Positions 1-64,000 of a DNA stretch of 64,000 bases are shown piece after piece. The stretch comes from Caballeronia sp. dw_19 (lineage in GTDB: Bacteria > Pseudomonadota > Gammaproteobacteria > Burkholderiales > Burkholderiaceae), in contig NZ_JAAVUQ010000001.1 of assembly GCF_018449515.1 (NCBI RefSeq), positions 496,001 to 560,000 of the forward strand, in the 5' to 3' direction. The position numbers and the translations under genes were made by a program. Within the stretch, counting starts at the first letter, position 1. Each line of letters begins with the position of its first letter. The notes beneath the pieces were generated by a model, which made no database searches, had not been told where the DNA came from, and saw nothing but the letters and a program-made list of their open reading frames with translations.

Positions 1-107
1 AACACGCGACGCCAGCTGTTGGACGTCCATACCGACCAGCGGCCGCGCGGCGCCGCACTGGCGACCGCGCGCAACGCATCGATATCGAGCTTGGCCTTCT
101 CGCTCAT
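1..107 (-). CDS. Partial small phage protein, C-terminus beyond window
   Basis: Only the first 35 codons are present, beginning MSEKAKLDIDALRAVASAAP and running off the left edge. The ATG overlaps the TGA of the 79-aa gene upstream (ATGA), so it is probably translationally coupled as the next gene of the leftward operon. A start like this (polar head, then alanine-rich helix and a Gly-Arg-Trp) is common in small phage proteins that count GPW-type motifs, but the fragment is too short for a family call. Confidence 0.55.
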   Translation of the reverse strand, partial: MSEKAKLDIDALRAVASAAPRGRWSVWTSNSWRRV

Positions 108-343
108 GCTGGGCTCCCAGCGCGTACCGGCGCGCAATGGGAAACGCATACGCAGCCGCTTTTTCCTTCGAGCCAAACAACCGCAGTGTGGCCACTGAGG
201 ATCGACGCCTCGGTGCGGGTGCGATATACGACGGGCGTGCTGAGCCCGATCACCTCGGAATACTCAACGGTTTCGCCTACCTGCACGCGCGCGTTGAACT
301 CGTAGACCTCTTTGTACGGATCGGGACGTTTCGGGCGTTTCAT
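104..343 (-). CDS. Small phage protein, 79 aa, unknown function
   Basis: Starts MKRPKRPDPYKEVYEFNARV. I chose the ATG at 343 because it overlaps the stop of the preceding 72-aa gene (ATGA), the pattern of this operon; an in-frame start farther upstream would lie inside that gene. The middle is beta-rich (VQVGETVEYSEVIGL), with a Cys pair near the C-terminus (SGCVCVSHC) that could bind metal or form a disulfide. No function recognised. It belongs to the leftward early operon downstream of the DGR. Confidence 0.6.
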   Translation of the reverse strand: MKRPKRPDPYKEVYEFNARVQVGETVEYSEVIGLSTPVVYRTRTEASILSGHTAVVWLEGKSGCVCVSHCAPVRAGSPA

Positions 344-558
344 GCTGAATGCACCTCGCAATAGTCGGGACCGCCCAGCGACGTGCAGCTGCAGGCCGGC
401 GAGCCTGCGGGCTTCCACGTGGTTTCCAGGCCAATCCCATTCATGTCAATCACGCCGTTCGTGCCGATGGCGTGGTCATAGCCGGCGGCGCGCAGCTTCG
501 CCGAGATCTCTTGATATGCGGGCGCCGACACCTCGAGCGTGGCGATGGTTCGCGTCAT
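340..558 (-). CDS. Small phage protein, 72 aa, unknown function
   Basis: A 72-aa acidic-to-neutral protein beginning MTRTIATLEVSAPAYQEISA. The C-terminus carries Cys and His residues (SPACSCTSLGG, then DYCEVHSA), which suggests a small metal-binding knuckle. Its start overlaps the stop of the 253-aa gene by 4 bp, and its own stop overlaps the next gene, so it is a coupled operon member. I do not recognise a family with certainty. Confidence 0.65.
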   Translation of the reverse strand: MTRTIATLEVSAPAYQEISAKLRAAGYDHAIGTNGVIDMNGIGLETTWKPAGSPACSCTSLGGPDYCEVHSA

Positions 559-1316
559 GGCCTCTCCCGCGATGCGTGTCGGATCAGGGTCATGAACATG
601 TTGTATTGAGCGGTGACCATACAGCCGCCAGCGATATCGGCAATTTGATCTACGGACAGCCCGCTCGCGGCTTGCGCATTGGCTGGCGGTGTAGCGAAGA
701 AAGTCTTTGCCTCGGCTTCCGTAACCAGGTGACGTTCCATGTACATCTGGACCGCAATGTCGCTTACCGGCGCGCTAGCAGCTCGGTCGAGCCGTTCTAT
801 TTCTGCAAGGATCAGTGCGCCGGCCTTGACGAGATTTCGACGCGAGTCTGTGGGTTTGCGCCAAGTTACGGCCCACGGCCACACCGCATCTGCATGCTGG
901 AACATGTTGTAACGCTTCGACGGTGCATTCCCGGACGGCTCTGGGAGCACTGCGGCCGCGGTGTGGATTGCGTAATACGATGCCGCGAGCGCCATCTCGA
1001 AATTGGAATGCTCGTCGTCGTGATCCGGCGTCAAGCCTTCAACGGTCGTTTGCCGAACTCGTTCCGCTAGCACATCACGCGCTGCATCCGTCGTCGCGGC
1101 TTGCGATGCGCCGAGCAACATGCGCCCGGCCTTGATGAACGATTCACTAATACGATCGTCGCTAGGCAAGCACGCGTTTTTCCTGAACTCTTTAAAAACC
1201 CGCGCGATGAGGTCTATATTGGTCGCAGTGGTGGATGCCATTCTGAGTTCGGACACGCCCGCGCCCGCGCTGTTGCTGCCACCACCGGCAGGCGCATCGC
1301 GTTTAGATATGTGCAT
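555..1316 (-). CDS. Phage accessory protein with DDEHSN/WPW conserved C-terminal region
   Basis: 253 aa. The conserved part runs from about residue 100 (TPDHDDEHSNFEMALAASYY) to about 185 (VWPWAVTWRKPTD, then LVKAGALILAEIERLDR). Known: this acidic plus Trp-Pro-Trp plus AEIERLDR arrangement is widespread in small early proteins of lambdoid phages, including the C-termini of Ead/Ea22-like proteins; the function is not established. The ATG overlaps the RT stop (TAATG), so it is coupled to the reverse transcriptase and part of the same transcript. Whether it has any role in the DGR is unknown, and I would assume not. Confidence 0.75.
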   Translation of the reverse strand: MHISKRDAPAGGGSNSAGAGVSELRMASTTATNIDLIARVFKEFRKNACLPSDDRISESFIKAGRMLLGASQAATTDAARDVLAERVRQTTVEGLTPDHDDEHSNFEMALAASYYAIHTAAAVLPEPSGNAPSKRYNMFQHADAVWPWAVTWRKPTDSRRNLVKAGALILAEIERLDRAASAPVSDIAVQMYMERHLVTEAEAKTFFATPPANAQAASGLSVDQIADIAGGCMVTAQYNMFMTLIRHASRERP

Positions 1317-2497
1317 TACTTACTCCCACGATAGGTTTTGGTGAGGTCAAAATTGACGGCATGGTTGCGGCGACGCACAGCGTTCGCAACATGCGCTCGA
1401 TCGTGATGGCCGCTCGGTGCCTGACCGAGCAGTCCGAAGTAACTATTCGAAACTGAAATGAAGTCAGCCTCACAAGTCGTTGTCACCCGACGAATGGCCT
1501 CCTTTACCGTTCGGCGGCGCGTGGAGCGGCTCCACGGCCTGATCACCTGGCCGACAAAATCAACACCGCGATCGATTGGCTGCAGGATCGTTTTCTTTGG
1601 ATTCAGCCGGACGCCGAGGCGCGCAGGAAGAAAGGCGTCGATGTCAGATAGGACTGTGTTCAGCCAGTCCGGCGATTCGTGGAGAAACAGAAAATCATCG
1701 ACGTAGCGAATGTAATGACGCGCGCGGAGCTGATGCTTAACGTGCTGATCGAACACATCGAGCAGAACGTTCGCCCCGAACTGGCTCGGCAGATTGCCGA
1801 TCGGCAGACCGAAATCCGAAGGCTGTTCCATCAGTCGCTTATGCAGCGGCACGCGCGCCATCAACCGGCGGTCGCCGCGGAACTCGAAGTCGGTGCGCGG
1901 GTCGTGCATCAGCACGAGCTCCGTCAGCGCACGCCAGAATGGCTCGCGGATTCGTGATAGCAGCAGCTCGAGCACAATCTTCTTGTCGATGCTGACGAAA
2001 AAATTAGCGAGATCGCATTTCAGGTAATACGCGGGACATGACCAGTTCCGGGTCACCGAACGGATCTTCGCCTCGAGGCGCCGCGCTGCATACAGCGTGC
2101 CGCGGCCCTTGATGCAGGCGCAAGAGTCAGCGATGAACGCGTTTTCGAATCGCGCGTGGATCCGGTTGTACAAAAGGTGATGCACGATCCGGTCGCGGAA
2201 GCTAGCGGCCCAGACCTCGCGAATCTTTGGGCGATCGACGCAAAAGCAGATCGAGGTTCCTGGACGCCACACGCCGGCGTTTAATTCATCGAACAAATCG
2301 ATCAAGTTCGGTTCTCGCTCCTGTTCAAAGAGGAGAGCCGAATAGGTGTTGAGTTTGTGCCGCCTACAGTCAAAGTAGGCGTGCACGAGCTCTCGGAAAG
2401 AAAAGTCAGCATGGCCATCGAAGCGTCCAGCGAATCGATCTGCGGACGGCGACAGCGCCGAACTCGTTGTCCTTGTGGTTCCAGTTCTGGTTGCCAT
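1316..2497 (-). CDS. DGR reverse transcriptase
   Basis: About 393 aa. RT motifs seen in order: a palm segment YYLKCDLANFFVSID (motif A), LPIGNLPSQFGANVLLD, the catalytic RYVDDFLF box, and a Lys-rich LGVRLNPKKT segment. Known: the I/LGxxxSQ form of motif 4 replaces the QG form of group II intron RTs and marks DGR reverse transcriptases. With Avd it copies the template-repeat RNA into adenine-mutated cDNA. The start is uncertain: RT homology begins near HADFSFRELVHAYF, and the only in-frame ATG close upstream is at 2497, inside the template repeat. An ATG-initiated frame to 2677 exists, but it reads across the template region and looks non-coding. A non-ATG start nearer 2430 is possible. Confidence 0.93.
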   Translation of the reverse strand: MATRTGTTRTTSSALSPSADRFAGRFDGHADFSFRELVHAYFDCRRHKLNTYSALLFEQEREPNLIDLFDELNAGVWRPGTSICFCVDRPKIREVWAASFRDRIVHHLLYNRIHARFENAFIADSCACIKGRGTLYAARRLEAKIRSVTRNWSCPAYYLKCDLANFFVSIDKKIVLELLLSRIREPFWRALTELVLMHDPRTDFEFRGDRRLMARVPLHKRLMEQPSDFGLPIGNLPSQFGANVLLDVFDQHVKHQLRARHYIRYVDDFLFLHESPDWLNTVLSDIDAFLPARLGVRLNPKKTILQPIDRGVDFVGQVIRPWSRSTRRRTVKEAIRRVTTTCEADFISVSNSYFGLLGQAPSGHHDRAHVANAVRRRNHAVNFDLTKTYRGSK

Positions 2498-2545
2498 TGT
2501 CGAAGTTCTGGACGTACGCGTTGCTCGGGTTGTCCGGATGCTGCG
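2440..2545 (-). repeat. DGR template repeat (TR), 106 bp
   Basis: On the minus strand this segment reads in one frame as HPDNPSNAYVQNFDNG followed by NQNWNHKDNEFGAVAVR. It is dense in AAC/AAT Asn codons, as expected of a TR in which adenines are the mutable positions. It aligns without gaps to three repeats at the 3' ends of the target genes. The 27 bp at its 3' end (plus-strand 2440-2466) are identical in all four copies and are the likely IMH-type anchor. It lies between avd and the RT body, the usual DGR position, and overlaps the probable RT start. Confidence 0.95.
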
Positions 2546-2695
2546 CCGATTCGTGCTATCTACGTCGCCCCGCTGAAGGCTTGCGCCGATCAGCGGGGTA
2601 ACTGCGCGGGACCATCTTGAACACCGCCAGGTGGTTTCCGTTATGCGCATGTCGGTGGGCTTATGGCCCAGCGGCACGACCAGATAGATGCTCTG

Positions 2696-3076
2696 TCACG
2701 GTCGCCGTGACGGCCGTGAAACGGGCTGCTGTGCGGAATAAATTCTCCATCCCATTGCCTGCTTGCCAAGATCGCTCGCGAGCTCGATTGCATCGGCATA
2801 CGCCGGCATAGAGATCAGGCGAAGGTCAACGCAAACTCCCAGATCGACTTCGACGTCAGTAAGCTCGTCGAGTACCAGGTCGAGGTGAGGAACCTTGTCA
2901 TTGCCGCTTGCCTGATTCGCGTGCCGAATATGTTTCAGGATCGTGCGCGAATGCCCGATCAGCAGCGCGCCATCAACGGATCGATGGTTACGCGGCATAT
3001 GGGCAACAAGCCGGCTGGCGAGCGTCGTAAGCTCTTTGGCCGTCTTGTAGATCTTCAGGGTGGTATGGAGGGCCAT
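2696..3076 (-). CDS. avd: Avd, accessory variability determinant of the DGR
   Basis: 126 aa from MALHTTLKIYKTAKELTTLA. It is entirely helical by eye and matches the four-helix-bundle Avd / 23S-rRNA-intervening-sequence protein pattern: LKIYKTAKEL helix, RNHRSVDGALLIGHS, KVPHLDLVLDELTDVEV, ELASDLGKQAMGW. Known role: an Avd pentamer binds the RT and is needed for TR-primed cDNA synthesis. It sits between the last variable gene and the TR, as in Bordetella phage BPP-1. A TTG at 3094 overlapping the stop of the upstream gene is an alternative start. It lacks an obvious Shine-Dalgarno sequence and is probably coupled to the upstream gene. Confidence 0.9.
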   Translation of the reverse strand: MALHTTLKIYKTAKELTTLASRLVAHMPRNHRSVDGALLIGHSRTILKHIRHANQASGNDKVPHLDLVLDELTDVEVDLGVCVDLRLISMPAYADAIELASDLGKQAMGWRIYSAQQPVSRPSRRP

Positions 3077-3090
3077 GCTGCAAAAATGAT

Positions 3091-3597
3091 TCAATAACTC
3101 AAGGATTTACTGCGGACGGCGACAGCGCCGAACTCGTTGAACTTGTGGGACCAGTACTGGTAGCCATAGTCGAAGAACTGGACGCACGCGTAGCTCGGGA
3201 AGTCCGGAAGCTGCGTTGACGACCATGCGCCCCAACCATCAAGCGCCTCAAGGATCTTGTCGCCCATCGTGACGAAAAGGTGGGTGAGCTCGAAGACGGA
3301 GGGCAAGAAAAAATCCTTGTGCCCGTCGGTATCGAGCGCTGTGAAATGCTTCGCAATTTCGTTGTCCGGATCGGACCTGAGAATGGCGAGAGTATTTGCG
3401 GCGCCGTCAAACAGACTGGTTGCATCGACCACGCTCTCTACCTTTCCCCAGCGTTTTCGCTGAAGCATGTGGGCGATATCGACGATCAGAATCCGGGGCT
3501 CGGAGCCGTCGCGCGGCGTGAAAATTCCGCCGTTGTGGCCACCTTCGCCTTCCCAATAGGTGCCGACCCGCGGCATGTTTTTGATCAAAGTGTTCAT
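3091..3597 (-). CDS. DGR target protein 3 (variable C-terminus)
   Basis: 168 aa. The C-terminal 40 residues are encoded by a variable repeat: SSTQLPDFPSYACVQFFD, then YGYQYWSHKFNEFGAVAVR and a six-residue tail. Known: DGR ligand-binding domains of the C-type-lectin or formylglycine-enzyme-like fold end in such a segment, and the DUF1566/Lcl C-terminal family shares the layout (DGHKDFFLPSVFELTHLF, then WGAWSSTQ). It is paralogous to target 2 over the whole C-terminal half (SDPDNEIA, LFVTMGDKI, WGAW in both). No signal peptide or TM segment is visible. RBS AGGTAG lies 5 nt before the ATG. It is directly upstream of avd in the DGR operon. The ligand is unknown. Confidence 0.9.
   Translation of the reverse strand: MNTLIKNMPRVGTYWEGEGGHNGGIFTPRDGSEPRILIVDIAHMLQRKRWGKVESVVDATSLFDGAANTLAILRSDPDNEIAKHFTALDTDGHKDFFLPSVFELTHLFVTMGDKILEALDGWGAWSSTQLPDFPSYACVQFFDYGYQYWSHKFNEFGAVAVRSKSLSY
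3110..3215 (-). repeat. DGR variable repeat VR3
   Basis: Aligned to the TR without gaps, it has 14 substitutions. Thirteen are at positions that are adenine on the minus-strand TR, and one (opposite TR position 2471) is G to T. The terminal 27 bp are identical to the TR. No stop codon has been introduced in the target frame. It encodes most of the last 40 residues of target 3. Confidence 0.95.
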
Positions 3598-3650
3598 GGG
3601 CTACCTGATGAAATGAGTTGTCGAACTAAATAATCAAATAATCGAATGAC

Positions 3651-4235
3651 TCAGAAAACTCTGCGGACGGCGACAGCGCCGAACTCGTAGTCCTTGCGGT
3701 TCCAGTCCTGGCCGCCATCGCCGAAGCCCTGGACGTACGCGCAGCTCGGGCCGTCCGGATGCTGCTCGCAAATCCACGCACCCCATGTGCCGAGAAACTC
3801 GTGAATCTGATCGCCCAGACTTGCATAGAGCAACGCGCTTTCGAGGCGCGACGGCCAGTGCCAGTCCGTAAAGCCACCGACCCGCAGATCACGAATACGG
3901 TTTGCAATTTCGTTATCCGGATCGGCCTTGAGGAGTGCCTGCATGTTGCTCACGCCGTCCCACCGGCTCGATACGGATGACATAGCTTCGGTCGGCCCGA
4001 ACTTCGCAGGCTTGATCTTCGCTTCCGGCACGAGGGTCACGACGAGGCCATATTGCGATGCTCCATCCCAAGGCGCTGCGACGCCGGCGTACGTTCCTCC
4101 CTGCTCATCCCATACGGAACGTACTGGTGGCGCACTTAACGTCGACACGCGCGCGGACTCCAAACTCAGGGAAGGAGCGTCAATCGATACGCCTGCGGAG
4201 CTGATTGAAATGAGAATGCGATCGTGAGCGCCCAT
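3651..4235 (-). CDS. DGR target protein 2 (variable C-terminus)
   Basis: 194 aa, starting MGAHDRILISISSAGVSIDA. The ATG at 4235 is chosen because it overlaps the stop of target 1 (TAATG) and has a strong AGGAGG 8 nt upstream. The N-terminal third is a low-complexity Ser/Ala segment. The C-terminal half has the DUF1566-like pattern (DLRVGGFTDWHWPSRLE, then GTWGAWICEQ), and the VR encodes HPDGPSCAYVQGFGDGG and the rest to GAVAVR. It is a paralog of target 3, so the pair probably arose by tandem duplication inside the cassette. No export signal is visible. Confidence 0.9.
   Translation of the reverse strand: MGAHDRILISISSAGVSIDAPSLSLESARVSTLSAPPVRSVWDEQGGTYAGVAAPWDGASQYGLVVTLVPEAKIKPAKFGPTEAMSSVSSRWDGVSNMQALLKADPDNEIANRIRDLRVGGFTDWHWPSRLESALLYASLGDQIHEFLGTWGAWICEQHPDGPSCAYVQGFGDGGQDWNRKDYEFGAVAVRRVF
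3661..3765 (-). repeat. DGR variable repeat VR2
   Basis: Thirteen substitutions relative to the TR, all at TR adenines on the minus strand. The 27-bp 3' anchor is unchanged. It ends only 8 bp before the target stop codon. The similarity breaks after 3765, while VR1 and VR3 match one base farther. Confidence 0.95.
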
Positions 4236-4903
4236 TACGCAGCCTCCTGTGTGACGAGCGCGGAATAATCGAATGGACAAAGGATCAAGCTGCGGACGGC
4301 GACAGCGCCGAACTCGCTGCCCTTGCGGACCCAGTCCCGGTAGCCACCGTCGAAGCTCTGGACGTACGCGAAGCTCGGGTAGCCCGGATGCTGCGTAGCG
4401 GACCACATACCGATCGGATCGAATGCCTCGGCGTTGCCAGGCAGAAATAACGGCAGCACGGTCCGCGCTGGAAAATCAGCGGTATAGACGTTTGCCGGTG
4501 GCCAACTGCTCGGATTGGCGCCGCAGTTTCCCTGCCAGTTTTTGTCAGCCGTGGGTTTCGCCGTACGATAAACACGCTCGAGCTGCTGAAGCGCCGGCAG
4601 ACGCCAATCATCGTGTCCACCGATGCGCAGATCCATCGCCCACTGCGCGAGCTTGCTGCCAGCTCTCGCCATTGCCTCGGTGCCAAGTGCTCCGTCGATG
4701 AAATCACAAGCGCTATCGACAGGCTCATAGCTGTCACTCCAGACGATCCGGGCATGATGACCGCCTTCAACCTTCGATGCAGATATCTGCGCCTTCAAAA
4801 GCCCACCGTGCACGTACAGGCCGTTAAAGAAACCGCCTTCAAAGCGATCGCCCACGGAGGGCAGACCGGTGATGACCGCATTAAATTCGGCAATTGCATT
4901 CAT
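4235..4903 (-). CDS. DGR target protein 1, DUF1566-like (variable C-terminus)
   Basis: 222 aa from MNAIAEFNAVITGLPSVGDR; RBS AAAGGA precedes the ATG by 8 nt. It is the most canonical target: the DUF1566/Lcl-C motif LRIGGHDDWRLPALQQLE is followed by MWSATQHPGYPS and the VR-coded SFDGGYRDWVRKGSEFGAVA. Known: DUF1566 and FGE-sulfatase folds are the common scaffolds of DGR-diversified binding proteins. Unlike the other two targets it keeps an 18-residue tail after the VR (LILCPFDYSALVTQEAA). It is the first gene of the DGR cassette and is followed by overlapping target 2. No signal peptide is visible; its location (virion, cytoplasm or surface) is unknown. Confidence 0.9.
   Translation of the reverse strand: MNAIAEFNAVITGLPSVGDRFEGGFFNGLYVHGGLLKAQISASKVEGGHHARIVWSDSYEPVDSACDFIDGALGTEAMARAGSKLAQWAMDLRIGGHDDWRLPALQQLERVYRTAKPTADKNWQGNCGANPSSWPPANVYTADFPARTVLPLFLPGNAEAFDPIGMWSATQHPGYPSFAYVQSFDGGYRDWVRKGSEFGAVAVRSLILCPFDYSALVTQEAA
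4290..4395 (-). repeat. DGR variable repeat VR1
   Basis: Fifteen substitutions relative to the TR, all at TR adenines. The 27-bp anchor is identical. It is the most diverged of the three copies. Most changes convert AAC codons: Asn becomes Tyr, Phe, Ser, Gly, Asp or Val at the eight TR Asn positions. Confidence 0.95.
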
Positions 4904-4993
4904 TTTGGTTCCTTTCAAAGGTGAAGCCGGTCAAGAAATGTCCTAAAAAGAAGCCGCACGTACTGGCCGGCCGGAAAACGTTGCGCGCGGGGT

Positions 4994-5197
4994 CTAGCGC
5001 AACGCCTGAGAGCTTGTGCTGCTGCCACTCTGTGCAATCAGAAGGCGGTCTATCACGACGGCCACATGCTGATTCCGATCGCCGGCCAGCATCTCGACCA
5101 ACGCATCGCACAGCTCGTGTGTCAGCGTGTCGTTCGGCGTGGCCGCGGACGCATACCCACGCGCCTTATGGAGGAATCGGATGCGTGCCGGTGTCAT
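4994..5197 (-). CDS. Small phage protein, 67 aa, unknown function
   Basis: Starts MTPARIRFLHKARGYASAAT, 1 nt after the stop of the secreted-protein gene upstream. It is predicted helical, with a central NDTLTHELCDALVEMLAG segment and a C-terminal VAVVIDRLLIAQSG segment. The length and spacing fit a coupled operon member. The 90 bp between it and target 1 contain no further open frame I would call. Function unknown. Confidence 0.6.
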   Translation of the reverse strand: MTPARIRFLHKARGYASAATPNDTLTHELCDALVEMLAGDRNQHVAVVIDRLLIAQSGSSTSSQALR

Positions 5198-5198
5198 T

Positions 5199-5834
5199 TC
5201 AGTTACCTGAGACGCGGGGCTCGTCGGACCCGGTGCGACCAGCATAGTCGATGCTGTAATTCACGGGCTGGTTGAAGCGGTGATCCATCGTGGCAAGATC
5301 TTCGACGCCCTTGCATGCGGCCGGATCCAATTTCATCATCACGGCGCGCTGGCGATCGCTGTTCAAGCACTGCATGTGCTGGCTGACGTCGAGCAGCTTG
5401 GCGGCGGTTTCGTTCGCTGCTTTCATACCCTTTTCGTCAATACCGGTCTGCGTCGCGATGAGGCGGTATGCCGACGCGGTCTGTTCGGTCTGGCGAGTGT
5501 CCTTGCGCCAATCGCAGCGCTCTCCGTGCACGACGTATGAACCAGCCGCACCAAAGTTGATGATCGATCCGCCGATGGTGCCGAGCATGTCGCAGTTGTC
5601 CTGTGCCGCGCTGTTCGACGGGTTTGGCACGAAAACGGATGGCGCCGCGTCGAGATGCGTCGTGCTGTCACCGGCCGAGTTGAATGTGATGCCCTGTGAG
5701 TTTCCAGCGTTGTTCGCGCCGGCCTGGCTCGCCGTCGTCGCGGTACTGCCCGCATTCGCAGTCGTGTCGGCACGAGCGACCGCGGACATGAAAATCGCTG
5801 TCGCAAAGAAAATCGCGTAGTATTTGAGTTGCAT
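5199..5834 (-). CDS. Secreted phage-encoded protein, 211 aa
   Basis: A clear Sec signal peptide (MQLKYYAIFFATAIFMSAVA, cleavage near ARA-DT) is followed by an Ala/Thr/Asn-rich low-complexity stretch. Next come a hydrophobic glycine-rich segment (MLGTIGGSIINFGAAGSYVV, with Cys 81 just before it and Cys 107 after) and a helical C-terminal part with two more Cys residues. The four Cys suggest disulfides in the periplasm or outside. The family is not recognised. It lies between another secreted protein and the DGR targets in the same transcript, which invites the inference that exported and variable proteins act together, but nothing in the sequence proves it. Confidence 0.75.
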   Translation of the reverse strand: MQLKYYAIFFATAIFMSAVARADTTANAGSTATTASQAGANNAGNSQGITFNSAGDSTTHLDAAPSVFVPNPSNSAAQDNCDMLGTIGGSIINFGAAGSYVVHGERCDWRKDTRQTEQTASAYRLIATQTGIDEKGMKAANETAAKLLDVSQHMQCLNSDRQRAVMMKLDPAACKGVEDLATMDHRFNQPVNYSIDYAGRTGSDEPRVSGN

Positions 5835-5870
5835 GGTCGTACCCCGTCGTATGGCCGTGTGTCGATCGAG

Positions 5871-5898
5871 ACGCCCGAGGCCTTCCCGCCTCGGGCGT
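5871..5898. terminator. Perfect 10-bp hairpin between the two secreted-protein genes
   Basis: ACGCCCGAGG and CCTCGGGCGT flank an 8-nt loop. The T-rich stretch (TTTCCCTTTT) follows on the plus strand, so as an intrinsic terminator it would act rightward. For the leftward operon it has no U-tract and may be only a processing or attenuation structure. Confidence 0.55.
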
Positions 5899-5915
5899 TT
5901 CCCTTTTATGGACGA

Positions 5916-6431
5916 TTAATAGAAGTTCGAACCGTTGGCTTCGATAGCGCCGTTCGCTTCGAACGCGCCGTTTGCGCCCACCGCTTGCGTCGCGAACGTG
6001 CCGGCCGACACCGCGTTGTTCGTAACCGAACCGAAGACCTGGTTGCCGGTGATGATCGAACCGTCAGCTGCCGTGACCGGCACGTTGCCCCACGTCGATC
6101 CGCTGCCCTTGCTCACGCTCGATTGGTCGGTAAAGCTGGATGTCGTAACGCCAGTCGGTGAAACGATGAGCGAGCCGCCGGCGACGCCCGCGGTCTTGCC
6201 GGATGCTGCTTCCTGGAAGCCGCCTGTGCCGAGTACTTCGCCGGCAGTGACAGCCGAGCCGCTCGAAATTGACGATGCGCCGACGTTGCCGCTACCTTGG
6301 AACGTGTTCACTTGCGCGCCGATCTGGCCTTCCACCGAACCGCTTTGCTGGATCTGGTTGCCGTGGGCCATTGCTGCCGACGCTGCGAGTGCCATAACTG
6401 CTGCTGCGATTGCGTTGCGTGCTACTTTCAT
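5916..6431 (-). CDS. Secreted glycine/serine-rich protein, 171 aa
   Basis: Signal peptide MKVARNAIAAAVMALAASAA with cleavage after AMA, then a 145-residue mature part very rich in Gly, Ser, Thr, Val and Asn (GSVEGQIGAQVNTFQGSGNV, then SGSTWGNVPVTAADG). It ends in a short repeat (GAFEANGAIEANGSNFY). This resembles autotransporter-, fimbria- or curlin-like beta-repeat proteins, but I see no definite family. The start at 6431 is chosen because the signal peptide begins there. A phage-encoded secreted protein in the early operon suggests a lysogen or superinfection function; this is inference. Confidence 0.75.
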   Translation of the reverse strand: MKVARNAIAAAVMALAASAAMAHGNQIQQSGSVEGQIGAQVNTFQGSGNVGASSISSGSAVTAGEVLGTGGFQEAASGKTAGVAGGSLIVSPTGVTTSSFTDQSSVSKGSGSTWGNVPVTAADGSIITGNQVFGSVTNNAVSAGTFATQAVGANGAFEANGAIEANGSNFY

Positions 6432-6484
6432 TGAAGCTTCCCCTTCATGTTTACGTGAGTCGGTCACGCTACCGTGCTACGAAA

Positions 6485-6589
6485 TCAGTGAAAAAACGGT
6501 GCTGCTGCGAGGACGAAGAACGCGAACCCGGACACCGCGCATAGGGCACGATTAAAGAGATCGAGAGCGCGCTCGTCGGTATCGGTCAT
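6485..6589 (-). CDS. 34-aa single-TM peptide
   Basis: MTDTDERALDLFNRALCAVS followed by GFAFFVLAAAPFFH. The ATG overlaps the stop of the ParB-family gene (ATGA), and the hydrophobic C-terminal half would span the membrane once. Too short for a family call, but the coupling and composition make it a credible gene. Confidence 0.5.
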   Translation of the reverse strand: MTDTDERALDLFNRALCAVSGFAFFVLAAAPFFH

Positions 6590-8694
6590 GTCCGCACACC
6601 GGTCGGGAACGGCCACGCAGCGGCAGGATCAAGGCCGTTGCCTTTCTTCAGCGTGGGGTGTGCTCGGTCGAACGACGCTTTGCCGGGCGGCACGTCGGCC
6701 GGCTTGCTAGCCACCGTTGGCGCGGGTTTCTTGGCTGTGACTTTCTTCGCCGACGCGGGCACTTTCTTCGCCGCGGGTGTCTTCTTCGCGGCCGGCGCCT
6801 TCAGCGCTGGCTTAGGCTTCGGCAGATCTTTCGGGCGCAGAGGCGTGGGCAGCCAGCCGCTGTCGGCAAGCAGCGCTTCGGCTTTCGTGCCGAGATCACC
6901 CTTCTTCAGTTTGTCCATCTCTTTGATCGCGAGCTCCCCGACGCCAGACTCAGCCAATGCGCCGGTCACGATGTCCTTACGCACCTGGCCGAGATAACTC
7001 TTGACCGTCGGTTGCCACCAGTCGGCCATATTCAAGCCAAGTGTCTGTTCGACTTGCTCAAGCTGGCGCGAATGCTCATTGCCGGCTGTGACGTTGATGC
7101 AGACCGCCGTGCAGTAGGCGAGCACTTCAACGACAAACGTGAGGTCCTGCTGGCCGAGCCAGGCGAAGAGCGTCGTCGGATCCTCCGGGAGTAACTTTTT
7201 CAGTTGCTCACGCCGCGCCTTCAGCTCGGTCGACGCCTTACTGCCTTCAAGATCATCGGCAGTCGTGTGCAGAGTCGATATCTGGTCGGTCGGCAAGATG
7301 TGGACTCCGCCCGAGCCGTAGTAGCCGGAGTAAAAAACCTTAGCGGAAAGCGTTGAGCAAAGTAAATCCAGCGCCACACGCGGTGCGTCGAGCAGATGCG
7401 CCGACATAGCAGCTGATCGATTTGCAGTGAGCTTGCGCAAGAGCGCTTCGCTATGGATCGGCCGGTCGTCGACGGGCTCCTCGCCAGCGGCGATCGCCTT
7501 CGCTTTCTCTGCTGCCTTCACCTGCTTCGGATCGGCCGGCGGAATCATGCCGCGATGAATCTCAAGCGCGCCGCTGCGGTCGAGCCCGATCAGCACACCG
7601 GCCTTCTTCATTTGCCGGTCGGACCACGTCTCGCACAGCGATTGAATTGCGGCGACGCGTGCTTGCTTCGCTGCGATCTCCTGCTCAATCTGCTCGATTT
7701 CGCCATCAGTCAATTCAACTGATTCGTCATCGGGATCCAACTTCTCATTCAGCGTGCCCAACTCAGCTTCGAGATTGGAGATCTCAGCCTTCTCCGCGTC
7801 AGTGAGTGTCCGCACTGTGGGTTTGCTACGGCCGTACGGCTGCGTGACGCTCCAGGTCATTTCCGATACGATCTTCGCGAACGCCCAGCCGTCGGCGCGG
7901 TACTGCTCGGCGATTTGCTCCAGCTTCTTCTGGCCGAGCGATTCGAGCAGTGCAGCGTCGCTGATGTAGCCGCTATTCGGTCCGCCGAAGAGGTCACGCA
8001 CGACTGCGCCGCCGGCGGCCTCATATGCGTCGAGTCCGACGAATTGACCCATGCGGCTCGCCGACGCGCTTGTCTTGTCCTTCATCAACCGCTCACGAAG
8101 GCCGTACGCGTTACGCTGGAAGGTAGGCGCATCATTCCACGCCTTTTCCTGCTGCTTGTGCGAGTCGGCCAGCGTGAAGACCTGGAGCACTTCAAGGGTC
8201 ATCGCACCTTTGCGATACAGATCCACCAGCTTCGGGGAGACCTTGGCTAACTGCAGGCGGCGGCGTACGACGAGAGGCGTCACCCCAAATTGCGCGGCAA
8301 TGTCCTCGATCGGCGAACCCGCGTTGACCATCGTCTTGAACGCATCGAACTCATCGGCCGGGTGCATCGACGCGCGACCACTGTTTTCGGCGACGCTCGC
8401 AGGCAGCGCGTGTTCATCGGTAGTGACCAGGTAGAACACAGGATGATCAGCTGGCACTTTGCCCCGTTGCTCGAGCAGCTTGAACGCGCGATACCGCCGG
8501 CCGCCGCCCACGACGCCGTGCTCACCGTCTTCCGGCACGACGATCATGTTTTGCAGCTGGCCCTGCGAGTGCAGCAAAGCGGCGAGCTCGGAGATGTCGC
8601 CCGTATCTCCGAATCGCGCATTGCGCGGGGAGATATGCAACTGGTTGAGCGGCAGCGAGATGATGCGGCCTTCGATTTTTTGTGCTTTCGGCAT
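6586..8694 (-). CDS. Large ParB/RepB-family DNA-binding protein
   Basis: 702 aa. ParB N-terminal domain at about residues 12-100 (LPLNQLHISPRNARFG, box GGGRRYRAF), then the central HTH (IEDIAAQFGVTPLVVRRRLQ). A coiled-coil region with two acidic stretches lies in the middle (LNEKLDPDDESVELTDGE). A Lys/Ala/Pro-rich tail (about 625-690, AAKKTPAAKK-type repeats) resembles histone H1-like linkers. Known: ParB-type NTPase clamps bind parS and partition DNA; plasmids and some Burkholderiales phages carry this long form. No parA is adjacent, so partitioning is doubtful; transcription or DNA-packaging roles are possible. Member of the leftward early operon. Confidence 0.85.
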   Translation of the reverse strand: MPKAQKIEGRIISLPLNQLHISPRNARFGDTGDISELAALLHSQGQLQNMIVVPEDGEHGVVGGGRRYRAFKLLEQRGKVPADHPVFYLVTTDEHALPASVAENSGRASMHPADEFDAFKTMVNAGSPIEDIAAQFGVTPLVVRRRLQLAKVSPKLVDLYRKGAMTLEVLQVFTLADSHKQQEKAWNDAPTFQRNAYGLRERLMKDKTSASASRMGQFVGLDAYEAAGGAVVRDLFGGPNSGYISDAALLESLGQKKLEQIAEQYRADGWAFAKIVSEMTWSVTQPYGRSKPTVRTLTDAEKAEISNLEAELGTLNEKLDPDDESVELTDGEIEQIEQEIAAKQARVAAIQSLCETWSDRQMKKAGVLIGLDRSGALEIHRGMIPPADPKQVKAAEKAKAIAAGEEPVDDRPIHSEALLRKLTANRSAAMSAHLLDAPRVALDLLCSTLSAKVFYSGYYGSGGVHILPTDQISTLHTTADDLEGSKASTELKARREQLKKLLPEDPTTLFAWLGQQDLTFVVEVLAYCTAVCINVTAGNEHSRQLEQVEQTLGLNMADWWQPTVKSYLGQVRKDIVTGALAESGVGELAIKEMDKLKKGDLGTKAEALLADSGWLPTPLRPKDLPKPKPALKAPAAKKTPAAKKVPASAKKVTAKKPAPTVASKPADVPPGKASFDRAHPTLKKGNGLDPAAAWPFPTGVRT

Positions 8695-8728
8695 GTTCTA
8701 TCCTGATGGTCTGGCTTTTCGTCGCGCT

Positions 8729-9406
8729 TTAGCTGTGCTTCGGGCCTGAGGTCTCGACAAGTTCGAGGAACATCTGCAGCACGCCCATCTGCAGCGCACT
8801 GAGTTCAACGGTCGAGCCTCCGCTGCGAACTTGCATCGCGCCGTCGGGCCACACGGCTACCGAGAAATTGGAAACCGACATGGTCGCGATCGGCAGATAT
8901 TTCGGCTTCTCGTCATCGTCGTGTTTGTCGAGCTCTCGAGCGATAGTCGGCTCGATCGCCGGCGCGCTGGGCGCAGGCGCAGCCTTCTGCTCTTTCGGCG
9001 CGCCGGCTCTGACACGCTTTGTCGGGCGCGATGCCGGCTCAACGCCGACAGAGAACAAATTGCCCAGCCTGGTGATGCGACCATCGGTTAGCGCGGACTT
9101 CAGATACGCCACGATGTCACTCTGATCGATGCCGAGTGCGGTGGCCAGCGCCGTGCGTTTGGCCGTTCGATCGGGGCATGTCGCCAGGAACGCAAGCGCC
9201 TGGTCGACTTTCGTCCCTGTCCGAACTACCGGTTCGGCTGCGAGGTGGACGATCTCCGCAGCCAGCGAACCCGGCTTCAAGATCGGCGCGGCAGGAAATC
9301 CCGTGGACGGCGACGACGGCGCCGTCGGCTCTTCTACGAGGTCAGGCGCCGCGCTGATCGCCGTCGGGAAGAGATTGTTTGCATGCGCTGCAGTCGTGAT
9401 GTCCAT
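8729..9406 (-). CDS. Phage protein, 225 aa, possible winged-helix segment
   Basis: Residues 65-115 look like a small DNA-binding helix set (VDQALAFLATCPDRTAKRTA, then ALGIDQSDIVAYLKSAL, DGRITRLGNLF), similar in style to winged-helix domains of phage regulators. The N-terminus is Pro/Ala/Ser-rich and disordered, and a charged linker (ELDKHDDDEKPKY) separates a C-terminal beta segment. It lies 34 bp upstream of the ParB-family gene, so the two may act on the same DNA. Family not recognised. Confidence 0.65.
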   Translation of the reverse strand: MDITTAAHANNLFPTAISAAPDLVEEPTAPSSPSTGFPAAPILKPGSLAAEIVHLAAEPVVRTGTKVDQALAFLATCPDRTAKRTALATALGIDQSDIVAYLKSALTDGRITRLGNLFSVGVEPASRPTKRVRAGAPKEQKAAPAPSAPAIEPTIARELDKHDDDEKPKYLPIATMSVSNFSVAVWPDGAMQVRSGGSTVELSALQMGVLQMFLELVETSGPKHS

Positions 9407-9423
9407 GGCGTCCGGATCCCGAA

Positions 9424-9849
9424 TCAGTGAGTGGTGTGCGGCTGAACTTCTGCCGAGCTGAAGACGGCGGCAAGGATCCGCGAGAGTGCTGCACTGCTAT
9501 AGCCGATGGCGGCGCGTTCGATCCGGGCGTCGCGTTCGCGGGCCAACTGCAAAGCGTCAAGCCACAAGGCGTCATGCTTGGGCGATTCCAGCCAAACCGA
9601 AACCCAACAGCCAGCGCCGTACGCCGCATCAAACTTTTCCACCGCGCTCAAGCGCGTGCGACTGACGACTTCGGCGGTGTCATGATTTGCGTCGCTCACG
9701 TGGACCGTTGCCATCGCATAGCGGCAATACGGGAGCGTCCACCCATCGAACATCGTCGTAGCCAGGCGCAACCCGTCTTCGCCGAGCGCCACGATGCGAT
9801 GCAGGACATCGGTTGGTCGCGAGTCGTCAAAAATGAAAATGGTCTTCAT
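9424..9849 (-). CDS. Phage protein, 141 aa, unknown function
   Basis: Starts MKTIFIFDDSRPTDVLHRIV with an alternating beta/alpha look, then a region rich in Trp, Tyr and Asp (WTLPYCRYAMATVHVSDA) and a helical C-terminus (ALQLARERDARIERAAIGY). Known families were not recognised. RBS AGGAGAG lies just before the ATG at 9849. Operon context: early leftward genes between ParB-family and zinc-finger-like genes. Confidence 0.65.
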   Translation of the reverse strand: MKTIFIFDDSRPTDVLHRIVALGEDGLRLATTMFDGWTLPYCRYAMATVHVSDANHDTAEVVSRTRLSAVEKFDAAYGAGCWVSVWLESPKHDALWLDALQLARERDARIERAAIGYSSAALSRILAAVFSSAEVQPHTTH

Positions 9850-9904
9850 GAATTCTCTCCTGCAGGTCGTGGCGCGTCGCGCCGAGGATTGTTAAAACAG
9901 CCGC

Positions 9905-10486
9905 TTAGACGTAGTCAGCCAATGCCGCATGCTTCGGGAAGTACTTGGTCGCTCGCTTGACCTTCATATCGAGCTTCATCACTGCAACCTCACCATCTGC
10001 GCGGGCGAGCTCATAGAGCGGCGGCGTCGCGGCCTGGAACGAGTCCATCACCTCTTGACGATTCGCCCGCCGACCGCCGGCGTACCAGAACGTCTGTTCA
10101 GGTTCGCCGATGTGAAACACGGTGGTGCTGCCGACATGCCCGAGCGAGTAACCACGCGTCACCCAGACCAACGTCACGAACGCACGGGAAAGCGCCGCCG
10201 CGGAAAATCTGGCGCAATCGATATGCGCCGGCGGCTCGGTAGCTGTGCGCATGACGGCCATTACTGGATCGAGCAAAAATGCCTTGTATTGCCCGATTAA
10301 CTCGCCACACAGCGAACACCAGCGTTGATCGTGGCAAGCCGCGAGCTTGCGTGGATCCACCACGCTGAAGTTCGGTTCGCCGTCAGTCCAGGCGCACACG
10401 AAGGGCACCGGATATCCCTCATGGTTCACTGGCAAATTACGCATGCGCGGCGGAACGGTCGGAAGACCGGGTCGATATGTTTTCAT
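9905..10486 (-). CDS. Phage protein, 193 aa, Cys/His motif
   Basis: Residues 45-65 contain HDQRWCSLCGELIGQYKAF, a CxxC knuckle, with a later His-x2-Cys pair (AHIDCARFS). Together these could form a zinc site. The start MKTYRPGLPTVPPRMRNLPV resembles a family of phage and plasmid hypothetical proteins in Burkholderiales that open with a proline-rich segment. The start overlaps the stop of the 61-aa membrane gene. The biochemical function is unknown. Confidence 0.7.
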   Translation of the reverse strand: MKTYRPGLPTVPPRMRNLPVNHEGYPVPFVCAWTDGEPNFSVVDPRKLAACHDQRWCSLCGELIGQYKAFLLDPVMAVMRTATEPPAHIDCARFSAAALSRAFVTLVWVTRGYSLGHVGSTTVFHIGEPEQTFWYAGGRRANRQEVMDSFQAATPPLYELARADGEVAVMKLDMKVKRATKYFPKHAALADYV

Positions 10487-10668
10487 TGAAGATCCTCGAA
10501 AAGGCCACGAAGCGAGCGTGCGGCCTGGAATGCACGATCGGCCGCGGAATCAACTTCCTCGCCGGTATCGACGTTGCGACTCATGCCGAAGTAGCAGAAC
10601 GTGCGTGCGACGATCACCGACAAAATGAAAAACAAGGCGAGCCAGCAGTACAGATTCATGACGTTCAC
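10483..10668 (-). CDS. Small membrane protein, 61 aa
   Basis: One strong N-terminal TM segment (LYCWLALFFILSVIVARTF) followed by a soluble helical tail (DSAADRAFQAARSLRGLFED). ATG at 10668 overlaps the upstream stop; a second Met four codons in is an alternative. The context of tightly packed coupled genes supports it being real. Function unknown. Confidence 0.6.
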   Translation of the reverse strand: MNVMNLYCWLALFFILSVIVARTFCYFGMSRNVDTGEEVDSAADRAFQAARSLRGLFEDLQ

Positions 10669-10919
10669 TCCACGGTAACGAGCTGGACCGCACTAGCCGA
10701 AGCAGCCGACTCGACGATGGCCATCGAGTCTCGGACGTTCTGAAGCATTTCACCGATGACCTGGCGCGCAGCTCCGAAGGGAACGAGATGGCTGGCGGCG
10801 CGCAGCGCGTTCTCGGCGCCACGCAAAACAAGGTGCTGCCCAATCAGTTCCGGACCATTCATTTCGGCGACCAGAGCGGCGAACTTCTCCAGGTCACGCA
10901 GGTTTTCGATGACAGCCAT
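10665..10919 (-). CDS. Small helical phage protein, 84 aa
   Basis: MAVIENLRDLEKFAALVAEM with amphipathic helices throughout and no Cys. It is coupled by overlap to the membrane protein downstream and lies 3 bp after the 86-aa gene upstream. The family is not recognised; helical, neutral and about 9 kDa. Confidence 0.6.
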   Translation of the reverse strand: MAVIENLRDLEKFAALVAEMNGPELIGQHLVLRGAENALRAASHLVPFGAARQVIGEMLQNVRDSMAIVESAASASAVQLVTVE

Positions 10920-10922
10920 GGT

Positions 10923-11183
10923 TCATTCCTCGTCGAAATCGTTGGCGGCGCGCCGCTTGATATCGACGCACTGATCGTCGAAACCAAACGCGCCCTGCAA
11001 ACCCGTAGCCGGACGCGGCGCGGAAAACCGACGTGCCCGCGGGTTCGGATTTATCTGTGCCCGCACGGCCGCCTGGACGACGGCGCGCGCTGCAGGGTTC
11101 AGATCCTTCGGCTCTGCGAAACCAAGTGCGCGGCACGCAAGCGCCAGCATTTCGTCGGGGAGGCGAACGGGCGTCGGGCGCAT
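10923..11183 (-). CDS. Small phage protein, 86 aa, unknown function
   Basis: Starts MRPTPVRLPDEMLALACRAL, 1 nt after the stop of the AlpA-like gene, which fixes the start. The central segment AARAVVQAAVRAQINPNPRARR is basic and could contact nucleic acid. The acidic C-terminus ends ANDFDEE. Function unknown. Confidence 0.6.
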   Translation of the reverse strand: MRPTPVRLPDEMLALACRALGFAEPKDLNPAARAVVQAAVRAQINPNPRARRFSAPRPATGLQGAFGFDDQCVDIKRRAANDFDEE

Positions 11184-11184
11184 T

Positions 11185-11682
11185 TCAGATTTCCCCGTTT
11201 CTGACAGCGAGAAGCGCGTCCGCGCAGAGATAGGCTGCCCGCGCAGCAACCTCTACATAGGTCTCATCGGCATTAGCGTTTTCTTGCGGAGAAACTGTGG
11301 GATCTCCGGAATGAAACGGCCACGGGTCCTGTGAATCTCGATTCATGATCGACTTGAATGCTTCGATCGCGAAATGATCGCGAAGAGCGATCTGCGATGG
11401 CGCAGACTTCTTCTTGGATATCGACCCTGCCGGAGAAATCTTGGCGTCGCCCTGGTCGTCGTCTTTCTGCTCACGGGTTCCAAGAGCAAGGACAACGCGA
11501 AGCTCACCAACATTCCAGCGCGTGGAGCCACCGATCTTGCGTGGTTTTGGGAGAGCGCCGCTCTTGCTCCGGTCCCATACGGTGGATACGTTGCAACCGC
11601 ATAGAGCAGCCACGGTTTTATCATCGACCATAGCCGCATCAGGCATCTCGTCAAAGCTAGAGAGCGCTTTTTTCGTATCCAT
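11185..11682 (-). CDS. AlpA/MerR-like HTH protein, 165 aa
   Basis: Residues 20-60 form a winged-helix excisionase-type domain (KTVAALCGCNVSTVWDRSKS, then KPRKIGGSTRWNVGEL). Known: AlpA-family proteins act as excisionases or regulators in phages. The rest is a charged linker and a C-terminal helix (YVEVAARAAYLCADALLAV) shared with many small phage proteins. It sits in the left arm running toward the expected integrase, which would suit an excisionase/regulator role, but direct evidence is lacking. Confidence 0.7.
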   Translation of the reverse strand: MDTKKALSSFDEMPDAAMVDDKTVAALCGCNVSTVWDRSKSGALPKPRKIGGSTRWNVGELRVVLALGTREQKDDDQGDAKISPAGSISKKKSAPSQIALRDHFAIEAFKSIMNRDSQDPWPFHSGDPTVSPQENANADETYVEVAARAAYLCADALLAVRNGEI

Positions 11683-11733
11683 TACAGAGCCTTTAGATAG
11701 CGGTGAGTCGATGAGTAAATATTCGGGCGCATA

Positions 11734-12057
11734 TCAAGCTCCAGTCCGGGCGATCACGGCGGCGCGTTCGTTGGCACGTGTTACGCCCTCGCCGTCAACG
11801 TGGTCGCGCGCATTGAGGCGTCCCCAATCGAGCTTTTGGTCGGGTGTCATCAAGTTCAATGCATTGCGGATGATCAGGTGCGCAGCACGCAACTCCCCGA
11901 GCAAATCAAGCGCGCAGGAAGCGACGCGGGCGTTCTCACGCGCCTCCGCTTCAGGGACCAGAGCTGCTGGCTCGAAAATGCTCGCGCAGGTGCTGCCTTG
12001 CATAACGCGACCTTCGGAAGTGAAGGTCCACGGACCCGATGTATGAGATGTCGTCAT
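11734..12057 (-). CDS. HTSGPW-family small phage protein, 107 aa
   Basis: Begins MTTSHTSGPWTFTSEGRVMQ. Known: a large group of tailed-phage proteins opens with an HTPGPW-type motif and continues with an Asn/Ala-rich helix ending in an ELLxAL-like segment; here the matching part is ENARVASCALDLLGELRAAH. The start at 12057 is set by that motif and by the 1-nt gap from the stop of the 46-aa gene. Function is not established for the family. Confidence 0.7.
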   Translation of the reverse strand: MTTSHTSGPWTFTSEGRVMQGSTCASIFEPAALVPEAEARENARVASCALDLLGELRAAHLIIRNALNLMTPDQKLDWGRLNARDHVDGEGVTRANERAAVIARTGA

Positions 12058-12058
12058 G

Positions 12059-12199
12059 TCAGCACCACACCACATCGCTGTAATCCACAGTGCGCTCGTA
12101 ACCGAACGACCCGTACTGCAGGTAGGCATGGATCAGCACGATGAGAACGATGTGATTCCCCTTGCCGAGGTCACGCACGTAATCGGTGTAGAAGGACAT
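12059..12199 (-). CDS. 46-aa small protein
   Basis: MSFYTDYVRDLGKGNHIVLI, then VLIHAYLQYGSFGYERTVDY. Its stop is 1 nt before the next start and its own start is 8 nt after the upstream stop, so it fills the operon precisely. Tyr-rich with one moderately hydrophobic segment. Unknown function. Confidence 0.5.
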   Translation of the reverse strand: MSFYTDYVRDLGKGNHIVLIVLIHAYLQYGSFGYERTVDYSDVVWC

Positions 12200-12207
12200 G
12201 GTAGTTC

Positions 12208-12444
12208 TCACAGGCAGTGAGTGAACGAGCAACCAACGTCACCAGCGGCGGCGCGATCCTGGTACTGCATGTAGCCGATGACCAGCAAATAGGCGAAGCA
12301 CACACCCAGGACGGCCAGGAGATTGCGGACGACTCGAAACGCGCGCTTGGCGAAGCGCACGCCGCGACGGATGCGCGGCTGAACCGGTGCACCTGTATGC
12401 GTATACGGTGCGGCGTTCGTCACTGCGTTTCGTTGGTCGGCCAT
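12208..12444 (-). CDS. First gene of leftward operon, single-TM protein, 78 aa
   Basis: MADQRNAVTNAAPYTHTGAP, a basic stretch (RIRRGVRFAKRAFRVVRN), then a TM helix (LLAVLGVCFAYLLVIGYM) and a short periplasmic tail. Positive-inside topology fits N-in, C-out. It lies just downstream of the operator-covered leftward promoter, so it is the first early product. Lambda pL operons often begin with small membrane or host-interaction proteins; the exact role is unknown. Confidence 0.65.
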   Translation of the reverse strand: MADQRNAVTNAAPYTHTGAPVQPRIRRGVRFAKRAFRVVRNLLAVLGVCFAYLLVIGYMQYQDRAAAGDVGCSFTHCL

Positions 12445-12488
12445 CTCGCGTGCTCCCGTGGTCTGTGTTGTTTGCTGCGTTGGATTGA

Positions 12489-12538
12489 ATTTAAGCAGAC
12501 TCAACTTTGAACGTCAAGAACAATTTGAGTGCACTCAA
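12489..12538 (-). promoter_or_regulatory. Leftward early promoter (pL-like) with two CI-type operators
   Basis: On the minus strand TTGACG (12517-12512) and TTAAAT (12494-12489) are separated by 17 bp. Two palindromic sites flank it: 12490-12504 (TTTAAGCAGACTCAA) covers the -10, and 12524-12538 (TTTGAGTGCACTCAA) lies just upstream of the -35. Both match the three sites between cI and cro (14,242-14,304), so the same repressor should silence both early promoters. Confidence 0.75.
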
Positions 12539-12550
12539 CTTTAAAGGCAC

Positions 12551-12572
12551 AAAAAAGCCAGCGATCACTGGC
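12551..12572 (-). terminator. Terminator of the leftward ribbon-helix-helix gene
   Basis: GCCAG/CTGGC stem with a 6-nt loop, followed on the minus strand by six T residues. It lies 9 bp after the stop of the 128-aa gene and before the pL-like promoter, so it insulates the two transcripts. Confidence 0.65.
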
Positions 12573-12580
12573 GGCCTTCT

Positions 12581-12967
12581 TTACTTTGGCTTCTTGGCGC
12601 CGATCCAGACCGCAGTCTCCGCCGGCAACCTCTCTCGCGCTTCATCAAGGAGCGTCCCTATTTTTGAAAGAGGAATTCCGTCCGAAATATCTACGACGAG
12701 AACCGCCGGTGCCTTTCGGCCGAGGCCTGCAGCTAGCGTGCGCACGACCTCTTCCTCGAAGGTGGTTGACGAGGCCCGCGCACGTGCTTCGATGGCATCG
12801 CGCAGGCTCGCTGGCAACACGAAGTTACGTCCTGTGAACGTGGACGACAGGCGCGCGACGATCTCGCCGTTGAGCGACCGGTGAGAAGCGTCTGCCTCGA
12901 GTTCCAGTTGATGATGAAGGTCCCCGGGGAGGCGCAGTGTGATTCTTGATTGTTTGTCGGCATCCAT
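12581..12967 (-). CDS. Arc-family ribbon-helix-helix regulator, 128 aa, two-domain
   Basis: Arc/MetJ-type domain at residues 5-45: beta strand SRITLRLPGDLHHQLELEA followed by SHRSLNGEIVARL, the classic SLNxEIV helix. A second region repeats the pattern (FVLPASLRDAIEARARASST, then FEEEVVRTLAAGL), so it may carry two RHH-like units. The last 40 residues resemble a small alpha/beta fold. Known: such proteins bind short palindromes as dimers of dimers. It faces a second Arc-like gene across an operator array at 12,979-13,062 and is probably autoregulated. Confidence 0.8.
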   Translation of the reverse strand: MDADKQSRITLRLPGDLHHQLELEADASHRSLNGEIVARLSSTFTGRNFVLPASLRDAIEARARASSTTFEEEVVRTLAAGLGRKAPAVLVVDISDGIPLSKIGTLLDEARERLPAETAVWIGAKKPK

Positions 12968-12978
12968 GGCCCCAAGGC

Positions 12979-13062
12979 TACACCATTCTAGTGTCAAAAT
13001 AGTATTTGACACCACCATGGTGCCTCTCTACGATCACTCGAACAAGACACCAAAATGGTGTC
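12979..13062. promoter_or_regulatory. Three 17-bp operator repeats and a divergent promoter
   Basis: Related 17-mers: 12979-12995 (TACACCATTCTAGTGTC), 13008-13024 (GACACCACCATGGTGCC) and 13046-13062 (GACACCAAAATGGTGTC, a perfect 7+7 palindrome). A GTGTCAAA-N6-TTTGACAC palindrome overlaps at 12991-13012. A rightward promoter TTGACA-17-TACGAT (13006-13034) has the middle operator in its spacer; a minus-strand -10 (TACTAT) lies at 13004-12999. The likely ligands are the two flanking Arc-like proteins. Confidence 0.7.
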
Positions 13063-13098
13063 ATTTAGAGCCATTGAAGCGCAGCGAGGAATCATAGA

Positions 13099-13281
13099 AT
13101 GGAAACCACTGAACGCGGAAAGGCTTTCAACCTTCGCATACCGCCGGAACTGCGGGTATGGCTGGAGGAGGAAGCCAGGAGCAACATGCGGAGCTTGAAT
13201 AACGAGATTGTTTTCAAACTCAGTCAGGCGAAATTGCATGCCGAGTGTGATGGAAAGAGTCCCGGACAACCGCCGATCTAG
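13099..13281 (+). CDS. Arc-family ribbon-helix-helix protein, 60 aa
   Basis: METTERGKAFNLRIPPELRV, then SNMRSLNNEIVFKLSQAKL. This is the Arc fold in its usual length: strand FNLRIP, helix, turn with SLNNEIV. Divergent from the other RHH gene and driven by the operator-covered rightward promoter. Such pairs in P22-like phages include Arc and Mnt, which control immunity functions; by analogy it is a regulator, target unproven. Confidence 0.8.
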   Translation: METTERGKAFNLRIPPELRVWLEEEARSNMRSLNNEIVFKLSQAKLHAECDGKSPGQPPI

Positions 13282-13409
13282 CCGATCGACATATAGGGAT
13301 GTTTACCGTTCATCATCGGCCGAAAACGGAGTACCTTGATGCGCTCAGTATGCAGAATTTACCGCTTGCCAAAGTAGTAAGCGGAGATAACGAGCCCATA
13401 GGAATTTGA

Positions 13410-13700
13410 ATGAATGACTCTTTCACGTCGGAGCCGCCGGAAGACAGCCGAGCGACTGTTTTTGTCGGGCCGATGAAGAAAAAGGAGAGCTCCGGCCGAG
13501 CTCCGTCCTTGTATATCGTCAGCAGCGATCCGCCACGCAAACGCAAACTGAAGGCGATTCGTGTCTCATCTCACGTGACAATCGCTGTCAATGTTGATGG
13601 GTATATGGAGTTCGATTCCAACTTTGCCCCCGAAGATGCGGACCGCATGGTCGACGCCCTGCTCGTGATGTTGGTCAAAGCCCGTCGCGCTGCATCGTAG
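13410..13700 (+). CDS. Phage protein, 96 aa, unknown function
   Basis: MNDSFTSEPPEDSRATVFVG with a basic central patch (PPRKRKLKAIRVSSHVT), then a beta hairpin (VTIAVNVDGYMEFDSNF) and a C-terminal helix (ADRMVDALLVMLVKARRAA). RBS AGGA lies 9 nt upstream of the ATG. It ends next to the convergent cI-like stop. It may be co-transcribed with the Arc-like gene. Function not recognised. Confidence 0.55.
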   Translation: MNDSFTSEPPEDSRATVFVGPMKKKESSGRAPSLYIVSSDPPRKRKLKAIRVSSHVTIAVNVDGYMEFDSNFAPEDADRMVDALLVMLVKARRAAS

Positions 13701-13705
13701 CTCGA

Positions 13706-14242
13706 TCAAAGAGCTTTTTTGCGCCTGCGCGGTTTCGACTGCCTTTCCTCGAACTGGGCTTCTGCGTCGCGTTGCGCGGCGGCGAGGTCTGGTGTCGCCC
13801 CGCGATTCGACTGGCCGACAGTCGCTGCGAAAATCACGCTGAAGGCGCGAAGGGTCTCTTTGGGAACAGCTTTTTCGTGATCAGCATGCGCGATCAATCC
13901 GACCAGCTTTACTGCCTCTCGGCTAAGGCTGTCATCGCGGACAGGCGCCGTCGTGGGTGCACCGTCGCGCGGACCAGCGCCGTGCAAAGTTGTACCGGCC
14001 GCCCGCATCGGCCCTTCTTCATTCCATAGCCACTCCACCCGGACCTTCAGATATTTCGCCAATCCGAACAGCGAAGCCGCTTTCAACTGCTCGGTGGTCC
14101 CCTGAAGCCAGAGCGTCACCGCCGATGACGAAACACCCGCCGCTTTAGCCAGGTCCTTTTGCAAGATCTTCATGCCTAACTCGTCACCGCGTATCGCGGC
14201 AGCGTGATTTAGGCGATCTACGAACGTGGGCAGGGTTTTCAT
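13706..14242 (-). CDS. CI-like repressor, XRE-type HTH
   Basis: 178 aa from MKTLPTFVDRLNHAAAIRGD. HTH: LQKDLAKAAGVSSSAVTLWL (about residues 27-46), followed by LFGLAKYLKVRVEWLWNEEG, the region shared with lambdoid repressors. The C-terminal part lacks a recognisable LexA-type Ser/Lys autoprotease, so induction may need another factor. An alternative start at 14266 would put the start codon inside an operator. Divergent from the Cro-like gene with three operators between them: this is the immunity switch. Confidence 0.85.
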   Translation of the reverse strand: MKTLPTFVDRLNHAAAIRGDELGMKILQKDLAKAAGVSSSAVTLWLQGTTEQLKAASLFGLAKYLKVRVEWLWNEEGPMRAAGTTLHGAGPRDGAPTTAPVRDDSLSREAVKLVGLIAHADHEKAVPKETLRAFSVIFAATVGQSNRGATPDLAAAQRDAEAQFEERQSKPRRRKKAL

Positions 14243-14305
14243 TTGAGTTAGCTTAAATGCTTTCATTTGAGTACACTTGATTTGCAGGTTTGAGTGTGCT
14301 TAAAT
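14242..14305. promoter_or_regulatory. cI-cro intergenic operators and rightward promoter (pR-like)
   Basis: Three similar sites: 14242-14257 (TTTGAGTTAGCTTAAA), 14266-14280 (TTTGAGTACACTTGA) and 14289-14304 (TTTGAGTGTGCTTAAA). A rightward promoter TTGATT (14277-14282), 17-bp spacer, TTAAAT (14300-14305) is covered by the last two. A start about 7 nt after the -10 would coincide with the Cro-like ATG at 14313. The spacing of 23-24 bp is about two helical turns, as in lambda OR. Confidence 0.75.
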
Positions 14306-14312
14306 TGGGCGA

Positions 14313-14567
14313 ATGAAACCTGATCAGCGTGACCCTATCGCGTGCCAAATCATCGACGGCCTGGACGGAACAGGCGCGGTGGCCGAGCTGTGCGAGATCG
14401 ATCCTGGTGCCGTTTCCCAATGGCGCAAAAAAGGGATCCCGAAGTCGCGCGTGAAATTTCTTCGGCTCGCTCGACCTGATTTCGACTGGTCGCGTGTTCC
14501 CGAAAGCTATCCGACCCGCGACCAGGTCGCCATCGAGAGCCAGGTAATGGCAGAAGGGAGCGTGTAG
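14313..14567 (+). CDS. Cro-like HTH protein, 84 aa
   Basis: HTH of the Cro/YdaS type: GTGAVAELCEIDPGAVSQWR, then KKGIPKSRVKFLRLARPDF. Divergent from the CI-like repressor and first gene of the rightward transcript, the position of cro. The ATG lies within about 8 bp of the -10 element, so no Shine-Dalgarno can precede it and the mRNA is probably leaderless. Expected role: shut down cI transcription on lytic entry. Confidence 0.8.
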   Translation: MKPDQRDPIACQIIDGLDGTGAVAELCEIDPGAVSQWRKKGIPKSRVKFLRLARPDFDWSRVPESYPTRDQVAIESQVMAEGSV

Positions 14568-14640
14568 ATGCTTACTGCTTCTGTTATCTGCTCCCGCGCG
14601 TCCGCCGGTGCTCCAGCTATTCGTGTGGGGAGCGCCTGAG

Positions 14641-14910
14641 ATGACGCATGGTGAGCACGCCGATTCAGACGCCGGGCTGGCGACCCTCGAGGCAGAGGTC
14701 GGCTTGCTCGCGCAAGCCGACGTTGAAGAAATGCTTACTTCACGCCGCCGTGAAGCACACGCGCTGGATCGAATTCTTGCGCGATCACCTCGAAAGAGGC
14801 CCGGTACTCCTCTGTTGAATCGGCAGAAAACAGGGCTTCGTTTTGGAAGTGAGTCAGTCGCTGATAGGTCAGCTCGGCTAAATGCCCTGCTTCTGGCGAT
14901 GCGGCGATGA
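14641..14910 (+). CDS. Possible short early gene, uncertain
   Basis: MTHGEHADSDAGLATLEAEV is a plausible phage-like N-terminus directly after the Cro-like gene, but the second half (from about 14735) overlaps an opposite-strand gene that looks more coding. It may be a shorter remnant whose 3' part was replaced, or a spurious frame. Low confidence. Confidence 0.25.
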   Translation: MTHGEHADSDAGLATLEAEVGLLAQADVEEMLTSRRREAHALDRILARSPRKRPGTPLLNRQKTGLRFGSESVADRSARLNALLLAMRR

Positions 14911-15052
14911 CGGTTTTCAATGTCAATGCGAGCACATCGTGTCGCGCCAGCAATGCTTCGAAACTGCTGCGCAGGGTCTTTTCGCGCTCTTCGAATTTCG
15001 CTTCGAGCGCGCGTAGCCGTTTGTCGAAGGTCGGTTCCGGCTTCTTTTCCAT
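14735..15052 (-). CDS. Coiled-coil phage protein, 105 aa
   Basis: MEKKPEPTFDKRLRALEAKF followed by EEREKTLRSSFEALLARHDV: heptad-like charge spacing gives a coiled coil in residues 8-45, then a helical domain (LAELTYQRLTHFQNEALF). It is transcribed against the surrounding early genes, so it is probably an independently expressed moron or a lysogeny gene. AGGAACC-type RBS before the ATG at 15052. Function unknown. Confidence 0.6.
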   Translation of the reverse strand: MEKKPEPTFDKRLRALEAKFEEREKTLRSSFEALLARHDVLALTLKTVIAASPEAGHLAELTYQRLTHFQNEALFSADSTEEYRASFEVIAQEFDPARVLHGGVK

Positions 15053-15146
15053 GAGGGTTCCTCTTTGTTTTGAAAGGGTGCGTGTGGAAGCCACCAATTC
15101 TAAACGGGGTGCGAACCCTCACCCTTTCTGCGTGGAGATCGCATAG

Positions 15147-15431
15147 ATGTCCACGCTTACTGAAATCCTGTTTGCAGACCTCGCTGACGCGCTCCACCGA
15201 TATCCGGAGCTCGGCGGCGAGGTCATGGCGTTTCTGTTCGACCAGAGCATGGATATGCGTCCCGGCCTGGTTGAAGTACTGGCTGACGTGAAGCCGAAGG
15301 AAAGCGATGAGGCGCATTTGATCCTCACCGCTCAACTCCGGCCGACAGAGATGTTCAAGCAATTCGTGCGAGCTATATCGCACGGTTTCGTGCCGGAGAT
15401 GGCGCTGCAACGCGCTGCTGACGGCGACTGA
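15147..15431 (+). CDS. Small early phage protein, 94 aa
   Basis: [20 protein letters not shown], helical and acidic, with a [15 protein letters not shown] segment. GGAG RBS 8-10 nt upstream. No recognised domain. It lies at the start of the rightward early cluster after the regulatory region and may be the first gene of a cII-like block, but has no HTH. Confidence 0.6.
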
Positions 15432-15506
15432 ATTTTCGGGGATTTGCATGGGTTCCATGCAAAAAATTTTGATCGCTGACCAACCGGTGTAGCAACAGGT
15501 GTATCG

Positions 15507-15932
15507 ATGACATTTCACTATGAGGCCCCAATCAAGGGCCGCCACGAAGCGGGGTCTCTCCCGCCACCAGCATCGCCTAGCGCGGCGGCAAGCGTTCCCG
15601 CGCCGCCGCCAATGCGATTTCTTCCTCGGCATCTGATCGAGTCGTGCAAGACGTACCGCGAGGCCTGTGTGCTCGCCTGGCAGCACCGGGCGTTCACCGG
15701 GCTGACCGAGACGTACCTCGCCTCGACGTGCGATCTCTATCAGCAACATGTCTCGGAGTACTTCCGGCCGGATGAGCGCGATGAAAAGGGACGGCGGCGG
15801 CGCGAGCTGCCCGCCCACAAGATCGGCGCGGTCCAGGCGCAACTCGGCAATGGAGCGATCGGGCAATGGCTCGCCCGCGACATGGGCGTGCGCCTGGTCG
15901 AAGAATTCTTCGCAGTGGAGCAAAGCCGGTGA
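15507..15932 (+). CDS. Phage HTH-like early protein, 141 aa
   Basis: After a Pro/Ala-rich 35-residue leader comes a conserved block: LIESCKTYREACVLAWQHRA, then GLTETYLASTCDLYQQHVSE and AHKIGAVQAQLGNGAIGQWL. This matches a widespread phage family with a Cro/C1-like helical fold (TxxxLAxxxGLYxxHVSxY pattern). It sits where lambdoid phages place cII, so a transcription-factor role is plausible; not proven. It couples by GTGA overlap to the next gene. Confidence 0.7.
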   Translation: MTFHYEAPIKGRHEAGSLPPPASPSAAASVPAPPPMRFLPRHLIESCKTYREACVLAWQHRAFTGLTETYLASTCDLYQQHVSEYFRPDERDEKGRRRRELPAHKIGAVQAQLGNGAIGQWLARDMGVRLVEEFFAVEQSR

Positions 15933-16117
15933 GAGAACGCGACGCCAAGACGATAGCGGCAGAGGCACTGCAACAAGCACGTGCCCGCGCAGGAGACAGC
16001 GAGGAAGCCGTCAAGGTTGAGTTCGTCAACATGATGCATCGCGACCCCCAGTTGCACGAAGCCCTCACGATTCTGGGCGTTGCCCGGTTGTGGGAATCAC
16101 AGAATTTGCGGCACTAA
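15929..16117 (+). CDS. Small early protein, 62 aa, GTG start
   Basis: Starts with GTG overlapping the TGA of the upstream gene; protein begins VRERDAKTIAAEALQQARAR. Helical with a conserved-looking VEFVNMMHRDPQLHEALTIL segment. The coupling and same-strand context make it real. Function unknown. Confidence 0.55.
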   Translation: MRERDAKTIAAEALQQARARAGDSEEAVKVEFVNMMHRDPQLHEALTILGVARLWESQNLRH

Positions 16118-16118
16118 A

Positions 16119-16754
16119 TTATTCGGCTGCACGTACCGGAAGCATCCCAGGGAGGGTGAATTGATACATCAAAAACAACTTGGTGAAGATAGCGAGGCTG
16201 TCTATTTCATCGTCTTCAACGATTGGTGTCTCGTGACTCGCCTCGTTGCCCAAGTTACGAATTCGATGGGCGAAATCTCGAAGATTCTTAGTAAGCAGCC
16301 CCGTCTCGGTCAGCTTTTCGATTCGGGCATACAGAGAACCTTTGAGATCGGGGTCAACTTCCTTCAACGCGGATTCGAGTGCGCGGCGATAAGCGTTCCC
16401 GGCGGGCCCGCGAAAGCCCGCTATCCGCAACTGCTCAGCCTCTGTGTATGCCTTAGCGACGGACGCCGGCAAGTGGTCCGGTATATCGGGAAGTGGAGGA
16501 CGCGGCAGCCATTCTCCGACAAGTAAATGAGGCCCGGTCACAAGAAGGACTGCGGTGGTCTCCAGTTCAATTGCGACGGCGGGATACGAGACTTGGACGG
16601 TCGCACAGATACCACGCCTGCATGCATTGCATGTCGCGAAGGTCTCGACGGAATTGAAGCCCTGTTTTTTTGCGGCATGAAGTCTTGAACCAGCCACAGT
16701 GAAAGACGTGTTGTCCCTCAAACAGTGCGGACATTTAATTGAAAAAGTTGCCAT
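16119..16754 (-). CDS. DUF4145-family protein with N-terminal zinc ribbon
   Basis: 211 aa. N-terminal zinc ribbon (IKCPHCLRDN and CNACRRG). DUF4145 from about residue 90: PASVAKAYTEAEQLRIAGFR, NAYRRALESALKEVDPD, and FAHRIRNLGNEASHETP. Known: DUF4145 occurs alone and fused to restriction or defence enzymes; its activity is not established. It is transcribed opposite to all neighbours in the rightward early region, so it is a likely moron. Its ATG and that of the divergent 59-aa gene share the tetranucleotide CATG (16752-16755). Confidence 0.8.
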   Translation of the reverse strand: MATFSIKCPHCLRDNTSFTVAGSRLHAAKKQGFNSVETFATCNACRRGICATVQVSYPAVAIELETTAVLLVTGPHLLVGEWLPRPPLPDIPDHLPASVAKAYTEAEQLRIAGFRGPAGNAYRRALESALKEVDPDLKGSLYARIEKLTETGLLTKNLRDFAHRIRNLGNEASHETPIVEDDEIDSLAIFTKLFLMYQFTLPGMLPVRAAE

Positions 16755-16932
16755 GAATTTACAAGCTGAGCTTGTCCGAATTGATAAGGAAATTGAGGCT
16801 GTCATACGCCTGGCGCCGGCTGAAGCCGCACGCCGTCTGCTCGAACTATACCGGACCGCTAATTCACAAGAGCCGTTCGTGGTTGCGCTGGTCGGCCGCT
16901 TGCTTCTGCTCGAATCGACCCGAGGGCTCTGA
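16753..16932 (+). CDS. Small helical early protein, 59 aa
   Basis: MNLQAELVRIDKEIEAVIRL, then APAEAARRLLELYRTANSQE. Fully helical. The ATG overlaps the start codon of the divergent DUF4145 gene by two bases, leaving no leader between them, so its RBS (AAAAAG) lies inside the DUF4145 coding region. Its stop overlaps the next ATG. Function unknown. Confidence 0.55.
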   Translation: MNLQAELVRIDKEIEAVIRLAPAEAARRLLELYRTANSQEPFVVALVGRLLLLESTRGL

Positions 16933-17216
16933 TGTCACACCATCTTTCGAATCGCGCATGGGATATCGAGCTGAAGGGCAACCAGAAGATCGTGCTGCTC
17001 GCGCTTGCCCATATGGGCGTCCAGAGCACTGGCATGTCTGCAGCCACTGTCGCGCGCCTGGCGTTCATGTGCGGCCTGTCCGACAGCTGCGTGCGCGCCC
17101 AGCTTAAAACGCTGGCTGCCAAGCGCCATATCTCTTTGGTGCCGAGCGAGCTTGAGGGCGGCGCGCACATGTATCGCCTCGACAGACTGCTGGCGCCGGC
17201 CGAGCCGACCGAGTAA
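16932..17216 (+). CDS. HTH-domain early protein, replication-associated
   Basis: 94 aa forming a single winged-helix: MSHHLSNRAWDIELKGNQKI, then SAATVARLAFMCGLSDSCVR and LKTLAAKRHISLVPSE. Known: this helix-turn-helix type forms the N-terminus of many phage replication initiators (gpO-like), where it binds origin iterons. Here it is a separate small protein three genes before the O-like gene, so it may be an accessory origin-binding or transcription factor. Confidence 0.7.
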   Translation: MSHHLSNRAWDIELKGNQKIVLLALAHMGVQSTGMSAATVARLAFMCGLSDSCVRAQLKTLAAKRHISLVPSELEGGAHMYRLDRLLAPAEPTE

Positions 17217-17220
17217 GCGC

Positions 17221-17787
17221 ATGGCAGAAAAGAAAGTGGCTACGCCCATGAATGCCGGTCTCGTCGAGGCGGCGATTCGTCGTCACGTCGACCACCGCGC
17301 GAACATATTGATCCCCGAGGCGGAGATCTGGGGCGGCATTGGTAGTACTCGCGGCTCACACCGTGCTGATTTCGTATACATCACGAAGGCTGGTTACGGT
17401 GCCGAGCTGGAGGTAAAGGTTTCGCGAGCCGACTGGAAAGCCGACCTGGACAAGCCGAAATGGTCGACACGCGGGTTTCCGCCGTGGGTCACGCGGTTCA
17501 TCTACGTCGTGCCGGTATCGCTCGGCATCCCCGACTTCGGTCCATCCCAAGCTGGCGTCTGGCACGTCGAATCGAACGTGACGTTCCTTCACGACGACCG
17601 TACGCGCGTGCTGTCGGACGGTTTCCGCATCCACGTCGCCCGCGCGCCGCACGTGCTCGGCCGCGAGAAGGTCCCGCAGGCCGTCATCAACAAGTGGATG
17701 ACCTCGTTCTACTACCGGTACTGGGAACAGCGCCTGCACGCCGAGAGGCGCGTGCCCAAGGCGATCCGGGAAGGCTCAACATGCTGA
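17221..17787 (+). CDS. MmcB-like PD-(D/E)XK nuclease, 188 aa
   Basis: Residues 32-80 hold the nuclease pattern: PEAEIWGGIGSTRGSHRADF, then AELEVKVSRADWKADLDK. The order Glu, Arg-Ala-Asp-Phe, Glu-x-Lys is the PD-(D/E)XK core found in MmcB-type DNA-repair proteins and phage nucleases. Start ATG at 17221 follows the previous stop by 4 bp. Likely role: processing of DNA during replication or recombination; inferred from fold and position only. Confidence 0.65.
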   Translation: MAEKKVATPMNAGLVEAAIRRHVDHRANILIPEAEIWGGIGSTRGSHRADFVYITKAGYGAELEVKVSRADWKADLDKPKWSTRGFPPWVTRFIYVVPVSLGIPDFGPSQAGVWHVESNVTFLHDDRTRVLSDGFRIHVARAPHVLGREKVPQAVINKWMTSFYYRYWEQRLHAERRVPKAIREGSTC

Positions 17788-17978
17788 CCGGACGATTCAC
17801 TATTCCCCTCCTCTCGTTCGCTCAATTGCAGGCGGCGCGCGCGGCGCTGAACGACAAGACCGAGATAGCACTGTTCGACGGCTTGTACACGGTCGTACAG
17901 ATCTCCTGGGATTTCCACTGCGCACACGGCAATGCCCAGCTTGTCCCGCTCGTGCGGATCCGGGAAGGTGCTGTATGA
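17781..17978 (+). CDS. Small early protein, 65 aa
   Basis: MLTGRFTIPLLSFAQLQAAR, then TEIALFDGLYTVVQISWDFH. The ATG overlaps the end of the nuclease gene and the stop overlaps the O-like gene start (ATGA). Beta-rich. Function unknown. Confidence 0.55.
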   Translation: MLTGRFTIPLLSFAQLQAARAALNDKTEIALFDGLYTVVQISWDFHCAHGNAQLVPLVRIREGAV

Positions 17979-19093
17979 GCGGCAACGCATCCACCTGGGC
18001 GCGCGCTCAGATCGTCGGCAACGGGTCTGCAAAGGCCTTGCTGAAGGAGTATGCGCACTGGGCCAGCGAGGACTACTCGACGTGGGTCAGTAACCCTACG
18101 CTGATCGCTGCGATGGAGATGGACATCAAGACGATCCGGGCGGCGCGTGATCGCCTGGTGGAGCTCGGCTTTCTCATTGAGACGAAGCGGCGCAGCGGCG
18201 GTACCGGAAACATCGTGGTCTACCAGATGATCGCTCCGGAAGGCGCGACCGTGGTCCAGTCGCTCGACCGTCGCACGGGCGAGACGGTATCACTCAGCCC
18301 GCCTTCACTCGAAGAATATCAAGCCAAGCAGGACCAAAAACGGAGCCCCTCCAAATACGGTACCCCTAAGGGGAACCAAAAACGGAGCCCCTCCGAAAAC
18401 GGAGCCCCTCCACATTTGGATCAAAGGGGTACCAAAAACGGTGTTCAAGGGGTACCGGATTTCCCTGAAGGGGTACCAAAAACGGACCCCGATTTTAATG
18501 ATTTAGGTTTAGAGAAGATTGAGTGTGGTGACGCGGGCGAGAAAACCGCTCACACACTCGACGTCGAGAAACAGAACCTTGAACCCGCCACCTCCGGGTT
18601 CGAGCGTTTCTGGGACACGTGGCCATCGGCAACTGGGCGAAAGCAGGCGAAGTCGATCTGCCAATCGCATTGGGAAGCCAACGGCCTTGAGCCCGACACC
18701 GAGCTAATCGTCATGCACGTCATGGCGATGAAGCGGACGCCGCATTGGAAAACCGGTGGTGACCCGACGCCGATCCGATACCTCGAGCAAAAGCGCTGGC
18801 GCGACGGTGAGCCTGAACCCGCGCCGCCGGAGAACAGCGCGCCTGAGTTCGAGGGGCCGTGGTTCGAATCCGATTCGGGCATCAATGCCAAGGGCAAGCA
18901 GCTGGCCGTCCCGCGCGAGAAGGACGAACCCACGCCGATGTACCTGCTGCGCGTATGCAAAGCGGCGGGCCGCGGGCCGTGGATCGACCACATGCTGGCG
19001 CAGGCCAAGCGCAGCAACTCCGACAAGTGGTATCGCCAGGTCGTCAGCTACCTCGGCGAGGGTCTCATGCCTACGGACTTCTACGCATCATGA
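17975..19093 (+). CDS. O-like replication initiator
   Basis: 372 aa. N-terminal helix-turn-helix (about residues 10-75: SAKALLKEYAHWASEDYSTW, then AMEMDIKTIRAARDRLVELG) typical of phage replication proteins that bind origin repeats. A low-complexity centre (about 115-175) encoded by iterons is followed by a C-terminal domain (FERFWDTWPSATGRKQAKSI) common to gpO-like proteins in proteobacterial phages. No helicase or DnaC-like gene follows, so host DnaB loading may rely on host DnaC-like factors or on this C-terminus. It carries the origin inside its gene as lambda O does. Confidence 0.8.
   Translation: MSGNASTWARAQIVGNGSAKALLKEYAHWASEDYSTWVSNPTLIAAMEMDIKTIRAARDRLVELGFLIETKRRSGGTGNIVVYQMIAPEGATVVQSLDRRTGETVSLSPPSLEEYQAKQDQKRSPSKYGTPKGNQKRSPSENGAPPHLDQRGTKNGVQGVPDFPEGVPKTDPDFNDLGLEKIECGDAGEKTAHTLDVEKQNLEPATSGFERFWDTWPSATGRKQAKSICQSHWEANGLEPDTELIVMHVMAMKRTPHWKTGGDPTPIRYLEQKRWRDGEPEPAPPENSAPEFEGPWFESDSGINAKGKQLAVPREKDEPTPMYLLRVCKAAGRGPWIDHMLAQAKRSNSDKWYRQVVSYLGEGLMPTDFYAS
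18330..18525 (+). other. Candidate replication origin (iterons plus AT-rich segment)
   Basis: Iterated elements: ACCAAAAACGGAGCCCCTCC at 18333-18352 and 18375-18394, a shorter copy at 18395-18411, and GGGGTACCAAAAACGG at 18426-18441 and 18470-18485. Related AAATACGGTACCCCT (18353-18367) and GGGGTACC (18449-18456) also occur. The run is followed at 18489-18525 by an AT-rich stretch unlike its GC-rich surroundings, a likely unwinding element. Lambda ori has the same layout within gene O. Confidence 0.75.
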
Positions 19094-19461
19094 CCGACGC
19101 ACTTTGGAAAGCGTTCATGACGCCCCCGACATCCAAGTACAGAGAGCTCGCGCGCGTCATTGAAGGAATGACCTATCCGAGCCCGCAAGAGCTCGAACTG
19201 TTTCGCCGCGCGATCGGCCTTAGGAGCCTCATGAACCCGCAAACCGAATCCGCCTTTTGGCTCGTCTGGTCGCCGACCGGGCACAAGTCACCGTCGTTTC
19301 GCCACCCATCGATCCAGTCCGCAACGACTGAAGCAGAGCGACTGGCAACTGCACACCCGGGTCAACTCTTCGTCGTGCTGGAGCCGGTGGCCGCGCGCCG
19401 CGTCGACAGCATGATCCGCACGCAATACGTCGGCGGTACAGCCGGCGAACCTCCATTCTGA
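19090..19461 (+). CDS. Early phage protein, 123 aa
   Basis: MTDALWKAFMTPPTSKYREL overlaps the O-like stop (ATGA). The C-terminal half contains FWLVWSPTGHKSPSFRHPSI and ATTEAERLATAHPGQLFVVL, a pattern seen in many small phage proteins of unknown function (a WSP..GxxPxFRHxS motif). Probably replication-module accessory. Confidence 0.65.
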   Translation: MTDALWKAFMTPPTSKYRELARVIEGMTYPSPQELELFRRAIGLRSLMNPQTESAFWLVWSPTGHKSPSFRHPSIQSATTEAERLATAHPGQLFVVLEPVAARRVDSMIRTQYVGGTAGEPPF

Positions 19462-19463
19462 TC

Positions 19464-19757
19464 ATGAACTGCAAACCAGACGAATTGGCGTGTGTCGTGC
19501 GGCTTCCGGAAGTTGAGGATGCCGATCTCCGCGTCGCTCTCCAAGAGCAGGTGCTCGGCCGAGTCGTACGCGTAGTCGCGTTGATCCCTCAAACAGCCGA
19601 CACGTGGTTGCTCGCTGATCCGTTCACCTTGAAGCTTCCGATCGCGCCGCTCGAGCACTCGTTCGATTTTCAAGTGACAGGATTGGAAGACCATCTGCTT
19701 CAGCCAATCCGTGGCGTTCCCGTGTGTGAAGAGAAACGCGACGAGGTGCCGGCATGA
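19464..19757 (+). CDS. Small phage protein, paralog of the 23,358 gene
   Basis: 97 aa from MNCKPDELACVVRLPEVEDA. The opening MNCKP and the closing segment LEDHLLQPIRGVPVCEEK parallel VNCKP and CGLLDSWLRPISGVPLDNE of the gene at 23,358, so they are two members of one family within the early region. Beta-rich between these blocks (GRVVRVVALIPQTADTWLLA). Function unknown. Confidence 0.65.
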   Translation: MNCKPDELACVVRLPEVEDADLRVALQEQVLGRVVRVVALIPQTADTWLLADPFTLKLPIAPLEHSFDFQVTGLEDHLLQPIRGVPVCEEKRDEVPA

Positions 19758-19957
19758 AACTTGACCCGTGCAAATTTTGCGGCGGCGTCGCCGGCACTCC
19801 TCGCGACGACCAGATCGAGCGCGACGCTTGGGTCGCGAGCGTCGACTGCACGGGGTGCGAAATCACGGTCACGATGCAATACAGCTGCGATTCACCTCAG
19901 CGCGCCGTCGAGTGCATCGGCGAGATGTGGAACAGCAAACCGGCGGCGCGGCTATGA
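19754..19957 (+). CDS. Lar-like zinc-ribbon protein, 67 aa
   Basis: MKLDPCKFCGGVAGTPRDDQ, then VDCTGCEITVTMQYSCDSPQ and AVECIGEMWNSKPA. Known: the CxxCG...CxxCG...A...WN pattern is the Lar restriction-alleviation family, short zinc proteins that modulate type I restriction in lambdoid phages. It overlaps both neighbours by 4 bp. Anti-restriction is the family expectation; the metal site is visible, the activity is not. Confidence 0.75.
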   Translation: MKLDPCKFCGGVAGTPRDDQIERDAWVASVDCTGCEITVTMQYSCDSPQRAVECIGEMWNSKPAARL

Positions 19958-20637
19958 GCAAGGGGACCGTTCGCTACCCCGAGAGCGCGATCGCCGGCGG
20001 CCGCGTCGGTACCGCGCGCATCCACTCGCAGATTGCTGGTGCGGCGGCGCGCTTAGCGTCAGACGAGCATGTGCCGCTCGATGCCGCGATCGCGCGAATG
20101 GTCGACATGCCGCGTGGTGTAAAGACGGATATTTCAAACTTTCCAAATATCGAAATTTCGAATACTCGCGGGGTGCTGCAAGAAGCCCCGCACACAGCGG
20201 CCAGCGCAACGCATCGCGCGAACGCGGCACTCGGGGATAAGCCTGCGCCTGGCAAGCGCGAAACCCCGCACGCGGATCTCACGCCTCTGCAGCGCATGCA
20301 AGCGCTCGGGCGACTGCCGCGCGGGCGTATGAACAAGACTGAGGCCGCCTACGTGATCGAGCAGCTCGACCCGCAGCTGCACGCCGGCGAAATCCTTTTC
20401 TATCGCTTCGAGGCAATCAAGCTGCGCCTCGCCGACAACACGTTCCTGACTGTCGACTTCCCCGTCATCACCGCCGCCGGCGAACTTGAATTCCGCGAGG
20501 TCAAGGGCCGATGGACTGATGACGCGCGGGCAAAGATCAAGGTCGCGGCCGCTCAATTTCCATGGCGATTCTTTGCCATTCACCGCGATGGCCGTCACGG
20601 CTGGCGCACAGAAGACCTCACCAGCCGCAGCTGGTGA
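19954..20637 (+). CDS. DUF1064-family phage nuclease
   Basis: 227 aa. C-terminal DUF1064 core at about residues 125-220: MNKTEAAYVIEQLDPQLHAG, RFEAIKLRLADNTFLTVDFP and GELEFREVKGRWTDDARAKI. These give the E...D...E-x-K catalytic pattern of PD-(D/E)XK endonucleases. The N-terminal half is a variable basic region. Known: DUF1064 proteins replace RusA-type Holliday resolvases in many phages. A role in recombination or packaging-related DNA processing is likely. Confidence 0.8.
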   Translation: MSKGTVRYPESAIAGGRVGTARIHSQIAGAAARLASDEHVPLDAAIARMVDMPRGVKTDISNFPNIEISNTRGVLQEAPHTAASATHRANAALGDKPAPGKRETPHADLTPLQRMQALGRLPRGRMNKTEAAYVIEQLDPQLHAGEILFYRFEAIKLRLADNTFLTVDFPVITAAGELEFREVKGRWTDDARAKIKVAAAQFPWRFFAIHRDGRHGWRTEDLTSRSW

Positions 20638-20657
20638 TCGCCCAAAGGAGCAACACC

Positions 20658-20894
20658 ATGTCGGTCCGCGCGAAATTCAAAGTCATGTCAACGACCCAGC
20701 GTCAGCACTGGGACAGCCAGAAAGGGAATCTGCACGAAATCGAACTGCAGCCTGTCATGTCGGGTTCACCGGAAAACGAAGCCTTCTATGCGGCGACGCC
20801 TGGCGGCAGTGTGAAGTTGATGACGGTCAGCGACGAGGCGGGAACTCAGTTCGAACTGGGTGCCGAGTACTACATCGACTTCACGAAGGCGTAA
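20658..20894 (+). CDS. Small phage protein, 78 aa
   Basis: MSVRAKFKVMSTTQRQHWDS, then GSPENEAFYAATPGGSVKLM. RBS AAAGGAG 8 nt upstream. Known: this beta-rich family (start MxVRAKF, end FELGAEYYIDFTKA) is common across tailed phages and is annotated as hypothetical. It is the first gene after a gap and may be highly translated. Confidence 0.7.
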   Translation: MSVRAKFKVMSTTQRQHWDSQKGNLHEIELQPVMSGSPENEAFYAATPGGSVKLMTVSDEAGTQFELGAEYYIDFTKA

Positions 20895-20965
20895 CTAATG
20901 CGCGGCCTCGTGCCGCGCGTGCGCTAAGGCACCAGCACATAACACCGTATCAATCAGGAGCAATC

Positions 20966-21601
20966 GTGGCAGAACGTCGGGGATGGGTCTCGTGGAGCGA
21001 TGAGGAGAAGGCACTTGTGGCCGATGTGTGGGCGCGCCCGGAGGGGTTGAAGAAGAGCGTGCATCTTTTCAACGGTCGCACGATCGACGGCATCAAGCAC
21101 ATGGCTCATAAGTTGGGATTGCCGCCGAGATCGACAGGGCCTGCCAACCGTGGCGGCCCGAACGAGGCGCTCGTTTTGCAGTTGCTTGAGCTGCGGCCGA
21201 TGGACATCACGGAGCTTGCCGTGAAGATCGGCGTATCTGAGCGCGCCGCCCGCTTCCGCGTCAATGATTTGCACGCCGCCGGCAGGATCCACATTACCAG
21301 GTGGGAACGCTTCTCGCCGCATGGCGCGCCATCACGCATGTGGGCGCTCGGTCCTGGAGAAGATGCCCCACGACCGAAGCCAATTCCCCGGACGACGCTT
21401 CAACGCGAATGGCTCAAACGGATGCGCAGAGAGGATCCGGATAAATATGAGCGCCTCCTGGCGCGCAAGCGCTTGGCGGAACGCGTGCGCACGGGAACTA
21501 TCGTCAGGCGCGATCCAGCCGCGGCTGCATTGTTCGGCCCGGCCGAGCCGCGTCTGTCACGCCGGTCCCGCAATCAAAACGGTGCTTCGCCATGCGCATG
21601 A
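20966..21601 (+). CDS. HTH-domain phage protein, GTG start, 211 aa
   Basis: VAERRGWVSWSDEEKALVAD opens with a Myb/SANT-like or GcrA-like segment (NGRTIDGIKHMAHKLGL), then a winged-helix (LRPMDITELAVKIGVSERAA, then FRVNDLHAAGRIHITRW), and a basic C-terminal tail. RBS AGGAG before the GTG at 20966. The combination suggests a DNA-binding regulator in the early region; target unknown. Confidence 0.65.
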   Translation: MAERRGWVSWSDEEKALVADVWARPEGLKKSVHLFNGRTIDGIKHMAHKLGLPPRSTGPANRGGPNEALVLQLLELRPMDITELAVKIGVSERAARFRVNDLHAAGRIHITRWERFSPHGAPSRMWALGPGEDAPRPKPIPRTTLQREWLKRMRREDPDKYERLLARKRLAERVRTGTIVRRDPAAAALFGPAEPRLSRRSRNQNGASPCA

Positions 21602-21933
21602 CTTTCACGGTACCGAAAGAGTTCGAGGTCTTCGGGATCCCGCAATGGCTGCGCACGCCCTGTCTCATCGACTGCGACGTCGTAGAGCTGGTGCGCATGG
21701 TGTCGCCGCATCGACGTCAGTGGTACTCGCGCCGCCGGCGGATGGAACCGACCGAAGTGACGTACAGCGCGTTCGTGAAGTTGCCACCTTGGGTCACGCC
21801 GCCGGAGCGCTGGCCGCGGCTGATGTCTGGCGAGGTGCAGCTCGGCGTGTCGATTGCGCTGAATCGCCGCGTCGAGATTCCTCCATTCCCCAAGGGCGTT
21901 GACCGTTTGGTCATTGAGCAGGAAACACCATGA
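21592..21933 (+). CDS. Small phage protein, 113 aa
   Basis: MRMTFTVPKEFEVFGIPQWL, then VELVRMVSPHRRQWYSRRRR, a basic patch that could bind nucleic acid. The overlap with the previous gene (10 bp) and the next (4 bp) supports it. Family not recognised. Confidence 0.6.
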   Translation: MRMTFTVPKEFEVFGIPQWLRTPCLIDCDVVELVRMVSPHRRQWYSRRRRMEPTEVTYSAFVKLPPWVTPPERWPRLMSGEVQLGVSIALNRRVEIPPFPKGVDRLVIEQETP

Positions 21934-22418
21934 GCGCCGTATTCAGTGCCTGCGGACAATACCGATACATCCTCGAGCGGATCGTGGGGATGACCGGCAT
22001 CGTCATATTGTTCAGTGGGGTCAACGGAAGCACCGCCGGCGTCGAGGATGAAGATCAAACGTCCCGAAAGTGGATCGGTTTCGCGAAACTCAACGGGGCG
22101 CGCGGTTATATCGCGGTCAACCCATTTGGCCACGTTGCTCGGGATGTCCGCGAGCTTGCACGCCAGGCTGACCCGATCGGCCCAGACAACGACATGCACA
22201 TACGGCGCGCCATTGCGCGCGCTGATCTGCTTGTGCCGTGTTGGGGCAGTCGCTCCAAGGTACCGCCCCGCCTGCGATATCGCTTCGACCAGATGGAACA
22301 GATCTTCCGTGAGTCGGGAAAGCCGATGAAGATATTCGGCCTGACCAAATCCGGAGATCCGCTTCATCCGTTGTTCCTCCCATATTCCACGCAACTCGTC
22401 GACTGGGCACGTCCATGA
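21930..22418 (+). CDS. DUF1643-family protein
   Basis: 162 aa. Pattern: YRYILERIVG near the start, GIVILFSGVNGSTAGVEDED (the usual form is LNPSTAD..xDDPTxRK), RKWIGFAKLNGARGYIAVNP, LVPCWGSRS and FGLTKSGDPLHPLFLPYSTQ. All match the order of DUF1643. Known: a family of phage and mobile-element proteins with a uracil-DNA-glycosylase-like fold; activity unproven. Early operon, coupled at both ends. Confidence 0.8.
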   Translation: MSAVFSACGQYRYILERIVGMTGIVILFSGVNGSTAGVEDEDQTSRKWIGFAKLNGARGYIAVNPFGHVARDVRELARQADPIGPDNDMHIRRAIARADLLVPCWGSRSKVPPRLRYRFDQMEQIFRESGKPMKIFGLTKSGDPLHPLFLPYSTQLVDWARP

Positions 22419-22888
22419 CGCTCACGCGCAAGACACCGATGAAGCGCTCGGGCTTCGCACGCAAGGTCCCGAATAGTCTCACCTCAAAACCGTTTGCTCT
22501 CGCCGGCCGCAAGGTGCAGATGAAGCGCACGGAGATGAAGAAGCGCGCGAAGCGTAAGCCGACGGTCGCTGAAGGGTCCAAATACATCGATGCGTGCCGC
22601 GGCGAGGAGTGCTATCTCCGCGTGCCGGGCACGTGCGTCAGTCGCGGCTGGTCGCACGACTCGGTTGTCGATTGCCATTCGAACCAATCAATACACGGCA
22701 AGGCCGGAGGCCTGAAGGCGAAGCATGAATTCACCGTGCCTGGCTGCGGCCCGTGTCATTACTGGCTCGACTTCGGCAAAGCGACTTGGGAAGAAAAGGT
22801 CTTGGTCTTCGACACCGCTCTCGGTCTGTGGGTGCCAGTGCGCGCCCGAAAGATGGGATTGGACCAACCACAATCGGAGTCGGCGTGA
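22415..22888 (+). CDS. DUF1364-like phage HNH-type nuclease
   Basis: 157 aa with a very basic N-terminal 55 residues (MKRTEMKKRAKRKPTVAE). Then the conserved block: CRGEECYLRVPGTCVSRGW, VVDCHSNQSIHGKAGGLKAK and GPCHYWLDFGKA, giving Cys/His pairs of a zinc-bound beta-beta-alpha nuclease. Known: DUF1364 proteins occupy the nin region of lambdoid phages. Probable structure-specific nuclease. Confidence 0.75.
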   Translation: MTLTRKTPMKRSGFARKVPNSLTSKPFALAGRKVQMKRTEMKKRAKRKPTVAEGSKYIDACRGEECYLRVPGTCVSRGWSHDSVVDCHSNQSIHGKAGGLKAKHEFTVPGCGPCHYWLDFGKATWEEKVLVFDTALGLWVPVRARKMGLDQPQSESA

Positions 22889-23361
22889 TTAAGCGAAAGC
22901 AACTCTTCAGGCATCGACCTGCCGATGGAGTCATCGGAGATTGTCACCGAACCGCAATTGCGTGCCTTCTCGACCTTGAGCCGGAAGAGGTGCCGCACTA
23001 CGGCGAGATCTATTTCGACGACGCCGCACGGTTCAACCAGGCGTTCGAGGACTGGCTGGCCGCACGCGGCCTCAGGACCGTGGTCGTCGCGTACCAAGGC
23101 TGCCCGCTCGAGGATCTGCTGGCATCGATCGGCGCGCAGAACAAAGGGGCCTATTACATGCTGGGCGGCACAAGCAGGACGGGCGTGAACCATACGGTGG
23201 TGTGCTGCGGCACCGACGTGGCTCACGATCCTTCGATTGATAACGCAGGAATCACGGGCCCGTGCGACGACGGTTACTGGTGGGTCACCTTCCTCGTGCC
23301 GTCGTTCATGTATGCCAAGCCGTCACTCAGTGCCGAAGTACACGAAACGGAGGGAGTGTGA
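22885..23361 (+). CDS. Putative papain/C39-like phage protein, GTG start
   Basis: 158 aa. Cys in GDCHRTAIACLLDLEPEEVP, His in GVNHTVVCCG and Asp in DVAHDPSIDN give the order Cys-His-Asp of papain-like folds. Known: this GDCxRTxIAxLL family is widespread in phages and bacteria and is annotated as hypothetical or peptidase-like. GTG start overlaps the preceding stop. Catalysis is inferred only from residue order. Confidence 0.65.
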   Translation: MIKRKQLFRHRPADGVIGDCHRTAIACLLDLEPEEVPHYGEIYFDDAARFNQAFEDWLAARGLRTVVVAYQGCPLEDLLASIGAQNKGAYYMLGGTSRTGVNHTVVCCGTDVAHDPSIDNAGITGPCDDGYWWVTFLVPSFMYAKPSLSAEVHETEGV

Positions 23362-23681
23362 ACTGCAAACCCGAAATTCTCGCGTTTATCGTCGTCCCGT
23401 CGGACTGGCCTTGTAAGACGCTCGATAACAGGGTTGTCGAGGTAGTCCGCTTCGTCCCACCCCGCGGCCCGGCGCCGAGATGGGACCAGCGGCCGACGTG
23501 GTGGTGCAAGTTCCCGAGACCATGGTTTCACAACGGGAAGCCCATGCACGAGTGCGGTTTGCTTGACTCCTGGCTGCGCCCGATCAGCGGCGTGCCGCTC
23601 GATAACGAAGCCCCGATCAAAACCGACATCGCCCAAGCGCTTCGCCTCGGGCTCGGCATTGAATCGCGGTGGTCCGCATGA
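23358..23681 (+). CDS. Small phage protein, GTG start, paralog of 19,464 gene
   Basis: 107 aa beginning VNCKPEILAFIVVPSDWPCK and ending with the CGLLDSWLRPISGVPLDNE block shared with the gene at 19,464. The LRPIxGVP motif is frequent in a group of Burkholderiales phage proteins of unknown function. Overlaps both neighbours by 4 bp. Confidence 0.65.
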   Translation: MNCKPEILAFIVVPSDWPCKTLDNRVVEVVRFVPPRGPAPRWDQRPTWWCKFPRPWFHNGKPMHECGLLDSWLRPISGVPLDNEAPIKTDIAQALRLGLGIESRWSA

Positions 23682-24034
23682 GGGTCGATAACCTTCACGG
23701 GGCGCAATTGGATTATTTCGTCGCGCTCGCCGAGGGCCTGGACGCAACCCTGATCCACGCGAATGGGATGGATTACTGCCGCATCGACGTTCAGCACCAG
23801 GGCGAGTCGGTCTACGTGCCTACGCATAACTGGACATTGCTGGGTGAAATCCTGAAGCGCCAGCGGTATCTGTTGTACCCGCGCGCCGCCGAGCCGGGCT
23901 CGCAGGAAGTAGTCTGGCTTGCCGAGGCGCAACTGAATTCGAGTTTTAACGGGATGTATGCCGACGCATCGCCGGAGCTCGCAATCTGCAGGTTGCGTGT
24001 GGCCGAAGCCTTTGGCGAAGAGGTGTCCGTGTGA
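23678..24034 (+). CDS. DUF2591-like phage protein
   Basis: 118 aa. MRVDNLHGAQLDYFVALAEG begins like DUF2591 (L..A.LDWAVAxAEG) and ends with ASPELAICRLRVAEAFGEEV, the usual PLxAxMRxxVxxxLGDEV close. The middle (TLLGEILKRQRYLLYPR) fits less well. A second DUF2591 member is at 57,041 on the other strand. Function unknown for the family. Confidence 0.65.
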   Translation: MRVDNLHGAQLDYFVALAEGLDATLIHANGMDYCRIDVQHQGESVYVPTHNWTLLGEILKRQRYLLYPRAAEPGSQEVVWLAEAQLNSSFNGMYADASPELAICRLRVAEAFGEEVSV

Positions 24035-24044
24035 TCACCGGCCG

Positions 24045-24263
24045 ATGAAGAAAAAGCGGATTTCTGATGTCGGGCGCGCGCTCGAGTGGTGGGAGTACGG
24101 CAATCCGGAGGATGTGCTCGAGCGCCGGCAGAGCGAACGATGCGTCGGGTGTGCGCACGCGATCGAGAGGCCAGATCCATTCGGCGGCGCGAGAATGGTT
24201 TGCAGGAAAGGGAAGAAGTACGGAACGCGATGCGCGAAATTCAAGGAAAAGAAAGATGACTGA
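24045..24263 (+). CDS. Small Cys-containing protein, 72 aa
   Basis: MKKKRISDVGRALEWWEYGN, then ERCVGCAHAIERPDPFGGAR and CRKGKKYGTRCAKFKEK. Four Cys as CxxC and C-x9-C suggest a zinc finger. Highly basic C-terminus. Overlaps the next start by 8 bp. Probably nucleic-acid binding. Confidence 0.6.
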   Translation: MKKKRISDVGRALEWWEYGNPEDVLERRQSERCVGCAHAIERPDPFGGARMVCRKGKKYGTRCAKFKEKKDD

Positions 24264-24993
24264 GCCCACAACAATACTGTTTCGAACACCGCAGGCCGCG
24301 CTCGTGTTCGCGTTCAACTATTCGATGCAACAGCAGGGACGACCGCTCGCTGACCGCATGGCCTCGCCGGCGGCGCGCACCGGCAAGGGCCTCTCTGGTG
24401 TCGACGGCGCAGGGCAGGCCGGGATGATCCGCCGCCTACTCGGTGGGTATAGCGAGAACGAGCCGGACGCGCCGCGCACGCTCGAAGAGCACCAGCAGCT
24501 CGCGATCAAAGCAGAGGCGAACCGCTTGGATCTGATCAAGTGGGAGATGGAGCAACTGTCGAATGTCGAGCGCGCCGCCCTAGTCGCGCGCTTCGCCCCA
24601 CATTCCATGCCTTGCAGCTGCGCGCGCCGGTGCTGCTGCGGATACACATTAAACCCTGAGTGGGATGACGCGATCCGCGTGCTTGAGCAGGCCGCTATCC
24701 CTGTGCTGACTGGCCACTTCTCGCACTACCTGCTCCGCCGCAAGATCGTCGAGAAGATTTTCGGCGAGAAGGTGGTGCTCGAGCGCATCGCCGAGAAATG
24801 CGGGGCGAGCAAGAACACGGCAACGGCCCACCACAAGGCTATCAAGATCTGGATCTCGGGGCAGAAAGCGCAGCACGCCAAGGGAGACAGGGAACCAACC
24901 CCAGCGATCGACGGCATCGAATCATCCGCTCGCAAGAAGATCGACACCGCCTTAACTACGTTAGGATTCGTGGGCGATCCGGAATCAACATGA
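24256..24993 (+). CDS. Candidate late-gene regulator (Q-like position), 245 aa
   Basis: Central Cys-rich knuckle (HSMPCSCARRCCCGYTLNPE) and a C-terminal HTH (LERIAEKCGASKNTATAHHK). Known: Q-type antiterminators and related late activators of lambdoid phages combine zinc knuckles with DNA-binding helices and lie at the end of the early operon. Here it is the last early gene before the toxin-antitoxin pair and the late region. The N-terminus (TILFRTPQAALVFAFNYSMQ) is not diagnostic. Function is inferred from position and layout. Confidence 0.6.
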   Translation: MTEPTTILFRTPQAALVFAFNYSMQQQGRPLADRMASPAARTGKGLSGVDGAGQAGMIRRLLGGYSENEPDAPRTLEEHQQLAIKAEANRLDLIKWEMEQLSNVERAALVARFAPHSMPCSCARRCCCGYTLNPEWDDAIRVLEQAAIPVLTGHFSHYLLRRKIVEKIFGEKVVLERIAEKCGASKNTATAHHKAIKIWISGQKAQHAKGDREPTPAIDGIESSARKKIDTALTTLGFVGDPEST

Positions 24994-25070
24994 GGGCTGA
25001 CACCGTGACGGACAATGTTGGAAGTGCACTGTGACACTCCGCTGGGGTGCGGGCAGCTGTTACGCCTGAA

Positions 25071-25517
25071 ATGTACGAAGCCGCACTAAAGTTCGGCCGT
25101 CGAATGCCGTATAACAATAAAGTGATAACATACATGTTCAGTCTTTTCGATTACGTCGATGCGCATGGCGCGAATTGCTTCTATGAATGGTGGCGGGGCC
25201 TCCAAAAGAAAGAGCAGGGGAAGCTTCGTGCGCGGATGAATATGCTGCGAGATTACGGAGAGGATCTCCGGCCCCAGATATTGTCCGATACAGATGTGCC
25301 GGGGATTTTGAAGATTCGGGTCCCCGGAAACGTAGCACTGAGGCCGTTGCTTTGTAAGGGACCGCACAACAACGATAGCGAGTTCACAATGCTTATGGGT
25401 GCGACGGAGCGCGACTTTGTTCTGGTGCCATCAAATGCAGTGGAAACTGCCAACGGTCGAAAAACTGTAGTTGCAAATAATATAAACCGGAGAATCAAGC
25501 ATGTTTCGATTACCTGA
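25071..25517 (+). CDS. RelE/HigB-like toxin, 148 aa
   Basis: RelE-superfamily features: FYEWWRGLQKKEQGKLRARM, MLRDYGEDLRPQ, DVPGILKIRVPGNVALRPLL and a basic end (RRIKHVSI). Followed with 17-bp overlap by an XRE-domain gene, giving toxin-first (HigBA) order. Known: such toxins cleave ribosome-bound mRNA. The usual phage-defence or addiction role is possible. An in-frame GTG at 25047 is an alternative start. Local composition is less GC-rich than the neighbours, fitting recent acquisition. Confidence 0.75.
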   Translation: MYEAALKFGRRMPYNNKVITYMFSLFDYVDAHGANCFYEWWRGLQKKEQGKLRARMNMLRDYGEDLRPQILSDTDVPGILKIRVPGNVALRPLLCKGPHNNDSEFTMLMGATERDFVLVPSNAVETANGRKTVVANNINRRIKHVSIT

Positions 25518-25995
25518 GAAGGACCTGCTCGACGCGCTTGCCGATCATGAATTCGGCCATGCGTATTTGGAGGAACAAGCAAACCTGCGCATTGCGGCGC
25601 AGGTCCGAGCTCTGCGACTCGCGAGAAACTGGACTCAGGAGCAGCTCGCCGAGAATTCTGGAATGAAGCAGGCCCGAGTGTCCAAAATCGAAAGCGCCGA
25701 CTTCGAATCAGTCACGCTGACGACTCTTCGAAAGCTGTCGGAGGCGTTTGATGTTCATCTCAAGGTGGAATTTGCCGATGTCGCATCGGCGTTGCTCGAC
25801 TTGTCCAACCTTTCCAAGTCCCGACTGGAGGTTAGCAAGCGCGAAGACAGCTTGAACGCGCTGAGCCGTATGCTTGAAAACAACGAAATATTCGTAGGGG
25901 CTGCCTCCACCGGGCCCGTATTTGCGCCGCCTCACCCAGGTGCAAGCGGTTTCGCAACTTTTGCCTCAGACGAAAGCTTCGCACTTGCTGCCTAA
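25501..25995 (+). CDS. HigA-like XRE antitoxin, 164 aa
   Basis: HTH at residues 35-85: QVRALRLARNWTQEQLAENS, then MKQARVSKIESADFESVTLT and LRKLSEAFDVHLKVEF. The N-terminal 30 residues (FRLPEKDLLDALADHEFGHA) and the Ser/Leu-rich C-terminal tail are family-specific. Overlap with the toxin gene ensures coupled expression. Likely also represses the pair. Confidence 0.8.
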   Translation: MFRLPEKDLLDALADHEFGHAYLEEQANLRIAAQVRALRLARNWTQEQLAENSGMKQARVSKIESADFESVTLTTLRKLSEAFDVHLKVEFADVASALLDLSNLSKSRLEVSKREDSLNALSRMLENNEIFVGAASTGPVFAPPHPGASGFATFASDESFALAA

Positions 25996-26011
25996 ATGCC
26001 GGGAGAAGATC

Positions 26012-26365
26012 ATGGAAAAAGTTATTAGCGTCCGCACCCCGGAGCAATCCTTCGACCTCACTGTGGCAGAATCCCTGCCCCATTTTTACGTTGATGGCTT
26101 TTCAAGCATGAATGTTGGCGTTCCGCTTACTCGCATCATTGCGCACTTGGCTCAGCCGCCGATATTCGGAGAGCTGCCGCCCGTCCCCGGAGACCCCGAG
26201 CGCCGCAAGGCCGTCGTCGAACTCTCCGTTCCGACGCTCCAACTGTTCGATTTCGCGCTAAAAGTGATGCAGGCGGCGCGAGTGAACAAAGAGACATTGA
26301 TAGGTGGTGCGTCGAAGCGGGACGAGCTGGTGAAGGAGTTTTTTGAAAAGCTTCTGAAAGAGTAA
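26012..26365 (+). CDS. Third gene of the TA cluster, 117 aa, unknown
   Basis: MEKVISVRTPEQSFDLTVAE, then FYVDGFSSMNVGVPLTRIIA and VVELSVPTLQLFDFALKVMQ. RBS GGAGA 9 nt upstream; only 16 bp after the antitoxin, so co-transcribed. The pattern resembles proteins that follow XRE antitoxins in mobile elements, but I do not recognise a named family. Confidence 0.6.
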   Translation: MEKVISVRTPEQSFDLTVAESLPHFYVDGFSSMNVGVPLTRIIAHLAQPPIFGELPPVPGDPERRKAVVELSVPTLQLFDFALKVMQAARVNKETLIGGASKRDELVKEFFEKLLKE

Positions 26366-26984
26366 CTCCGTCTAAAATTCAACCGGCGGTAACACCTCTA
26401 TCACCAACTCGTTTGAGCGCTGCGAAAGTTGTGACCATCGCAGGTGCTCGGAGTGCGCCTGGAAAGACCAGAATTCACCGTCGCAAATCGGAAGGAAGCC
26501 TCATAACGCGGATGCCGCCGGTGCGGCGACGCGTAGCCAGATTTCCGGAGTTTTCAAGATTTTTTGACATTTGGGATTTCTTCTCCCAATATAGCGACCA
26601 ATCTGACACTGTGTATAGGTGTCTCCAAAGCCCCGACGGACATTCCGAGCGGGGCTTTTTGCTTTCCGGCCCATGCTTGATGCCCTCGCCATAGAGTACT
26701 CCCGGCCGGCATCAAGCACTCTCACGTATGGCGATTGGGTATGGCCCATGAGTCGGTTGTCAGACTCTCAAGCCCCAAGTCTAGCGAGGCTAAACAGTCG
26801 CCAGTCGTGAGAGTTAAATGCGCAGGCTGATGCGCGAGTAATCCAATAGCTGGCAGAGCATAAAAGTCGCCCGGTTCTCCGGGAGGTTGCCGTGGCTCGC
26901 GGCAGCCATCCGCCCCTGGACTCGTGGAAGCCTGGACAAATGCTAGGCCGGGCTCAGCTCCGGCACTCTCTTGATTTCCACTGT
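26366..26984. other. Gene-free region before the late operon
   Basis: About 600 bp without a convincing gene. It holds an AT-rich stretch at 26,570-26,625, the terminator at 26,627-26,660 and, downstream, a 320-bp structured GC-rich segment leading to the tRNA. Small open frames on both strands lack RBS and phage-like composition. This is where the late promoter and any antitermination site should lie; I see no clear -35/-10 pair. Confidence 0.5.
26627..26660 (+). terminator. Intrinsic terminator before the late region
   Basis: AAAGCCCC and GGGGCTTT pair over a 16-nt loop and are followed by a T-run. It would end the rightward early/TA transcript; a Q-like factor would need to read through it for late expression if no separate promoter exists. 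Confidence 0.8.
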
Positions 26985-27060
26985 TGCGGGATAGAGCAGT
27001 TGGCAGCTCGTCAGGCTCATAACCTGAAGGTCGTTGGTTCGAGTCCAACTCCCGCAACCA
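26985..27060 (+). tRNA. tRNA with CAT anticodon (Met or lysidine-Ile)
   Basis: 76 nt with encoded CCA. Acceptor TGCGGGA/TCCCGCA; D-arm GAGC/GCTC; anticodon stem TCAGG/CCTGA with loop CTCATAA; T-arm GTTGG/CCAAC with TTCGAGT. The anticodon stem lacks the three G:C pairs of an initiator, so it is elongator tRNA-Met or, if modified, tRNA-Ile2. It is phage-borne, just upstream of the late genes. Confidence 0.9.
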
Positions 27061-27150
27061 CCGTGTCCCCTTCAGCGAACCCTTCGCTGGATTCGCTCGC
27101 TCGGTTTCGGCCGTCGCGAGCCTTTTTATTCCCGTTGATCGAGGCTGACC

Positions 27151-27843
27151 ATGATCGGCATCTCGGTTAAGTCGGACTTCAAGAAGCTGACGCGATCTCT
27201 CAGCGCACTCGTTACCAAGCAGGTGCCATTCGCCAAAGCGCAGGCGATCAACGCGACAGCGAAGCGCGTCCAGGTGGCTGAAACCGAGAACATCCGGAAG
27301 ACGTTCACGAGCCCTACCCCGTTCACGCAGAACTCTGTTGCAGTGAAGCGTGCGACGAAGGCGAACCCCACGGCGATCGTCTATGTGCGCGACATCGCAG
27401 CGAAGTACTTGCAGCCGTACGAGACTGGTGGCGTTCACGTGCTGCCCGGGCGCGCCCTGCTGAATCCGAAGAACATCGCGTTGAACGCATACGGTCAACT
27501 GCCGCGCGGCGTTGTAGACAAACTCAAGGGCCGGCCTGACATCTTCATCGGCGCCGTGCGCTTGAAGAGCGGCGAGACCATCAACGGTATCTGGCAGCGC
27601 CCGACAGATACGAAGCGCGTAACGCTGTTGAATGAGCGTGGCAAGCGCTTGGGCAAACTGAATCGTTTGAAACGAACTGAGGACAATCCCCGCGGCAAGC
27701 TGAAGTTGTTGATTCGCTTCGGCGATGCGATTCCCGTTCGAAAGCAGTTGAACTATGGCAAGCACGCACGCGTGATCGTCGATCGATATCTCGCGCAGGA
27801 CTTCGAAGCCGCGCTCAAGAAAGCGATGGCGACCGCGAAGTGA
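27151..27843 (+). CDS. Phage structural-module protein, 230 aa
   Basis: MIGISVKSDFKKLTRSLSAL, then INATAKRVQVAETENIRKTF, GRALLNPKNIALNAYGQLPR and HARVIVDRYLAQDFEAALKK. Known: proteins with this order are found beside terminase genes in Burkholderia and Pseudomonas phages and resemble minor tail proteins (HK97 gp10/gpZ-like fold). Very basic. It is the first late gene, after the tRNA. Confidence 0.7.
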   Translation: MIGISVKSDFKKLTRSLSALVTKQVPFAKAQAINATAKRVQVAETENIRKTFTSPTPFTQNSVAVKRATKANPTAIVYVRDIAAKYLQPYETGGVHVLPGRALLNPKNIALNAYGQLPRGVVDKLKGRPDIFIGAVRLKSGETINGIWQRPTDTKRVTLLNERGKRLGKLNRLKRTEDNPRGKLKLLIRFGDAIPVRKQLNYGKHARVIVDRYLAQDFEAALKKAMATAK

Positions 27844-28091
27844 GGTAGGCAACCCAAGCCGCTAGCCACTGGCGCGACGGCGTGGCGACCCCATGCGCGA
27901 CCTCCGCGCAACCTCCGCCGGGAGAGCCCTGCCCTGCCCTGCCCCGCCCACCCCCCGGGGGGTCCATGGGTCCCTCCTGGGGTCTCCCCATTACACGGGC
28001 AGTGCGCGCGCCCGGTCTACCCGTTCTTTTGATTTAAAAAAACGCGTTACACGTTACACGGTCGCAACGTGCAATCGCGACGGAAATCCTT
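27844..28091. other. Candidate cos region
   Basis: 248 bp without a gene, directly before the Nu1-like small terminase. It holds a perfect 14-bp palindrome ACCCCCCGGGGGGT (27950-27963), tandem CCTGC direct repeats just before it, and two adjoining CGTTACAC octamers (28045-28052, 28052-28059). Two more CGTTACAC copies lie inside the terminase gene (28154-28161, 28169-28176). In lambda, cosN is followed by repeated terminase-binding R sites upstream of Nu1; this layout is similar. Confidence 0.5.
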
Positions 28092-28781
28092 ATGGCTGCT
28101 GGCGAGCACGGCGTAACGCAGGCGACGCGCAGCGCCAAATCGAAAACGGCCCGCGTTACACCGCCGCCCGTTACACCCGTCGTCGTTGGCAAGGCCGGAT
28201 TGTGCGAGGCAATCGGCTGGACGCGACCGCGGCTTGATCGACGCCTCGACGGCGACGCAGCGTTTCCGGTGGTGAAGCGCGGGACACGCGCCGGCGGATG
28301 GGAATTCGATGTTGCCGACGTCCAGGCATATCTGACCGGCACGCGTCGACAGCCGGCGGCGCGAGCGGCAGAGAAACCGGCGCCTAAGGTTGCTGCTGAG
28401 AAACAAGCCGGCGCGCGGATCGATGCGCGTGCCAACGAAGGCAACCCTTACCCAGGTGCGAGATACAGCGTCGTGCCGCCGGCGGGAGTGGAGCCGGTTG
28501 CTCATGCAGGCGAGCAGTCAGCTCGGCAACGCCGTGATGCTGTTCAGGCAGAGATTCTTGAGGACCAGTTGCGCCGCAATCGTGGCGAGCTGGTTCAGGT
28601 TGAGTTGATGCGCCAAGTGCTCAGCACGATGCTGGCGCATCTCGGCAAGGGCCTCGACCGACTCTCCGATCAGATCGTCGAGAAGCTCGGGCTTCCGGAG
28701 GAATACGCCTCCGATATCCGGACGGTGACAGACGAGCTGCGGCGAACCATGGCCGACGAGCTCAAAGTGCTTTTGGGCTGA
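28092..28781 (+). CDS. terS: Terminase small subunit, Nu1-like
   Basis: 229 aa. Winged-helix segment at about residues 35-80 (GLCEAIGWTRPRLDRRLDGD, then WEFDVADVQAYL), followed by an Ala/Pro linker, and a helical C-terminus (LEDQLRRNRGELVQVELMRQ) as in DUF1441/Nu1 proteins. Known: recognises cos DNA and recruits gpA. Precedes terL by 4 bp. The four CGTTACAC repeats around its 5' end are candidate binding sites. Confidence 0.85.
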   Translation: MAAGEHGVTQATRSAKSKTARVTPPPVTPVVVGKAGLCEAIGWTRPRLDRRLDGDAAFPVVKRGTRAGGWEFDVADVQAYLTGTRRQPAARAAEKPAPKVAAEKQAGARIDARANEGNPYPGARYSVVPPAGVEPVAHAGEQSARQRRDAVQAEILEDQLRRNRGELVQVELMRQVLSTMLAHLGKGLDRLSDQIVEKLGLPEEYASDIRTVTDELRRTMADELKVLLG

Positions 28782-28785
28782 CGCG

Positions 28786-30927
28786 ATGTTTGAAACCGAA
28801 TACGCAGATCCGTACCAAGTGGTGCGTGAGGCGCTGTCGAACCTCGTTCCCCCGGAACGCCAGACCGTTGCTGAGTACGCGGTGCTGCACCGGAAGCTGT
28901 CGAACCAGGGCGGCGGATACGTCGGACGCTGGCATCACGACAAGGCGCCGTACCTCGTGGCACCGATGGATACGTTGAGCCGCCTTGATTACCTCACGAC
29001 TGTTGTTGTGGGTCCCGGCCAAAGCGGCAAAACGGAAATAGCTCAATGCTGGCTGTTGAAGTCAGTCGCGAATGATCCGGGCGACCTACTTTGGTACATG
29101 CAGACGGATCCGGGTCTCGAATCGTACGTAAAGAGCCGTATCAATCCTATGATCGACTCGCATCCCGAGATGGCGATGCGGCTCGGTTCGCGACCGATCG
29201 ATGATTCGCTGCACTTCAAGCGCTTCGATGGCATGCACGTGGAGTTCCTGTCCGCGTCGGCGAACAATCTCATCAACAAGTCGGCGCCGCGGATCGTGGC
29301 CGACGAGGTTGACGCGTACGACCAGGCGCTCGGCGATGTGAAGGCCGTGCTCGACGTTCGCCGGCAGACATTCGGGCGCCAGTCGATGTTGTTGGCCTTG
29401 AGCCACCCCGACTTGGCGCGCGGCCTGAGGCCGGATCGCGACTGGTCGTCCGGGATCATGTCCATGTATGGCGACAGCGATCGCCGCGTCTGGTATTGGC
29501 CGTGCCCGCATTGCGGCGCCTGGTCGAGCCCGGCCCCGATCGCGAAGCGTTACATGGTCCTGCATTACGACGACAAGCAAACGCTTGACGAAATCGAGCG
29601 CAATGCGCGTTTGATCTGCCCGGTGAACGGGTGCCTCATCGAAGACCGGTCGCGGCGCGCAATGAACGCGGCCGCCTACCGATCGCCGTTTGGCGGCTGG
29701 ATCGGAGACGGGCAGGAGATCTCGCAGGAAGGTGTTGTGACCGGTGACCTGGTCGCGCGCAAGAGTGCCGGCTTCTGGATAGTCGGCGTGATGTCGCCTT
29801 TTATCCTCGGTGGTATCGGGGCTCTCGCGCGGGCAAAAGCAAAAGCCGAGCGCGAGCTCGAGGTCGACGGCGACGACACAGCCCTCCGTCAGGTTACGGT
29901 CAAGCAGTTCGGCTTTCCGTACGCTGCGAGTCGCGTTGTCGGTACCGTCGACGCGAATGACCTGGCCGATCGCGCCGAGCGAGAGTTAGCGCTCCAGGTC
30001 GTTCCGCGCGGCGCTCGATTCATGACCGCCCAGGCTGACTGCCAGATCGCGCATTTTGATTGGTTGGTGCGGGCATACGGTCAGCACGGCGAAAGCTGGG
30101 TCGTCGACCGCGGGCGCCTCCCAGCAGATCCAGCCACCTCACCAGATGACTGGGACAAGCTTCTCGCCGATGTTTTCCAGCGCACATATCCGTTGGGTGA
30201 CGGCTCGGGCCGTCGAATGTCCATTCGCGCTTCGGGCTACGACTCGGGCGGCCAGCCAGGTGTAGCGCAGCAAGCATATGCGGCGTGGACACGTTGGCGC
30301 CGGATTCGCGCTACGAGACGCTTCGGCACCATTGGCGGCCGCGATGTCTGGTCGATCATTCCGTGCAAGGGCGCGAGCACGCTCAATGCGCCGCGGTTGA
30401 ATGTCGTTTATCCGGACACAAACCGGAAGGCAAACAAGGCGGCCGCCGCCGGCAACGTGCCCGTCGCGATGTTCAATCCGAATTCGTTTAAGGACGATTT
30501 GATCGGGCAGCTTCGCGTCGGCGAGCCAGGGCCGCTGTATGTGCACTTTCCCTATGCGTTGCGATCGACGGAACAGCCGCACGTCTGGTTCGAGCAGTTG
30601 ACGGCCGAGCAAAAGTTAGCGAATGGCCGCTGGGAAAAAATCAATAAGAGCGGCCGCAACGAGGCGCTCGATTTGATGGTGCTGTCACATGTGCTGGCGC
30701 ATCTACACGGGCTGTCGCGAATCAACTGGGAGAAACCTCCTGGCTGGGCGGCGCCCTGGGACACGAACACCTCGATTCGCGCAGCAGATCCTTCCGAAGT
30801 GGTGACCGAACCCACTGTTGCGGGAGCACCGCCCGTCGTTACGGCGCCAGCGCCGGCCCCGGTCGCGTCAGGGCCGTCCGTCAAGACACAGAGCACCAAA
30901 AAGTCAATCGCGAGCCGGTTGCCATAG
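28786..30927 (+). CDS. terL: Terminase large subunit, lambda gpA family
   Basis: 713 aa, close to the gpA length of about 640 plus a Pro/Ala tail. Walker A VVGPGQSGKT at about residue 75, Walker B RIVADEVD at about 170, a zinc-ribbon-like YWPCPHCGAW, and the nuclease half with AQADCQIAHFDWLV. Known: ATP-driven packaging motor and cos nuclease. The last 50 residues (Thr/Ala/Pro-rich) are an extension. Confidence 0.95.
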   Translation: MFETEYADPYQVVREALSNLVPPERQTVAEYAVLHRKLSNQGGGYVGRWHHDKAPYLVAPMDTLSRLDYLTTVVVGPGQSGKTEIAQCWLLKSVANDPGDLLWYMQTDPGLESYVKSRINPMIDSHPEMAMRLGSRPIDDSLHFKRFDGMHVEFLSASANNLINKSAPRIVADEVDAYDQALGDVKAVLDVRRQTFGRQSMLLALSHPDLARGLRPDRDWSSGIMSMYGDSDRRVWYWPCPHCGAWSSPAPIAKRYMVLHYDDKQTLDEIERNARLICPVNGCLIEDRSRRAMNAAAYRSPFGGWIGDGQEISQEGVVTGDLVARKSAGFWIVGVMSPFILGGIGALARAKAKAERELEVDGDDTALRQVTVKQFGFPYAASRVVGTVDANDLADRAERELALQVVPRGARFMTAQADCQIAHFDWLVRAYGQHGESWVVDRGRLPADPATSPDDWDKLLADVFQRTYPLGDGSGRRMSIRASGYDSGGQPGVAQQAYAAWTRWRRIRATRRFGTIGGRDVWSIIPCKGASTLNAPRLNVVYPDTNRKANKAAAAGNVPVAMFNPNSFKDDLIGQLRVGEPGPLYVHFPYALRSTEQPHVWFEQLTAEQKLANGRWEKINKSGRNEALDLMVLSHVLAHLHGLSRINWEKPPGWAAPWDTNTSIRAADPSEVVTEPTVAGAPPVVTAPAPAPVASGPSVKTQSTKKSIASRLP

Positions 30928-30936
30928 GAGATTCAC

Positions 30937-31230
30937 GTGGCTTTCCATAATCCCCATAACCCCAACGGCGTCACCTATCAGGGGATTCCTGACGCGACCA
31001 TCCAGCAATGGTATTCGCAAGTGCTCCTGGCAGAAGTTCAGGTCGCATCTGGTGGTAAAGGCGAGGCATTCAGCTACGCGCAAGGCGAAGGAAGTCGCTC
31101 CGTTACGTACACCAGAGCAAATTTCGACGCTCTGATCCGCATGAAAATTGTTTTGAGAGCCGAGCTGGTTGCGCGCGGTCTGCTTACGCATGGCCGTCGC
31201 GCACGCCGGTCGATCGGCTTCTCATATTGA
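30937..31230 (+). CDS. gpW-like head-tail joining protein
   Basis: 97 aa. FSYAQGEGSRSVTYTRANFD is the core of the lambda gpW family. An N-terminal extension of about 25 residues (NPHNPNGVTYQGIPDATIQQ) precedes it. Known: gpW closes the portal after packaging. Its stop overlaps the ATG of the GIY-YIG gene (TGATG). Confidence 0.85.
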   Translation: MAFHNPHNPNGVTYQGIPDATIQQWYSQVLLAEVQVASGGKGEAFSYAQGEGSRSVTYTRANFDALIRMKIVLRAELVARGLLTHGRRARRSIGFSY

Positions 31231-31949
31231 TGGACCGAAAAACGTTCATCTATCTCCTGCGTGATCCGCTCACGCAGGACGTCCGGTATGTCGGCAAGAC
31301 GGTCAAGACTCTTAGAAAGCGCCTGTGCGGCCATATCAGCCAAGCCAGAGGTGGCAAATCAGATACCTACCGAGATAGGTGGATCCGCGGGTTGGGCGAA
31401 AAAGGCTTCATTCCCCTCATTGAACAGATCGAGGTATGCGGTGACAACTGGGCTGCTCGCGAGCGCCATTGGATCGCGGAGTTCCGGAGTGCCGGTGCGC
31501 GCCTGACAAACCATACCGACGGCGGAGAAGGAACGCTCGGTATCAGATTTTCCCCAGAACGTCGAAAAGCTTGCTCTGAAAGAGTGTCGAGACAGCTGGC
31601 CGATCCGAAGGTGCTGGCGGAACGAACGAAGCGTTTGATCGAAAACGCTTCAGATCCGGTGTTTCGTCAAAGACGTTCAGTGCAGCACACCGAATGGATG
31701 ATGCAACCCGATCGCCGCACAGCTTATTCGGAATGTATGCGGAAGCAAATGCAGGATCCCGAGAGACGTCGCCGCGCCTCGGACCATGCGAAGGCACTTA
31801 TGAATGACCCCGTCCGGCGTGCTATTCGCGACGCGAAGGTGGCTGTGTTCTGGACACCAGAACGTCGGGCTGCGCAGGCAGATCGCGCGCGCCAACAGGC
31901 AATCCAACGGCGAGAACGCCAAGCAGCTGAGGCAATGAACCGTGACTGA
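31230..31949 (+). CDS. GIY-YIG homing-type endonuclease
   Basis: 239 aa. GIY-YIG domain at residues 1-95: FIYLLRDPLTQDVRYVGKTV, LRKRLCGHI and ERHWIAEFRSAGARLTNHTD. The C-terminal half is a run of short basic helices with the NUMOD-like pattern (FSPERRKACSERVSRQLADP, DPVFRQRRSVQHTEWMMQPD). Known: free-standing GIY-YIG endonucleases cut intronless alleles and spread between phages. It separates gpW and portal, normally adjacent, and overlaps both neighbours, so it inserted without breaking the operon. Confidence 0.88.
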   Translation: MDRKTFIYLLRDPLTQDVRYVGKTVKTLRKRLCGHISQARGGKSDTYRDRWIRGLGEKGFIPLIEQIEVCGDNWAARERHWIAEFRSAGARLTNHTDGGEGTLGIRFSPERRKACSERVSRQLADPKVLAERTKRLIENASDPVFRQRRSVQHTEWMMQPDRRTAYSECMRKQMQDPERRRRASDHAKALMNDPVRRAIRDAKVAVFWTPERRAAQADRARQQAIQRRERQAAEAMNRD

Positions 31950-33579
31950 AAGCGCCGTGCAAATCCTTGATTCGGCAGGTAAGCCGTTCAAGAGTCGCGG
32001 AGGTCGCGCGTCCATGCTCGTCGGCGGTTCGCGCACGCCCTATGATGCGGCCGACATATTCGGCCCACATATGGGCGACTGGCAGCCATATCTATGGTCC
32101 CCCGACGGCGAATTAAATATTTATCGCGATCGCATCGTGTCCCGCGTCCGGGACGTGGTGCGCAACGATGGCTGGGCTTCGGCTGCGGTAACGCGCACGA
32201 TCGACAATGTGATCGGTGCCGACTTCCGTCCGATTTCCAAACCGGACTATCTCGCGTTGCAGTCGATGACCGGGATCAAGGAATTCGATCACGTTTGGGC
32301 CGATGAGTTTGGCCAGGCTGTCGAAGCGAACTATCGGAGCTGGGCCCATGACCCGGGCCGCTATTGCGATACACAGCGCAATCTGACGATGCCGCAGTTG
32401 ATGGCCCTCGCGTTTCGGCATAAGTGCGTCGACGGCGATGCGCTCGGCATGCTGCACTGGCGTCCTCAGCGTATCGGCATCGGCCGCGCTCGCTATGCAA
32501 CCGCTGTTCAGGTGATTGATCCTGATCGATTGTCGAATCCTCAACTGAACTTCGACCAACAGACGATGCGCGGCGGTGTCGAGGTCGATGAAGACGGGGC
32601 CGCAGTCGCGTACTGGATTCGCCGCGCACACCAGGGCGACTGGTTCAGCGCAGAGAAGAGCTTGCATTGGGATCGGATTCCTCGCGAGACCGACTGGGGT
32701 CGGCCGATCATCATTCACGACTTCGACCACGACCGTGCCGCGCAACATCGCGGCGGAGCCGGCATGCTCGCGCCGGTTCTGCAGCGCCTGAAGATGCTGA
32801 TCAAGTACGACGGCACCGAGCTCGACGCGGCAATCATCAATGCGATTTTCGGCGCGTACATCGAAAGCCCGTTCGACGATGAGTTCGCATCTGAAGCGCT
32901 CGAAGATAGCGATCGGCTGAAGACGTACAGCGACCACCGCGCCGAGTTCCATGCCGACCGGAAGATGAGGATCGGCGACGCCCGGATCTCTCATTTGTTT
33001 CCTGGCGAGAAGATCGGCACCGTCTCGGCTTCCCGTCCGACCAGCAATTTCGCGGATTTCGAAAATGCGATGCTGCGCAACGTCGCGGCCGGTACCGGCA
33101 CGTCGGCGCAGATGATCAGCCAGAACTGGTCGGACGTGAACTACAGCTCATACCGCGCGGCGATGCTCGAGGTATGGAAGACGTTTCACCGTAAGCGGAC
33201 GAACTTTGCCTCCGGGTACGGTCATCCGATCTATTGCGGCTTCCTGGAAGAGTCGATGGAAGTCGATGACCTTCCGCTGCCCACTGGCGCGCCTCCGTTC
33301 ATCGAATGTCGCGTGGCTTACTCGCGAGCGAAATGGATGGGGCCGGGACGTGGATACGTCGATCCGCAGAAAGAGAAAGCTGGGGCAATTCTCGGTATGG
33401 ATGCCGGCCTGTCAACACTCGAGGACGAATGTGCGGAACTGGGTGGTTCCGACTGGCGCGAGAAGGTCGGTCAACGCGCCGTCGAGCGCGCGAAATTTCA
33501 AGAACTTGGCCTTCCCGTTCCGCAATGGAACAACGGGCAATCCGCCACTGAATCTGTAACGACACCGGAGGCCCAATGA
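31942..33579 (+). CDS. Portal protein, lambda gpB family
   Basis: 545 aa. AWASAAVTRTIDNVIGADF-type core, the tyrosine-rich WAHDPGRYCDTQRNLTMPQL, and VIDPDRLSNPQLNFDQQTMR, as in lambda-type portals (533 aa for gpB). The last segment carries the membrane-contacting GRGYVDPQKEKAGAILGMDA. Known: dodecameric ring for packaging and tail attachment. Overlaps protease ATG. Confidence 0.95.
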   Translation: MTESAVQILDSAGKPFKSRGGRASMLVGGSRTPYDAADIFGPHMGDWQPYLWSPDGELNIYRDRIVSRVRDVVRNDGWASAAVTRTIDNVIGADFRPISKPDYLALQSMTGIKEFDHVWADEFGQAVEANYRSWAHDPGRYCDTQRNLTMPQLMALAFRHKCVDGDALGMLHWRPQRIGIGRARYATAVQVIDPDRLSNPQLNFDQQTMRGGVEVDEDGAAVAYWIRRAHQGDWFSAEKSLHWDRIPRETDWGRPIIIHDFDHDRAAQHRGGAGMLAPVLQRLKMLIKYDGTELDAAIINAIFGAYIESPFDDEFASEALEDSDRLKTYSDHRAEFHADRKMRIGDARISHLFPGEKIGTVSASRPTSNFADFENAMLRNVAAGTGTSAQMISQNWSDVNYSSYRAAMLEVWKTFHRKRTNFASGYGHPIYCGFLEESMEVDDLPLPTGAPPFIECRVAYSRAKWMGPGRGYVDPQKEKAGAILGMDAGLSTLEDECAELGGSDWREKVGQRAVERAKFQELGLPVPQWNNGQSATESVTTPEAQ

Positions 33580-34460
33580 GCCACATCCTTCCGCGGCTCG
33601 CGCAGAAGATCTTCAATACGCCGCTCGCCATACATCCAAAAAAGGCCGAGATCGTTATCGCGGCTCTGGCCGATCGTCTTGGCGTTTCTCAGATGGTTCG
33701 CCTGAACGGTACTGCAATCAATCCGTCCGCGATGGAAGACGATGAATATGGGTTTGCCGAGCCAGGCAGCACGCCGCGCAGTGGCTATGACATGGTCGGC
33801 CCGATCGCAGTGATCGACGTGCAAGGTACGCTCGTGCAAAAGCTGGGCTCCCTTCGTCCATGGAGTGGCATGACCGGATATGACGGCCTCCGCCAGAACC
33901 TCTTCATGGCTGTTGCAGATCCGAAGGTCGAGGCGATCGCGCTCAACATCGATTCGCCCGGTGGAGAAGTAAGCGGGTGCTTTGATTTGGTGGACACGAT
34001 CTACGGTCTCCGCGGAAAAAAACCGATTTGGGCAATCCTGGATGAGTCGGCCTACTCGGCCGCTTATGCCATCGCCAGCGCGGCTGACAAGATTTATGTT
34101 CCGCGGACCGGTGGAGTTGGCAGCATCGGCGTCATTGCGGCCCACGTGGATCTGTCGCAAGCGCTGACGGCCGCAGGTATCAAGGTGACGTTCATCACCT
34201 ACGGGGATTACAAGGCAGACGGCCACGCCGAGCTGCCTCTTTCGGATGAAGCGCTCGCGCGCTTTCAGGCCGACATCGATGCGATGGGCGAACTGTTCGT
34301 TGAAACGGTTGCCCGCAATCGGAATATCTCGGCCGCCACGGTCAGAGGTACGAAGGCCGCATGTTTCATGGGTGCCAAAGGTGTCGCCCTTGGACTTGCG
34401 GACGAAGTGGCGGCGCCTGATGCCGCGTTTCGGGCTTTGATCAAAACGATCACGGCCTAA
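33576..34460 (+). CDS. S49-family prohead protease
   Basis: 294 aa. Conserved blocks AIALNIDSPGGEVSGCFDLV and LDESAYSAAYAIASAADKIY (the Ser nucleophile), then a Lys in TYGDYKADGHAELPLSD. Known: S49/ClpP-like prohead proteases mature the capsid, as lambda gpC. Shorter than gpC (439 aa): the scaffold part is the separate downstream gene. Confidence 0.93.
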   Translation: MSHILPRLAQKIFNTPLAIHPKKAEIVIAALADRLGVSQMVRLNGTAINPSAMEDDEYGFAEPGSTPRSGYDMVGPIAVIDVQGTLVQKLGSLRPWSGMTGYDGLRQNLFMAVADPKVEAIALNIDSPGGEVSGCFDLVDTIYGLRGKKPIWAILDESAYSAAYAIASAADKIYVPRTGGVGSIGVIAAHVDLSQALTAAGIKVTFITYGDYKADGHAELPLSDEALARFQADIDAMGELFVETVARNRNISAATVRGTKAACFMGAKGVALGLADEVAAPDAAFRALIKTITA

Positions 34461-34483
34461 ACCATTCCATATTGAGGTAGCAC

Positions 34484-35167
34484 ATGAGCAAGCTCTCGAG
34501 GTTTGCGGCCGCGTCGCCGTTCGCCCATTTTCTGGGGCTCGCCGGCCTCGCCGCGCGCGCAGAAGAAACCACCGACGACGATCGCAAGCAAGGCGCGGAT
34601 GAGTCGGACGACGACTACTCCAAGCGCATGAAGAAGATGGATGAAGACGAAGCCAAGCGCGCGGAGGAAGAAGAAAAAAAGAAAGAGGAAGAGGCACGCA
34701 AGGCCGAGGAGGAAAAGAAGGAAGAGGAAGCGCGTGCTGCCAAGCGCGCGAAAAAGGCGAAGCGCGAAGCCGACGATGACGACGACGCCGACGACACGGA
34801 GATGGATGAAGAGGACGACGACGAAGACAAGAAGCGCGAAGGCCGCGCCCAAGGGGCTCGTCAACGTGAACGGATTCGTTGCGCCCGGATCCTGGCCGCA
34901 GGCGTCAAGTCAGGCCGCGTCAATCAGGCTTGTGCGTTTGCGTTCGATACCACGATGACCGCGAAGCAGGCGGTAGGTGCATTGGCCGCCGGCGCGCTCG
35001 ACGTTCAGCCGAAGGCTTCCTCGAGCCGGAGCGGCCTGCTCGAGCTCATGGCGAAGCACCCCCTTCCGAACCCGGGCGCCAGCGGCGGTGCATCGCCGAG
35101 CGCAGATCCGGCCGCGGCGGCAGCCGCCAAGGTTGTTGCCGCCGGCGAGCGCGCACGCGGCGGTTAA
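34484..35167 (+). CDS. Scaffold-like protein, 227 aa
   Basis: An extended Glu/Lys/Asp coiled coil (residues 25-120, long EEEEKKKEEEA-type runs) is followed by a poly-Asp stretch and a small C-terminal domain (RIRCARILAAGVKSGRVNQA, then AFDTTMTAKQAVGALAAGAL). Known: lambda Nu3 and analogues are coiled-coil scaffolds beside the protease. The C-terminal domain also occurs at the end of S49-protease scaffolds. Confidence 0.8.
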   Translation: MSKLSRFAAASPFAHFLGLAGLAARAEETTDDDRKQGADESDDDYSKRMKKMDEDEAKRAEEEEKKKEEEARKAEEEKKEEEARAAKRAKKAKREADDDDDADDTEMDEEDDDEDKKREGRAQGARQRERIRCARILAAGVKSGRVNQACAFAFDTTMTAKQAVGALAAGALDVQPKASSSRSGLLELMAKHPLPNPGASGGASPSADPAAAAAAKVVAAGERARGG

Positions 35168-35215
35168 TCGGGCTCGTTGCAGCAAGCGCCCCCTCTTCTT
35201 TCATTGGAGAACTCC

Positions 35216-35893
35216 ATGAGCTTGACCGTCAATAGCGTTGGCGAAAATCCCCAGCAGCCTTCGATCTACGCCGAAACATTCATCCCGGATCAACTGATCG
35301 CGGGCAATCTGAAACTGGTTTCCCAGTCGATCCAACTGATGGCCGGCACACTGGCCCGCGGTGCGGTCCTGGGGCAGCAGACCAACAACAGCATCAACTC
35401 CGCCGCCGGCACCAACACCGGCAACGGCACGATCGGCACGCTGTCGCTCGGCGCGACCGAAACGTTCGGCGTGTTCACGCTTGTGGCCACCAGCGCGACG
35501 AATTTCACGGTCACCGATCCGGAAGGCAATGCGCTGCCGCCAGCGACTGTGGGTACCGCGTACTCGAACGCCGAGATCGGTTTCAAGATCACCGCCGGCG
35601 GCACCCCGTTCGTCGCGGGCGATTCGTTCACGCTGAATGTGCTCGAGGCGACCGGCAATTACATCCTGTCGGTGAAAACCGCCAGCGATGGCAGCCAGGT
35701 CCCATCCGCGATCCTTGCGGGCTCGACCGACGCAAGCGTTGCACCGCAGCTGGCCGGCGCGTACTTGCTCGGTGAGTTCAACCAGAACGCGGTCAGCTTC
35801 GATCCGTCGTGGTCGCTCCCTGCGTTGCAAACGGCTCTTCGGCCGTACGGCATTTTCCTGAAGTCGACTGTCTCGGCGGCAGATCCGAGCTAA
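35216..35893 (+). CDS. Head decoration protein, gpD-like with insert
   Basis: 225 aa, about twice lambda gpD. The gpD frame is visible at both ends (IYAETFIPDQLIAGNLKLVS, AGTLARGAVLGQQ; later YILSVKTASDGSQVPSAILA and AGAYLLGEFNQNAVSFD). An 80-residue beta-rich insertion between them (IGTLSLGATETFGVFTLVAT) is typical of the larger forms in Burkholderia and Pseudomonas phages. It stabilises the capsid. Confidence 0.88.
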   Translation: MSLTVNSVGENPQQPSIYAETFIPDQLIAGNLKLVSQSIQLMAGTLARGAVLGQQTNNSINSAAGTNTGNGTIGTLSLGATETFGVFTLVATSATNFTVTDPEGNALPPATVGTAYSNAEIGFKITAGGTPFVAGDSFTLNVLEATGNYILSVKTASDGSQVPSAILAGSTDASVAPQLAGAYLLGEFNQNAVSFDPSWSLPALQTALRPYGIFLKSTVSAADPS

Positions 35894-35914
35894 CCCTCCC
35901 CCACGTTCCATCTG

Positions 35915-35940
35915 AAAGGCCCGCTTCGGCGGGCCTTTTT
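35915..35940 (+). terminator. Intrinsic terminator after the decoration gene
   Basis: AAAGGCCCGC, TTCG tetraloop, GCGGGCCTTT and a T-run. It lies between the decoration and major capsid genes and may shape the relative levels of head proteins; late transcription must read through it. Confidence 0.85.
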
Positions 35941-35980
35941 CATTGGCGCGCCAGAAACGTAGATATCGGAGAACCCGACC

Positions 35981-37036
35981 GTGAGCTTTCTTTACGACAC
36001 CAACGTCCTGATTCAGATCGTCCCCAATCTGAAAACGGCTCAGCAGTTTCTGCTGGATAAGTTTTTCACTAACCAGGTGACGTCCGATACCGAGAAGGTC
36101 TCGATCGATATCGACGTGGGTAAGCGCCGGATGGCGCCGTTCGTCTCGCCGCTGGTTGAAGGCAAGCTCGTCGAGCAACGCCGTTACCAGACCAACGAGT
36201 TCACGCCTGCCTACATCAAGGACAAGCGCGCGCCAGACCTGCTCAAGCCTGTACGCCGGATGATCGGTGAGCGGATCGGCGGCGAGTTCACCGGCGAAGA
36301 GCGCGAGATGGCCAACCTGTATGCCGAAATGGCTGACCAGGTCGATATCGCGAAGCGTCGTATGGAATGGATGGCTGCCCAGGCACTCGAAACCGCGAAG
36401 CTGACCGTCGAAGGTGACGGTTACGAGATGGTCACGATCGACTTCGGGCGGGATCCGTCGCTGACCGTCGCATTGACGGGCAGTGCAATCTGGAATCCGA
36501 CCAACATCGCGGCCGGCACAGCAAACCCGACGGCCAATATCGACGCATGGCAACGGCAGATCCTGAAGATGTCCGGGGCGAAGGTCACCGACATCGTCTT
36601 CACGACGAGCTCGTGGATCAACTTCAAGTTGGATCCGGTGCTCAAGGGCGCGATCATCTTCCCGTCACTGAACCCGAGCGGCAACATCGTCGACCCGGGC
36701 GCGCGCGTCGAGCAAGGCGCGGTGTATATGGGTCACTGGGGCCAGTATGACCTCTGGGTCTACAACGACTGGTTTGTCGACGAGAACAACCATGAAGTGC
36801 CGATGCTGACGGACGGCACGGTCATCATGAGCGGCCCCACCCTCATGGGCACGCGTGCGTTCGGCATGATCAAGGACCCGGCCTTCAACTACAAAGCGCT
36901 GCCGTTCGCACCGAAGACCTGGGTGCAGGAAGACCCAGCACAGCGCTTCATCATGATGCAGTCCGCACCGCTCGTTATCCCGAGCCGGGTGAACGCATCG
37001 TTCTCCGCAACTGTCTGCCCGCCGGTGTTTGACTGA
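35981..37036 (+). CDS. Major capsid protein, gpE family, GTG start
   Basis: 351 aa (lambda gpE 341). VSFLYDTNVLIQIVPNLKTA, EKVSIDIDVGKRRMAPFVSP, DLLKPVRRMIGERIGGEF and DLWVYNDWFVDENN match the phage major capsid protein E pattern. GTG start at 35981, placed after a GGAGA-type RBS. Last codon overlaps the next ATG region. Confidence 0.95.
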   Translation: MSFLYDTNVLIQIVPNLKTAQQFLLDKFFTNQVTSDTEKVSIDIDVGKRRMAPFVSPLVEGKLVEQRRYQTNEFTPAYIKDKRAPDLLKPVRRMIGERIGGEFTGEEREMANLYAEMADQVDIAKRRMEWMAAQALETAKLTVEGDGYEMVTIDFGRDPSLTVALTGSAIWNPTNIAAGTANPTANIDAWQRQILKMSGAKVTDIVFTTSSWINFKLDPVLKGAIIFPSLNPSGNIVDPGARVEQGAVYMGHWGQYDLWVYNDWFVDENNHEVPMLTDGTVIMSGPTLMGTRAFGMIKDPAFNYKALPFAPKTWVQEDPAQRFIMMQSAPLVIPSRVNASFSATVCPPVFD

Positions 37037-37341
37037 TGAGCGGCGCTGACAAGCGGAATTCCAACGTGCCGCCCGCGAGGAATCCCGCTCCCAACACCAC
37101 CACGGAAGACCCGGGCGAAAGCGGCGGTTTCATCGTCGCTCGCGGGCGCACCGTGCATGTCGACGGCGTGGCCATCAAGCCCGGTCAACCGGTCGACTTA
37201 TCGCCCGAAGATGCTGAATGGCTGCAGGCTCGCGGTTTCATCGTGCCCGCTGAATCGGCGGATTCGTCAGGAGGCGGCGTTGCTGTCGGCGGCCTGCGAA
37301 TCAACGGTGGCCGCAAGCCCGGCGGCGTCGTACCGCGATGA
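37036..37341 (+). CDS. Head-tail region protein, 101 aa
   Basis: An unstructured N-terminus (SGADKRNSNVPPARNPAPNT) is followed by GGFIVARGRTVHVDGVAIKP and LSPEDAEWLQARGFIVP, a pattern found beside gpE-like capsids in Burkholderia phages. Ends in Gly-rich GGRKPGGVVPR. Probably a head-completion accessory; exact role unknown. Confidence 0.65.
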   Translation: MSGADKRNSNVPPARNPAPNTTTEDPGESGGFIVARGRTVHVDGVAIKPGQPVDLSPEDAEWLQARGFIVPAESADSSGGGVAVGGLRINGGRKPGGVVPR

Positions 37342-37691
37342 GCGTCGACTGGGATGCGTCAGTGCTTATTCCCTGCCACGACATTGCATTCGGCGAACCG
37401 GCAACGTTCACGTCGGTCGGCGGCGCGCCGATGCCAGTCGTCGGGATGTTCTTTGATGGCTACACGCGCAACGTCGACCTCGCCGACGACGTGGGTGTGA
37501 CTACGGTTAAGCCTGTCTTCGTCGTTCGCACTGAGCAGTTCACCGGTGCGCTCCCGCTCCCGAAGCCACTGCCGAAGCAGAACGACAAGCTTTCGGTCAC
37601 GAGCGCCAATACCACCTATGTGATCAAAGATGCGCAGCCCGATGGCGTGGGTGAATTGCGGCTCGAGCTTCAGAAGGTGAGTTCGCCATGA
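37338..37691 (+). CDS. Head-tail joining protein, gpFII-like
   Basis: 117 aa: VGMFFDGYTRNVDLADDVGV, then NDKLSVTSANTTYVIKDAQP and GELRLELQKVS. The all-beta pattern with YxIxDxxPDGxG is that of lambda gpFII / Mu-type head-tail joiners. Overlaps both neighbours. Confidence 0.75.
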   Translation: MSVDWDASVLIPCHDIAFGEPATFTSVGGAPMPVVGMFFDGYTRNVDLADDVGVTTVKPVFVVRTEQFTGALPLPKPLPKQNDKLSVTSANTTYVIKDAQPDGVGELRLELQKVSSP

Positions 37692-38248
37692 CCTCCTCAG
37701 TCGTTATTCGGCAACTGGTCGTTGCAGCTCTCACTGGAACGACCGACGCCGGCGCGAATGTGTTTTTCGCGCGCACCTGGCCGACGCAGCCCGACTCGTA
37801 TCCGATCTTGATGATTCCCCCGCTCGAAGAGAACGGCGAGTCATGGGGTCCAACCGGCGAACCTTCTTTCACCGTCACGACCACCTTGCGTGTTATCGCG
37901 CGTGTCCAGGAACCGGCCGAGCTCGAGGACGCCGGTGCAGCGGCCGTCGCGATCGCGCTCGAGACACTCCGGGACCAGATCAAAGCAGCGGTGATTAATA
38001 ACCCGACCCTCATGGGCTGGGGCGCGCCAATTCAGGAGTTCAAGCACTTCCGGTGCATGCCTCATACGACGGCCAACGGGGAGCAACCCATAGGCGAAAT
38101 GGTGGTGGAGATCGACATGGTCTTCCTCCAATCGTCGGGCTCGGACTTCTATCAGATTCCGGCGGTACCGCTGCAGGGCGTCGACGTCACCGTGTTGGAG
38201 CCAGACGGCACGACCGAGCCGGGCCTAACCATCAACCTTCCCCAGTAA
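37688..38248 (+). CDS. Tail terminator-like protein, 186 aa
   Basis: VVIRQLVVAALTGTTDAGAN, VFFARTWPTQPDSYPILMIP, then TTLRVIARVQEPAELEDAGA. Matches the minor-tail/tail-terminator fold used between head-tail joiner and sheath in Mu-like hybrid phages. C-terminal 50 residues (DVTVLEPDGTTEPGLTINLP) are an extension. Confidence 0.7.
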   Translation: MTSSVVIRQLVVAALTGTTDAGANVFFARTWPTQPDSYPILMIPPLEENGESWGPTGEPSFTVTTTLRVIARVQEPAELEDAGAAAVAIALETLRDQIKAAVINNPTLMGWGAPIQEFKHFRCMPHTTANGEQPIGEMVVEIDMVFLQSSGSDFYQIPAVPLQGVDVTVLEPDGTTEPGLTINLPQ

Positions 38249-38258
38249 AGGAAACACC

Positions 38259-38528
38259 ATGTTTGTGAAACCCGCGCCGGGCGTGCTTCTACGCGACCCG
38301 GTCACGAAGCAGCTTCTGTCGGCCGCTCCGGTCGAGGGAGTGAAGACCACGGTCGTGCCTGACGAAGGCATGCAGGTGGGTGATTTCGACCTTTACTGGG
38401 TGCGCCGGGTCCGTGATGGCGACGCAGTCCAGGTGGCACCGGCGGCAAAGGCGAGCGCGGCAGTAGCAAGCACCGCTTCAGCGAGCAGCACCGCTGCGGC
38501 AACGATCGACACGAAGGGAGCCAAATAA
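38259..38528 (+). CDS. DUF2635 protein
   Basis: 89 aa. FVKPAPGVLLRDPVTKQLLS, then YWVRRVRDGDAVQV is the DUF2635 pattern, a small protein located just before the tail sheath in Mu-type tails. C-terminal half is an Ala/Ser-rich linker. Function unknown. Confidence 0.85.
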   Translation: MFVKPAPGVLLRDPVTKQLLSAAPVEGVKTTVVPDEGMQVGDFDLYWVRRVRDGDAVQVAPAAKASAAVASTASASSTAAATIDTKGAK

Positions 38529-40043
38529 ATGGGCGATATCTCTTTTCCGAATATTCCGCAAAATATTCGTGTCCCATTGTTCTATGCGGATCTCGATCCC
38601 AGCAATGCGAATACGGGACAGCAGACCCAGCGCGCGCTGATCATTGGCCAGATCCTCGCGAGTGGCAGCGGGACACCGGGCACGCCGCGGATCTCTCAGG
38701 GAACCTCCGATGCGAATTCGGTGGGCGGCCAGGGTTCGATGCTTGCGCTGATGACCGCAGCCTATCGTGCGCGCGATTCGTTCGGCGAGGTCTGGTATCT
38801 GCCGCTCGCGGACGACAGTGCGTCGGTGGCGGCTGCCGGCAGTCTGAACTTCACCAGCGTTCCGACCGTGACCGGCGTTCTCTCGCTGTATATCGCCGGA
38901 CAGCTTGTCTCGCTGGTCGTCACCCCGACCATGACGGCTGTTCAGATCGCGGCGGCGCTGGTCGCACAGATCGGCAATCTGCCAAATCTGCCGGTAACGG
39001 CTGCAGTTGACGCCACCACGACGTCCAAAGTTGATATCACGGCGAAGAACAAGGGTCTGGCCGGCAACGACATCGACATGCAGCTGAATTACGGCGGTAC
39101 CGCCAACGGGGAGGCAACGCCTGCCGGTCTTGCAGTGACCATCATTGCAATGTCAGGCGGCGCGACGAATCCGTCGACGCTCACCGCCGGACTCGCAAAC
39201 TTGGGGGACCAGGAGTTCGATTTCATCGCGTTCCCGTACACGGACGGCACATCGCTCGATGCGATGAAAGCATTTCTGAGCACTCAGACAGGCCGCTGGA
39301 GCTGGAGCGAGCAGCTCTACGGAGGCGCGTATTGCGCCTATCGCGGCACCCTCGGCGCGCTCACGACATTCGGCGTCACGCGAAACGATGAGCACGTCTC
39401 GATCATGGGCTTTAATGGCTCCCCCACGCCGAGCTGGGTCATTGCGGCGGACATTACAGCCGCAGTTGCGATCTCTGCGCGCGCTGATCCGGCGCAGCCG
39501 CTGCAGACCGTGACTCTCGCAACAATGCAGGCGCCCCCGCTGCCGTTGCGCTTCGCGCTGACCGATCGGAACACGCTGTTGTATGACGGCATTTCGACGT
39601 TCGCAACGGGCGACGACGGCACGATCTCGATCGAGAACCTGATCACGACGTACCAAAAGAACAGTTTTGGTGACGCGGACGATAGCTATCTCGAGGTGGA
39701 AACCTTGAACACGCTGACGTACGTGCTGCGTCAGCTGAAGTCGGTCGTGACGACAAAGTACGCCCGCAAGAAACTGGCTGCAGATGGTACGCGGGTGGTT
39801 CCTGGTACGAACGTGGTCACGCCGAGCATGATCAAGGCCGATCTGATCGCGCAATACCAGACGCTCGAGGAAAACGGCTATGTGCAGGGCAGCGCTGTTT
39901 TCGCACAAGGCATCATCGTCCAGCAGAACTCGCAGAACCCGAACCGCGTTGACGTGCTGTACCCGGCGATCCTGATCGATCAGCTGCGCGTCCTCGCGCT
40001 GTTGATGCAGTTCTCCAACATCGTGCCCGCGACCGCGAGCTGA
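38529..40043 (+). CDS. Contractile tail sheath protein, Mu gpL family
   Basis: 504 aa. N-terminal IRVPLFYADLDPSNANTGQQ, the YRARDSFGEVWYLPL segment and GALTTFGVTRNDEHVSIMGF, plus a conserved C-terminus (LENLITTYQKNSFGDADDSY-like, then NSQNPNRVDVLYPAILIDQL). Known: polymerises around the tube and drives injection. Establishes a myovirus. Confidence 0.95.
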   Translation: MGDISFPNIPQNIRVPLFYADLDPSNANTGQQTQRALIIGQILASGSGTPGTPRISQGTSDANSVGGQGSMLALMTAAYRARDSFGEVWYLPLADDSASVAAAGSLNFTSVPTVTGVLSLYIAGQLVSLVVTPTMTAVQIAAALVAQIGNLPNLPVTAAVDATTTSKVDITAKNKGLAGNDIDMQLNYGGTANGEATPAGLAVTIIAMSGGATNPSTLTAGLANLGDQEFDFIAFPYTDGTSLDAMKAFLSTQTGRWSWSEQLYGGAYCAYRGTLGALTTFGVTRNDEHVSIMGFNGSPTPSWVIAADITAAVAISARADPAQPLQTVTLATMQAPPLPLRFALTDRNTLLYDGISTFATGDDGTISIENLITTYQKNSFGDADDSYLEVETLNTLTYVLRQLKSVVTTKYARKKLAADGTRVVPGTNVVTPSMIKADLIAQYQTLEENGYVQGSAVFAQGIIVQQNSQNPNRVDVLYPAILIDQLRVLALLMQFSNIVPATAS

Positions 40044-40064
40044 TCGCGGCCTAACCGCAACTCT

Positions 40065-40082
40065 GGCCGCCGCAAGGCGGCC
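40065..40082 (+). terminator. Hairpin after sheath gene
   Basis: GGCCGCC, GCAA loop, GGCGGCC and a weak T-rich tract (TTCCTCTTTT). It lies between sheath and tube genes; probably a partial terminator or mRNA stabiliser. Confidence 0.6.
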
Positions 40083-40105
40083 TTCCTCTTTTCTGGAGAC
40101 AGGCA

Positions 40106-40489
40106 ATGGCTTCTCCCACTGGGTTGCTCGCCGGCACGGCGTCGCTTTCGATCGATGGCACGACATACATGATCACTGGCGACTTCAAGTACAAGCCAGC
40201 CGGTAAGAAACGCTCGACGCTCTCCGGCATGGACCGCGTCCACGGCTTCAAGGAAGAGATCTCGGCACCCTTCATCTCTTTCAATCTGCGCGACTGGGGT
40301 GGCCTGACCGTCGCGGACATTAACTCCATGACGGACGTCACGGTGGTCGGGCAACTTGCAAACGGCAAGACGATCATCGGCCGTGACATGTGGACCGTCG
40401 AAGAGCAGGAAGTCGATTCCGTGGAAGCGAAATTCGATGTCCGACTGGAAGGTCCGGACGACTGCGTCACCGAAACAACTTCGAGTTAA
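40106..40489 (+). CDS. Tail tube protein, Mu gpM-like
   Basis: 127 aa. MITGDFKYKPAGKKRSTLSG, then FISFNLRDWGGLTVADINSM and TVVGQLANGKTIIGRDMWTV match the Mu tail-tube family. Position directly after sheath confirms. RBS GGAGACAGG before the ATG. Confidence 0.93.
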   Translation: MASPTGLLAGTASLSIDGTTYMITGDFKYKPAGKKRSTLSGMDRVHGFKEEISAPFISFNLRDWGGLTVADINSMTDVTVVGQLANGKTIIGRDMWTVEEQEVDSVEAKFDVRLEGPDDCVTETTSS

Positions 40490-40492
40490 AAA

Positions 40493-40834
40493 ATGGACGA
40501 CGAAAAGACAATCCGCCTTACCAAGCCGATCACCCTTAAGGGCGATAGCGTCACGTACGACGTCATCACACTGCGCGAACCGACAGTCGACGAGCTCGAT
40601 CGAAGCGCGCAGACCGAAGGTTCGGCGTACGCATCGAACGCTGCGCTCATCGCCATGGTCGGCAATATTCCGCTCGCCGTCGCACGCAAGATGGGCAAGG
40701 CGAACTATGAGGAGGCGACTGCGTATCTGTCGGGTTTTACATGGCAGCCCCCGCTGTCTGGCGGGACCTCGGGGACCGACGCGCGGACGTCACCTGGCTC
40801 TACCGGTGGGGACCCGACGACGTCGGCAAGCTAA
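40493..40834 (+). CDS. Tail assembly chaperone (Mu gp41-like), frameshift upstream part
   Basis: 113 aa. RLTKPITLKGDSVTYDVITL and REPTVDELDRSAQTEGSAYA are the gp41-family hallmark. In codon phase, ...TCG GGT TTT ACA... contains G GGT TTT (40732-40738), an X-XXY-YYZ slippery heptamer. A -1 shift there would join residue 82 to the 52-aa downstream frame, giving a 135-aa fusion. Known: G/GT-type chaperone frameshifting is general in long-tailed phages. Confidence 0.88.
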   Translation: MDDEKTIRLTKPITLKGDSVTYDVITLREPTVDELDRSAQTEGSAYASNAALIAMVGNIPLAVARKMGKANYEEATAYLSGFTWQPPLSGGTSGTDARTSPGSTGGDPTTSAS

Positions 40835-40899
40835 CGCTGCGCCAGTTTCAGTATTGGCATGACCAGGCAGTACGATTGAAGCAGTCCGGAGCAACCTGA
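40741..40899 (+). CDS. Frameshift extension of the tail chaperone (Mu gp42-like)
   Basis: 52 codons from the ATG at 40741: MAAPAVWRDLGDRRADVTWL, then GKLTLRQFQYWHDQAVRLKQ. The W-x-P-x-x-V/L...L...W...A pattern resembles GpE/gp42-type chaperone extensions. It is in the -1 frame relative to the chaperone gene and ends overlapping the tape-measure ATG. It is most likely made as a fusion, not from its own ATG, which lacks an RBS. Confidence 0.75.
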   Translation: MAAPAVWRDLGDRRADVTWLYRWGPDDVGKLTLRQFQYWHDQAVRLKQSGAT

Positions 40900-42863
40900 T
40901 GGCAAACGTCTTTTCGATAACGATCACCGCTGTAGATCGTGCGACCGCGATTGTCCAAAAGGTCAATGCTTCAATCGCGAAGACCACCAAACCGATCGCC
41001 GATGTGAAGGCGTCGGTCGACGCTTTCTCGAAGGCAACTGGAATCGATAAGGTCGGCCGAGGTTTAGAAAAGGTCGGCAACATTGCAAGCGATACGGCGC
41101 GGCGTATCGGCTCTATCGCACCGCCGCTTGCCGCGATCGCGAGCGTTGGCACCATTGCTGGCATTGCGGCGCTCGCCCACAACTGGGGCCGTTCAGCAGT
41201 CGAGATCGCTAATACCGCTTCCGTCATCGGTGTCTCGACCGATCAGTTACAGAAATACCGCGGCGCTGCGCGGCTCGCCGGCCTGTCCGACTCGGATATG
41301 ACCAATGGCCTAAAAGCTGTGGGATCGGCATTCGAAGATGCAGCCGCGGGCCGGGACACGTTTGCCGCCGGCGTGATGTCGAGCAAGAACATCAGCATCC
41401 ACCGGCTTGCAGACGGCTCAGTGGATGCCGTGCGCGCGTTTAATGATGTCGCCGCTGCTGCGGCGAAGATCACCAACGTGCAGGCGCGAGGAAAATTCCT
41501 CGAAATCTTTGGCATGGGCGGTCTGCAACCGATGATCGGTCGGGTTGCAGAACTCAAGGCGCAATTCGAGAAGTTGAACGGCGTGATGTCGCCCGCCCAG
41601 ATAGCACAGGGTGAGCGGTACAACGAATCAATGGTCGCGCTGGACGTCAGCGTCGACAAACTGAAGAACTCGATTGGCGCAGCGCTCGCGCCGGCTCTTA
41701 CGCAGGTCGTCAATCAGCTCATTCCGATTGCGGATAAATACGGGCCGAAGATCGCTCAGTGGATAGAAAGCGTTGATTGGAGCAAGGCGGCACGCGAAAC
41801 CGGCGAATTCGCCGTTGCGCTTGGCGGCCTAAAAGGCGCCGCGATTGTGATTTCTGCAATCACCTTCGCCAAGCCTATTGCGGCGATCGCTCAGATGTCC
41901 ACTTTGCTATTGCCACTGATGCCGGCGTTGGCTCCCCTCGCCGCGCTGGCGGCCGGCGGCGCGTACACGATCGAGAAGCTCAAGGATTCGACAGAGTCGG
42001 GCCATTTCGTGCCCCGATATCCAGGCGCTCCCATTCCGAAGCCGCTTCCGAAATCACAGACTAACGCCGGCCTATGGGATAGGTTCTGGTCGGGGACTGG
42101 CAAGTTTGTGCCGCGCAATTCGACCGCGGCGCACGGGTCAACGTCAGGTGCGCCGGCGCCAATCGCTAGCTCGGCGCCTGCGGCGTCCCCCGACGCCTCG
42201 GCGGGTGGCCCAGCGCCGGTAGCAACACCGGCCGCACGTCGGGCCGGACGCGCCAGCGATCCTTTGGGGATCCGCAGCAACAATCCGCTGAACCTATCCG
42301 ACAGTGGAGTGGAACGCGTGTATGCCACCCCGGAAGACGGGCTCGCCGATGCCGTAAGTAACCTTCAGCGAAACTATCAAGGCTTGACGATCGCCCAAAT
42401 TCAAAAAAAGTGGACAGGAGGCGCGCAGACGGGGAATTCGCCCGAGCAGATCGCCAACTATACGGGGCTGATGTCGCAGGCTTCCGGGCTGAAGGCTAAC
42501 CAGGTCCCGGACCTATCCGACCCGAGCGTCGTATCTTCCCTGGTCAGCGGGATGATTCGCGCCGAGAACGGAAAGATGCCGTACACCGCGCAGCAGATCG
42601 GCGCGGCGACCCTTCAAGGCATGCGCCGCACGCCCTCCGGCTCATCGTCCGGTGATCCTCGCTTCGCAGCTACGCCGGCGGCGCAACAGCCCGATGGCAG
42701 CAATAGCGGCGATTCAAGCGGCGCCCCAGTCACCGGCAGTGTTCAGGTTGACGTCACATTGCACAACGCTCCCAAAGGTTCGCGGGTAACTGTCGCGTCA
42801 AGAGGCAATGTTTCCGCCAGCGCCAGGATTGGCACATCCGCTTTAATGGAACCAGCCGTATGA
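40899..42863 (+). CDS. Tape measure protein with C-terminal hydrolase-like domain
   Basis: 654 aa. N-terminal helical half (SITITAVDRATAIVQKVNAS), a hydrophobic segment (ITFAKPIAAIAQMSTLLLPL, then MPALAPLAALAAGGAYTI) of tape measures, and a Pro/Ala/Ser linker. Residues 450-570 (RSNNPLNLSDSGVERVYATP, IAQIQKKWTGGAQTGNSPEQ) match the virion structural protein/muramidase-like domain of phage internal proteins. Likely helps cell-wall passage. Confidence 0.9.
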   Translation: MANVFSITITAVDRATAIVQKVNASIAKTTKPIADVKASVDAFSKATGIDKVGRGLEKVGNIASDTARRIGSIAPPLAAIASVGTIAGIAALAHNWGRSAVEIANTASVIGVSTDQLQKYRGAARLAGLSDSDMTNGLKAVGSAFEDAAAGRDTFAAGVMSSKNISIHRLADGSVDAVRAFNDVAAAAAKITNVQARGKFLEIFGMGGLQPMIGRVAELKAQFEKLNGVMSPAQIAQGERYNESMVALDVSVDKLKNSIGAALAPALTQVVNQLIPIADKYGPKIAQWIESVDWSKAARETGEFAVALGGLKGAAIVISAITFAKPIAAIAQMSTLLLPLMPALAPLAALAAGGAYTIEKLKDSTESGHFVPRYPGAPIPKPLPKSQTNAGLWDRFWSGTGKFVPRNSTAAHGSTSGAPAPIASSAPAASPDASAGGPAPVATPAARRAGRASDPLGIRSNNPLNLSDSGVERVYATPEDGLADAVSNLQRNYQGLTIAQIQKKWTGGAQTGNSPEQIANYTGLMSQASGLKANQVPDLSDPSVVSSLVSGMIRAENGKMPYTAQQIGAATLQGMRRTPSGSSSGDPRFAATPAAQQPDGSNSGDSSGAPVTGSVQVDVTLHNAPKGSRVTVASRGNVSASARIGTSALMEPAV

Positions 42864-44311
42864 GCGCAGCAACTCTCACAACGTTTGCCGGCAGCATCGG
42901 CGGCCTGGCTTCGGCGGCAAGCGCGCTCTCTTCGATCCTGACCGGACCCGGCGCGAATACCTGGTGGGGATCCCTGCGTCAGGCTTCGTTCGGCGGTGTG
43001 CCGTTCGCGGTGTTGGACAACACCACTAAGTTCGGCGGTCGCAACGTCGTGCACCGTTATCCATATCGGGATGACGTCTGGGTCGAACCGTTGGGCAAGC
43101 TCGCGAGGAGCTTCGCAGTCACGGGCTTTCTGATCGAGAACAGCCTTGTCTATGGGAAGTTGAAGGGAGTGCCTAGCTCGGTAATCGCCCAACGCGACAA
43201 TCTGGTTGCAATCTGCGAACAGAATGGTCCGCAGACTTTGGTCCATCCGACATTCGGGACGATAGATAACGTGAGCTGCCTCGAGTCGGAGGCTAGCGAG
43301 AGCATCGGTCACGGCCGCGTGATCATGATTCGCTTTTCCTTCATCCAGGGTGGCGCGCGGATTTATCCGAATGTGAAAGAGTCGCCAGCAGGCGGTATAC
43401 AGGGAGGATCTCAGGGTGTGCAAGCTGGAGCTCTATCGGATTTTGCGAAGAATGCCGCAACAGATATCCAGCAAGGTGCGGCCGTCGTACATACAGCGGT
43501 AGATACAGCGATTTCCTGGTACCAAATAGCGGTGACTGACATTCACGACGTAAAGCGCGTCATCAATGCCGTTTCAACATTGGCCGGCGACTTTGGCCGG
43601 TTCTTCGGCGGCGGCAATGACGGATATACCGGGACGAACCTGACGGCGCCCGTCGGCACGACTCCCGAGCAACTTCTCGCGGCGGACACCGCGAACGTTG
43701 CCGCTGTAGTCGGTGCCGGCGCGGCGCTGCAGACGGCGGCCGCGAATGTGAGCGACACAACGACTTTCGCTTCGTGCGCGCAGCAGCTTGTCACCGCGCT
43801 TGCGGCCACGGCAGCCGATCCCGCGGATGCCATCCGGTTAGCCAGCGATCTCGCGGGGTTTTCGCCGACCGGCATGTTCACGAGCTCAGTGATTGGAAGC
43901 GCGATGTCATCGATGCAGACGAGCTGCGCAGCACTCTTTCGCCGCTCGGCGCTCGCTGGAGTCGCCCAGGCCTGTTCGACCTATCAGGCATCGTCATATG
44001 ACGATGCCGTGAACGTGATGCAGAGCGCCACTGCGCTCATCGATGCCGAGATCGAGGTCGCCGGGGATGCAGGAGATGACGAGAGCTTCGCCGCGTTGCG
44101 CGTGCTACGCAACGCCGTTGTTCAGGACCTACAGGCCCGCGGCGCAGATCTCGCGCCGCTCACGACCATGACATTCAACGGAACGATGCCAGCGCTCGTG
44201 CTGGCGCATCGTATCTATGACGACGCCACGCGAGCGGATCAGTTGGTACAGCAGGTGCAGCCAATTCATCCGCTGTTCATGCCAATGACATTTCAAGCGT
44301 TGTCGTCTTAA
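42860..44311 (+). CDS. DNA circularisation protein-like, Mu gpN family
   Basis: 483 aa. SLRQASFGGVPFAVLDNTTK, then NVVHRYPYRDDVWVEPLGKL and VTGFLIENSLVYGKLKGVPS are the DNA circularisation N-terminal domain. The rest is helical. Known: baseplate hub-associated in Mu. Overlaps tape measure by 4 bp. Confidence 0.9.
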   Translation: MSAATLTTFAGSIGGLASAASALSSILTGPGANTWWGSLRQASFGGVPFAVLDNTTKFGGRNVVHRYPYRDDVWVEPLGKLARSFAVTGFLIENSLVYGKLKGVPSSVIAQRDNLVAICEQNGPQTLVHPTFGTIDNVSCLESEASESIGHGRVIMIRFSFIQGGARIYPNVKESPAGGIQGGSQGVQAGALSDFAKNAATDIQQGAAVVHTAVDTAISWYQIAVTDIHDVKRVINAVSTLAGDFGRFFGGGNDGYTGTNLTAPVGTTPEQLLAADTANVAAVVGAGAALQTAAANVSDTTTFASCAQQLVTALAATAADPADAIRLASDLAGFSPTGMFTSSVIGSAMSSMQTSCAALFRRSALAGVAQACSTYQASSYDDAVNVMQSATALIDAEIEVAGDAGDDESFAALRVLRNAVVQDLQARGADLAPLTTMTFNGTMPALVLAHRIYDDATRADQLVQQVQPIHPLFMPMTFQALSS

Positions 44312-44761
44312 CTAGTTAAGCGGCTTAGAGAAAGATTTCAGATGTCCGTCGATGCACTTGCTAGTGACCATGAAACGTTTTAGCTTCAACGTCCCATCTT
44401 TGCCAATAACCCAGTGGTCTATCTCGCCACCACCGATAACGTCGTCAGGAGTGCAATAGTCGACAGGATGTGGGGATACCTTAATAAGCGAAACATCTCT
44501 ATTGATATATCCATATTTAAATTGGCTGTTTGAAATTCCGCCAATTTGCTTTAGGCCAGGGATGTCAGGTAATCCCATTGCGATGGCGAAGGTCTGATCA
44601 CCAGTGAGTTCATGGCATGAAGCGCCTGAACCCTGCCTGGCATCTCCGACTTGCGTGCAATAGGAAGCAGGAGAATTTGCTACCCGATAGAGCTCTTGTT
44701 GAGAAAATGCGCTGGGTGATAGCCCGATTAGAAATGCCATAACGAGAGTTTTGAAGTGCAT
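44312..44761 (-). CDS. Secreted moron inside the baseplate operon, 149 aa
   Basis: Signal peptide MHFKTLVMAFLIGLSPSAFS with cleavage before QQ. The mature part has four Cys (SYCTQ, SCHEL, DYCTPDD, KCID), suggesting two disulfides, and is polar elsewhere. RBS AAAGGAAAG. It is the only minus-strand gene among the tail genes, starting right at the gpN stop, and its composition is visibly AT-richer than the flanks. Probably expressed in the lysogen; family unknown. Conversion factor or exclusion protein are possibilities. Confidence 0.8.
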   Translation of the reverse strand: MHFKTLVMAFLIGLSPSAFSQQELYRVANSPASYCTQVGDARQGSGASCHELTGDQTFAIAMGLPDIPGLKQIGGISNSQFKYGYINRDVSLIKVSPHPVDYCTPDDVIGGGEIDHWVIGKDGTLKLKRFMVTSKCIDGHLKSFSKPLN

Positions 44762-44813
44762 TTTGCTTTCCTTTTGGTGAAAAACTTTGGTTTGACGATA
44801 ATAATGGAATCAC

Positions 44814-45884
44814 ATGGATGATGATCTCTATTTGAGCGCTGGCAACCAAACGATCAGTGGATGGACTGACGTGCGCGTTACAAGAGGCATCGAGCGTTGT
44901 CCATCCGATTTCGCGCTCGGGCTCACCGAATCCTTCCCAGGAGAAGTCAATGAAGTGGTGATCCAGCCTGGTGATGAATGCCAGATTCGGATTGGAACCG
45001 ACCTCGTAATTACCGGCTATATCGACCGATATCGACCCGGCTTCGATCCCGACGGGCACGCCATTCGAGCGACCGGTCGTGGCAAGTGCCAGGATCTCGT
45101 TGACTGCGCTGCTGTCTGGCCGAATGGACAAATTAGCGGAACGTCAGCACTTGATGTTGCGTCCAAACTCGCGGCTCATTACGGGATTACCGTCACCTGC
45201 GATATCGCTAAGCTGGTGGCCATCCCTCAATTCAATATATTCATCGGCGAGACTTCGTACGAGATCATCGAGCGGATCAGCCGGTACAGCCAATTGCTCG
45301 TCTACGAGCAGCCAGACGGCACGCTAAGGCTTACTCAGGCCAGTACGGTGCAGGCAGCGGGTGGCCTTGCGCAGGGCGTCAACGTTCAATCCGCATATAT
45401 CGATTACGCGGCCGACCAGCGCTTCTCGAAATACACAGTATTCACGCAGTCGGTCCTCACCTTTGGGGACCTCGGCATTGGCCAGAACGTAATCGCTGTC
45501 GTCGAGGACGTGGGCGTGAAGCGCACGCGCGAGCACTACATCGTGGCCGAGGCAGTACAAGGCTATGCGGATCTGGCTACGCGACGCGCGAACTGGGAGA
45601 TGAATCGGCGCATCGGCCGCTCGGCGGTCGTCACCGTCGTCACGGATAGTTGGCGTGATGCGGCGGGCGTGCTGTGGACTCCCAACACACTCGTACCGAT
45701 CTCGCTTCCAAGGCTAAAGCTCGAAAACGAGACCTGGCTAATCGGGGAGGTTACATATATGCGGTCAGAGCAAGAAGGAACGACCGCCGAGCTCACCATA
45801 ATGCGGCCGCAGGCATATCTGCCGGAGCCGGTTGCTCTGCAGCCCATATTCGTCGATGCGAGCGCGCCGGCGGGTGCGCGATGA
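44814..45884 (+). CDS. Baseplate hub protein, Mu gpP / gp44 family
   Basis: 356 aa. LYLSAGNQTISGWTDVRVTR, then DECQIRIGTDLVITGYIDRY and FNIFIGETSYEIIERISRYS form the Mu P (gpD-like) fold. Known: hub trimer above the spike. The late-gene order P-45-46-47-48 is kept after the moron. Confidence 0.92.
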   Translation: MDDDLYLSAGNQTISGWTDVRVTRGIERCPSDFALGLTESFPGEVNEVVIQPGDECQIRIGTDLVITGYIDRYRPGFDPDGHAIRATGRGKCQDLVDCAAVWPNGQISGTSALDVASKLAAHYGITVTCDIAKLVAIPQFNIFIGETSYEIIERISRYSQLLVYEQPDGTLRLTQASTVQAAGGLAQGVNVQSAYIDYAADQRFSKYTVFTQSVLTFGDLGIGQNVIAVVEDVGVKRTREHYIVAEAVQGYADLATRRANWEMNRRIGRSAVVTVVTDSWRDAAGVLWTPNTLVPISLPRLKLENETWLIGEVTYMRSEQEGTTAELTIMRPQAYLPEPVALQPIFVDASAPAGAR

Positions 45885-46480
45885 GCGGATCTCCATCAAT
45901 GCTGAACCGGCTCGCCCGGCGCGTGCTGCTGCTGTTTGGGCGCGGCCGCGTGGCCACTGCTAACGACGGTGGTCCAGTCCAACTCGTCCAGGTTCAGATT
46001 AACGAGCTCGAGACGATCGACAATCTGAGTCGGCTCGCCGAGTTTGGATTCACATCAATGCTGCCTCGCGACTCGGACGTTGCGATTGCATTCATCGGCG
46101 GCGATCGCAGCAACGGCGTGATCGTCGCATCGAACCATCAGCCGTCACGCCCCACCGGGCTGCTGCCAGGCGAAACGATGCTCTATAGCCAGGACGGCAA
46201 ATATGTCTACATGACGGCGTCCGGTGGCATCTCGGTATTCGCCAATGGACAGCCAGTGAATGTCACCGGTGCTACGACGGTCACTATCACAGCATCGGAA
46301 GAGATCGTCGCTGACACGCCGCTGTTGAAATGCACCGGCGACATTCTGGATAACTGCAACACGAACACACGGACTGTGGCGGAGATGCGCACTGTTGCTA
46401 ACGGGCATACCCATAAGGTCGTGAATGTTCAAGGCGGTGGTTCCACCATCGAAACAAATCCGCCGGATCAAGACGAATGA
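45881..46480 (+). CDS. Baseplate spike protein, Mu gp45 / gpV-like
   Basis: 199 aa from MSGSPSMLNRLARRVLLLFG. QVQINELETIDNLSRLAEFG, then FTSMLPRDSDVAIAFIGGDR and a beta-helix tail (VKCTGDILDN-like region, NGHTHKVVNVQGGG) end in HTH-type iron ligands. Known: membrane-piercing spike. ATG overlaps the hub stop. Confidence 0.9.
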   Translation: MSGSPSMLNRLARRVLLLFGRGRVATANDGGPVQLVQVQINELETIDNLSRLAEFGFTSMLPRDSDVAIAFIGGDRSNGVIVASNHQPSRPTGLLPGETMLYSQDGKYVYMTASGGISVFANGQPVNVTGATTVTITASEEIVADTPLLKCTGDILDNCNTNTRTVAEMRTVANGHTHKVVNVQGGGSTIETNPPDQDE

Positions 46481-46929
46481 GCGACATCAAAATTGTTTGG
46501 GATGTCGCTAACGCACGCGGCGACTGGGCTCTTATTCCCGGGGATATTGCGACTGGTGACGATCTCGAGACAGCGTTGTTGTTTAGCCTATTTTCCGATC
46601 GTGAGGCCGCGCCGGACGACGAGATACCCGACGGCTCGACGGACCGTCGAGGCTGGTGGGGTGACGACGGCGTAGATGATGGCACAGGTCCGACTGGCTC
46701 ACGGTTGTGGCTGCTCTCCCGTAGAACCTCACCCACGAACAAAACCCTCACAGATGCGTACGACTACGTTGTTGAGGCGATCCAGTGGCTCATCGATTCG
46801 GGCGTTGTAGCGAGTTTCGACGTCATCACCCAGTGGGTCAAATCTGACATGCTCGGAATCTCCATCACTGCTTATCCGCCAAGCGGCGGCGCGGCGCAGA
46901 CTTTCAACTGGGCATGGAGCATTAACTGA
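46477..46929 (+). CDS. Baseplate protein GP46 family
   Basis: 150 aa. WALIPGDIATGDDLETALLF, DDEIPDGSTDRRGWWGD and GSRLWLLSRRTSPTNKTL are diagnostic of Mu gp46 (wedge/W-like) proteins. Overlaps both neighbours. Confidence 0.92.
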   Translation: MSDIKIVWDVANARGDWALIPGDIATGDDLETALLFSLFSDREAAPDDEIPDGSTDRRGWWGDDGVDDGTGPTGSRLWLLSRRTSPTNKTLTDAYDYVVEAIQWLIDSGVVASFDVITQWVKSDMLGISITAYPPSGGAAQTFNWAWSIN

Positions 46930-48092
46930 TGCCATATTCGCGTCCCACTCTTACGGCTCTTCGCACGCAGATCTGGTCTGACATCACCGCCGCGGCCGGC
47001 CTCGTCGTGTCGTTGCTGCAGAAGGCCGTACTAAAGATCGTTGGCTCGGCCCTGGCCGCGCTCGTGTTCGGCCTGTACGGATACCTCGACTGGATCGCGA
47101 AGCAGGCTGTCCCTTTCACATCGACGGACGAGTTTCTGGCTGGCTGGGGCGCGCTTAAGAGCACCTACCTCGAGGCCGCAACGCAGACGGTTCTGACCGT
47201 GCAATTCACCGGTGCGGATGGGACGCCTCTTCCGGCCGGTACCGGCGTGAACCGGGGCGATGGGTTTGCTTATACGACGAACGTCGATGCCGATGTCAGC
47301 GGTACGACCGTTACGGTCAGTATCACGGCCGTGACAGCGGGGAGCGCCGGAAACTGTGACGTCGGCACGGCCATCGTGCTTGCGAGTGCGGTGCCCGGTA
47401 TTCAGTCAACGGGTGTCGTTACAGCCCTGGTTACATCAGGTACTGACGTCGAGACGCAGGATGATTTCCGCGATCGGGTAATGCTCGCGTTCCAGAAGCC
47501 CGTGCAGGGAGGTGATCAGGACGACTATGTCGTCTGGGCGCGCAACGTGGCCGGTGTTACCCGGGCGTGGTGCTCCCCGAACGGATTCGGTTCCGGCACG
47601 GTCGTCGTCTACTTCATGATGGACGACGCGGAGTCGGGGCACGCGGGCTTCCCGCAGGGTACGGACGGGATATCCCAATACGATCAGGGCCCAGGTGGCC
47701 TTCCACGCGGAGTTGTGGCGACAGGCGACCAGTTGACGGTCGCGAACGCGATCATTACCGAACAACCGGTCACCGCGCTGGTGTATCTATGCTCCCCAAT
47801 CGAAAATCAGGTTGGCTTCATAATCGCAGGTCTGAGCGCCGCATCGACCGCCACAAAAACGGCAATTGGGGCAGCGCTTTCCGACCTGATGATTCGCGAG
47901 GGAGCGCCGGCGGGTGATATCGATCTGTCAGATATCAACTCAGCAATCGGTTCGGTACCCGGGTCGGCCGGTTATCTGCTCAATGCCATTACCAGCACCG
48001 TCGGCGGAGTCACCACGACATATCCGCCGAACACGAACATCACCAACGGCACAGGCGTGCTGCCCGCGCTCGGCGCCGTCAACTTCGTCTAA
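46929..48092 (+). CDS. Baseplate J-like protein, Mu gp47
   Basis: 387 aa. RPTLTALRTQIWSDITAAAG, EFLAGWGALKSTYLEAATQT and DVETQDDFRDRVMLAFQKPV match baseplate J/gp47. Known: wedge protein linking sheath contraction and fibres. C-terminal PPNTNITNGTGVLPALG is standard. Confidence 0.93.
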   Translation: MPYSRPTLTALRTQIWSDITAAAGLVVSLLQKAVLKIVGSALAALVFGLYGYLDWIAKQAVPFTSTDEFLAGWGALKSTYLEAATQTVLTVQFTGADGTPLPAGTGVNRGDGFAYTTNVDADVSGTTVTVSITAVTAGSAGNCDVGTAIVLASAVPGIQSTGVVTALVTSGTDVETQDDFRDRVMLAFQKPVQGGDQDDYVVWARNVAGVTRAWCSPNGFGSGTVVVYFMMDDAESGHAGFPQGTDGISQYDQGPGGLPRGVVATGDQLTVANAIITEQPVTALVYLCSPIENQVGFIIAGLSAASTATKTAIGAALSDLMIREGAPAGDIDLSDINSAIGSVPGSAGYLLNAITSTVGGVTTTYPPNTNITNGTGVLPALGAVNFV

Positions 48093-48095
48093 CCT

Positions 48096-48737
48096 ATGCC
48101 CGCTCCGAACTATAGCGCTGCAGACTATCTGCGTGCCCTGCAGACGCACCTTCCACGTGGCCGAGTCTGGCCTCGCGATCCGGATGCGCAGCAGACGAAG
48201 TTCCTCTCGGGCTTCACGTCGGTCTTCGAACGGTTGAATGCCGCGGCAAACAATCTGCTCATCGATGCATTTCCAGCGACTGCTGTTGACCTGCTGTCTG
48301 AATGGGAATCGACGCTCGGGCTACCCGATCCGTGTGCTGGAGAATCACCGACGTTACAGGGCCGGCAGCGGCAGGTCGTGGCGCGTTTAACGAGCTCGGG
48401 CGGACAGTCGATACCGTACTTCACTCAATACGCCGAGACGTTGGGCTACGCGGTGACCGTAACCCAGTTCACTCCGTTTCGGATTGGTCAGCAGGGCATG
48501 GGTGCGGCTCTTGGCACCGTGGATTGGGCGTTCACATGGGAAATAAATGCACCGCCTGTGACGGTCACTTACTTCTCAATGGGACAATCGGGCATGGGAG
48601 AGGCGCTTGCCAGTTGGGGAAACGGAGTGCTCGTGTGCGAGATGAACGAGATCAAGCCAGCACACACCATTCTAATCATTGCGAATCCGGGGCTTCTCGA
48701 CTCCGATTTCGTTCTAAATCAGTCGACGCTTTCATGA
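48096..48737 (+). CDS. DUF2313 tail protein, Mu gp48
   Basis: 213 aa. YLRALQTHLPRGRVWPRDPD, then LNAAANNLLIDAFPATAVDL and WESTLGLPDPC are the DUF2313 pattern; the C-terminal AHTILII is also usual. Known: connects baseplate and fibres. Confidence 0.92.
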   Translation: MPAPNYSAADYLRALQTHLPRGRVWPRDPDAQQTKFLSGFTSVFERLNAAANNLLIDAFPATAVDLLSEWESTLGLPDPCAGESPTLQGRQRQVVARLTSSGGQSIPYFTQYAETLGYAVTVTQFTPFRIGQQGMGAALGTVDWAFTWEINAPPVTVTYFSMGQSGMGEALASWGNGVLVCEMNEIKPAHTILIIANPGLLDSDFVLNQSTLS

Positions 48738-50179
48738 TAAAAATCCTCAACAAAATCGCAGTGGCAATCGTTTTTGCCATCGCCGCAGTTTCGGCAAGCG
48801 CTCAGTTCACGTTCACGCCCGGCCAGGTCTTGGGCGCTGCGCAACTCAACTCTGCGTTTGAGGCTGTGCTGCCATTATCCGGAGGAGCGTTGAGCGGGCC
48901 TTTGAGCGTGCCTGGTCTTGGTGTCACTGGATCTATCACGAGCCCCATCATTGCCGGGGGCGCGCTCACGAAGATCCTGTCAAACAGCTCGACGACAGGG
49001 CAGGCTATCTACACCGGCCTATGCGCCGGCTGCACAGCCTATGATGGCCTGCAATCTACAATCACGATCCCGGCCGGCACGACGGTCACGGGATCAAACG
49101 CTGTCAGCAGCTATATCGTCAACAAGAACCCCTCAACTGGCGTTGCCAACTCCGGCAATGGAGTGAACTACTTCAGCGTCCAGACGTGTGCGGTAAACAA
49201 CGGGGCATGTTGGACTCAGAATGGCATTCTGTCCGATAACTCAACTTATGCGATTTCAGCATATACAGGAGTACAGCTAAATGTCGCTGAATACGATATC
49301 GACGTTACGTCTCCGTACACCAACGTCCAAGGTCCGACTCTTACAGGGAGTTCACTGGTTCAGCCAGCGGCGGCGGTAGGATTCACCATTGGGTCATTAT
49401 CGGTGCAGGACCCTACGATTGCGAAATGGACATATGGATTCGTAACGCAAGACGGGGTCGCTAACACGGCTTTCCATGCGGGGGCTCTAAGTGCTAGCGG
49501 GACGAGCATCGCAAGCCAGCCGATCACATATAACTATTACGATTCGACTTCGACCGTACAGGCATGGTCTACGCAGGTTCAGGCTAGCGGGAACTTTGTT
49601 CTGAGCGATAGCGGATCTGCGCATCAGTTCCAGGTCAACGCAGGGATTATGAGTAAATCTCCTTCTGGCACCGGATCTGTCACGATTGACAATGCCGGTG
49701 GACAGGAGAGCGTTCTTTCGCTGAACGATGGCGGCGCTAATAAATGGCAGATTGGGAAGCTGAATAGCACTAACTGCTTTTTCGCATACGACACAGTCGC
49801 GAATAATTTTGTGTGGGAGATGTGCTCGGGAGGAACGTTTGCGTTCACGTCTCCCGTCTCTCATGCCAAGCAAGAAATCGATGCGAGCTATACGTACAGC
49901 ACACCCACGACCGGGGCGACTGTAACGCTGGCAACCGGGACCGAGACCGCGGTCATTAATCCTGCCGGCACTCTATCTGCGCTCACTGTTACTCTCCCCT
50001 CTTGTCAGGCTGGTTATGACGGCTCAATCGCACGCTATTCGTCTTCGCAGCAAATCACAGCTCTGACTGTGAATGCAACGGCGGGATCGGTTTCGAATGC
50101 ACCGACGACGTTAGCGGCCGGCGCGGGGCACGCGAACATATGTCGGGTCGCAAATGCGACCTGGTATCCGCTTTATTGA
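48734..50179 (+). CDS. Large tail-fibre-position protein with Sec signal peptide
   Basis: 481 aa from MIKILNKIAVAIVFAIAAVS, cleavage near SASA-QF. The body is a beta-rich Ser/Thr/Gly sequence (FTPGQVLGAAQLNSAFEAVL, then SGGALSGPLSVPGLGVTGSI) with the collar PLSGGALSGPL typical of phage fibres. The Cys-containing stretch GLCAGCTAYDG and the C-terminal CQAGYDGSIARYSSSQQITA look like a knob. A signal peptide on a virion fibre is unusual, so it may instead be exported to the host surface or be cleaved incidentally. Confidence 0.75.
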   Translation: MIKILNKIAVAIVFAIAAVSASAQFTFTPGQVLGAAQLNSAFEAVLPLSGGALSGPLSVPGLGVTGSITSPIIAGGALTKILSNSSTTGQAIYTGLCAGCTAYDGLQSTITIPAGTTVTGSNAVSSYIVNKNPSTGVANSGNGVNYFSVQTCAVNNGACWTQNGILSDNSTYAISAYTGVQLNVAEYDIDVTSPYTNVQGPTLTGSSLVQPAAAVGFTIGSLSVQDPTIAKWTYGFVTQDGVANTAFHAGALSASGTSIASQPITYNYYDSTSTVQAWSTQVQASGNFVLSDSGSAHQFQVNAGIMSKSPSGTGSVTIDNAGGQESVLSLNDGGANKWQIGKLNSTNCFFAYDTVANNFVWEMCSGGTFAFTSPVSHAKQEIDASYTYSTPTTGATVTLATGTETAVINPAGTLSALTVTLPSCQAGYDGSIARYSSSQQITALTVNATAGSVSNAPTTLAAGAGHANICRVANATWYPLY

Positions 50180-50238
50180 CGAAGAAATAGATCTCAGCGC
50201 CACCCAGCCCCGCCACCGAGCGCGGCTTTTTATTTCTG

Positions 50239-50263
50239 AGCCCACAGCGTGTGGGCTTTTTTC
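50239..50263 (+). terminator. Intrinsic terminator between fibre genes
   Basis: AGCCCACA, GCG loop, TGTGGGCT and six T residues. Ends the main tail transcript before the next fibre gene. Confidence 0.8.
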
Positions 50264-50295
50264 TTGCCAAAAATTCCCCGCATTGAGGCAACGTA

Positions 50296-51312
50296 ATGTT
50301 CCAAACCGATCAGCCTACCGCCGCTACCTCACTGCCAACGCCGGCCACCGCCGGAACACCGGGCTTCTTCACTGGTGGCAACCCTGCGGCAGGCACGCCC
50401 GCGACGATTCTCGATTCCGACTATATGAACATGTTGATGTTGGAGCTCATCAACGTGGTGACTGCGGCCGGCTTGACCCCAAGCAAGACGGCATACAACC
50501 AGGTGTTGCTGGCAATTCGTGCAATGACGTCAGGCGGCGCTCGCGTCTCAGGTTTGGTAGGAAAGAACAATGCGGCCGCGCCAGCCACCCAGTTCGATTT
50601 CAGCGCACTGAGCGTCACGCTGCGCAACCCTACGACCGGTGCTACCGTCGTTGTGACCAACACCGACACGATCACCAACAATGTCGCATTGGCCGGTCCA
50701 GTCGCTAATGGACGAGATCAAGCGGCGGCCTTCACGGCATCCCAGTGGATATACTTTTATTTCATCTGGAATCCATCCACGTCAACGCTAGCGACGATCG
50801 CGAGCACGGCAACACCCTCCGTCGGACCTGCTTTGCCTAACGGCTTCACGTCGTGGGCTTATATCGGCACGGTGTACCTCAACGCTAGTTCAGTCCTCGC
50901 GCTTGGCTATTTCCGTGGGTCTTGGTTTGCATATCAATCTCAGCAAGCAGTTGTTTCGGGCGGGGGCGCGACAGTATCAACACCTGTCTCGTGTGTGACG
51001 CAAGTCCCTCCTATCCAATGGTCGCCGATGTTTGAGTTGAGCATTACCAACTTGCAGGTAACGTCTACGTCAGGCGGTGCTTATAGTGGGACGCTGTTAA
51101 TCTCGGCCGATGGTGGTACAGCCTACACGCTTGTTTCTGGACTGCAAGGCGGCGGCGGCATAAGTACTAATACGGCCATTTCAGGCCAGACAAAACGCCT
51201 GCCGAATCTTTCGCAAAGTTTCAACTATCTATGGCAGGCACTGGGTTCAAGTACCTTGCCGTCTACAAACATAACAGTCGGTGGCTATAGCGTCGCAAAT
51301 GGAGGGGAATAA
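50296..51312 (+). CDS. Tail fibre protein, 338 aa
   Basis: FQTDQPTAATSLPTPATAGT, then NPAAGTPATILDSDYMNMLM and LTPSKTAYNQVLLAIRAMTS form the N-terminal attachment module common to Mu- and lambda-type fibre proteins of Burkholderiales. Ser/Thr/Ala-rich beta C-terminus, no VR-like end. Downstream gene is a fibre assembly chaperone candidate. Confidence 0.8.
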   Translation: MFQTDQPTAATSLPTPATAGTPGFFTGGNPAAGTPATILDSDYMNMLMLELINVVTAAGLTPSKTAYNQVLLAIRAMTSGGARVSGLVGKNNAAAPATQFDFSALSVTLRNPTTGATVVVTNTDTITNNVALAGPVANGRDQAAAFTASQWIYFYFIWNPSTSTLATIASTATPSVGPALPNGFTSWAYIGTVYLNASSVLALGYFRGSWFAYQSQQAVVSGGGATVSTPVSCVTQVPPIQWSPMFELSITNLQVTSTSGGAYSGTLLISADGGTAYTLVSGLQGGGGISTNTAISGQTKRLPNLSQSFNYLWQALGSSTLPSTNITVGGYSVANGGE

Positions 51313-51313
51313 C

Positions 51314-51805
51314 ATGAATGCATTTATTGACGCAAACGGCGTTCTGGTTGCCTGGGGTTATATGGAAGCCAACAACGGGGACACGCTCGTTGAGGTTCCA
51401 GAGGCTTTCAACGAAATCCCTGGCACCGTGAGCACGCCAGACAAGGGCGTTACGTGGGTTCCCTACACCGCGCCAGTCTCCCCAGGCGCTACAGCGGTCA
51501 CCGCGTTGGCATCGGGCCTGACCATCGCCAGCACAGCAACGCCTGCGCTCAACGGCACGTATGCCATCGATCAATTGAGCCAGATGGATATCATCGCTAT
51601 CGAGACGAGCATCAATGCGGGGAAGGGCTTCCCAGGTGGTGCTACCGTGTTCAACTACGCAGACGCGACCGGCGCATTCCACTCGTTCACGCAGGCCAAC
51701 TTTACGAACTTCGCCGCAGCGATTCGCGACTACGTCTATGAGCTCAAGTCGGTCATCGCGGGTGCATCGACGACGCTTCCGAGCGCGACGTCGACAATCG
51801 CTTAA
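51314..51805 (+). CDS. Tail fibre assembly/associated protein, 163 aa
   Basis: MNAFIDANGVLVAWGYMEAN, VEVPEAFNEIPGTVSTPDKG and YAIDQLSQMDIIAIETSINA. Known: DUF4376-like small fibre-associated proteins have this order. RBS GGAGGGG just before ATG. Likely folding chaperone or cap of the 338-aa fibre. Confidence 0.65.
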   Translation: MNAFIDANGVLVAWGYMEANNGDTLVEVPEAFNEIPGTVSTPDKGVTWVPYTAPVSPGATAVTALASGLTIASTATPALNGTYAIDQLSQMDIIAIETSINAGKGFPGGATVFNYADATGAFHSFTQANFTNFAAAIRDYVYELKSVIAGASTTLPSATSTIA

Positions 51806-51826
51806 CCCTGCGCAACTGAGTAGCCG

Positions 51827-51849
51827 GCCGCCTTAGGGCGGCTTTTTTT
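51827..51849 (+). terminator. Intrinsic terminator before lysis genes
   Basis: GCCGCC/GGCGGC hairpin with TTAG loop and a seven-T run. Confidence 0.8.
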
Positions 51850-51862
51850 ACGCCTGGTATGC

Positions 51863-52291
51863 ATGGACGACCATCTAATGACCGTCACCAACGAAGACCT
51901 GCAGCGCCAGATACACGAATCCCGCACGGATTCCGCAGAGATAAAGGAGCAACTCAAACAGCTCATCGAACTGAGCACGGAAACGAGGTTGCAGGGCCAG
52001 GCGCTTGGGGAGCTGCAGAAGCAGTTCGGCACCTATCTCGACCGCTACAGCAGCAACGACATCAAGCAGTGGGAGGACATCAACAGCACGAAAGAGCAGT
52101 TGACGAGCCTGCGCTCGAAAATTCACGGCGGTGTGATCGTCCTCGGTTTTTTCCAGGCACTGATGATCGGAATGATCGGCTGGACCCTTCAAACGGTTAT
52201 CTCCGACAACACGATGATGGCTGTCCATGAGCGTCGCTTGAACGACCAGGGCGAAACGTTGCAGGCTCTCCGCCACCTCACTGGAAACTGA
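51863..52291 (+). CDS. Coiled-coil single-TM protein, lysis-region
   Basis: 142 aa. Residues 8-85 form a coiled coil (IHESRTDSAEIKEQLKQLIE, TRLQGQALGELQKQFGTYLD); TM at about 90-113 (GGVIVLGFFQALMIGMIGWT); short helical tail. Directly before the endolysin, so a holin-like or XhlA-like accessory is plausible. An ATG five codons in (MTVTNED) is an alternative start. Confidence 0.65.
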   Translation: MDDHLMTVTNEDLQRQIHESRTDSAEIKEQLKQLIELSTETRLQGQALGELQKQFGTYLDRYSSNDIKQWEDINSTKEQLTSLRSKIHGGVIVLGFFQALMIGMIGWTLQTVISDNTMMAVHERRLNDQGETLQALRHLTGN

Positions 52292-52292
52292 T

Positions 52293-52799
52293 ATGCCAAC
52301 CATTACCGCGGATCAAGCCGGCGGTCTAAACGTGTGCGCCTTTATGGACATGATTGCCGTGTCAGAAGGCACGAGCACGTCCCCGATCACGCAATGCGAC
52401 GGCTACGACATCATCGTCACCGGCCTCGACGGGCGGCACCGGTTCGACGATATGAGTTGCCATCCATTTGAGGGCGGCCGCAGCAGCATCGTGATTAATC
52501 ACGTCGGGTTGACGTCGAATGCGGCGGGCCGCTACCAGCAGATGCTGAAGGACTGGCCGCACTATCGCGATCTGCTGAAGCTGCCCGACTTCGGCTTTGT
52601 GTCGCAGGACCTGGTTTGTCTCCAGCACATCAAGGAATGCGGCGCGATCGGGTTGCTGCAAAAAGGAAACTTCGCCGGCGCCGTCGCGAAGTGCAACAAC
52701 ATCTGGGCCTCGCTTGCCGGCGCGAAGTACGGTCAGCCGACGAACACGTTCGACATGCTGCGCGCGGCGTACATCCTGAACGGTGGCGCGGTCGCCTAA
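52293..52799 (+). CDS. Endolysin, lambda gpR-like muramidase
   Basis: 168 aa (lambda R 158). Catalytic Glu at residue 25 in AFMDMIAVSEGTST, then SIVINHVGLTSNAAGRYQQM and QDLVCLQHIKECGAIGLLQK. Known: lytic transglycosylase cutting peptidoglycan. No signal peptide, so a holin must release it. Confidence 0.93.
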   Translation: MPTITADQAGGLNVCAFMDMIAVSEGTSTSPITQCDGYDIIVTGLDGRHRFDDMSCHPFEGGRSSIVINHVGLTSNAAGRYQQMLKDWPHYRDLLKLPDFGFVSQDLVCLQHIKECGAIGLLQKGNFAGAVAKCNNIWASLAGAKYGQPTNTFDMLRAAYILNGGAVA

Positions 52800-52919
52800 C
52801 GACACATCCGGTCCATTCAACATGCTGCCTGCGGGGATCCAGTCGATCTTTGATATGGCGTGAAGATTAGCTCGATCATCAAGACGCACAACCTTAAGCG
52901 CTTGAGATCGAGCAGGAAG

Positions 52920-53189
52920 TTAATCCGAGTATCCGTTTCGAAGGGTTCCCAGTTTGGTGCGCCCATGAGGCTGCTGAGCGTATGCGCCGTCCACGATGGC
53001 AACCTGATGGTCTCCAACAAGCGGTTTGATGCGGCGTTCTAGCCAGTCGGTGACGCTGTCTCCATCGGTCGCCTTGCGCTTGTAGGCGTAGTCATCGACC
53101 TGGGCTCCAGCAGGGGCGCGCACGATGACGACAATTTCCTCCATTGCCAGAACCTTTTTCTCAAACTCTGCGACAGTAATTTTAGCCAT
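52920..53189 (-). CDS. Small phage protein, 89 aa
   Basis: MAKITVAEFEKKVLAMEEIV, then VIVRAPAGAQVDDYAYKRKA and VTDWLERRIKPLVGDHQVAI. Known: this beta-alpha family recurs in Burkholderia phages beside lysis and fibre genes; function unknown. RBS AGGAGG upstream. Opposite strand to neighbours, so it is an independently expressed moron candidate. Confidence 0.75.
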   Translation of the reverse strand: MAKITVAEFEKKVLAMEEIVVIVRAPAGAQVDDYAYKRKATDGDSVTDWLERRIKPLVGDHQVAIVDGAYAQQPHGRTKLGTLRNGYSD

Positions 53190-53446
53190 GGCGGCCTCCT
53201 TGGTGGCACGCCACACGCGTGGCGAGACCGGATTATAAGCACGTTAATTGGAAATTAAAAGGCGATTAAACGAAGATTATTCGAGATTTATTTTTCGCGA
53301 GTCTCGTTCGTCTGCTTGCATGGCCGACGCTGCGCGCTCGGTCCTCGGCAGATCGGCGGGTATAAGCCCGCGTTTCCCGTAGCGCGTTTCGATGGCCTTT
53401 CCCCTTGGCAGGCCGCCCCACCACTCTTTTACAACTTGGATTTGCG
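53190..53446. promoter_or_regulatory. Divergent intergenic promoter region
   Basis: 257 bp, AT-rich at 53,235-53,290 (many short A/T runs) unlike its surroundings. It lies between the minus-strand 89-aa gene and the plus-strand 61-aa gene and probably holds promoters for both; individual -35/-10 pairs are not clear enough to assign. Confidence 0.4.
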
Positions 53447-53632
53447 ATGACTATCGTATGGGGCGACCCAGCGGGTCGCTTTGACACCGACGCGCTTCCA
53501 CATGCCTATACCTACAACACTTCCGGAAACGTGTTGACTGACACGTGCACGAACGGAACAAACACTTGGGTCAAAACCTACACTTATACCGGCTCGAACT
53601 TGACTAGCGAAAGCGCGTGGGTGAAGCAATGA
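53447..53632 (+). CDS. Small YD-repeat-like protein, 61 aa
   Basis: MTIVWGDPAGRFDTDALPHA followed by YTYNTSGNVLTDTCTNGTNT and WVKTYTYTGSNLTSESAWVK. The YTYNxxGNVxT and YTYTGxNLTSES turns resemble YD/RHS repeats in miniature. Its stop overlaps the next ATG. Probably a small virion-surface or fibre-associated protein in the fibre-adjacent cluster; function unknown. Confidence 0.6.
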   Translation: MTIVWGDPAGRFDTDALPHAYTYNTSGNVLTDTCTNGTNTWVKTYTYTGSNLTSESAWVKQ

Positions 53633-54165
53633 CTCTCGGCGCATTCATGAGATTTCTAGCGCTGTGCGGATATCCAGCGCGCGGGAATGCACTCGCCGGA
53701 GCTGGCATAGCCGGACTGAAATCGCCCGGCGTTCTCGCCCAATCCGCAGTCCCGGCCAGCGTGACGGGAACGGCCGTGGAAACGACCCTGGCGTCCATTG
53801 TGATTCCGGCGGGCGCGCTCAAGGCCAATGGTTCGTTGCGAGTAACCACGCTTTGGAGCTATCCGAACAACGCCGATACCAAAACCGCGAAAACATACTT
53901 TGGGGGCATTGCCTTTAGCAATAAAGCGCTGACCACGTCTTTGTCGAATCAGATGCAGACGATCGTCCGCAACCGTGGTGTAACTAATAGCCAAGTTAGT
54001 TCAGCGCCCACCGCGGCCAGTGACTACGGATCATCCGGAGCGGTCGTTCAGACAGCCACGATCGACACAACCCAAGCGCAAACCCTGCTTATCACCGGAA
54101 CATTGGCGACGATTGCTGACACCTTGACGCTTGAAGCCTACACCGTGGAAATCCTGAACCCATGA
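53629..54165 (+). CDS. Virion-surface-like beta protein, 178 aa
   Basis: MTLGAFMRFLALCGYPARGN, then TGTAVETTLASIVIPAGALK and NGSLRVTTLWSYPNNADTKT. Beta-sandwich pattern with repeated Thr/Ala strands is like phage tail-spike or decoration domains. Coupled (ATGA) to the YD-like gene. Possibly attached to the fibre; not recognised further. Confidence 0.6.
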   Translation: MTLGAFMRFLALCGYPARGNALAGAGIAGLKSPGVLAQSAVPASVTGTAVETTLASIVIPAGALKANGSLRVTTLWSYPNNADTKTAKTYFGGIAFSNKALTTSLSNQMQTIVRNRGVTNSQVSSAPTAASDYGSSGAVVQTATIDTTQAQTLLITGTLATIADTLTLEAYTVEILNP

Positions 54166-54308
54166 TCACTATCCCCGCAGTGACCGATCCAGTAAGCGGC
54201 GTGCAATCGCCTTCAACGCCAATTCCCGCTGACGCTATCGCCGTTGTATGCGATGGGGCGACGTACACGGTTTATCAGACTGGCGACTCAATACCCACTA
54301 CTTCGTAA
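54162..54308 (+). CDS. Small protein, 48 aa
   Basis: MITIPAVTDPVSGVQSPSTP, then DAIAVVCDGATYTVYQTGDS. ATG overlaps the preceding stop. Probably a short beta peptide of the same cluster. Ends 27 bp before the terminator. Confidence 0.5.
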   Translation: MITIPAVTDPVSGVQSPSTPIPADAIAVVCDGATYTVYQTGDSIPTTS

Positions 54309-54334
54309 GCCGTCAAGACCCACCTCACCACCAG

Positions 54335-54356
54335 GCCGCCTTCGGGCGGCTTCTTT
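54335..54356 (+). terminator. Terminator after the YD-like cluster
   Basis: GCCGCC, TTCG loop, GGCGGC, then TTCTTTCG. A weak U-tract but an otherwise perfect tetraloop hairpin. Confidence 0.65.
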
Positions 54357-54367
54357 CGTTTACGGCC

Positions 54368-54940
54368 ATGACTGAAAAAAACACGGTTGTTCCGCATGAG
54401 CACCTCGTCAAGGTAACCGACATCGAAATGGAGTACTACCCAGACCACGCGCCTCGCACGGCCTCATCGATCTTTCGCCACACGGAGGCCGCGGGAAAGA
54501 AAGCCGGCTTGCGCTGCGCAGTGAGCGGTCAGCCTTCGCCCGAATACCACCATCTATGGGTCGAATGGGCCGATGCAGACGCGATCGATTGGGTGATCGT
54601 TAAATCGATCGCGCTCGGCGAGATCACCGAGGTACCGGTGCTCGACCTCCTGACCGATCAGCCCACTGGCGAGACCTTCCCTGTCGAGCAATCGGCTGTG
54701 TGGAAGATCTGCAAGCTGACCGCGGCGCTCGGCTTCGATTGGAGCGCCTTTGATCCGGCCAAGCCTGAGACCTTCGTGGACTCGCCGCAGAACATGCTTC
54801 CGCTGCACATGAAGTTCCACCGCTCGCCGACGCACGGCATCCACCATCGCTCGTTTCCAACTTTCGTTTTTCAGGGTTACCCCCGCAAAACGGGTTTCAT
54901 TTTTACCGCCGACGAGCTTCCCTCCCTGGAGCACAAATGA
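54368..54940 (+). CDS. Phage protein, 190 aa, HNH-like region
   Basis: GKKAGLRCAVSGQPSPEYHH has a Cys plus His-His pair, and a second His-rich segment (LPLHMKFHRSPTHGIHHRSF) follows: the order seen in some beta-beta-alpha/HNH nucleases, though the second Cys pair is missing. No recognised name. It starts the second lysis-region transcript after the terminator. Confidence 0.55.
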   Translation: MTEKNTVVPHEHLVKVTDIEMEYYPDHAPRTASSIFRHTEAAGKKAGLRCAVSGQPSPEYHHLWVEWADADAIDWVIVKSIALGEITEVPVLDLLTDQPTGETFPVEQSAVWKICKLTAALGFDWSAFDPAKPETFVDSPQNMLPLHMKFHRSPTHGIHHRSFPTFVFQGYPRKTGFIFTADELPSLEHK

Positions 54941-55179
54941 ACAAGACATCAAGCGTCGTCACCGGTGGCGTCACCGTGACCGCAGCCACACTAGTCCCGC
55001 TGATCCAGTGGGCGATGAGCGGTTTTCCGCGACCGGTGCCGCCGGATATTCCCTTCTTGGTCGCCGCCGGCCTGGTTACCGGCGTGCACGCTGTGTACAA
55101 CATTCTCGCTGCGCGGACTGCCGCTAAAACGGTCGCCGCGGCACCTGTCACGCCGGCGGCATCGTCGATCATCCAATGA
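54937..55179 (+). CDS. Candidate holin, two TM segments, 80 aa
   Basis: VTVTAATLVPLIQWAMSGF and PFLVAAGLVTGVHAVYNILA are two hydrophobic helices separated by a Pro-rich turn, with a basic-Ala C-terminal tail. Size and topology are those of class II holins. Overlaps the previous gene and the lipoprotein gene. It is 2.1 kb from the endolysin gene, so it may be an additional or the main holin. Confidence 0.7.
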   Translation: MNKTSSVVTGGVTVTAATLVPLIQWAMSGFPRPVPPDIPFLVAAGLVTGVHAVYNILAARTAAKTVAAAPVTPAASSIIQ

Positions 55180-55382
55180 TTCGCACTGCCCTTGCCGTGT
55201 CGCTGCTGACCGGCTGCACGGTAGTCGAACACGTCCAGGTTCTGCCGACCTTCGACAAGCAGAACGATGCCGGCTGTTGCGTGCTGTATGCCGAACTGCC
55301 GCCCTCAACCCGACTGTCCGTTGCCGTCAATAAAACGGACGCGGGCGTGAGCACCAAGGTCGGCGCAACTTGGAAATTTTGA
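55176..55382 (+). CDS. Small lipoprotein, 68 aa
   Basis: MIRTALAVSLLTGCTVVEHV has a lipobox LTGC; the mature part is about 55 aa (LPTFDKQNDAGCCVLYAELP). Rz1-like size and position after the holin suggest a spanin or outer-membrane lipoprotein, but Rz has no visible partner here. Overlaps the holin by 4 bp. Confidence 0.65.
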   Translation: MIRTALAVSLLTGCTVVEHVQVLPTFDKQNDAGCCVLYAELPPSTRLSVAVNKTDAGVSTKVGATWKF

Positions 55383-55389
55383 GGATCCA

Positions 55390-55698
55390 ATGAATCGCAT
55401 CGGACTTTTGCTTCTCGCAGCGGCTTTTCTGGCCGGCTGCGCGACCTACAGCGTGCAGCCGTTCTATGACGCCGGCGCTAAGCAGGTGATCTGCTGCAAA
55501 GCCGTCGTGACGAACTCGAAGAACATCGCGACTGTCAACTTCTTCGCGACCGAATCGAATGGTGTCTACGTAATCCGCTTTGCCGAGACCGGCGTCAACG
55601 CGGCCGCGCCGATCGCGGCGGCCGCCATCGCTGCATCCGATGTTTCCGCTGCCGTAACCAGCGCGGCTATCACCGCCGCGCAATTCGCCCCGAAGTAA
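55390..55698 (+). CDS. Lipoprotein, 102 aa
   Basis: MNRIGLLLLAAAFLAGCATY lipobox LAGC. Mature part YSVQPFYDAGAKQVICCKAV, then an Ala-rich helix (AAAIAASDVSAAVTSAAITA). Second of three lipoproteins in a row. Function unknown; envelope or lysis accessory likely. Confidence 0.7.
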   Translation: MNRIGLLLLAAAFLAGCATYSVQPFYDAGAKQVICCKAVVTNSKNIATVNFFATESNGVYVIRFAETGVNAAAPIAAAAIAASDVSAAVTSAAITAAQFAPK

Positions 55699-55722
55699 TC
55701 CCTCTCTCCGACAGGAAAAATC

Positions 55723-56226
55723 ATGAAACGCTTCTTTTCACTGCTTGCAGTGGGCTTCGTCACGTTCGCCTTTTCCGCCTGCGATACTGTTCCGACCGTC
55801 AAACTCACGCCGGTGCAATTCTTCGCGATCGCATGCCCGCCCGTTCAGCAAGCTTTGGCGCTCGCACCGACATTCTCCCTGACGATTCCAGCTACTGTGT
55901 TGGCGAAAGTCTCGCTGGCTCAACCGGTCGTCGATGAATTCTGCGCTGCCGGCGCGACCGTTTCGGTGGCATCGGTATCTCAGTTCGCAAACACTGCATT
56001 CCCAGCCGCCAGCGCGGTAGTCAATGCGGCGCCGGCGACCGTGCTGGCGGATGCGAAAAAAGCTCAGATCCAAGGCGCGATCGGATTAGCGCAACTCGCC
56101 GTCGATACCGTGACCGACATCGTGCAGAACTCGCAGGCTGCGGCGGCCGCATCTGGAGCAAGCGCAGCTTCAGCGCCTGCGGTTCCTGTCGCGCCGGCGA
56201 GCGGCACCCTGGTAGCACTGCAATGA
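55723..56226 (+). CDS. Lipoprotein, 167 aa
   Basis: MKRFFSLLAVGFVTFAFSAC lipobox FSAC. Ala/Val-rich helical body with ACPPVQQALALAPTFSLTIP and a C-terminal Ala/Pro/Ser tail. RBS AGGAAAA. Its stop overlaps the patatin ATG. Function unknown. Confidence 0.7.
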   Translation: MKRFFSLLAVGFVTFAFSACDTVPTVKLTPVQFFAIACPPVQQALALAPTFSLTIPATVLAKVSLAQPVVDEFCAAGATVSVASVSQFANTAFPAASAVVNAAPATVLADAKKAQIQGAIGLAQLAVDTVTDIVQNSQAAAAASGASAASAPAVPVAPASGTLVALQ

Positions 56227-57044
56227 GCCGGCCGATCCGCGTCGCCTTGAGCGGATCGGGCACGAAGGCCCCCGCGCACGTCGGGGCTCTTGCTGCGATC
56301 GAGGATGCCGGCTTCGAGATTGTCGAGCTCGCCGGTACGTCCGGCGGCGCTCTGTGTGCGGCGCTTTATGCGTGCAGCATGAAGGCGCCCGCCCTCCACC
56401 AGTTGATTATGGAAATGGATTGGGCGCCGCTGATGGCTGTCTCGCTGTGGTCTATTCTGACGGGTAAGGGCTACTGCTCGGGAAATGCACTGCTGAAGTT
56501 CATGACCGCGCAGACTGGCGGAAAGACGTTCGCGGATCTGGAAATTGACCTGACCATTATGGCGTCGGACGTATCAAGCGAAGTGCCCTATCGGTTCGAC
56601 CGGGAGTTGACTCCTGGCATCCCTGTTGCGCTTGCCGGCCGCGCGTCCGCATCGATCCCGATTGTGTTCGCGCCGGTGTTGATCAATAACGCGGTGCTCA
56701 TGGATGGCGGTCTCGTGGTGAATCTCCCAGTGGACTTGTTGGAGGTCGACTCAATCCCCCGCCTGGGCGTGGAATTGACATCGCAATGCGAGCCGTTCGC
56801 GCCGGGGCATCACAGTCTGAATAAGATCGTGCCACACTTGATCGATCTGATGATCCAGTCGACCGAAGACGCACACATTGAACTGGGAAAGCTGAAGGGT
56901 GCGCGAGTCATCCAGGTCGACACCTCCTTCGCGAGCTCGCTTGATCGCAAGATGGGGCGCGCTACTCGCGAACGGCTATACGAAAATGGATACACAGCGA
57001 CATCCGGCGCGCTCACTAAAATGGCTGCGTCGGCATCGGTCTAA
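56223..57044 (+). CDS. Patatin-like phospholipase
   Basis: 273 aa. Nucleophile elbow AGTSGG (Ser about 40), oxyanion-type loop SGSGTKAPAHVGAL, and the catalytic Asp in LMDGGLVVNLPV (about 161). Known: patatins hydrolyse glycerophospholipids; bacterial examples include effectors and CBASS/retron-like defence enzymes. Here it follows three lipoproteins and a holin in a late-type cluster, so it could assist membrane disruption at lysis or act as a lysogen effector. No signal peptide. Confidence 0.85.
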   Translation: MSRPIRVALSGSGTKAPAHVGALAAIEDAGFEIVELAGTSGGALCAALYACSMKAPALHQLIMEMDWAPLMAVSLWSILTGKGYCSGNALLKFMTAQTGGKTFADLEIDLTIMASDVSSEVPYRFDRELTPGIPVALAGRASASIPIVFAPVLINNAVLMDGGLVVNLPVDLLEVDSIPRLGVELTSQCEPFAPGHHSLNKIVPHLIDLMIQSTEDAHIELGKLKGARVIQVDTSFASSLDRKMGRATRERLYENGYTATSGALTKMAASASV

Positions 57045-57433
57045 TCAAGTTCATATGGGTGGCGGACCGTACCGTCATCCCACAACAGCTTGCCTTCAAC
57101 CTCATCTCCGAAGACCGAAACCACATAGCAGAGCATCGCCGCGTCGAGCGCGGTGTCTTCCGGCCATACGCGACCGGCATCGAGAATCGACACTGCCTGG
57201 GCAGCGGGGCGATATGCCAAAAATATCGCTCCACGAAAGGGATCGCCGGCCTGATCCACTTTGATCTTTTCTCGTTCGATGATCGGCCGCGCCAGGTCCA
57301 CATCGGTTGTAAACTTTTGGCAATGAGTAAGGTTGGCGACGTCAGCCACGGATGCACCGGGATTTAGGCGTAGCAACTCGGCTCGCTCGACCCAGCAATC
57401 CAGCGTCGCAGCAGGAAGGTCTGTCGTGTTCAT
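57041..57433 (-). CDS. DUF2591 phage protein, 130 aa
   Basis: TDLPAATLDCWVERAELLRL, TDVDLARPIIEREKIKVDQA, then LDAAMLCYVVSVFGDEVEGK, in the order of DUF2591 (LDWAVAxAEG..., GGPIIERE, AAMRxYVxxxxGDEV). Convergent with the patatin gene (4-bp overlap at stops). Function unknown. Second family member in this phage (see 23,678). Confidence 0.8.
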   Translation of the reverse strand: MNTTDLPAATLDCWVERAELLRLNPGASVADVANLTHCQKFTTDVDLARPIIEREKIKVDQAGDPFRGAIFLAYRPAAQAVSILDAGRVWPEDTALDAAMLCYVVSVFGDEVEGKLLWDDGTVRHPYELD

Positions 57434-57490
57434 GGCTGCTCTCCCGAAAGGGCTCAGACTCCGCGCTATCATGGTCCTTGGAGGTGACCC

Positions 57491-58165
57491 ATGTGCGCAA
57501 ACTACGATCCAACCGCAGAGATCGATTTCGAGGCGTTCTCGCAATTTCCAAGACCTAATTTCGATTATCCGATCGAGACATGGAAAGATTACCTCGCGCC
57601 GATCCTCAGGAAAAGTGCCGACGAACATCTGACCGACCCCGCCACGTTTGGCATGGTTCCGCGGAAGCACATCCCGGCCGGAGTAAAGTTGTTCGACACA
57701 ATGAACGCTCGCGCCGAGTCGGTCGGTGAGAAGCGCAGCTTTTCCGCAGCGTGGAAGAAGTTACAGCTTTGCCTAATCCCTTGCCGCAGTTTCTACGAGC
57801 CATCCTACGAGACCGGGTCGGCGGTGCGCTGGCGTATCGGCCTGGAATCAGGCGCACCGCTTGCCATCGCGGGCCTATGGCGTACGTGGGCTGAACCTGA
57901 AGGCGCGGCGCTGTCGTTCACGATGCTGACCGTCAACGCGGAGCAGCATCCACTCATGCATCGCTTCCACAAGCCGGGGGCCGAGAAGCGATCAGTGGTC
58001 GTCCTGTGGCCCGAGCAATACGAGGACTGGCTTGGATGCCGCTCGACCGACGAAGCGCGATCGTTCCTAAATCTCTTTCCTGCCGACGAGATGACATCTG
58101 CACCGGCCCCGATCCCGCCGCGCCCACGCAAGCCTAAGGCTGACGGTACAGAAACGCTCTTGTAA
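57491..58165 (+). CDS. SRAP (YedK/HMCES-like) abasic-site protein
   Basis: 224 aa. Catalytic Cys2 in MCANYDPT, Asn72 in DTMNARAES, Glu103 in SFYEPS, and His153/157 in EQHPLMHRFH. All key residues are present. Known: SRAP proteins crosslink abasic sites in ssDNA. Divergent to the DUF2591 gene and convergent with the LexA-box gene. Probably protects replicating phage DNA during SOS-type stress. Confidence 0.93.
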   Translation: MCANYDPTAEIDFEAFSQFPRPNFDYPIETWKDYLAPILRKSADEHLTDPATFGMVPRKHIPAGVKLFDTMNARAESVGEKRSFSAAWKKLQLCLIPCRSFYEPSYETGSAVRWRIGLESGAPLAIAGLWRTWAEPEGAALSFTMLTVNAEQHPLMHRFHKPGAEKRSVVVLWPEQYEDWLGCRSTDEARSFLNLFPADEMTSAPAPIPPRPRKPKADGTETLL

Positions 58166-58174
58166 GCGCTCACA

Positions 58175-58504
58175 TCAGCGGGACGGCCCGCGGTCCCACG
58201 GTTGGCCGGTGTATTGGGAATCGGTCCGTAACTGGATCATGATGCCGCCTTGGGATCCAAGACGCTTCTTCTCATCCTGCAGTCGATCCAGTAGCGATTT
58301 CGCCGACCCAACTATCCTCCCACGGTTATCCGCCTGGAGCCCGTAGTGGATTTCCAGCGCCTCGGCGTGCGCCTTATCGAGCACGCGCCGGTAGCGCACC
58401 ACTTCGAGGATTAGTCGACGAAGGGTCGGATCGGGGCACATCCGCCAGAGTTCCCTCAGGTCCCCGTTGGAGACGGGTTCGAAATCATCGACTTTGAAAG
58501 GCAT
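58175..58504 (-). CDS. LexA-box-controlled small protein, 109 aa
   Basis: MPFKVDDFEPVSNGDLRELW, helical (LRRLILEVVRYRRVLDKAHA) with a basic C-terminus. Start at 58504 follows the putative LexA box by 18 bp, which fits a direct SOS promoter. Last gene of the prophage before attR. Function unknown; SOS-regulated phage genes often are antirepressors or cell-division inhibitors, and the helical small size is compatible with either. Confidence 0.7.
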   Translation of the reverse strand: MPFKVDDFEPVSNGDLRELWRMCPDPTLRRLILEVVRYRRVLDKAHAEALEIHYGLQADNRGRIVGSAKSLLDRLQDEKKRLGSQGGIMIQLRTDSQYTGQPWDRGPSR

Positions 58505-58522
58505 GATGGCGCATCGCGAAAG

Positions 58523-58538
58523 CTGTATGGATATACAG
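58523..58538 (-). promoter_or_regulatory. LexA box
   Basis: CTGTATGGATATACAG: CTGT-N8-ACAG with an almost symmetric spacer. Immediately upstream of the 109-aa gene start. It matches the enterobacterial/beta-proteobacterial SOS consensus; a chance 8-bp exact match plus spacing in this position is unlikely. Confidence 0.75.
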
Positions 58539-58630
58539 TATCGCAAACTGCGTTCCGCCTGCACGCGAAAAAATGAAAAGCCTACATTTCGACAGCCTAC
58601 CCGCGCAGAAGGTATTCGACTGAGCATAGT

Positions 58631-58660
58631 GACGGGGTTCGAATCCCCGTCTCTCCGCCA
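58631..58660 (+). other. attR: 3' end of a tRNA-Ser gene
   Basis: Starts in the T-arm (CGGGG TTCGAAT CCCCG), then acceptor TCTCTCC, G and CCA: the last 30 nt of a Ser tRNA without its 5' part. The other half must be at attL, outside the window, with the integrase. No further phage gene follows. Confidence 0.88.
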
Positions 58661-58690
58661 GAATACGTATCACATTGTCAAGCATCCCCA

Positions 58691-58727
58691 AAACCCGCAT
58701 CGCGCCTTGTGCCGACGCGGGTTTTTT
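58691..58727 (+). terminator. Host tRNA-Ser terminator
   Basis: AACCCGC and GCGGGTT stem over an 18-nt loop, then a run of T. It is oriented with the tRNA-Ser fragment, so it is the original host terminator. Confidence 0.8.
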
Positions 58728-58763
58728 GTTGTCCGGTACGGCCAAAACTGCAAAACCATCGCC

Positions 58764-60782
58764 TCACGGATGCCGAATATAATCCACCAACGCCCTCGTA
58801 TACGCGTCCGGTTTCCGATCGAAAAGACTTACCACCACCGCCACGACAAACCCCGCCGGCACCCCAAACACGCCCGAACTGATCGACTCGATCCCAAACC
58901 ACCGCGCGCCCGACCACCCCGTCATCTGCGTGAAATACGGGTACGTCGACACGATGTAATAGACGCACACGCTCAACCCCGCCAGCATCCCCGCGACCGC
59001 CCCGAGCTTCGTCGTCCGCTTCCAGAACACGCCCAGCACCAACACCGGAAACAAACTCGACGCCGCCAACGAAAACGCCGCCCCCACCAAGAACAAGATA
59101 TTCCCGGTATTCAGCGAAGCCACATAAGAAGCAAACAACGCCACCCCCAGCAACAATATCTTCGATATCGTCACCCTTCGCTGACTGCTCGCCGTCTTGT
59201 CGACCATGCAGTAATAGACGTCGTGCGAAAGCGCATTCGCAATCGTCAATAGCAAGCCATCGGCGGTAGAAAGCGCCGCGGCCAACGCCCCCGCCGCAAT
59301 CAATCCCGACATCACATACGGCAGCCCCGCAATCTCCGGCGCGGCGAGCACCACCATATCCGGCTGCATCTGAATTCCGGACCAGCGCACGATGCCATCA
59401 CCGTTCACATCGCCGATACGAATCAGATACGGCTCGACCTTGCGCCATTGCATGACCCAGGTAGGAAGATCAGCGAACTTGTGCCCGACGATTCCCGTCA
59501 GCATCTCGTACTTGATCAGCACCGCGAGCACCGGCACGGTCACATAAAACAGCGCGACAAAAAACAGCGTCCAGCCGACCGAGCGCCGCGCGGAAGCCAC
59601 AGATGTAGTCGTGTTATAGCGCGTCAAAATATGCGGCAAGCTCGCCGTTCCCAGCGACAAACACAGCAGCAACGACAAGAAATTCCGCCTGTGCAGCCGC
59701 GCGTTTTCATCGTCGGATGGGGGGAACGCTTCAGCCATTGGCACCGGCGGCGCAGCGCGTTCGAGCATCGCATCGCGGGCGCGGGTCCATTGAACGTGCG
59801 CCTCCGCGGGTGTCTTCGGGAACGACGCCAGTTCACGTTCCCGCTCGTTAATATCGCGCAACGGCCCGTTATGCCGACGCAGACCCGCGATCTCCTCCAT
59901 CAGCCGAGCCTGGCCGGTATGAAACGACGTGGGCAATTCATCGATCTGCGTCTGGATCTGCTGCGCCTGACGCTGGTAATCGTCGCGAACCCTGGCTTCT
60001 TCGGGCGAGCGTTCCACCTCCCGTTCAAGCACTTCCACACGCTCCAGCAACCGTCCATACGAAAGCTGCGGCAACCAGCCGAGCCCTTCGCGATGGGCGA
60101 TCATCGAGACGGGAATCAGCATGGCGCTGATCAGGATGATGTACTGCGCGACCTGCGTCCACGTGACCGCGCGCATGCCGCCAAGAAACGAGCACACGAG
60201 AATACCCGCAAGCCCGCAGAAGATCCCGATAGCAAAGTCGATACCGATAAACCGCGATGCAATCAGCCCGATGCCCTGGATCTGCGCGACGAGATAAACG
60301 AACGAGCACAGGATGGCCGCGAACGCCGCAATCCCGCGCACGAGGTTGCTTGAAAAGCGCGTGCCGAGGAAGTCGGGAATGGTGTATCGAGCAAGCTTGC
60401 GGACGTAGGGCGCGAGCAGGAACGCAACGAGACAATACCCGCCGGTCCAGCCCATCATGTACGCAAGACCGTCGTAACCGGTTGCATAGATGGACCCGGC
60501 CAGCCCGATAAACGACGCCGCCGATAACCAGTCCGCCGCCGTGGCCATGCCGTTGAACGCGGACGGCACGCGCCGCCCGGCTACGTAATACTCGACCAGA
60601 TCCGACGTCCGCGACAACAAGCCGATGACGGCATAGACGGCTATCGGCACGAACAAAAACACATAGCCGATCCACATGCCCGGCCCGGTCACGCGCTCGA
60701 TCCGCGCCATCACGTAGATGAACAGGAAGAAGCCGAGCGTGTAAAGCGCGTAGGCGCGGATGAGTCGATGGGTAAGCTTCAT
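58764..60782 (-). CDS. Sodium:solute symporter, ActP-like (VC_2705 type)
   Basis: 672 aa, about 14 TM helices of the SSS family: LAGSIYATGYDGLAYMMGWT and TIPDFLGTRFSSNLVRGIAA. A cytoplasmic coiled-coil insert of about 110 residues (VEVLEREVERSPEEARVRDD, then AQQIQTQIDELPTSFHTGQA) sits between TM segments, known for the VC_2705 subfamily paired with DUF4212. Probable acetate/monocarboxylate uptake with adjacent acs. Host gene. Start 60782 by similarity to MKLTHRLIRAYALYTLGFFL. Confidence 0.88.
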   Translation of the reverse strand: MKLTHRLIRAYALYTLGFFLFIYVMARIERVTGPGMWIGYVFLFVPIAVYAVIGLLSRTSDLVEYYVAGRRVPSAFNGMATAADWLSAASFIGLAGSIYATGYDGLAYMMGWTGGYCLVAFLLAPYVRKLARYTIPDFLGTRFSSNLVRGIAAFAAILCSFVYLVAQIQGIGLIASRFIGIDFAIGIFCGLAGILVCSFLGGMRAVTWTQVAQYIILISAMLIPVSMIAHREGLGWLPQLSYGRLLERVEVLEREVERSPEEARVRDDYQRQAQQIQTQIDELPTSFHTGQARLMEEIAGLRRHNGPLRDINERERELASFPKTPAEAHVQWTRARDAMLERAAPPVPMAEAFPPSDDENARLHRRNFLSLLLCLSLGTASLPHILTRYNTTTSVASARRSVGWTLFFVALFYVTVPVLAVLIKYEMLTGIVGHKFADLPTWVMQWRKVEPYLIRIGDVNGDGIVRWSGIQMQPDMVVLAAPEIAGLPYVMSGLIAAGALAAALSTADGLLLTIANALSHDVYYCMVDKTASSQRRVTISKILLLGVALFASYVASLNTGNILFLVGAAFSLAASSLFPVLVLGVFWKRTTKLGAVAGMLAGLSVCVYYIVSTYPYFTQMTGWSGARWFGIESISSGVFGVPAGFVVAVVVSLFDRKPDAYTRALVDYIRHP

Positions 60783-60789
60783 CGGCGCT

Positions 60790-61119
60790 TCATGGCTCGG
60801 ACTTAGCGACGGCAAGGGTCCGTTGCAAACGGGCATCGGCGAATTGCATCAGCACGATATACACCACGATCAACGCGACATACACCAGGATCGCGCCCTG
60901 GGCGCCAAAGTAGAACGGCAGCGGAAAACCCGCGAAACGCACGTGAGCGAGCCGCGTCGCCATGAGCGGAATGCCAAACGAGACCACGAATCCGATCAGC
61001 ATCAGCACCGATATCACCGCAAGATTCGTTCGCCAGTAGAACCGATGCGCTTGCGCCATCGCCTCCGTGACGGGCGGTGGTTCGGCGGGACTCGAAGCAG
61101 GCGGTGGAATCGAGGACAT
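60790..61119 (-). CDS. DUF4212 symporter subunit
   Basis: 109 aa, two TM helices (LAVISVLMLIGFVVSFGIPL, AILVYVALIVVYIVLMQFAD), with HRFYWRTNLAVI and FYFGAQGAI typical of DUF4212. Known: small partner of the SSS symporter, with stops 7 bp before its start. Host gene in the acs operon order. Confidence 0.88.
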   Translation of the reverse strand: MSSIPPPASSPAEPPPVTEAMAQAHRFYWRTNLAVISVLMLIGFVVSFGIPLMATRLAHVRFAGFPLPFYFGAQGAILVYVALIVVYIVLMQFADARLQRTLAVAKSEP

Positions 61120-61188
61120 GTGCTTATCTACCAAATGCGTCAGGAAGCAGCAATCGGGATCGACATCGTATGCCGGCCCAGGATACAA

Positions 61189-61217
61189 AAACGGCTCCCT
61201 GAAACAGGGAGCCGTTC
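61189..61217 (-). terminator. acs terminator
   Basis: AACGGCTCCCT and AGGGAGCCGTT over GAAAC, with T-run on the minus strand. Ends acs transcription before the DUF4212 gene. Confidence 0.85.
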
Positions 61218-61245
61218 TTTCAAGCCAGATGATACTAAAGCAAAT

Positions 61246-63228
61246 TCAACGCGCTTCGCCAAGTTGATCGAGGATCGCGGGATTCTCGAGCGTCGAGATG
61301 TCCTGCGTGATCTCCTCGCCCTTCGCCAGCGAACGCAACAACCGCCTCATGATCTTGCCTGAACGGGTCTTGGGAAGATTCTCGCCGAAACGAATGTCCT
61401 TCGGTTTCGCGATCGGACCGATCTCTTTTGCGACCCACGCCCGCAGTTCATTGGCGATCTGCTTGGCTTCATCGCCCTCAGGCCGCGAACGCTTCAGCAC
61501 GACGAACGCGCACACCGCTTCGCCGGTCGTATCGTCGGGACGGCCGACCACGGCCGCTTCCGCCACGATCGGATTCGACACCAGCGCCGACTCGATCTCC
61601 ATGGTCCCCAACCGATGCCCCGACACGTTCAGCACGTCATCGATCCGGCCCATGATCGTGAAGTAACCCGTGTCCTTGTCGCGCACGGCGCCATCGCCCG
61701 CGAGGTACAGCTTGCCGCCGAGTTCCTCAGGGAAGTAGCTCTTCTTGTAGCGGTCCGGATCACCCCACACGTTGCGCAACGCCGACGGCCACGGCCGCTT
61801 GATGACGAGGATCCCGCCCTGCCCGTTCGGCACGTCCTGGCCGGTTTCATCGACGACAGCAGCCATGATGCCGGGCAACGGCAGCGTGCAGGAACCCGGC
61901 ACAAGCGGCGTCGCGCCCGGCAGCGGCGTGATCATGTGGCCGCCAGTTTCTGTCTGCCACCATGTATCGACGATAGGACACACGCCGCCGCCCGCGTTCT
62001 CGTGATACCACATCCACGCTTCCGGATTGATCGGCTCGCCGACCGTACCGAGAATGCGCAGCGACGACAGATCGAAGCTCTTCGGATGCACTTTTGCATC
62101 GGCTTCGGCCATCTTGATGAGTGAACGGATAGCGGTCGGCGCGGTATAGAAAATCGTGACCTTGTGCTTCGCGATCATGTCCCAGAAGCGCCCGGCATGC
62201 GGGTACGTGGGCACGCCCTCGAACACGACCTGGGTCGCGCCAATAGCAGTCGGACCATACGCGATGTAGCTATGCCCCGTGATCCAGCCGATGTCGGCGG
62301 TACACCAGAACACGTCGTCGGGCCTGGCGTCGAAGGTCCACTTCATGGTCTGCGCGGCCCACAGCAAAAAGCCGCCGGTGCTGTGCTGAACGCCCTTCGG
62401 CTTGCCCGTGGAACCGGACGTGTACAAGATGAACAGCGGATGTTCGGCGCTGACCCATTCCGGCTCGCACTGATCGGATTCATGCTCGACCAGCTCGTGC
62501 ATCCAGAGATCACGGCCTTCATGCCATTGCGTCTTGCCACCCGTGCGCTTGTACACAATCACGCTCTTGACCGCCTCGCATCCGCCGGCTGCGATAGCTT
62601 CATCGGCGATGCTCTTCAGCGGCAGGGCCTTGCCGCCGCGCATTTGTTCATCCGACGTAATGAGTGCGACCGCGCCCACGTCCACCAGCCGTTCGTTGAG
62701 CGACTTCGATGAGAACCCGCCGAACACGACCGAGTGCGTCGCGCCGATCCGCGCGCAGGCTTGCATGGCGACCACGCCTTCGATAGACATCGGCATGTAG
62801 ATCACCACCCGATCGCCCTTCTTCACGCCGCGCTTCTTCAGCGCATTGGCAAAGCGGCAGACGCGCTGCAAAAGATCCTGATACGTGACGTTCACGACGG
62901 TGCCGTCGTCGGCTTCGAAGATGATCGCGTTCTTCGCGCCGTTGCCGGCTTCCACATGACGGTCGATGCAGTTATACGACGCGTTGATTTCGCCGTCTTC
63001 GAACCACTTGTAGAACGGCGGATTCGATTCGTCGAGGACAGTTGTGAACGGCTTGTGCCAGCTAAGCGTTTCGCGCGCGAGCCGCGCCCAGAAACCTTCG
63101 TAATCGCGTTCGGCTTCAGACGTCAAAGCCTTGTACGCGTCCATGCCGGAAATCGTTGCGCCGGCCGTTGCTTTGGCCGAGGGCGGGAAAATACGGCGTT
63201 CCTGGAGTACGGATTCAATCGCAGACAT
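61246..63228 (-). CDS. acs: Acetyl-CoA synthetase
   Basis: 660 aa, the standard length. AMP-binding motif [25 protein letters not shown], and the acetylatable Lys in [11 protein letters not shown]. Start at [20 protein letters not shown]; an upstream in-frame start has no RBS. Forms a host acetate-use group with the symporter pair. Regulated probably by its own upstream region (63,229-63,637). Confidence 0.97.
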
Positions 63229-63637
63229 CGACAACCCCTTCTTTGATGGTGAATCTGATAACCGCGACACCGGAGCCCAAGCTCCGAAGCCGCCATGTCT
63301 TTAGGCGTGGACGGCAGGCGCATTCATATTTGTCATGCGACCTGCCGCGTCTCCTGCCTCTGTGCGTTGCCTGTTCGATGCAGCGCAGCATGGGCGCGCC
63401 AGGCTTTATGTGACGATGGGACGAAGATAAGCCGCGCGCCTTACCCGCTACTTACGCGATCGCCCCGAAAGCCACGGGGTATACACGTACGCACCCGCAC
63501 TTATACTATGCGACCGTTTCAACGCATCAATACAATGATGCGCTTTGCGCTCACGTGCTGCTTACTTCCGTCCCGCGTTGCGCGCGGTCCATGACGCGCC
63601 ACGCCATGTTAACTGAACTCGCCGTCCGGATTCCAGC
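63229..63637. promoter_or_regulatory. Intergenic region between acs and an EamA transporter
   Basis: 409 bp without a convincing gene; it must hold the acs promoter and the promoter of the divergent transporter gene. No clear sigma70 pair stands out by eye, so I leave it unassigned. Confidence 0.4.
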
Positions 63638-64000
63638 TTGAATCGTTACGCGCTCTATCTCATCGCAGCCATGCTGCTGGCGGGCAGCAATGTCGGCGTC
63701 GGCAAGTCGGTGGTCGCTTTCATTCCGGTCCCGCTGTTCGCGCTGCTGCGCTTTGTCATTGCGATGGCGGTGCTCTGGCCGTTGTTGCGTCCCGCGAAGA
63801 TCCGGCTGGTCAAGCGCGACGAGTGGGCCAACCTGATCCAGCAGGCGTTCTTCGGCACCTTCATGTTCACGCTGCTGATGCTCAACGGCGTGCAGCGCAC
63901 GAGCGTCGTCGCGGCCGGCGTGATCACCAGTACGATTCCAGCAGTGGTCGCCTTGTTCTCGTGGTTCTTCCTGAAAGAACGCCCGAACGGGCGTGCGTTG
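63638..64000 (+). CDS. EamA/DMT-family transporter, partial
   Basis: Begins LNRYALYLIAAMLLAGSNVG (TTG at 63638, or ATG at 63671); at least four TM segments (FALLRFVIAMAVLWPLLRPA, LIQQAFFGTFMFTLLMLNG) in the 121 codons present; continues off the window. Matches the N-terminal EamA repeat: drug/metabolite exporters. Host gene. Confidence 0.8.
   Translation, partial: MNRYALYLIAAMLLAGSNVGVGKSVVAFIPVPLFALLRFVIAMAVLWPLLRPAKIRLVKRDEWANLIQQAFFGTFMFTLLMLNGVQRTSVVAAGVITSTIPAVVALFSWFFLKERPNGRAL

What the first reader, a model, noticed from the sequence alone, without database searches (positions are those of the whole stretch)
1316..4903. Complete three-target diversity-generating retroelement in the CI-controlled early operon
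Three variable repeats (4290-4395, 3661-3765, 3110-3215) align gaplessly to one template repeat (2440-2545), with avd and an RT bearing the LPIGNLPSQ DGR motif. Of 42 substitutions counted by hand (15, 13, 14), 41 lie at template adenines, and the 27-bp anchor is identical in all four copies. This is direct evidence of adenine-specific mutagenic retrohoming. Targets of this kind are usually phage tail-tip proteins; here they are three small proteins in the early left operon, far from tail genes.
Basis: partly seen in the sequence, partly recalled or inferred. Interest (0 to 1): 0.92.

Follow-up and report, generated by a model that had tools for sequence, protein, structure and literature searches.

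The report
Phage mutation cassette in early genes
A virus dormant in a bacterium carries a complete machine that rewrites the binding surface of three small proteins, and these proteins sit among the virus's early genes rather than its tail genes, so what they recognise is an open question.

Summary
41 of 42 template/variable differences lie at template adenines. A search blind to the base finds the same in relatives: 2199 of 2309 substitutions at adenines (178 pairs, 79 of 81 loci).

It lies in the leftward operon of a 65.8-kb prophage, between a CI-like repressor and the integrase, about 24 kb from the nearest structural gene identified. This is a widespread arrangement: 51 of 81 loci show a co-oriented integrase downstream, 45 of 81 a co-oriented CI-type repressor upstream. 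The targets are small C-type-lectin-fold proteins without recognisable export signals. Intracellular binders seem likeliest (about 0.6); a virion role (about 0.3) is not excluded.

Not found in the literature searched: a conserved AT-rich element directly 3' of variable repeats, absent after templates.

DGRs, multi-target DUF1566 DGRs and RT-15 are known, and the GenBank record of Burkholderia phage Magia already flags such targets. Verdict: new variant of a known kind.

The parts
4235..4903 (-). target 1 (222 aa), C-type-lectin-fold protein, VR at its C-terminus
   Evidence: ATG at 4903; Lcl_C PF07603 31.8 bits, below the 34.9 cut-off, but PF07603 precomputed for this protein, P0018; PHROG 4245 E 3e-14; AlphaFold pLDDT 94.2
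3651..4235 (-). target 2 (194 aa); its ATG overlaps the stop codon of target 1
   Evidence: Lcl_C 15.5 bits, below cut-off; PHROG 4245 E 4e-13; overlap read from the sequence
3091..3597 (-). target 3 (168 aa)
4290..4395 (-). variable repeat of target 1
   Evidence: 15 of 15 differences at template A
3661..3765 (-). variable repeat of target 2
   Evidence: 13 of 13 differences at template A
3110..3215 (-). variable repeat of target 3
   Evidence: 13 of 14 differences at template A
2696..3076 (-). avd (126 aa)
   Evidence: PHROG 3206 'Avd protein of DGR' E 4e-20 (longer TTG form); NCBIfam DivGenRetAVD E 4e-6, below its cut-off; an ORF of the same cluster in 81 of 81 loci
2544..2730 (-). RT-15 RNA, leader directly 5' of the template repeat
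   Evidence: RF03018, model positions 1-192 of 192, 160.4 bits (gathering 82), E 9.5e-40
2440..2545 (-). template repeat
   Evidence: common partner of the three VRs
1316..2437 (-). DGR reverse transcriptase; start codon uncertain (the ORF stays open up to GTG at 2677, through the template)
   Evidence: PHROG 1423 E 3e-100; LPIGNLPSQ and YVDD; best PDB relative 8ub7 'Reverse transcriptase' E 3e-30; start analysis
3082..3095 (-). AT-rich element 3' of the VR of target 3 (ATTGAATCATTTTT)
   Evidence: motif scan
3626..3639 (-). AT-rich element 3' of the VR of target 2 (ATTTGATTATTTAG)
   Evidence: motif scan
4269..4282 (-). weaker AT-rich element 3' of the VR of target 1 (CTTTGTCCATTCGA)
   Evidence: score 7.8; place read
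13706..14266 (-). CI-like repressor at the head of the leftward genes
   Evidence: PHROG 4 'transcriptional repressor' E 3e-10
58633..58667 (.). right attachment-like repeat; the left copy is at L002 12864 (contig C1:488864), beside the integrase L002 12960-14135
   Evidence: 35-bp exact direct repeat; integrase PHROG 1 E 1e-63

Best explanation
This is an intact DGR of a temperate phage. Shown by sequence: one template repeat, three variable repeats differing from it at adenines, avd, RT-15 leader RNA, DGR-type RT. Inferred from what is known of BPP-1: RT and Avd copy the template RNA into cDNA with errors opposite A, and the cDNA replaces the 3' end of a target gene, placed by the shared 27-nt block. 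Inferred here: the AT-rich element just 3' of each VR marks targets and spares the template, in the role the stem-loop has in BPP-1. The products are small soluble C-type-lectin-fold proteins whose variable residues form a binding surface. As they are encoded between repressor and integrase with recombination and host-takeover genes, carry no recognisable export signal and no tail domain, I take them for intracellular binders made early in infection or in the lysogen, aimed at variable host or rival-phage proteins (defence or immunity contests). The DGR part is near certain (about 0.97); the intracellular role is a reasoned guess (about 0.6).
For: A-specific differences: 41 of 42 here; 2199 of 2309 in a base-blind search of 81 loci; 2178 of 2252 in 85 viral and phage loci (the two sets overlap in part). 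Sister cassettes: 11 of 20 pairs with RT DNA at least 90% identical have identical templates; in 16 of 18 VR comparisons among these, 253 of 260 differences lie at template A (summed). Orthologues of targets 1 and 3: 48% identity at codons with template A in position 1 or 2, 98% and 95% at other VR codons, 69% and 76% outside. Position: integrase co-oriented downstream in 51 of 81 loci, CI/S24 repressor co-oriented upstream in 45 of 81, both in 27 of 57 loci with at least 8 kb on each side; DGR in the repressor-to-integrase side of Magia, Cruim01 and Haboob, and between early genes and integrase in QDWS. No lipobox in 0 of 169 and 0 of 351 target readings. D3 orf68, a relative by profile, is the gene directly after cI.
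Against: No expression, interaction or activity data. The same fold caps tail-like proteins in other phages: BFVD hits of target 3 include an S74-peptidase protein, a collagen-repeat protein and one named tail fiber. 8 of 169 target readings have a moderately hydrophobic N-terminus. The integrase is downstream but on the other strand in 10 of 81 loci, and not found by my profiles in 20 of 81. The window's repressor has no S24 domain hit and lies 9 kb away. Early genes can still feed virions.
Confidence: 0.6

Rival explanations
1. The targets are virion adhesins: small lectin-fold caps added to tail fibres, encoded away from the tail module, changing host range as Mtd does in BPP-1.
For: Viral DGR targets of several clades are mostly tail proteins (PMC8144416, section 9). 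The fold occurs at the ends of tail-like proteins. Two to five variable proteins per phage would suit several receptors.
Against: Early operon, co-oriented with recombination genes and integrase. No VR in the tail genes of the own genome or in the held stretches of Magia, Cruim01, Haboob and QDWS, which are parts of the records. The 14 target readings over 240 aa include frame errors and none I read shows a tail domain (not searched by profile).
Confidence: 0.3
2. The targets are shown on the surface of the lysogen (adhesion or superinfection exclusion at the envelope), as the Legionella Lcl domain is in its host.
For: Closest solved fold is the Lcl C-terminal domain. Two ORFs with signal-peptide-like starts lie just upstream in the same direction (5199-5834, 5916-6467).
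Against: No lipobox and few hydrophobic N-termini in the targets; the two upstream ORFs were found beside the DGR in only one other locus, L095.
Confidence: 0.07
3. A relic: the cassette was active in the past and no longer works here.
For: No activity data; the start codon of the RT is unclear.
Against: RT motifs, avd, RT-15 RNA and all three target frames are intact; templates stay identical while VRs differ in sister cassettes; the start-codon oddity is shared by most relatives.
Confidence: 0.03

Closest known systems
Bordetella phage BPP-1 DGR (mtd-avd-TR-brt)
   Same: Order target, avd, TR, RT; adenine-specific variation; related RT (29% identity in tblastn); lectin-fold variable domain (Mtd's fold is from PMC6328139 passages).
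   Different: Three targets, none a tail protein by sequence; RT-coding homology begins about 20-44 nt after the TR instead of after a long spacer; no stem-loop of 6 or more perfect pairs after the window's VRs, an AT-rich element instead.
Burkholderia phage Magia (MT701587) DGR
   Same: RT 68% identical; three VRs; Avd-like gene; targets between repressor and integrase, two annotated 'lectin fold domain protein ... potential DGR target'.
   Different: Different phage; one target lies just after the repressor, 6 kb from the others.
Multi-VR DUF1566 DGRs, e.g. Stenotrophomonas sp. SKA14 with six VRs (PMC6642488, passages)
   Same: One DGR, several DUF1566 (Lcl_C) targets.
   Different: The passages I saw do not discuss a phage early operon.
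Rfam RT-15 RNA (RF03018)
   Same: Full-length match directly before the TR.
   Different: Nothing; the window is a member.
Pseudomonas phage D3 orf68
   Same: Distant relative of the targets (hhalign probability 99, 26% identity); first gene after cI.
   Different: No Pfam match; no RT annotated in the 30 kb of D3 that I looked at.

Membership tests
Diversity-generating retroelement (DGR) | RT of the DGR group with (I/V/L)GxxxSQ in place of QGxxxSP (motif rule recalled) | tested here: met
   LPIGNLPSQ in the ORF; PHROG 1423 E 3e-100; 60 of 110 matching phage records covered at least 80%, BPP-1 among the 40 listed
Diversity-generating retroelement (DGR) | TR and VR differ at template adenines | tested here: met
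   41 of 42; 2199 of 2309 in relatives, base-blind
Diversity-generating retroelement (DGR) | Avd or another accessory protein | tested here: met
   PHROG 3206 E 4e-20; Pfam bAvd and NCBIfam DivGenRetAVD match below their cut-offs
Diversity-generating retroelement (DGR) | VR at the C-terminus of a C-type-lectin-fold target | tested here: met
Diversity-generating retroelement (DGR) | mutagenic retrohoming shown in vivo | not testable with these tools
   comparative evidence only
BPP-1-type DGR (subtype, not the family) | inverted repeat (stem-loop) just 3' of the VR | tested here: not met
   longest perfect stem in 60 nt after the three VRs is 3-4 pairs; 67 of 169 VRs in relatives have 6 or more, against 6 of 77 TRs and 6 of 169 shuffles
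BPP-1-type DGR (subtype, not the family) | target is a tail-fibre protein | tested here: inconclusive
   no tail domain or tail neighbourhood, but the fold caps tail-like proteins elsewhere
Lcl_C / DUF1566 (PF07603) | score above the Pfam gathering cut-off | tested here: inconclusive
   31.8, 15.5 and 17.1 bits against 34.9; PF07603 precomputed for target 1 and for an orthologue of target 3
RT-15 RNA (RF03018) | score above the Rfam gathering cut-off, full length | tested here: met
   160.4 against 82 bits, 1-192 of 192
Defence reverse transcriptase (DRT) | DRT-specific model as clear best match | tested here: not met
   PADLOC best is the generic RT model (E 5.5e-30); DRT models weaker; NCBIfam Drt models far below cut-off

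The most novel reading that the evidence does not exclude
A widespread clade of temperate-phage DGRs does not diversify tails at all: it supplies the early and immunity operon with a repertoire of two to five hypervariable intracellular lectin-fold binders, which contest host defences or rival phages, a phage counterpart of an adaptive receptor system. It uses its own target mark, an AT-rich element beside the anchor instead of a stem-loop, and travels as an exchangeable cassette.
Probability: 0.3. Interest if true: 0.92.

Novelty: new variant of a known kind. Interest (0 to 1): 0.62.

Why it matters
Phage DGRs are mostly explained by host-range switching through tail fibres. A clade whose targets sit in the repressor-to-integrase operon suggests that phages also hypermutate proteins that act inside the cell, which makes 'what else do DGRs diversify' directly testable in culturable phages such as Haboob, Cruim01 and Magia. 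The AT-rich element gives a concrete, removable candidate for how such a DGR tells target from template.

Tried and rejected
Hypotheses dropped or weakened. (a) A hidden fourth VR in tail genes: none with the anchor in the own genome. (b) A BPP-1-like stem-loop after the window's VRs: not seen. (c) Per-event bias in the inserted base (VR of target 3: 11 of 13 A>T; of target 2: 11 of 13 A>G): overdispersed across 169 VRs against loose shuffles (chi2 456, permuted mean 335, sd 24), but weak once locus, codon phase and AA context are matched (p 0.018), so not claimed. (d) Translation of the RT-15 stretch as part of the RT: the frame is open through the whole TR in 136 of 157 loci, but another frame is open in 117 and the third in 78, and there is no codon periodicity upstream (entropy 0.67, 0.72, 0.66), so not claimed. 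(e) Defence RT: rejected. (f) N-terminal fusions as a functional hint: the longest readings include wrong-frame ORFs; no clue.

Rows dropped before counts: and all that builds on it (in part), VRs had to have at least 85% of differences at A and at least 5 of them, so those A-counts are biased by choice. One search left out 4 of 81 loci without such VRs. In one search, two of 18 comparisons with identical templates (13 of 22 and 18 of 42 at A; VR or flanks out of register) are left out of the 253 of 260; with them it is 284 of 324; pairs share members. The genome and viral sets overlap (for instance L018 and L152), so repeats the motif test without near-identical loci. The 209 lectin-like ORFs include ORFs spanning the TR; 40 of 209 had no VR. 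The search for related loci kept 80 of 108 and 80 of 446 confirmed relatives, the best ones.
Full report
OBSERVATION. The window is contig C1:496001-560000 of a 9.06-Mb genome. Its genus is probably Caballeronia: the one other genus member with a related RT (G004) matches at the same contig coordinates as Caballeronia calidae L012; this is inference. On the - strand, in order of transcription, stand target 1 (4903-4235), target 2 (4235-3651), target 3 (3597-3091), avd (3076-2696), RT-15 RNA (2730-2544), TR (2545-2440) and the RT (to 1316). A chance origin is out of the question (about 1e-21).

IS IT ADENINE-SPECIFIC IN OTHER LINEAGES? I fetched 80 genomic relatives of the RT (the best of 108). 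A search for repeats with uniform scoring, blind to which base differs, found 178 pairs in 79 of 81 loci (window included): 2199 of 2309 substitutions at template A, while A makes up 5380 of 17969 template sites. Viral contigs and four annotated phages gave 2178 of 2252 in 182 pairs, 80 of 85 loci; the sets overlap in part. Of 20 pairs of loci with RT DNA at least 90% identical, 11 have identical templates; in 16 of their 18 VR comparisons 253 of 260 differences lie at template A (sums). The two left out (13 of 22, 18 of 42) look out of register. So VRs keep being rewritten while the template is held constant. In orthologues of targets 1 and 3 identity is 48% at codons with A in template positions 1 or 2, 98% and 95% at the other VR codons, 69% and 76% outside the VR (10 and 12 orthologues). 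This is comparative evidence; present activity of this copy is not shown.

WHERE IT LIES. A 35-bp direct repeat that looks like a tRNA 3' end stands at C1:488864 and at window 58633, giving a prophage of 65.8 kb. The integrase is at its left end (L002 12960-14135) and a CI-like repressor at window 13706-14266; the genes between run leftward and include the DGR and a ParB-like gene (6586-8694). Terminase (28786), portal, major head, sheath, tape measure, baseplate and tail-fibre genes lie to the right, on the other strand; the nearest one identified is about 24 kb from the DGR. In the 81 loci, profiles built from the loci themselves find an integrase in 61 (51 downstream co-oriented, 10 downstream on the other strand, 1 upstream on the other strand) and a CI/S24 repressor upstream co-oriented in 45; exonuclease (13 of 13 loci that have it), SSB (8 of 8) and Gam (9 of 9) lie upstream co-oriented (family names). 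Of 57 loci with at least 8 kb on both sides, 42 have the integrase and 35 the repressor so placed, 27 both. In the annotated phages Magia, Cruim01 and Haboob the DGR stands between repressor and integrase; in QDWS the integrase follows and the repressor lies outside the stretch I looked at. Relatives of the targets without an annotated RT nearby stand in the same operon side in Medea1 and PAN70; in U9 the match lies in an early region but on the strand opposite to the annotated gene. Phage D3 orf68, directly after cI, is a distant relative; it is probably the D3 protein that the fold search found (Q9MBK5, same length). In 14 of 45 loci with a repressor the first lectin-like ORF begins within 2.5 kb of it, the place where lambda keeps rex (recalled).

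A CANDIDATE TARGET MARK. Directly 3' of VRs an AT-rich stretch follows that is missing after TRs: 'ATTTAA' within 50 nt of 113 of 192 VRs and 0 of 84 TRs (RT identity at least 66%), and in 45% of 169 VRs against 0.7% of 275 stretches after other stop codons. A 14-nt motif (consensus ATTTAATCATTCAT) learned on viral loci scores above 6 in 168 of 179 VRs of the other loci, 0 of 81 TRs and 4-6 of 179 shuffles. With only test loci below 85% RT DNA identity to any training locus it is 138 of 149 VRs, 0 of 67 TRs, 6 shuffles. In the window it stands at 3082-3095 and 3626-3639 and, weakly, at 4269-4282. GC-rich hairpins occur in addition in many Pseudomonas loci (67 of 169 VRs with 6 or more perfect pairs). 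In BPP-1 an inverted repeat lies there (PMC12875486, passages). That the AT-rich element guides retrohoming is inference.

MODULE EXCHANGE. The sister phage L095 matches the window at 85.5% over 4940-8398 and 83.8% over 1-685, but avd-RT only at 69.9% and the targets not at all in DNA; its template differs and it has two targets. The cassette seems to have been replaced as a unit.

OPEN: THE RT START. RT homology begins mostly 19-44 nt after the TR. In 147 of 157 loci no in-frame ATG, and in 105 of 157 no ATG, GTG or TTG, lies between TR end and 30 nt into the homology. An in-frame ATG inside the TR exists in 87 of 157 loci. Translation may start in or before the template, or at an unusual codon; not settled.

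LITERATURE. Seen: PMC8144416 passages and section 9: viral targets of clades 1, 4 and 6 are mostly tail proteins. PMC6642488 passages: multi-VR DGRs and DUF1566 as the commonest named target domain. PMC11792537, PMC10053308, PMC6328139, PMC12875486, PMC3091744: passages. PMC10907252: search listing only. Eight searches showed me no paper on DGRs in the early operon or on the AT-rich element; the library lacks most subscription journals, and I opened seven papers in part only. The Magia record itself already names two targets as potential DGR targets.

VERDICT. DGR with adenine-specific diversification: about 0.97. Targets acting inside the cell: about 0.6; virion adhesins about 0.3; lysogen surface about 0.07; relic about 0.03. 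New variant of a known kind.

Noticed in passing
window 3082-3095, 3626-3639, 4269-4282 (-): Conserved AT-rich element 3' of VRs, absent after TRs, in this DGR clade.
   Followed up: yes
window 2544-2730 (-): Full-length RT-15 RNA (RF03018) between avd and TR.
   Followed up: partly
window 2340-2680 (-) and relatives: No usual start codon for the RT between TR and RT homology in most loci; the frame often runs open through the template.
   Followed up: partly
L095 against window 1-9875: Sister phage with conserved flanks and an exchanged DGR cassette.
   Followed up: partly
window 5199-5834 and 5916-6467 (-): Two ORFs with signal-peptide-like starts just upstream of the DGR; no Pfam or PHROG match; found beside the DGR of one other locus only.
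   Followed up: partly
all VRs, AA doublets: Outcomes at AA doublets are uneven: GC 7 and CC 5 against TA 656 and GG 459; selection or mutational dependence, not separated.
   Followed up: no
L177 24081-24641 (-), phage D3 orf68: Distant relative of the targets directly after cI in phage D3.
   Followed up: partly
window 3110-3215 and 3661-3765 (-): One VR is nearly all A>T, another nearly all A>G; a per-VR bias is only weak across loci once context is matched.
   Followed up: yes
window 4235-4237 (-): The stop codon of target 1 overlaps the start codon of target 2 (TAATG), suggesting translational coupling.
   Followed up: no
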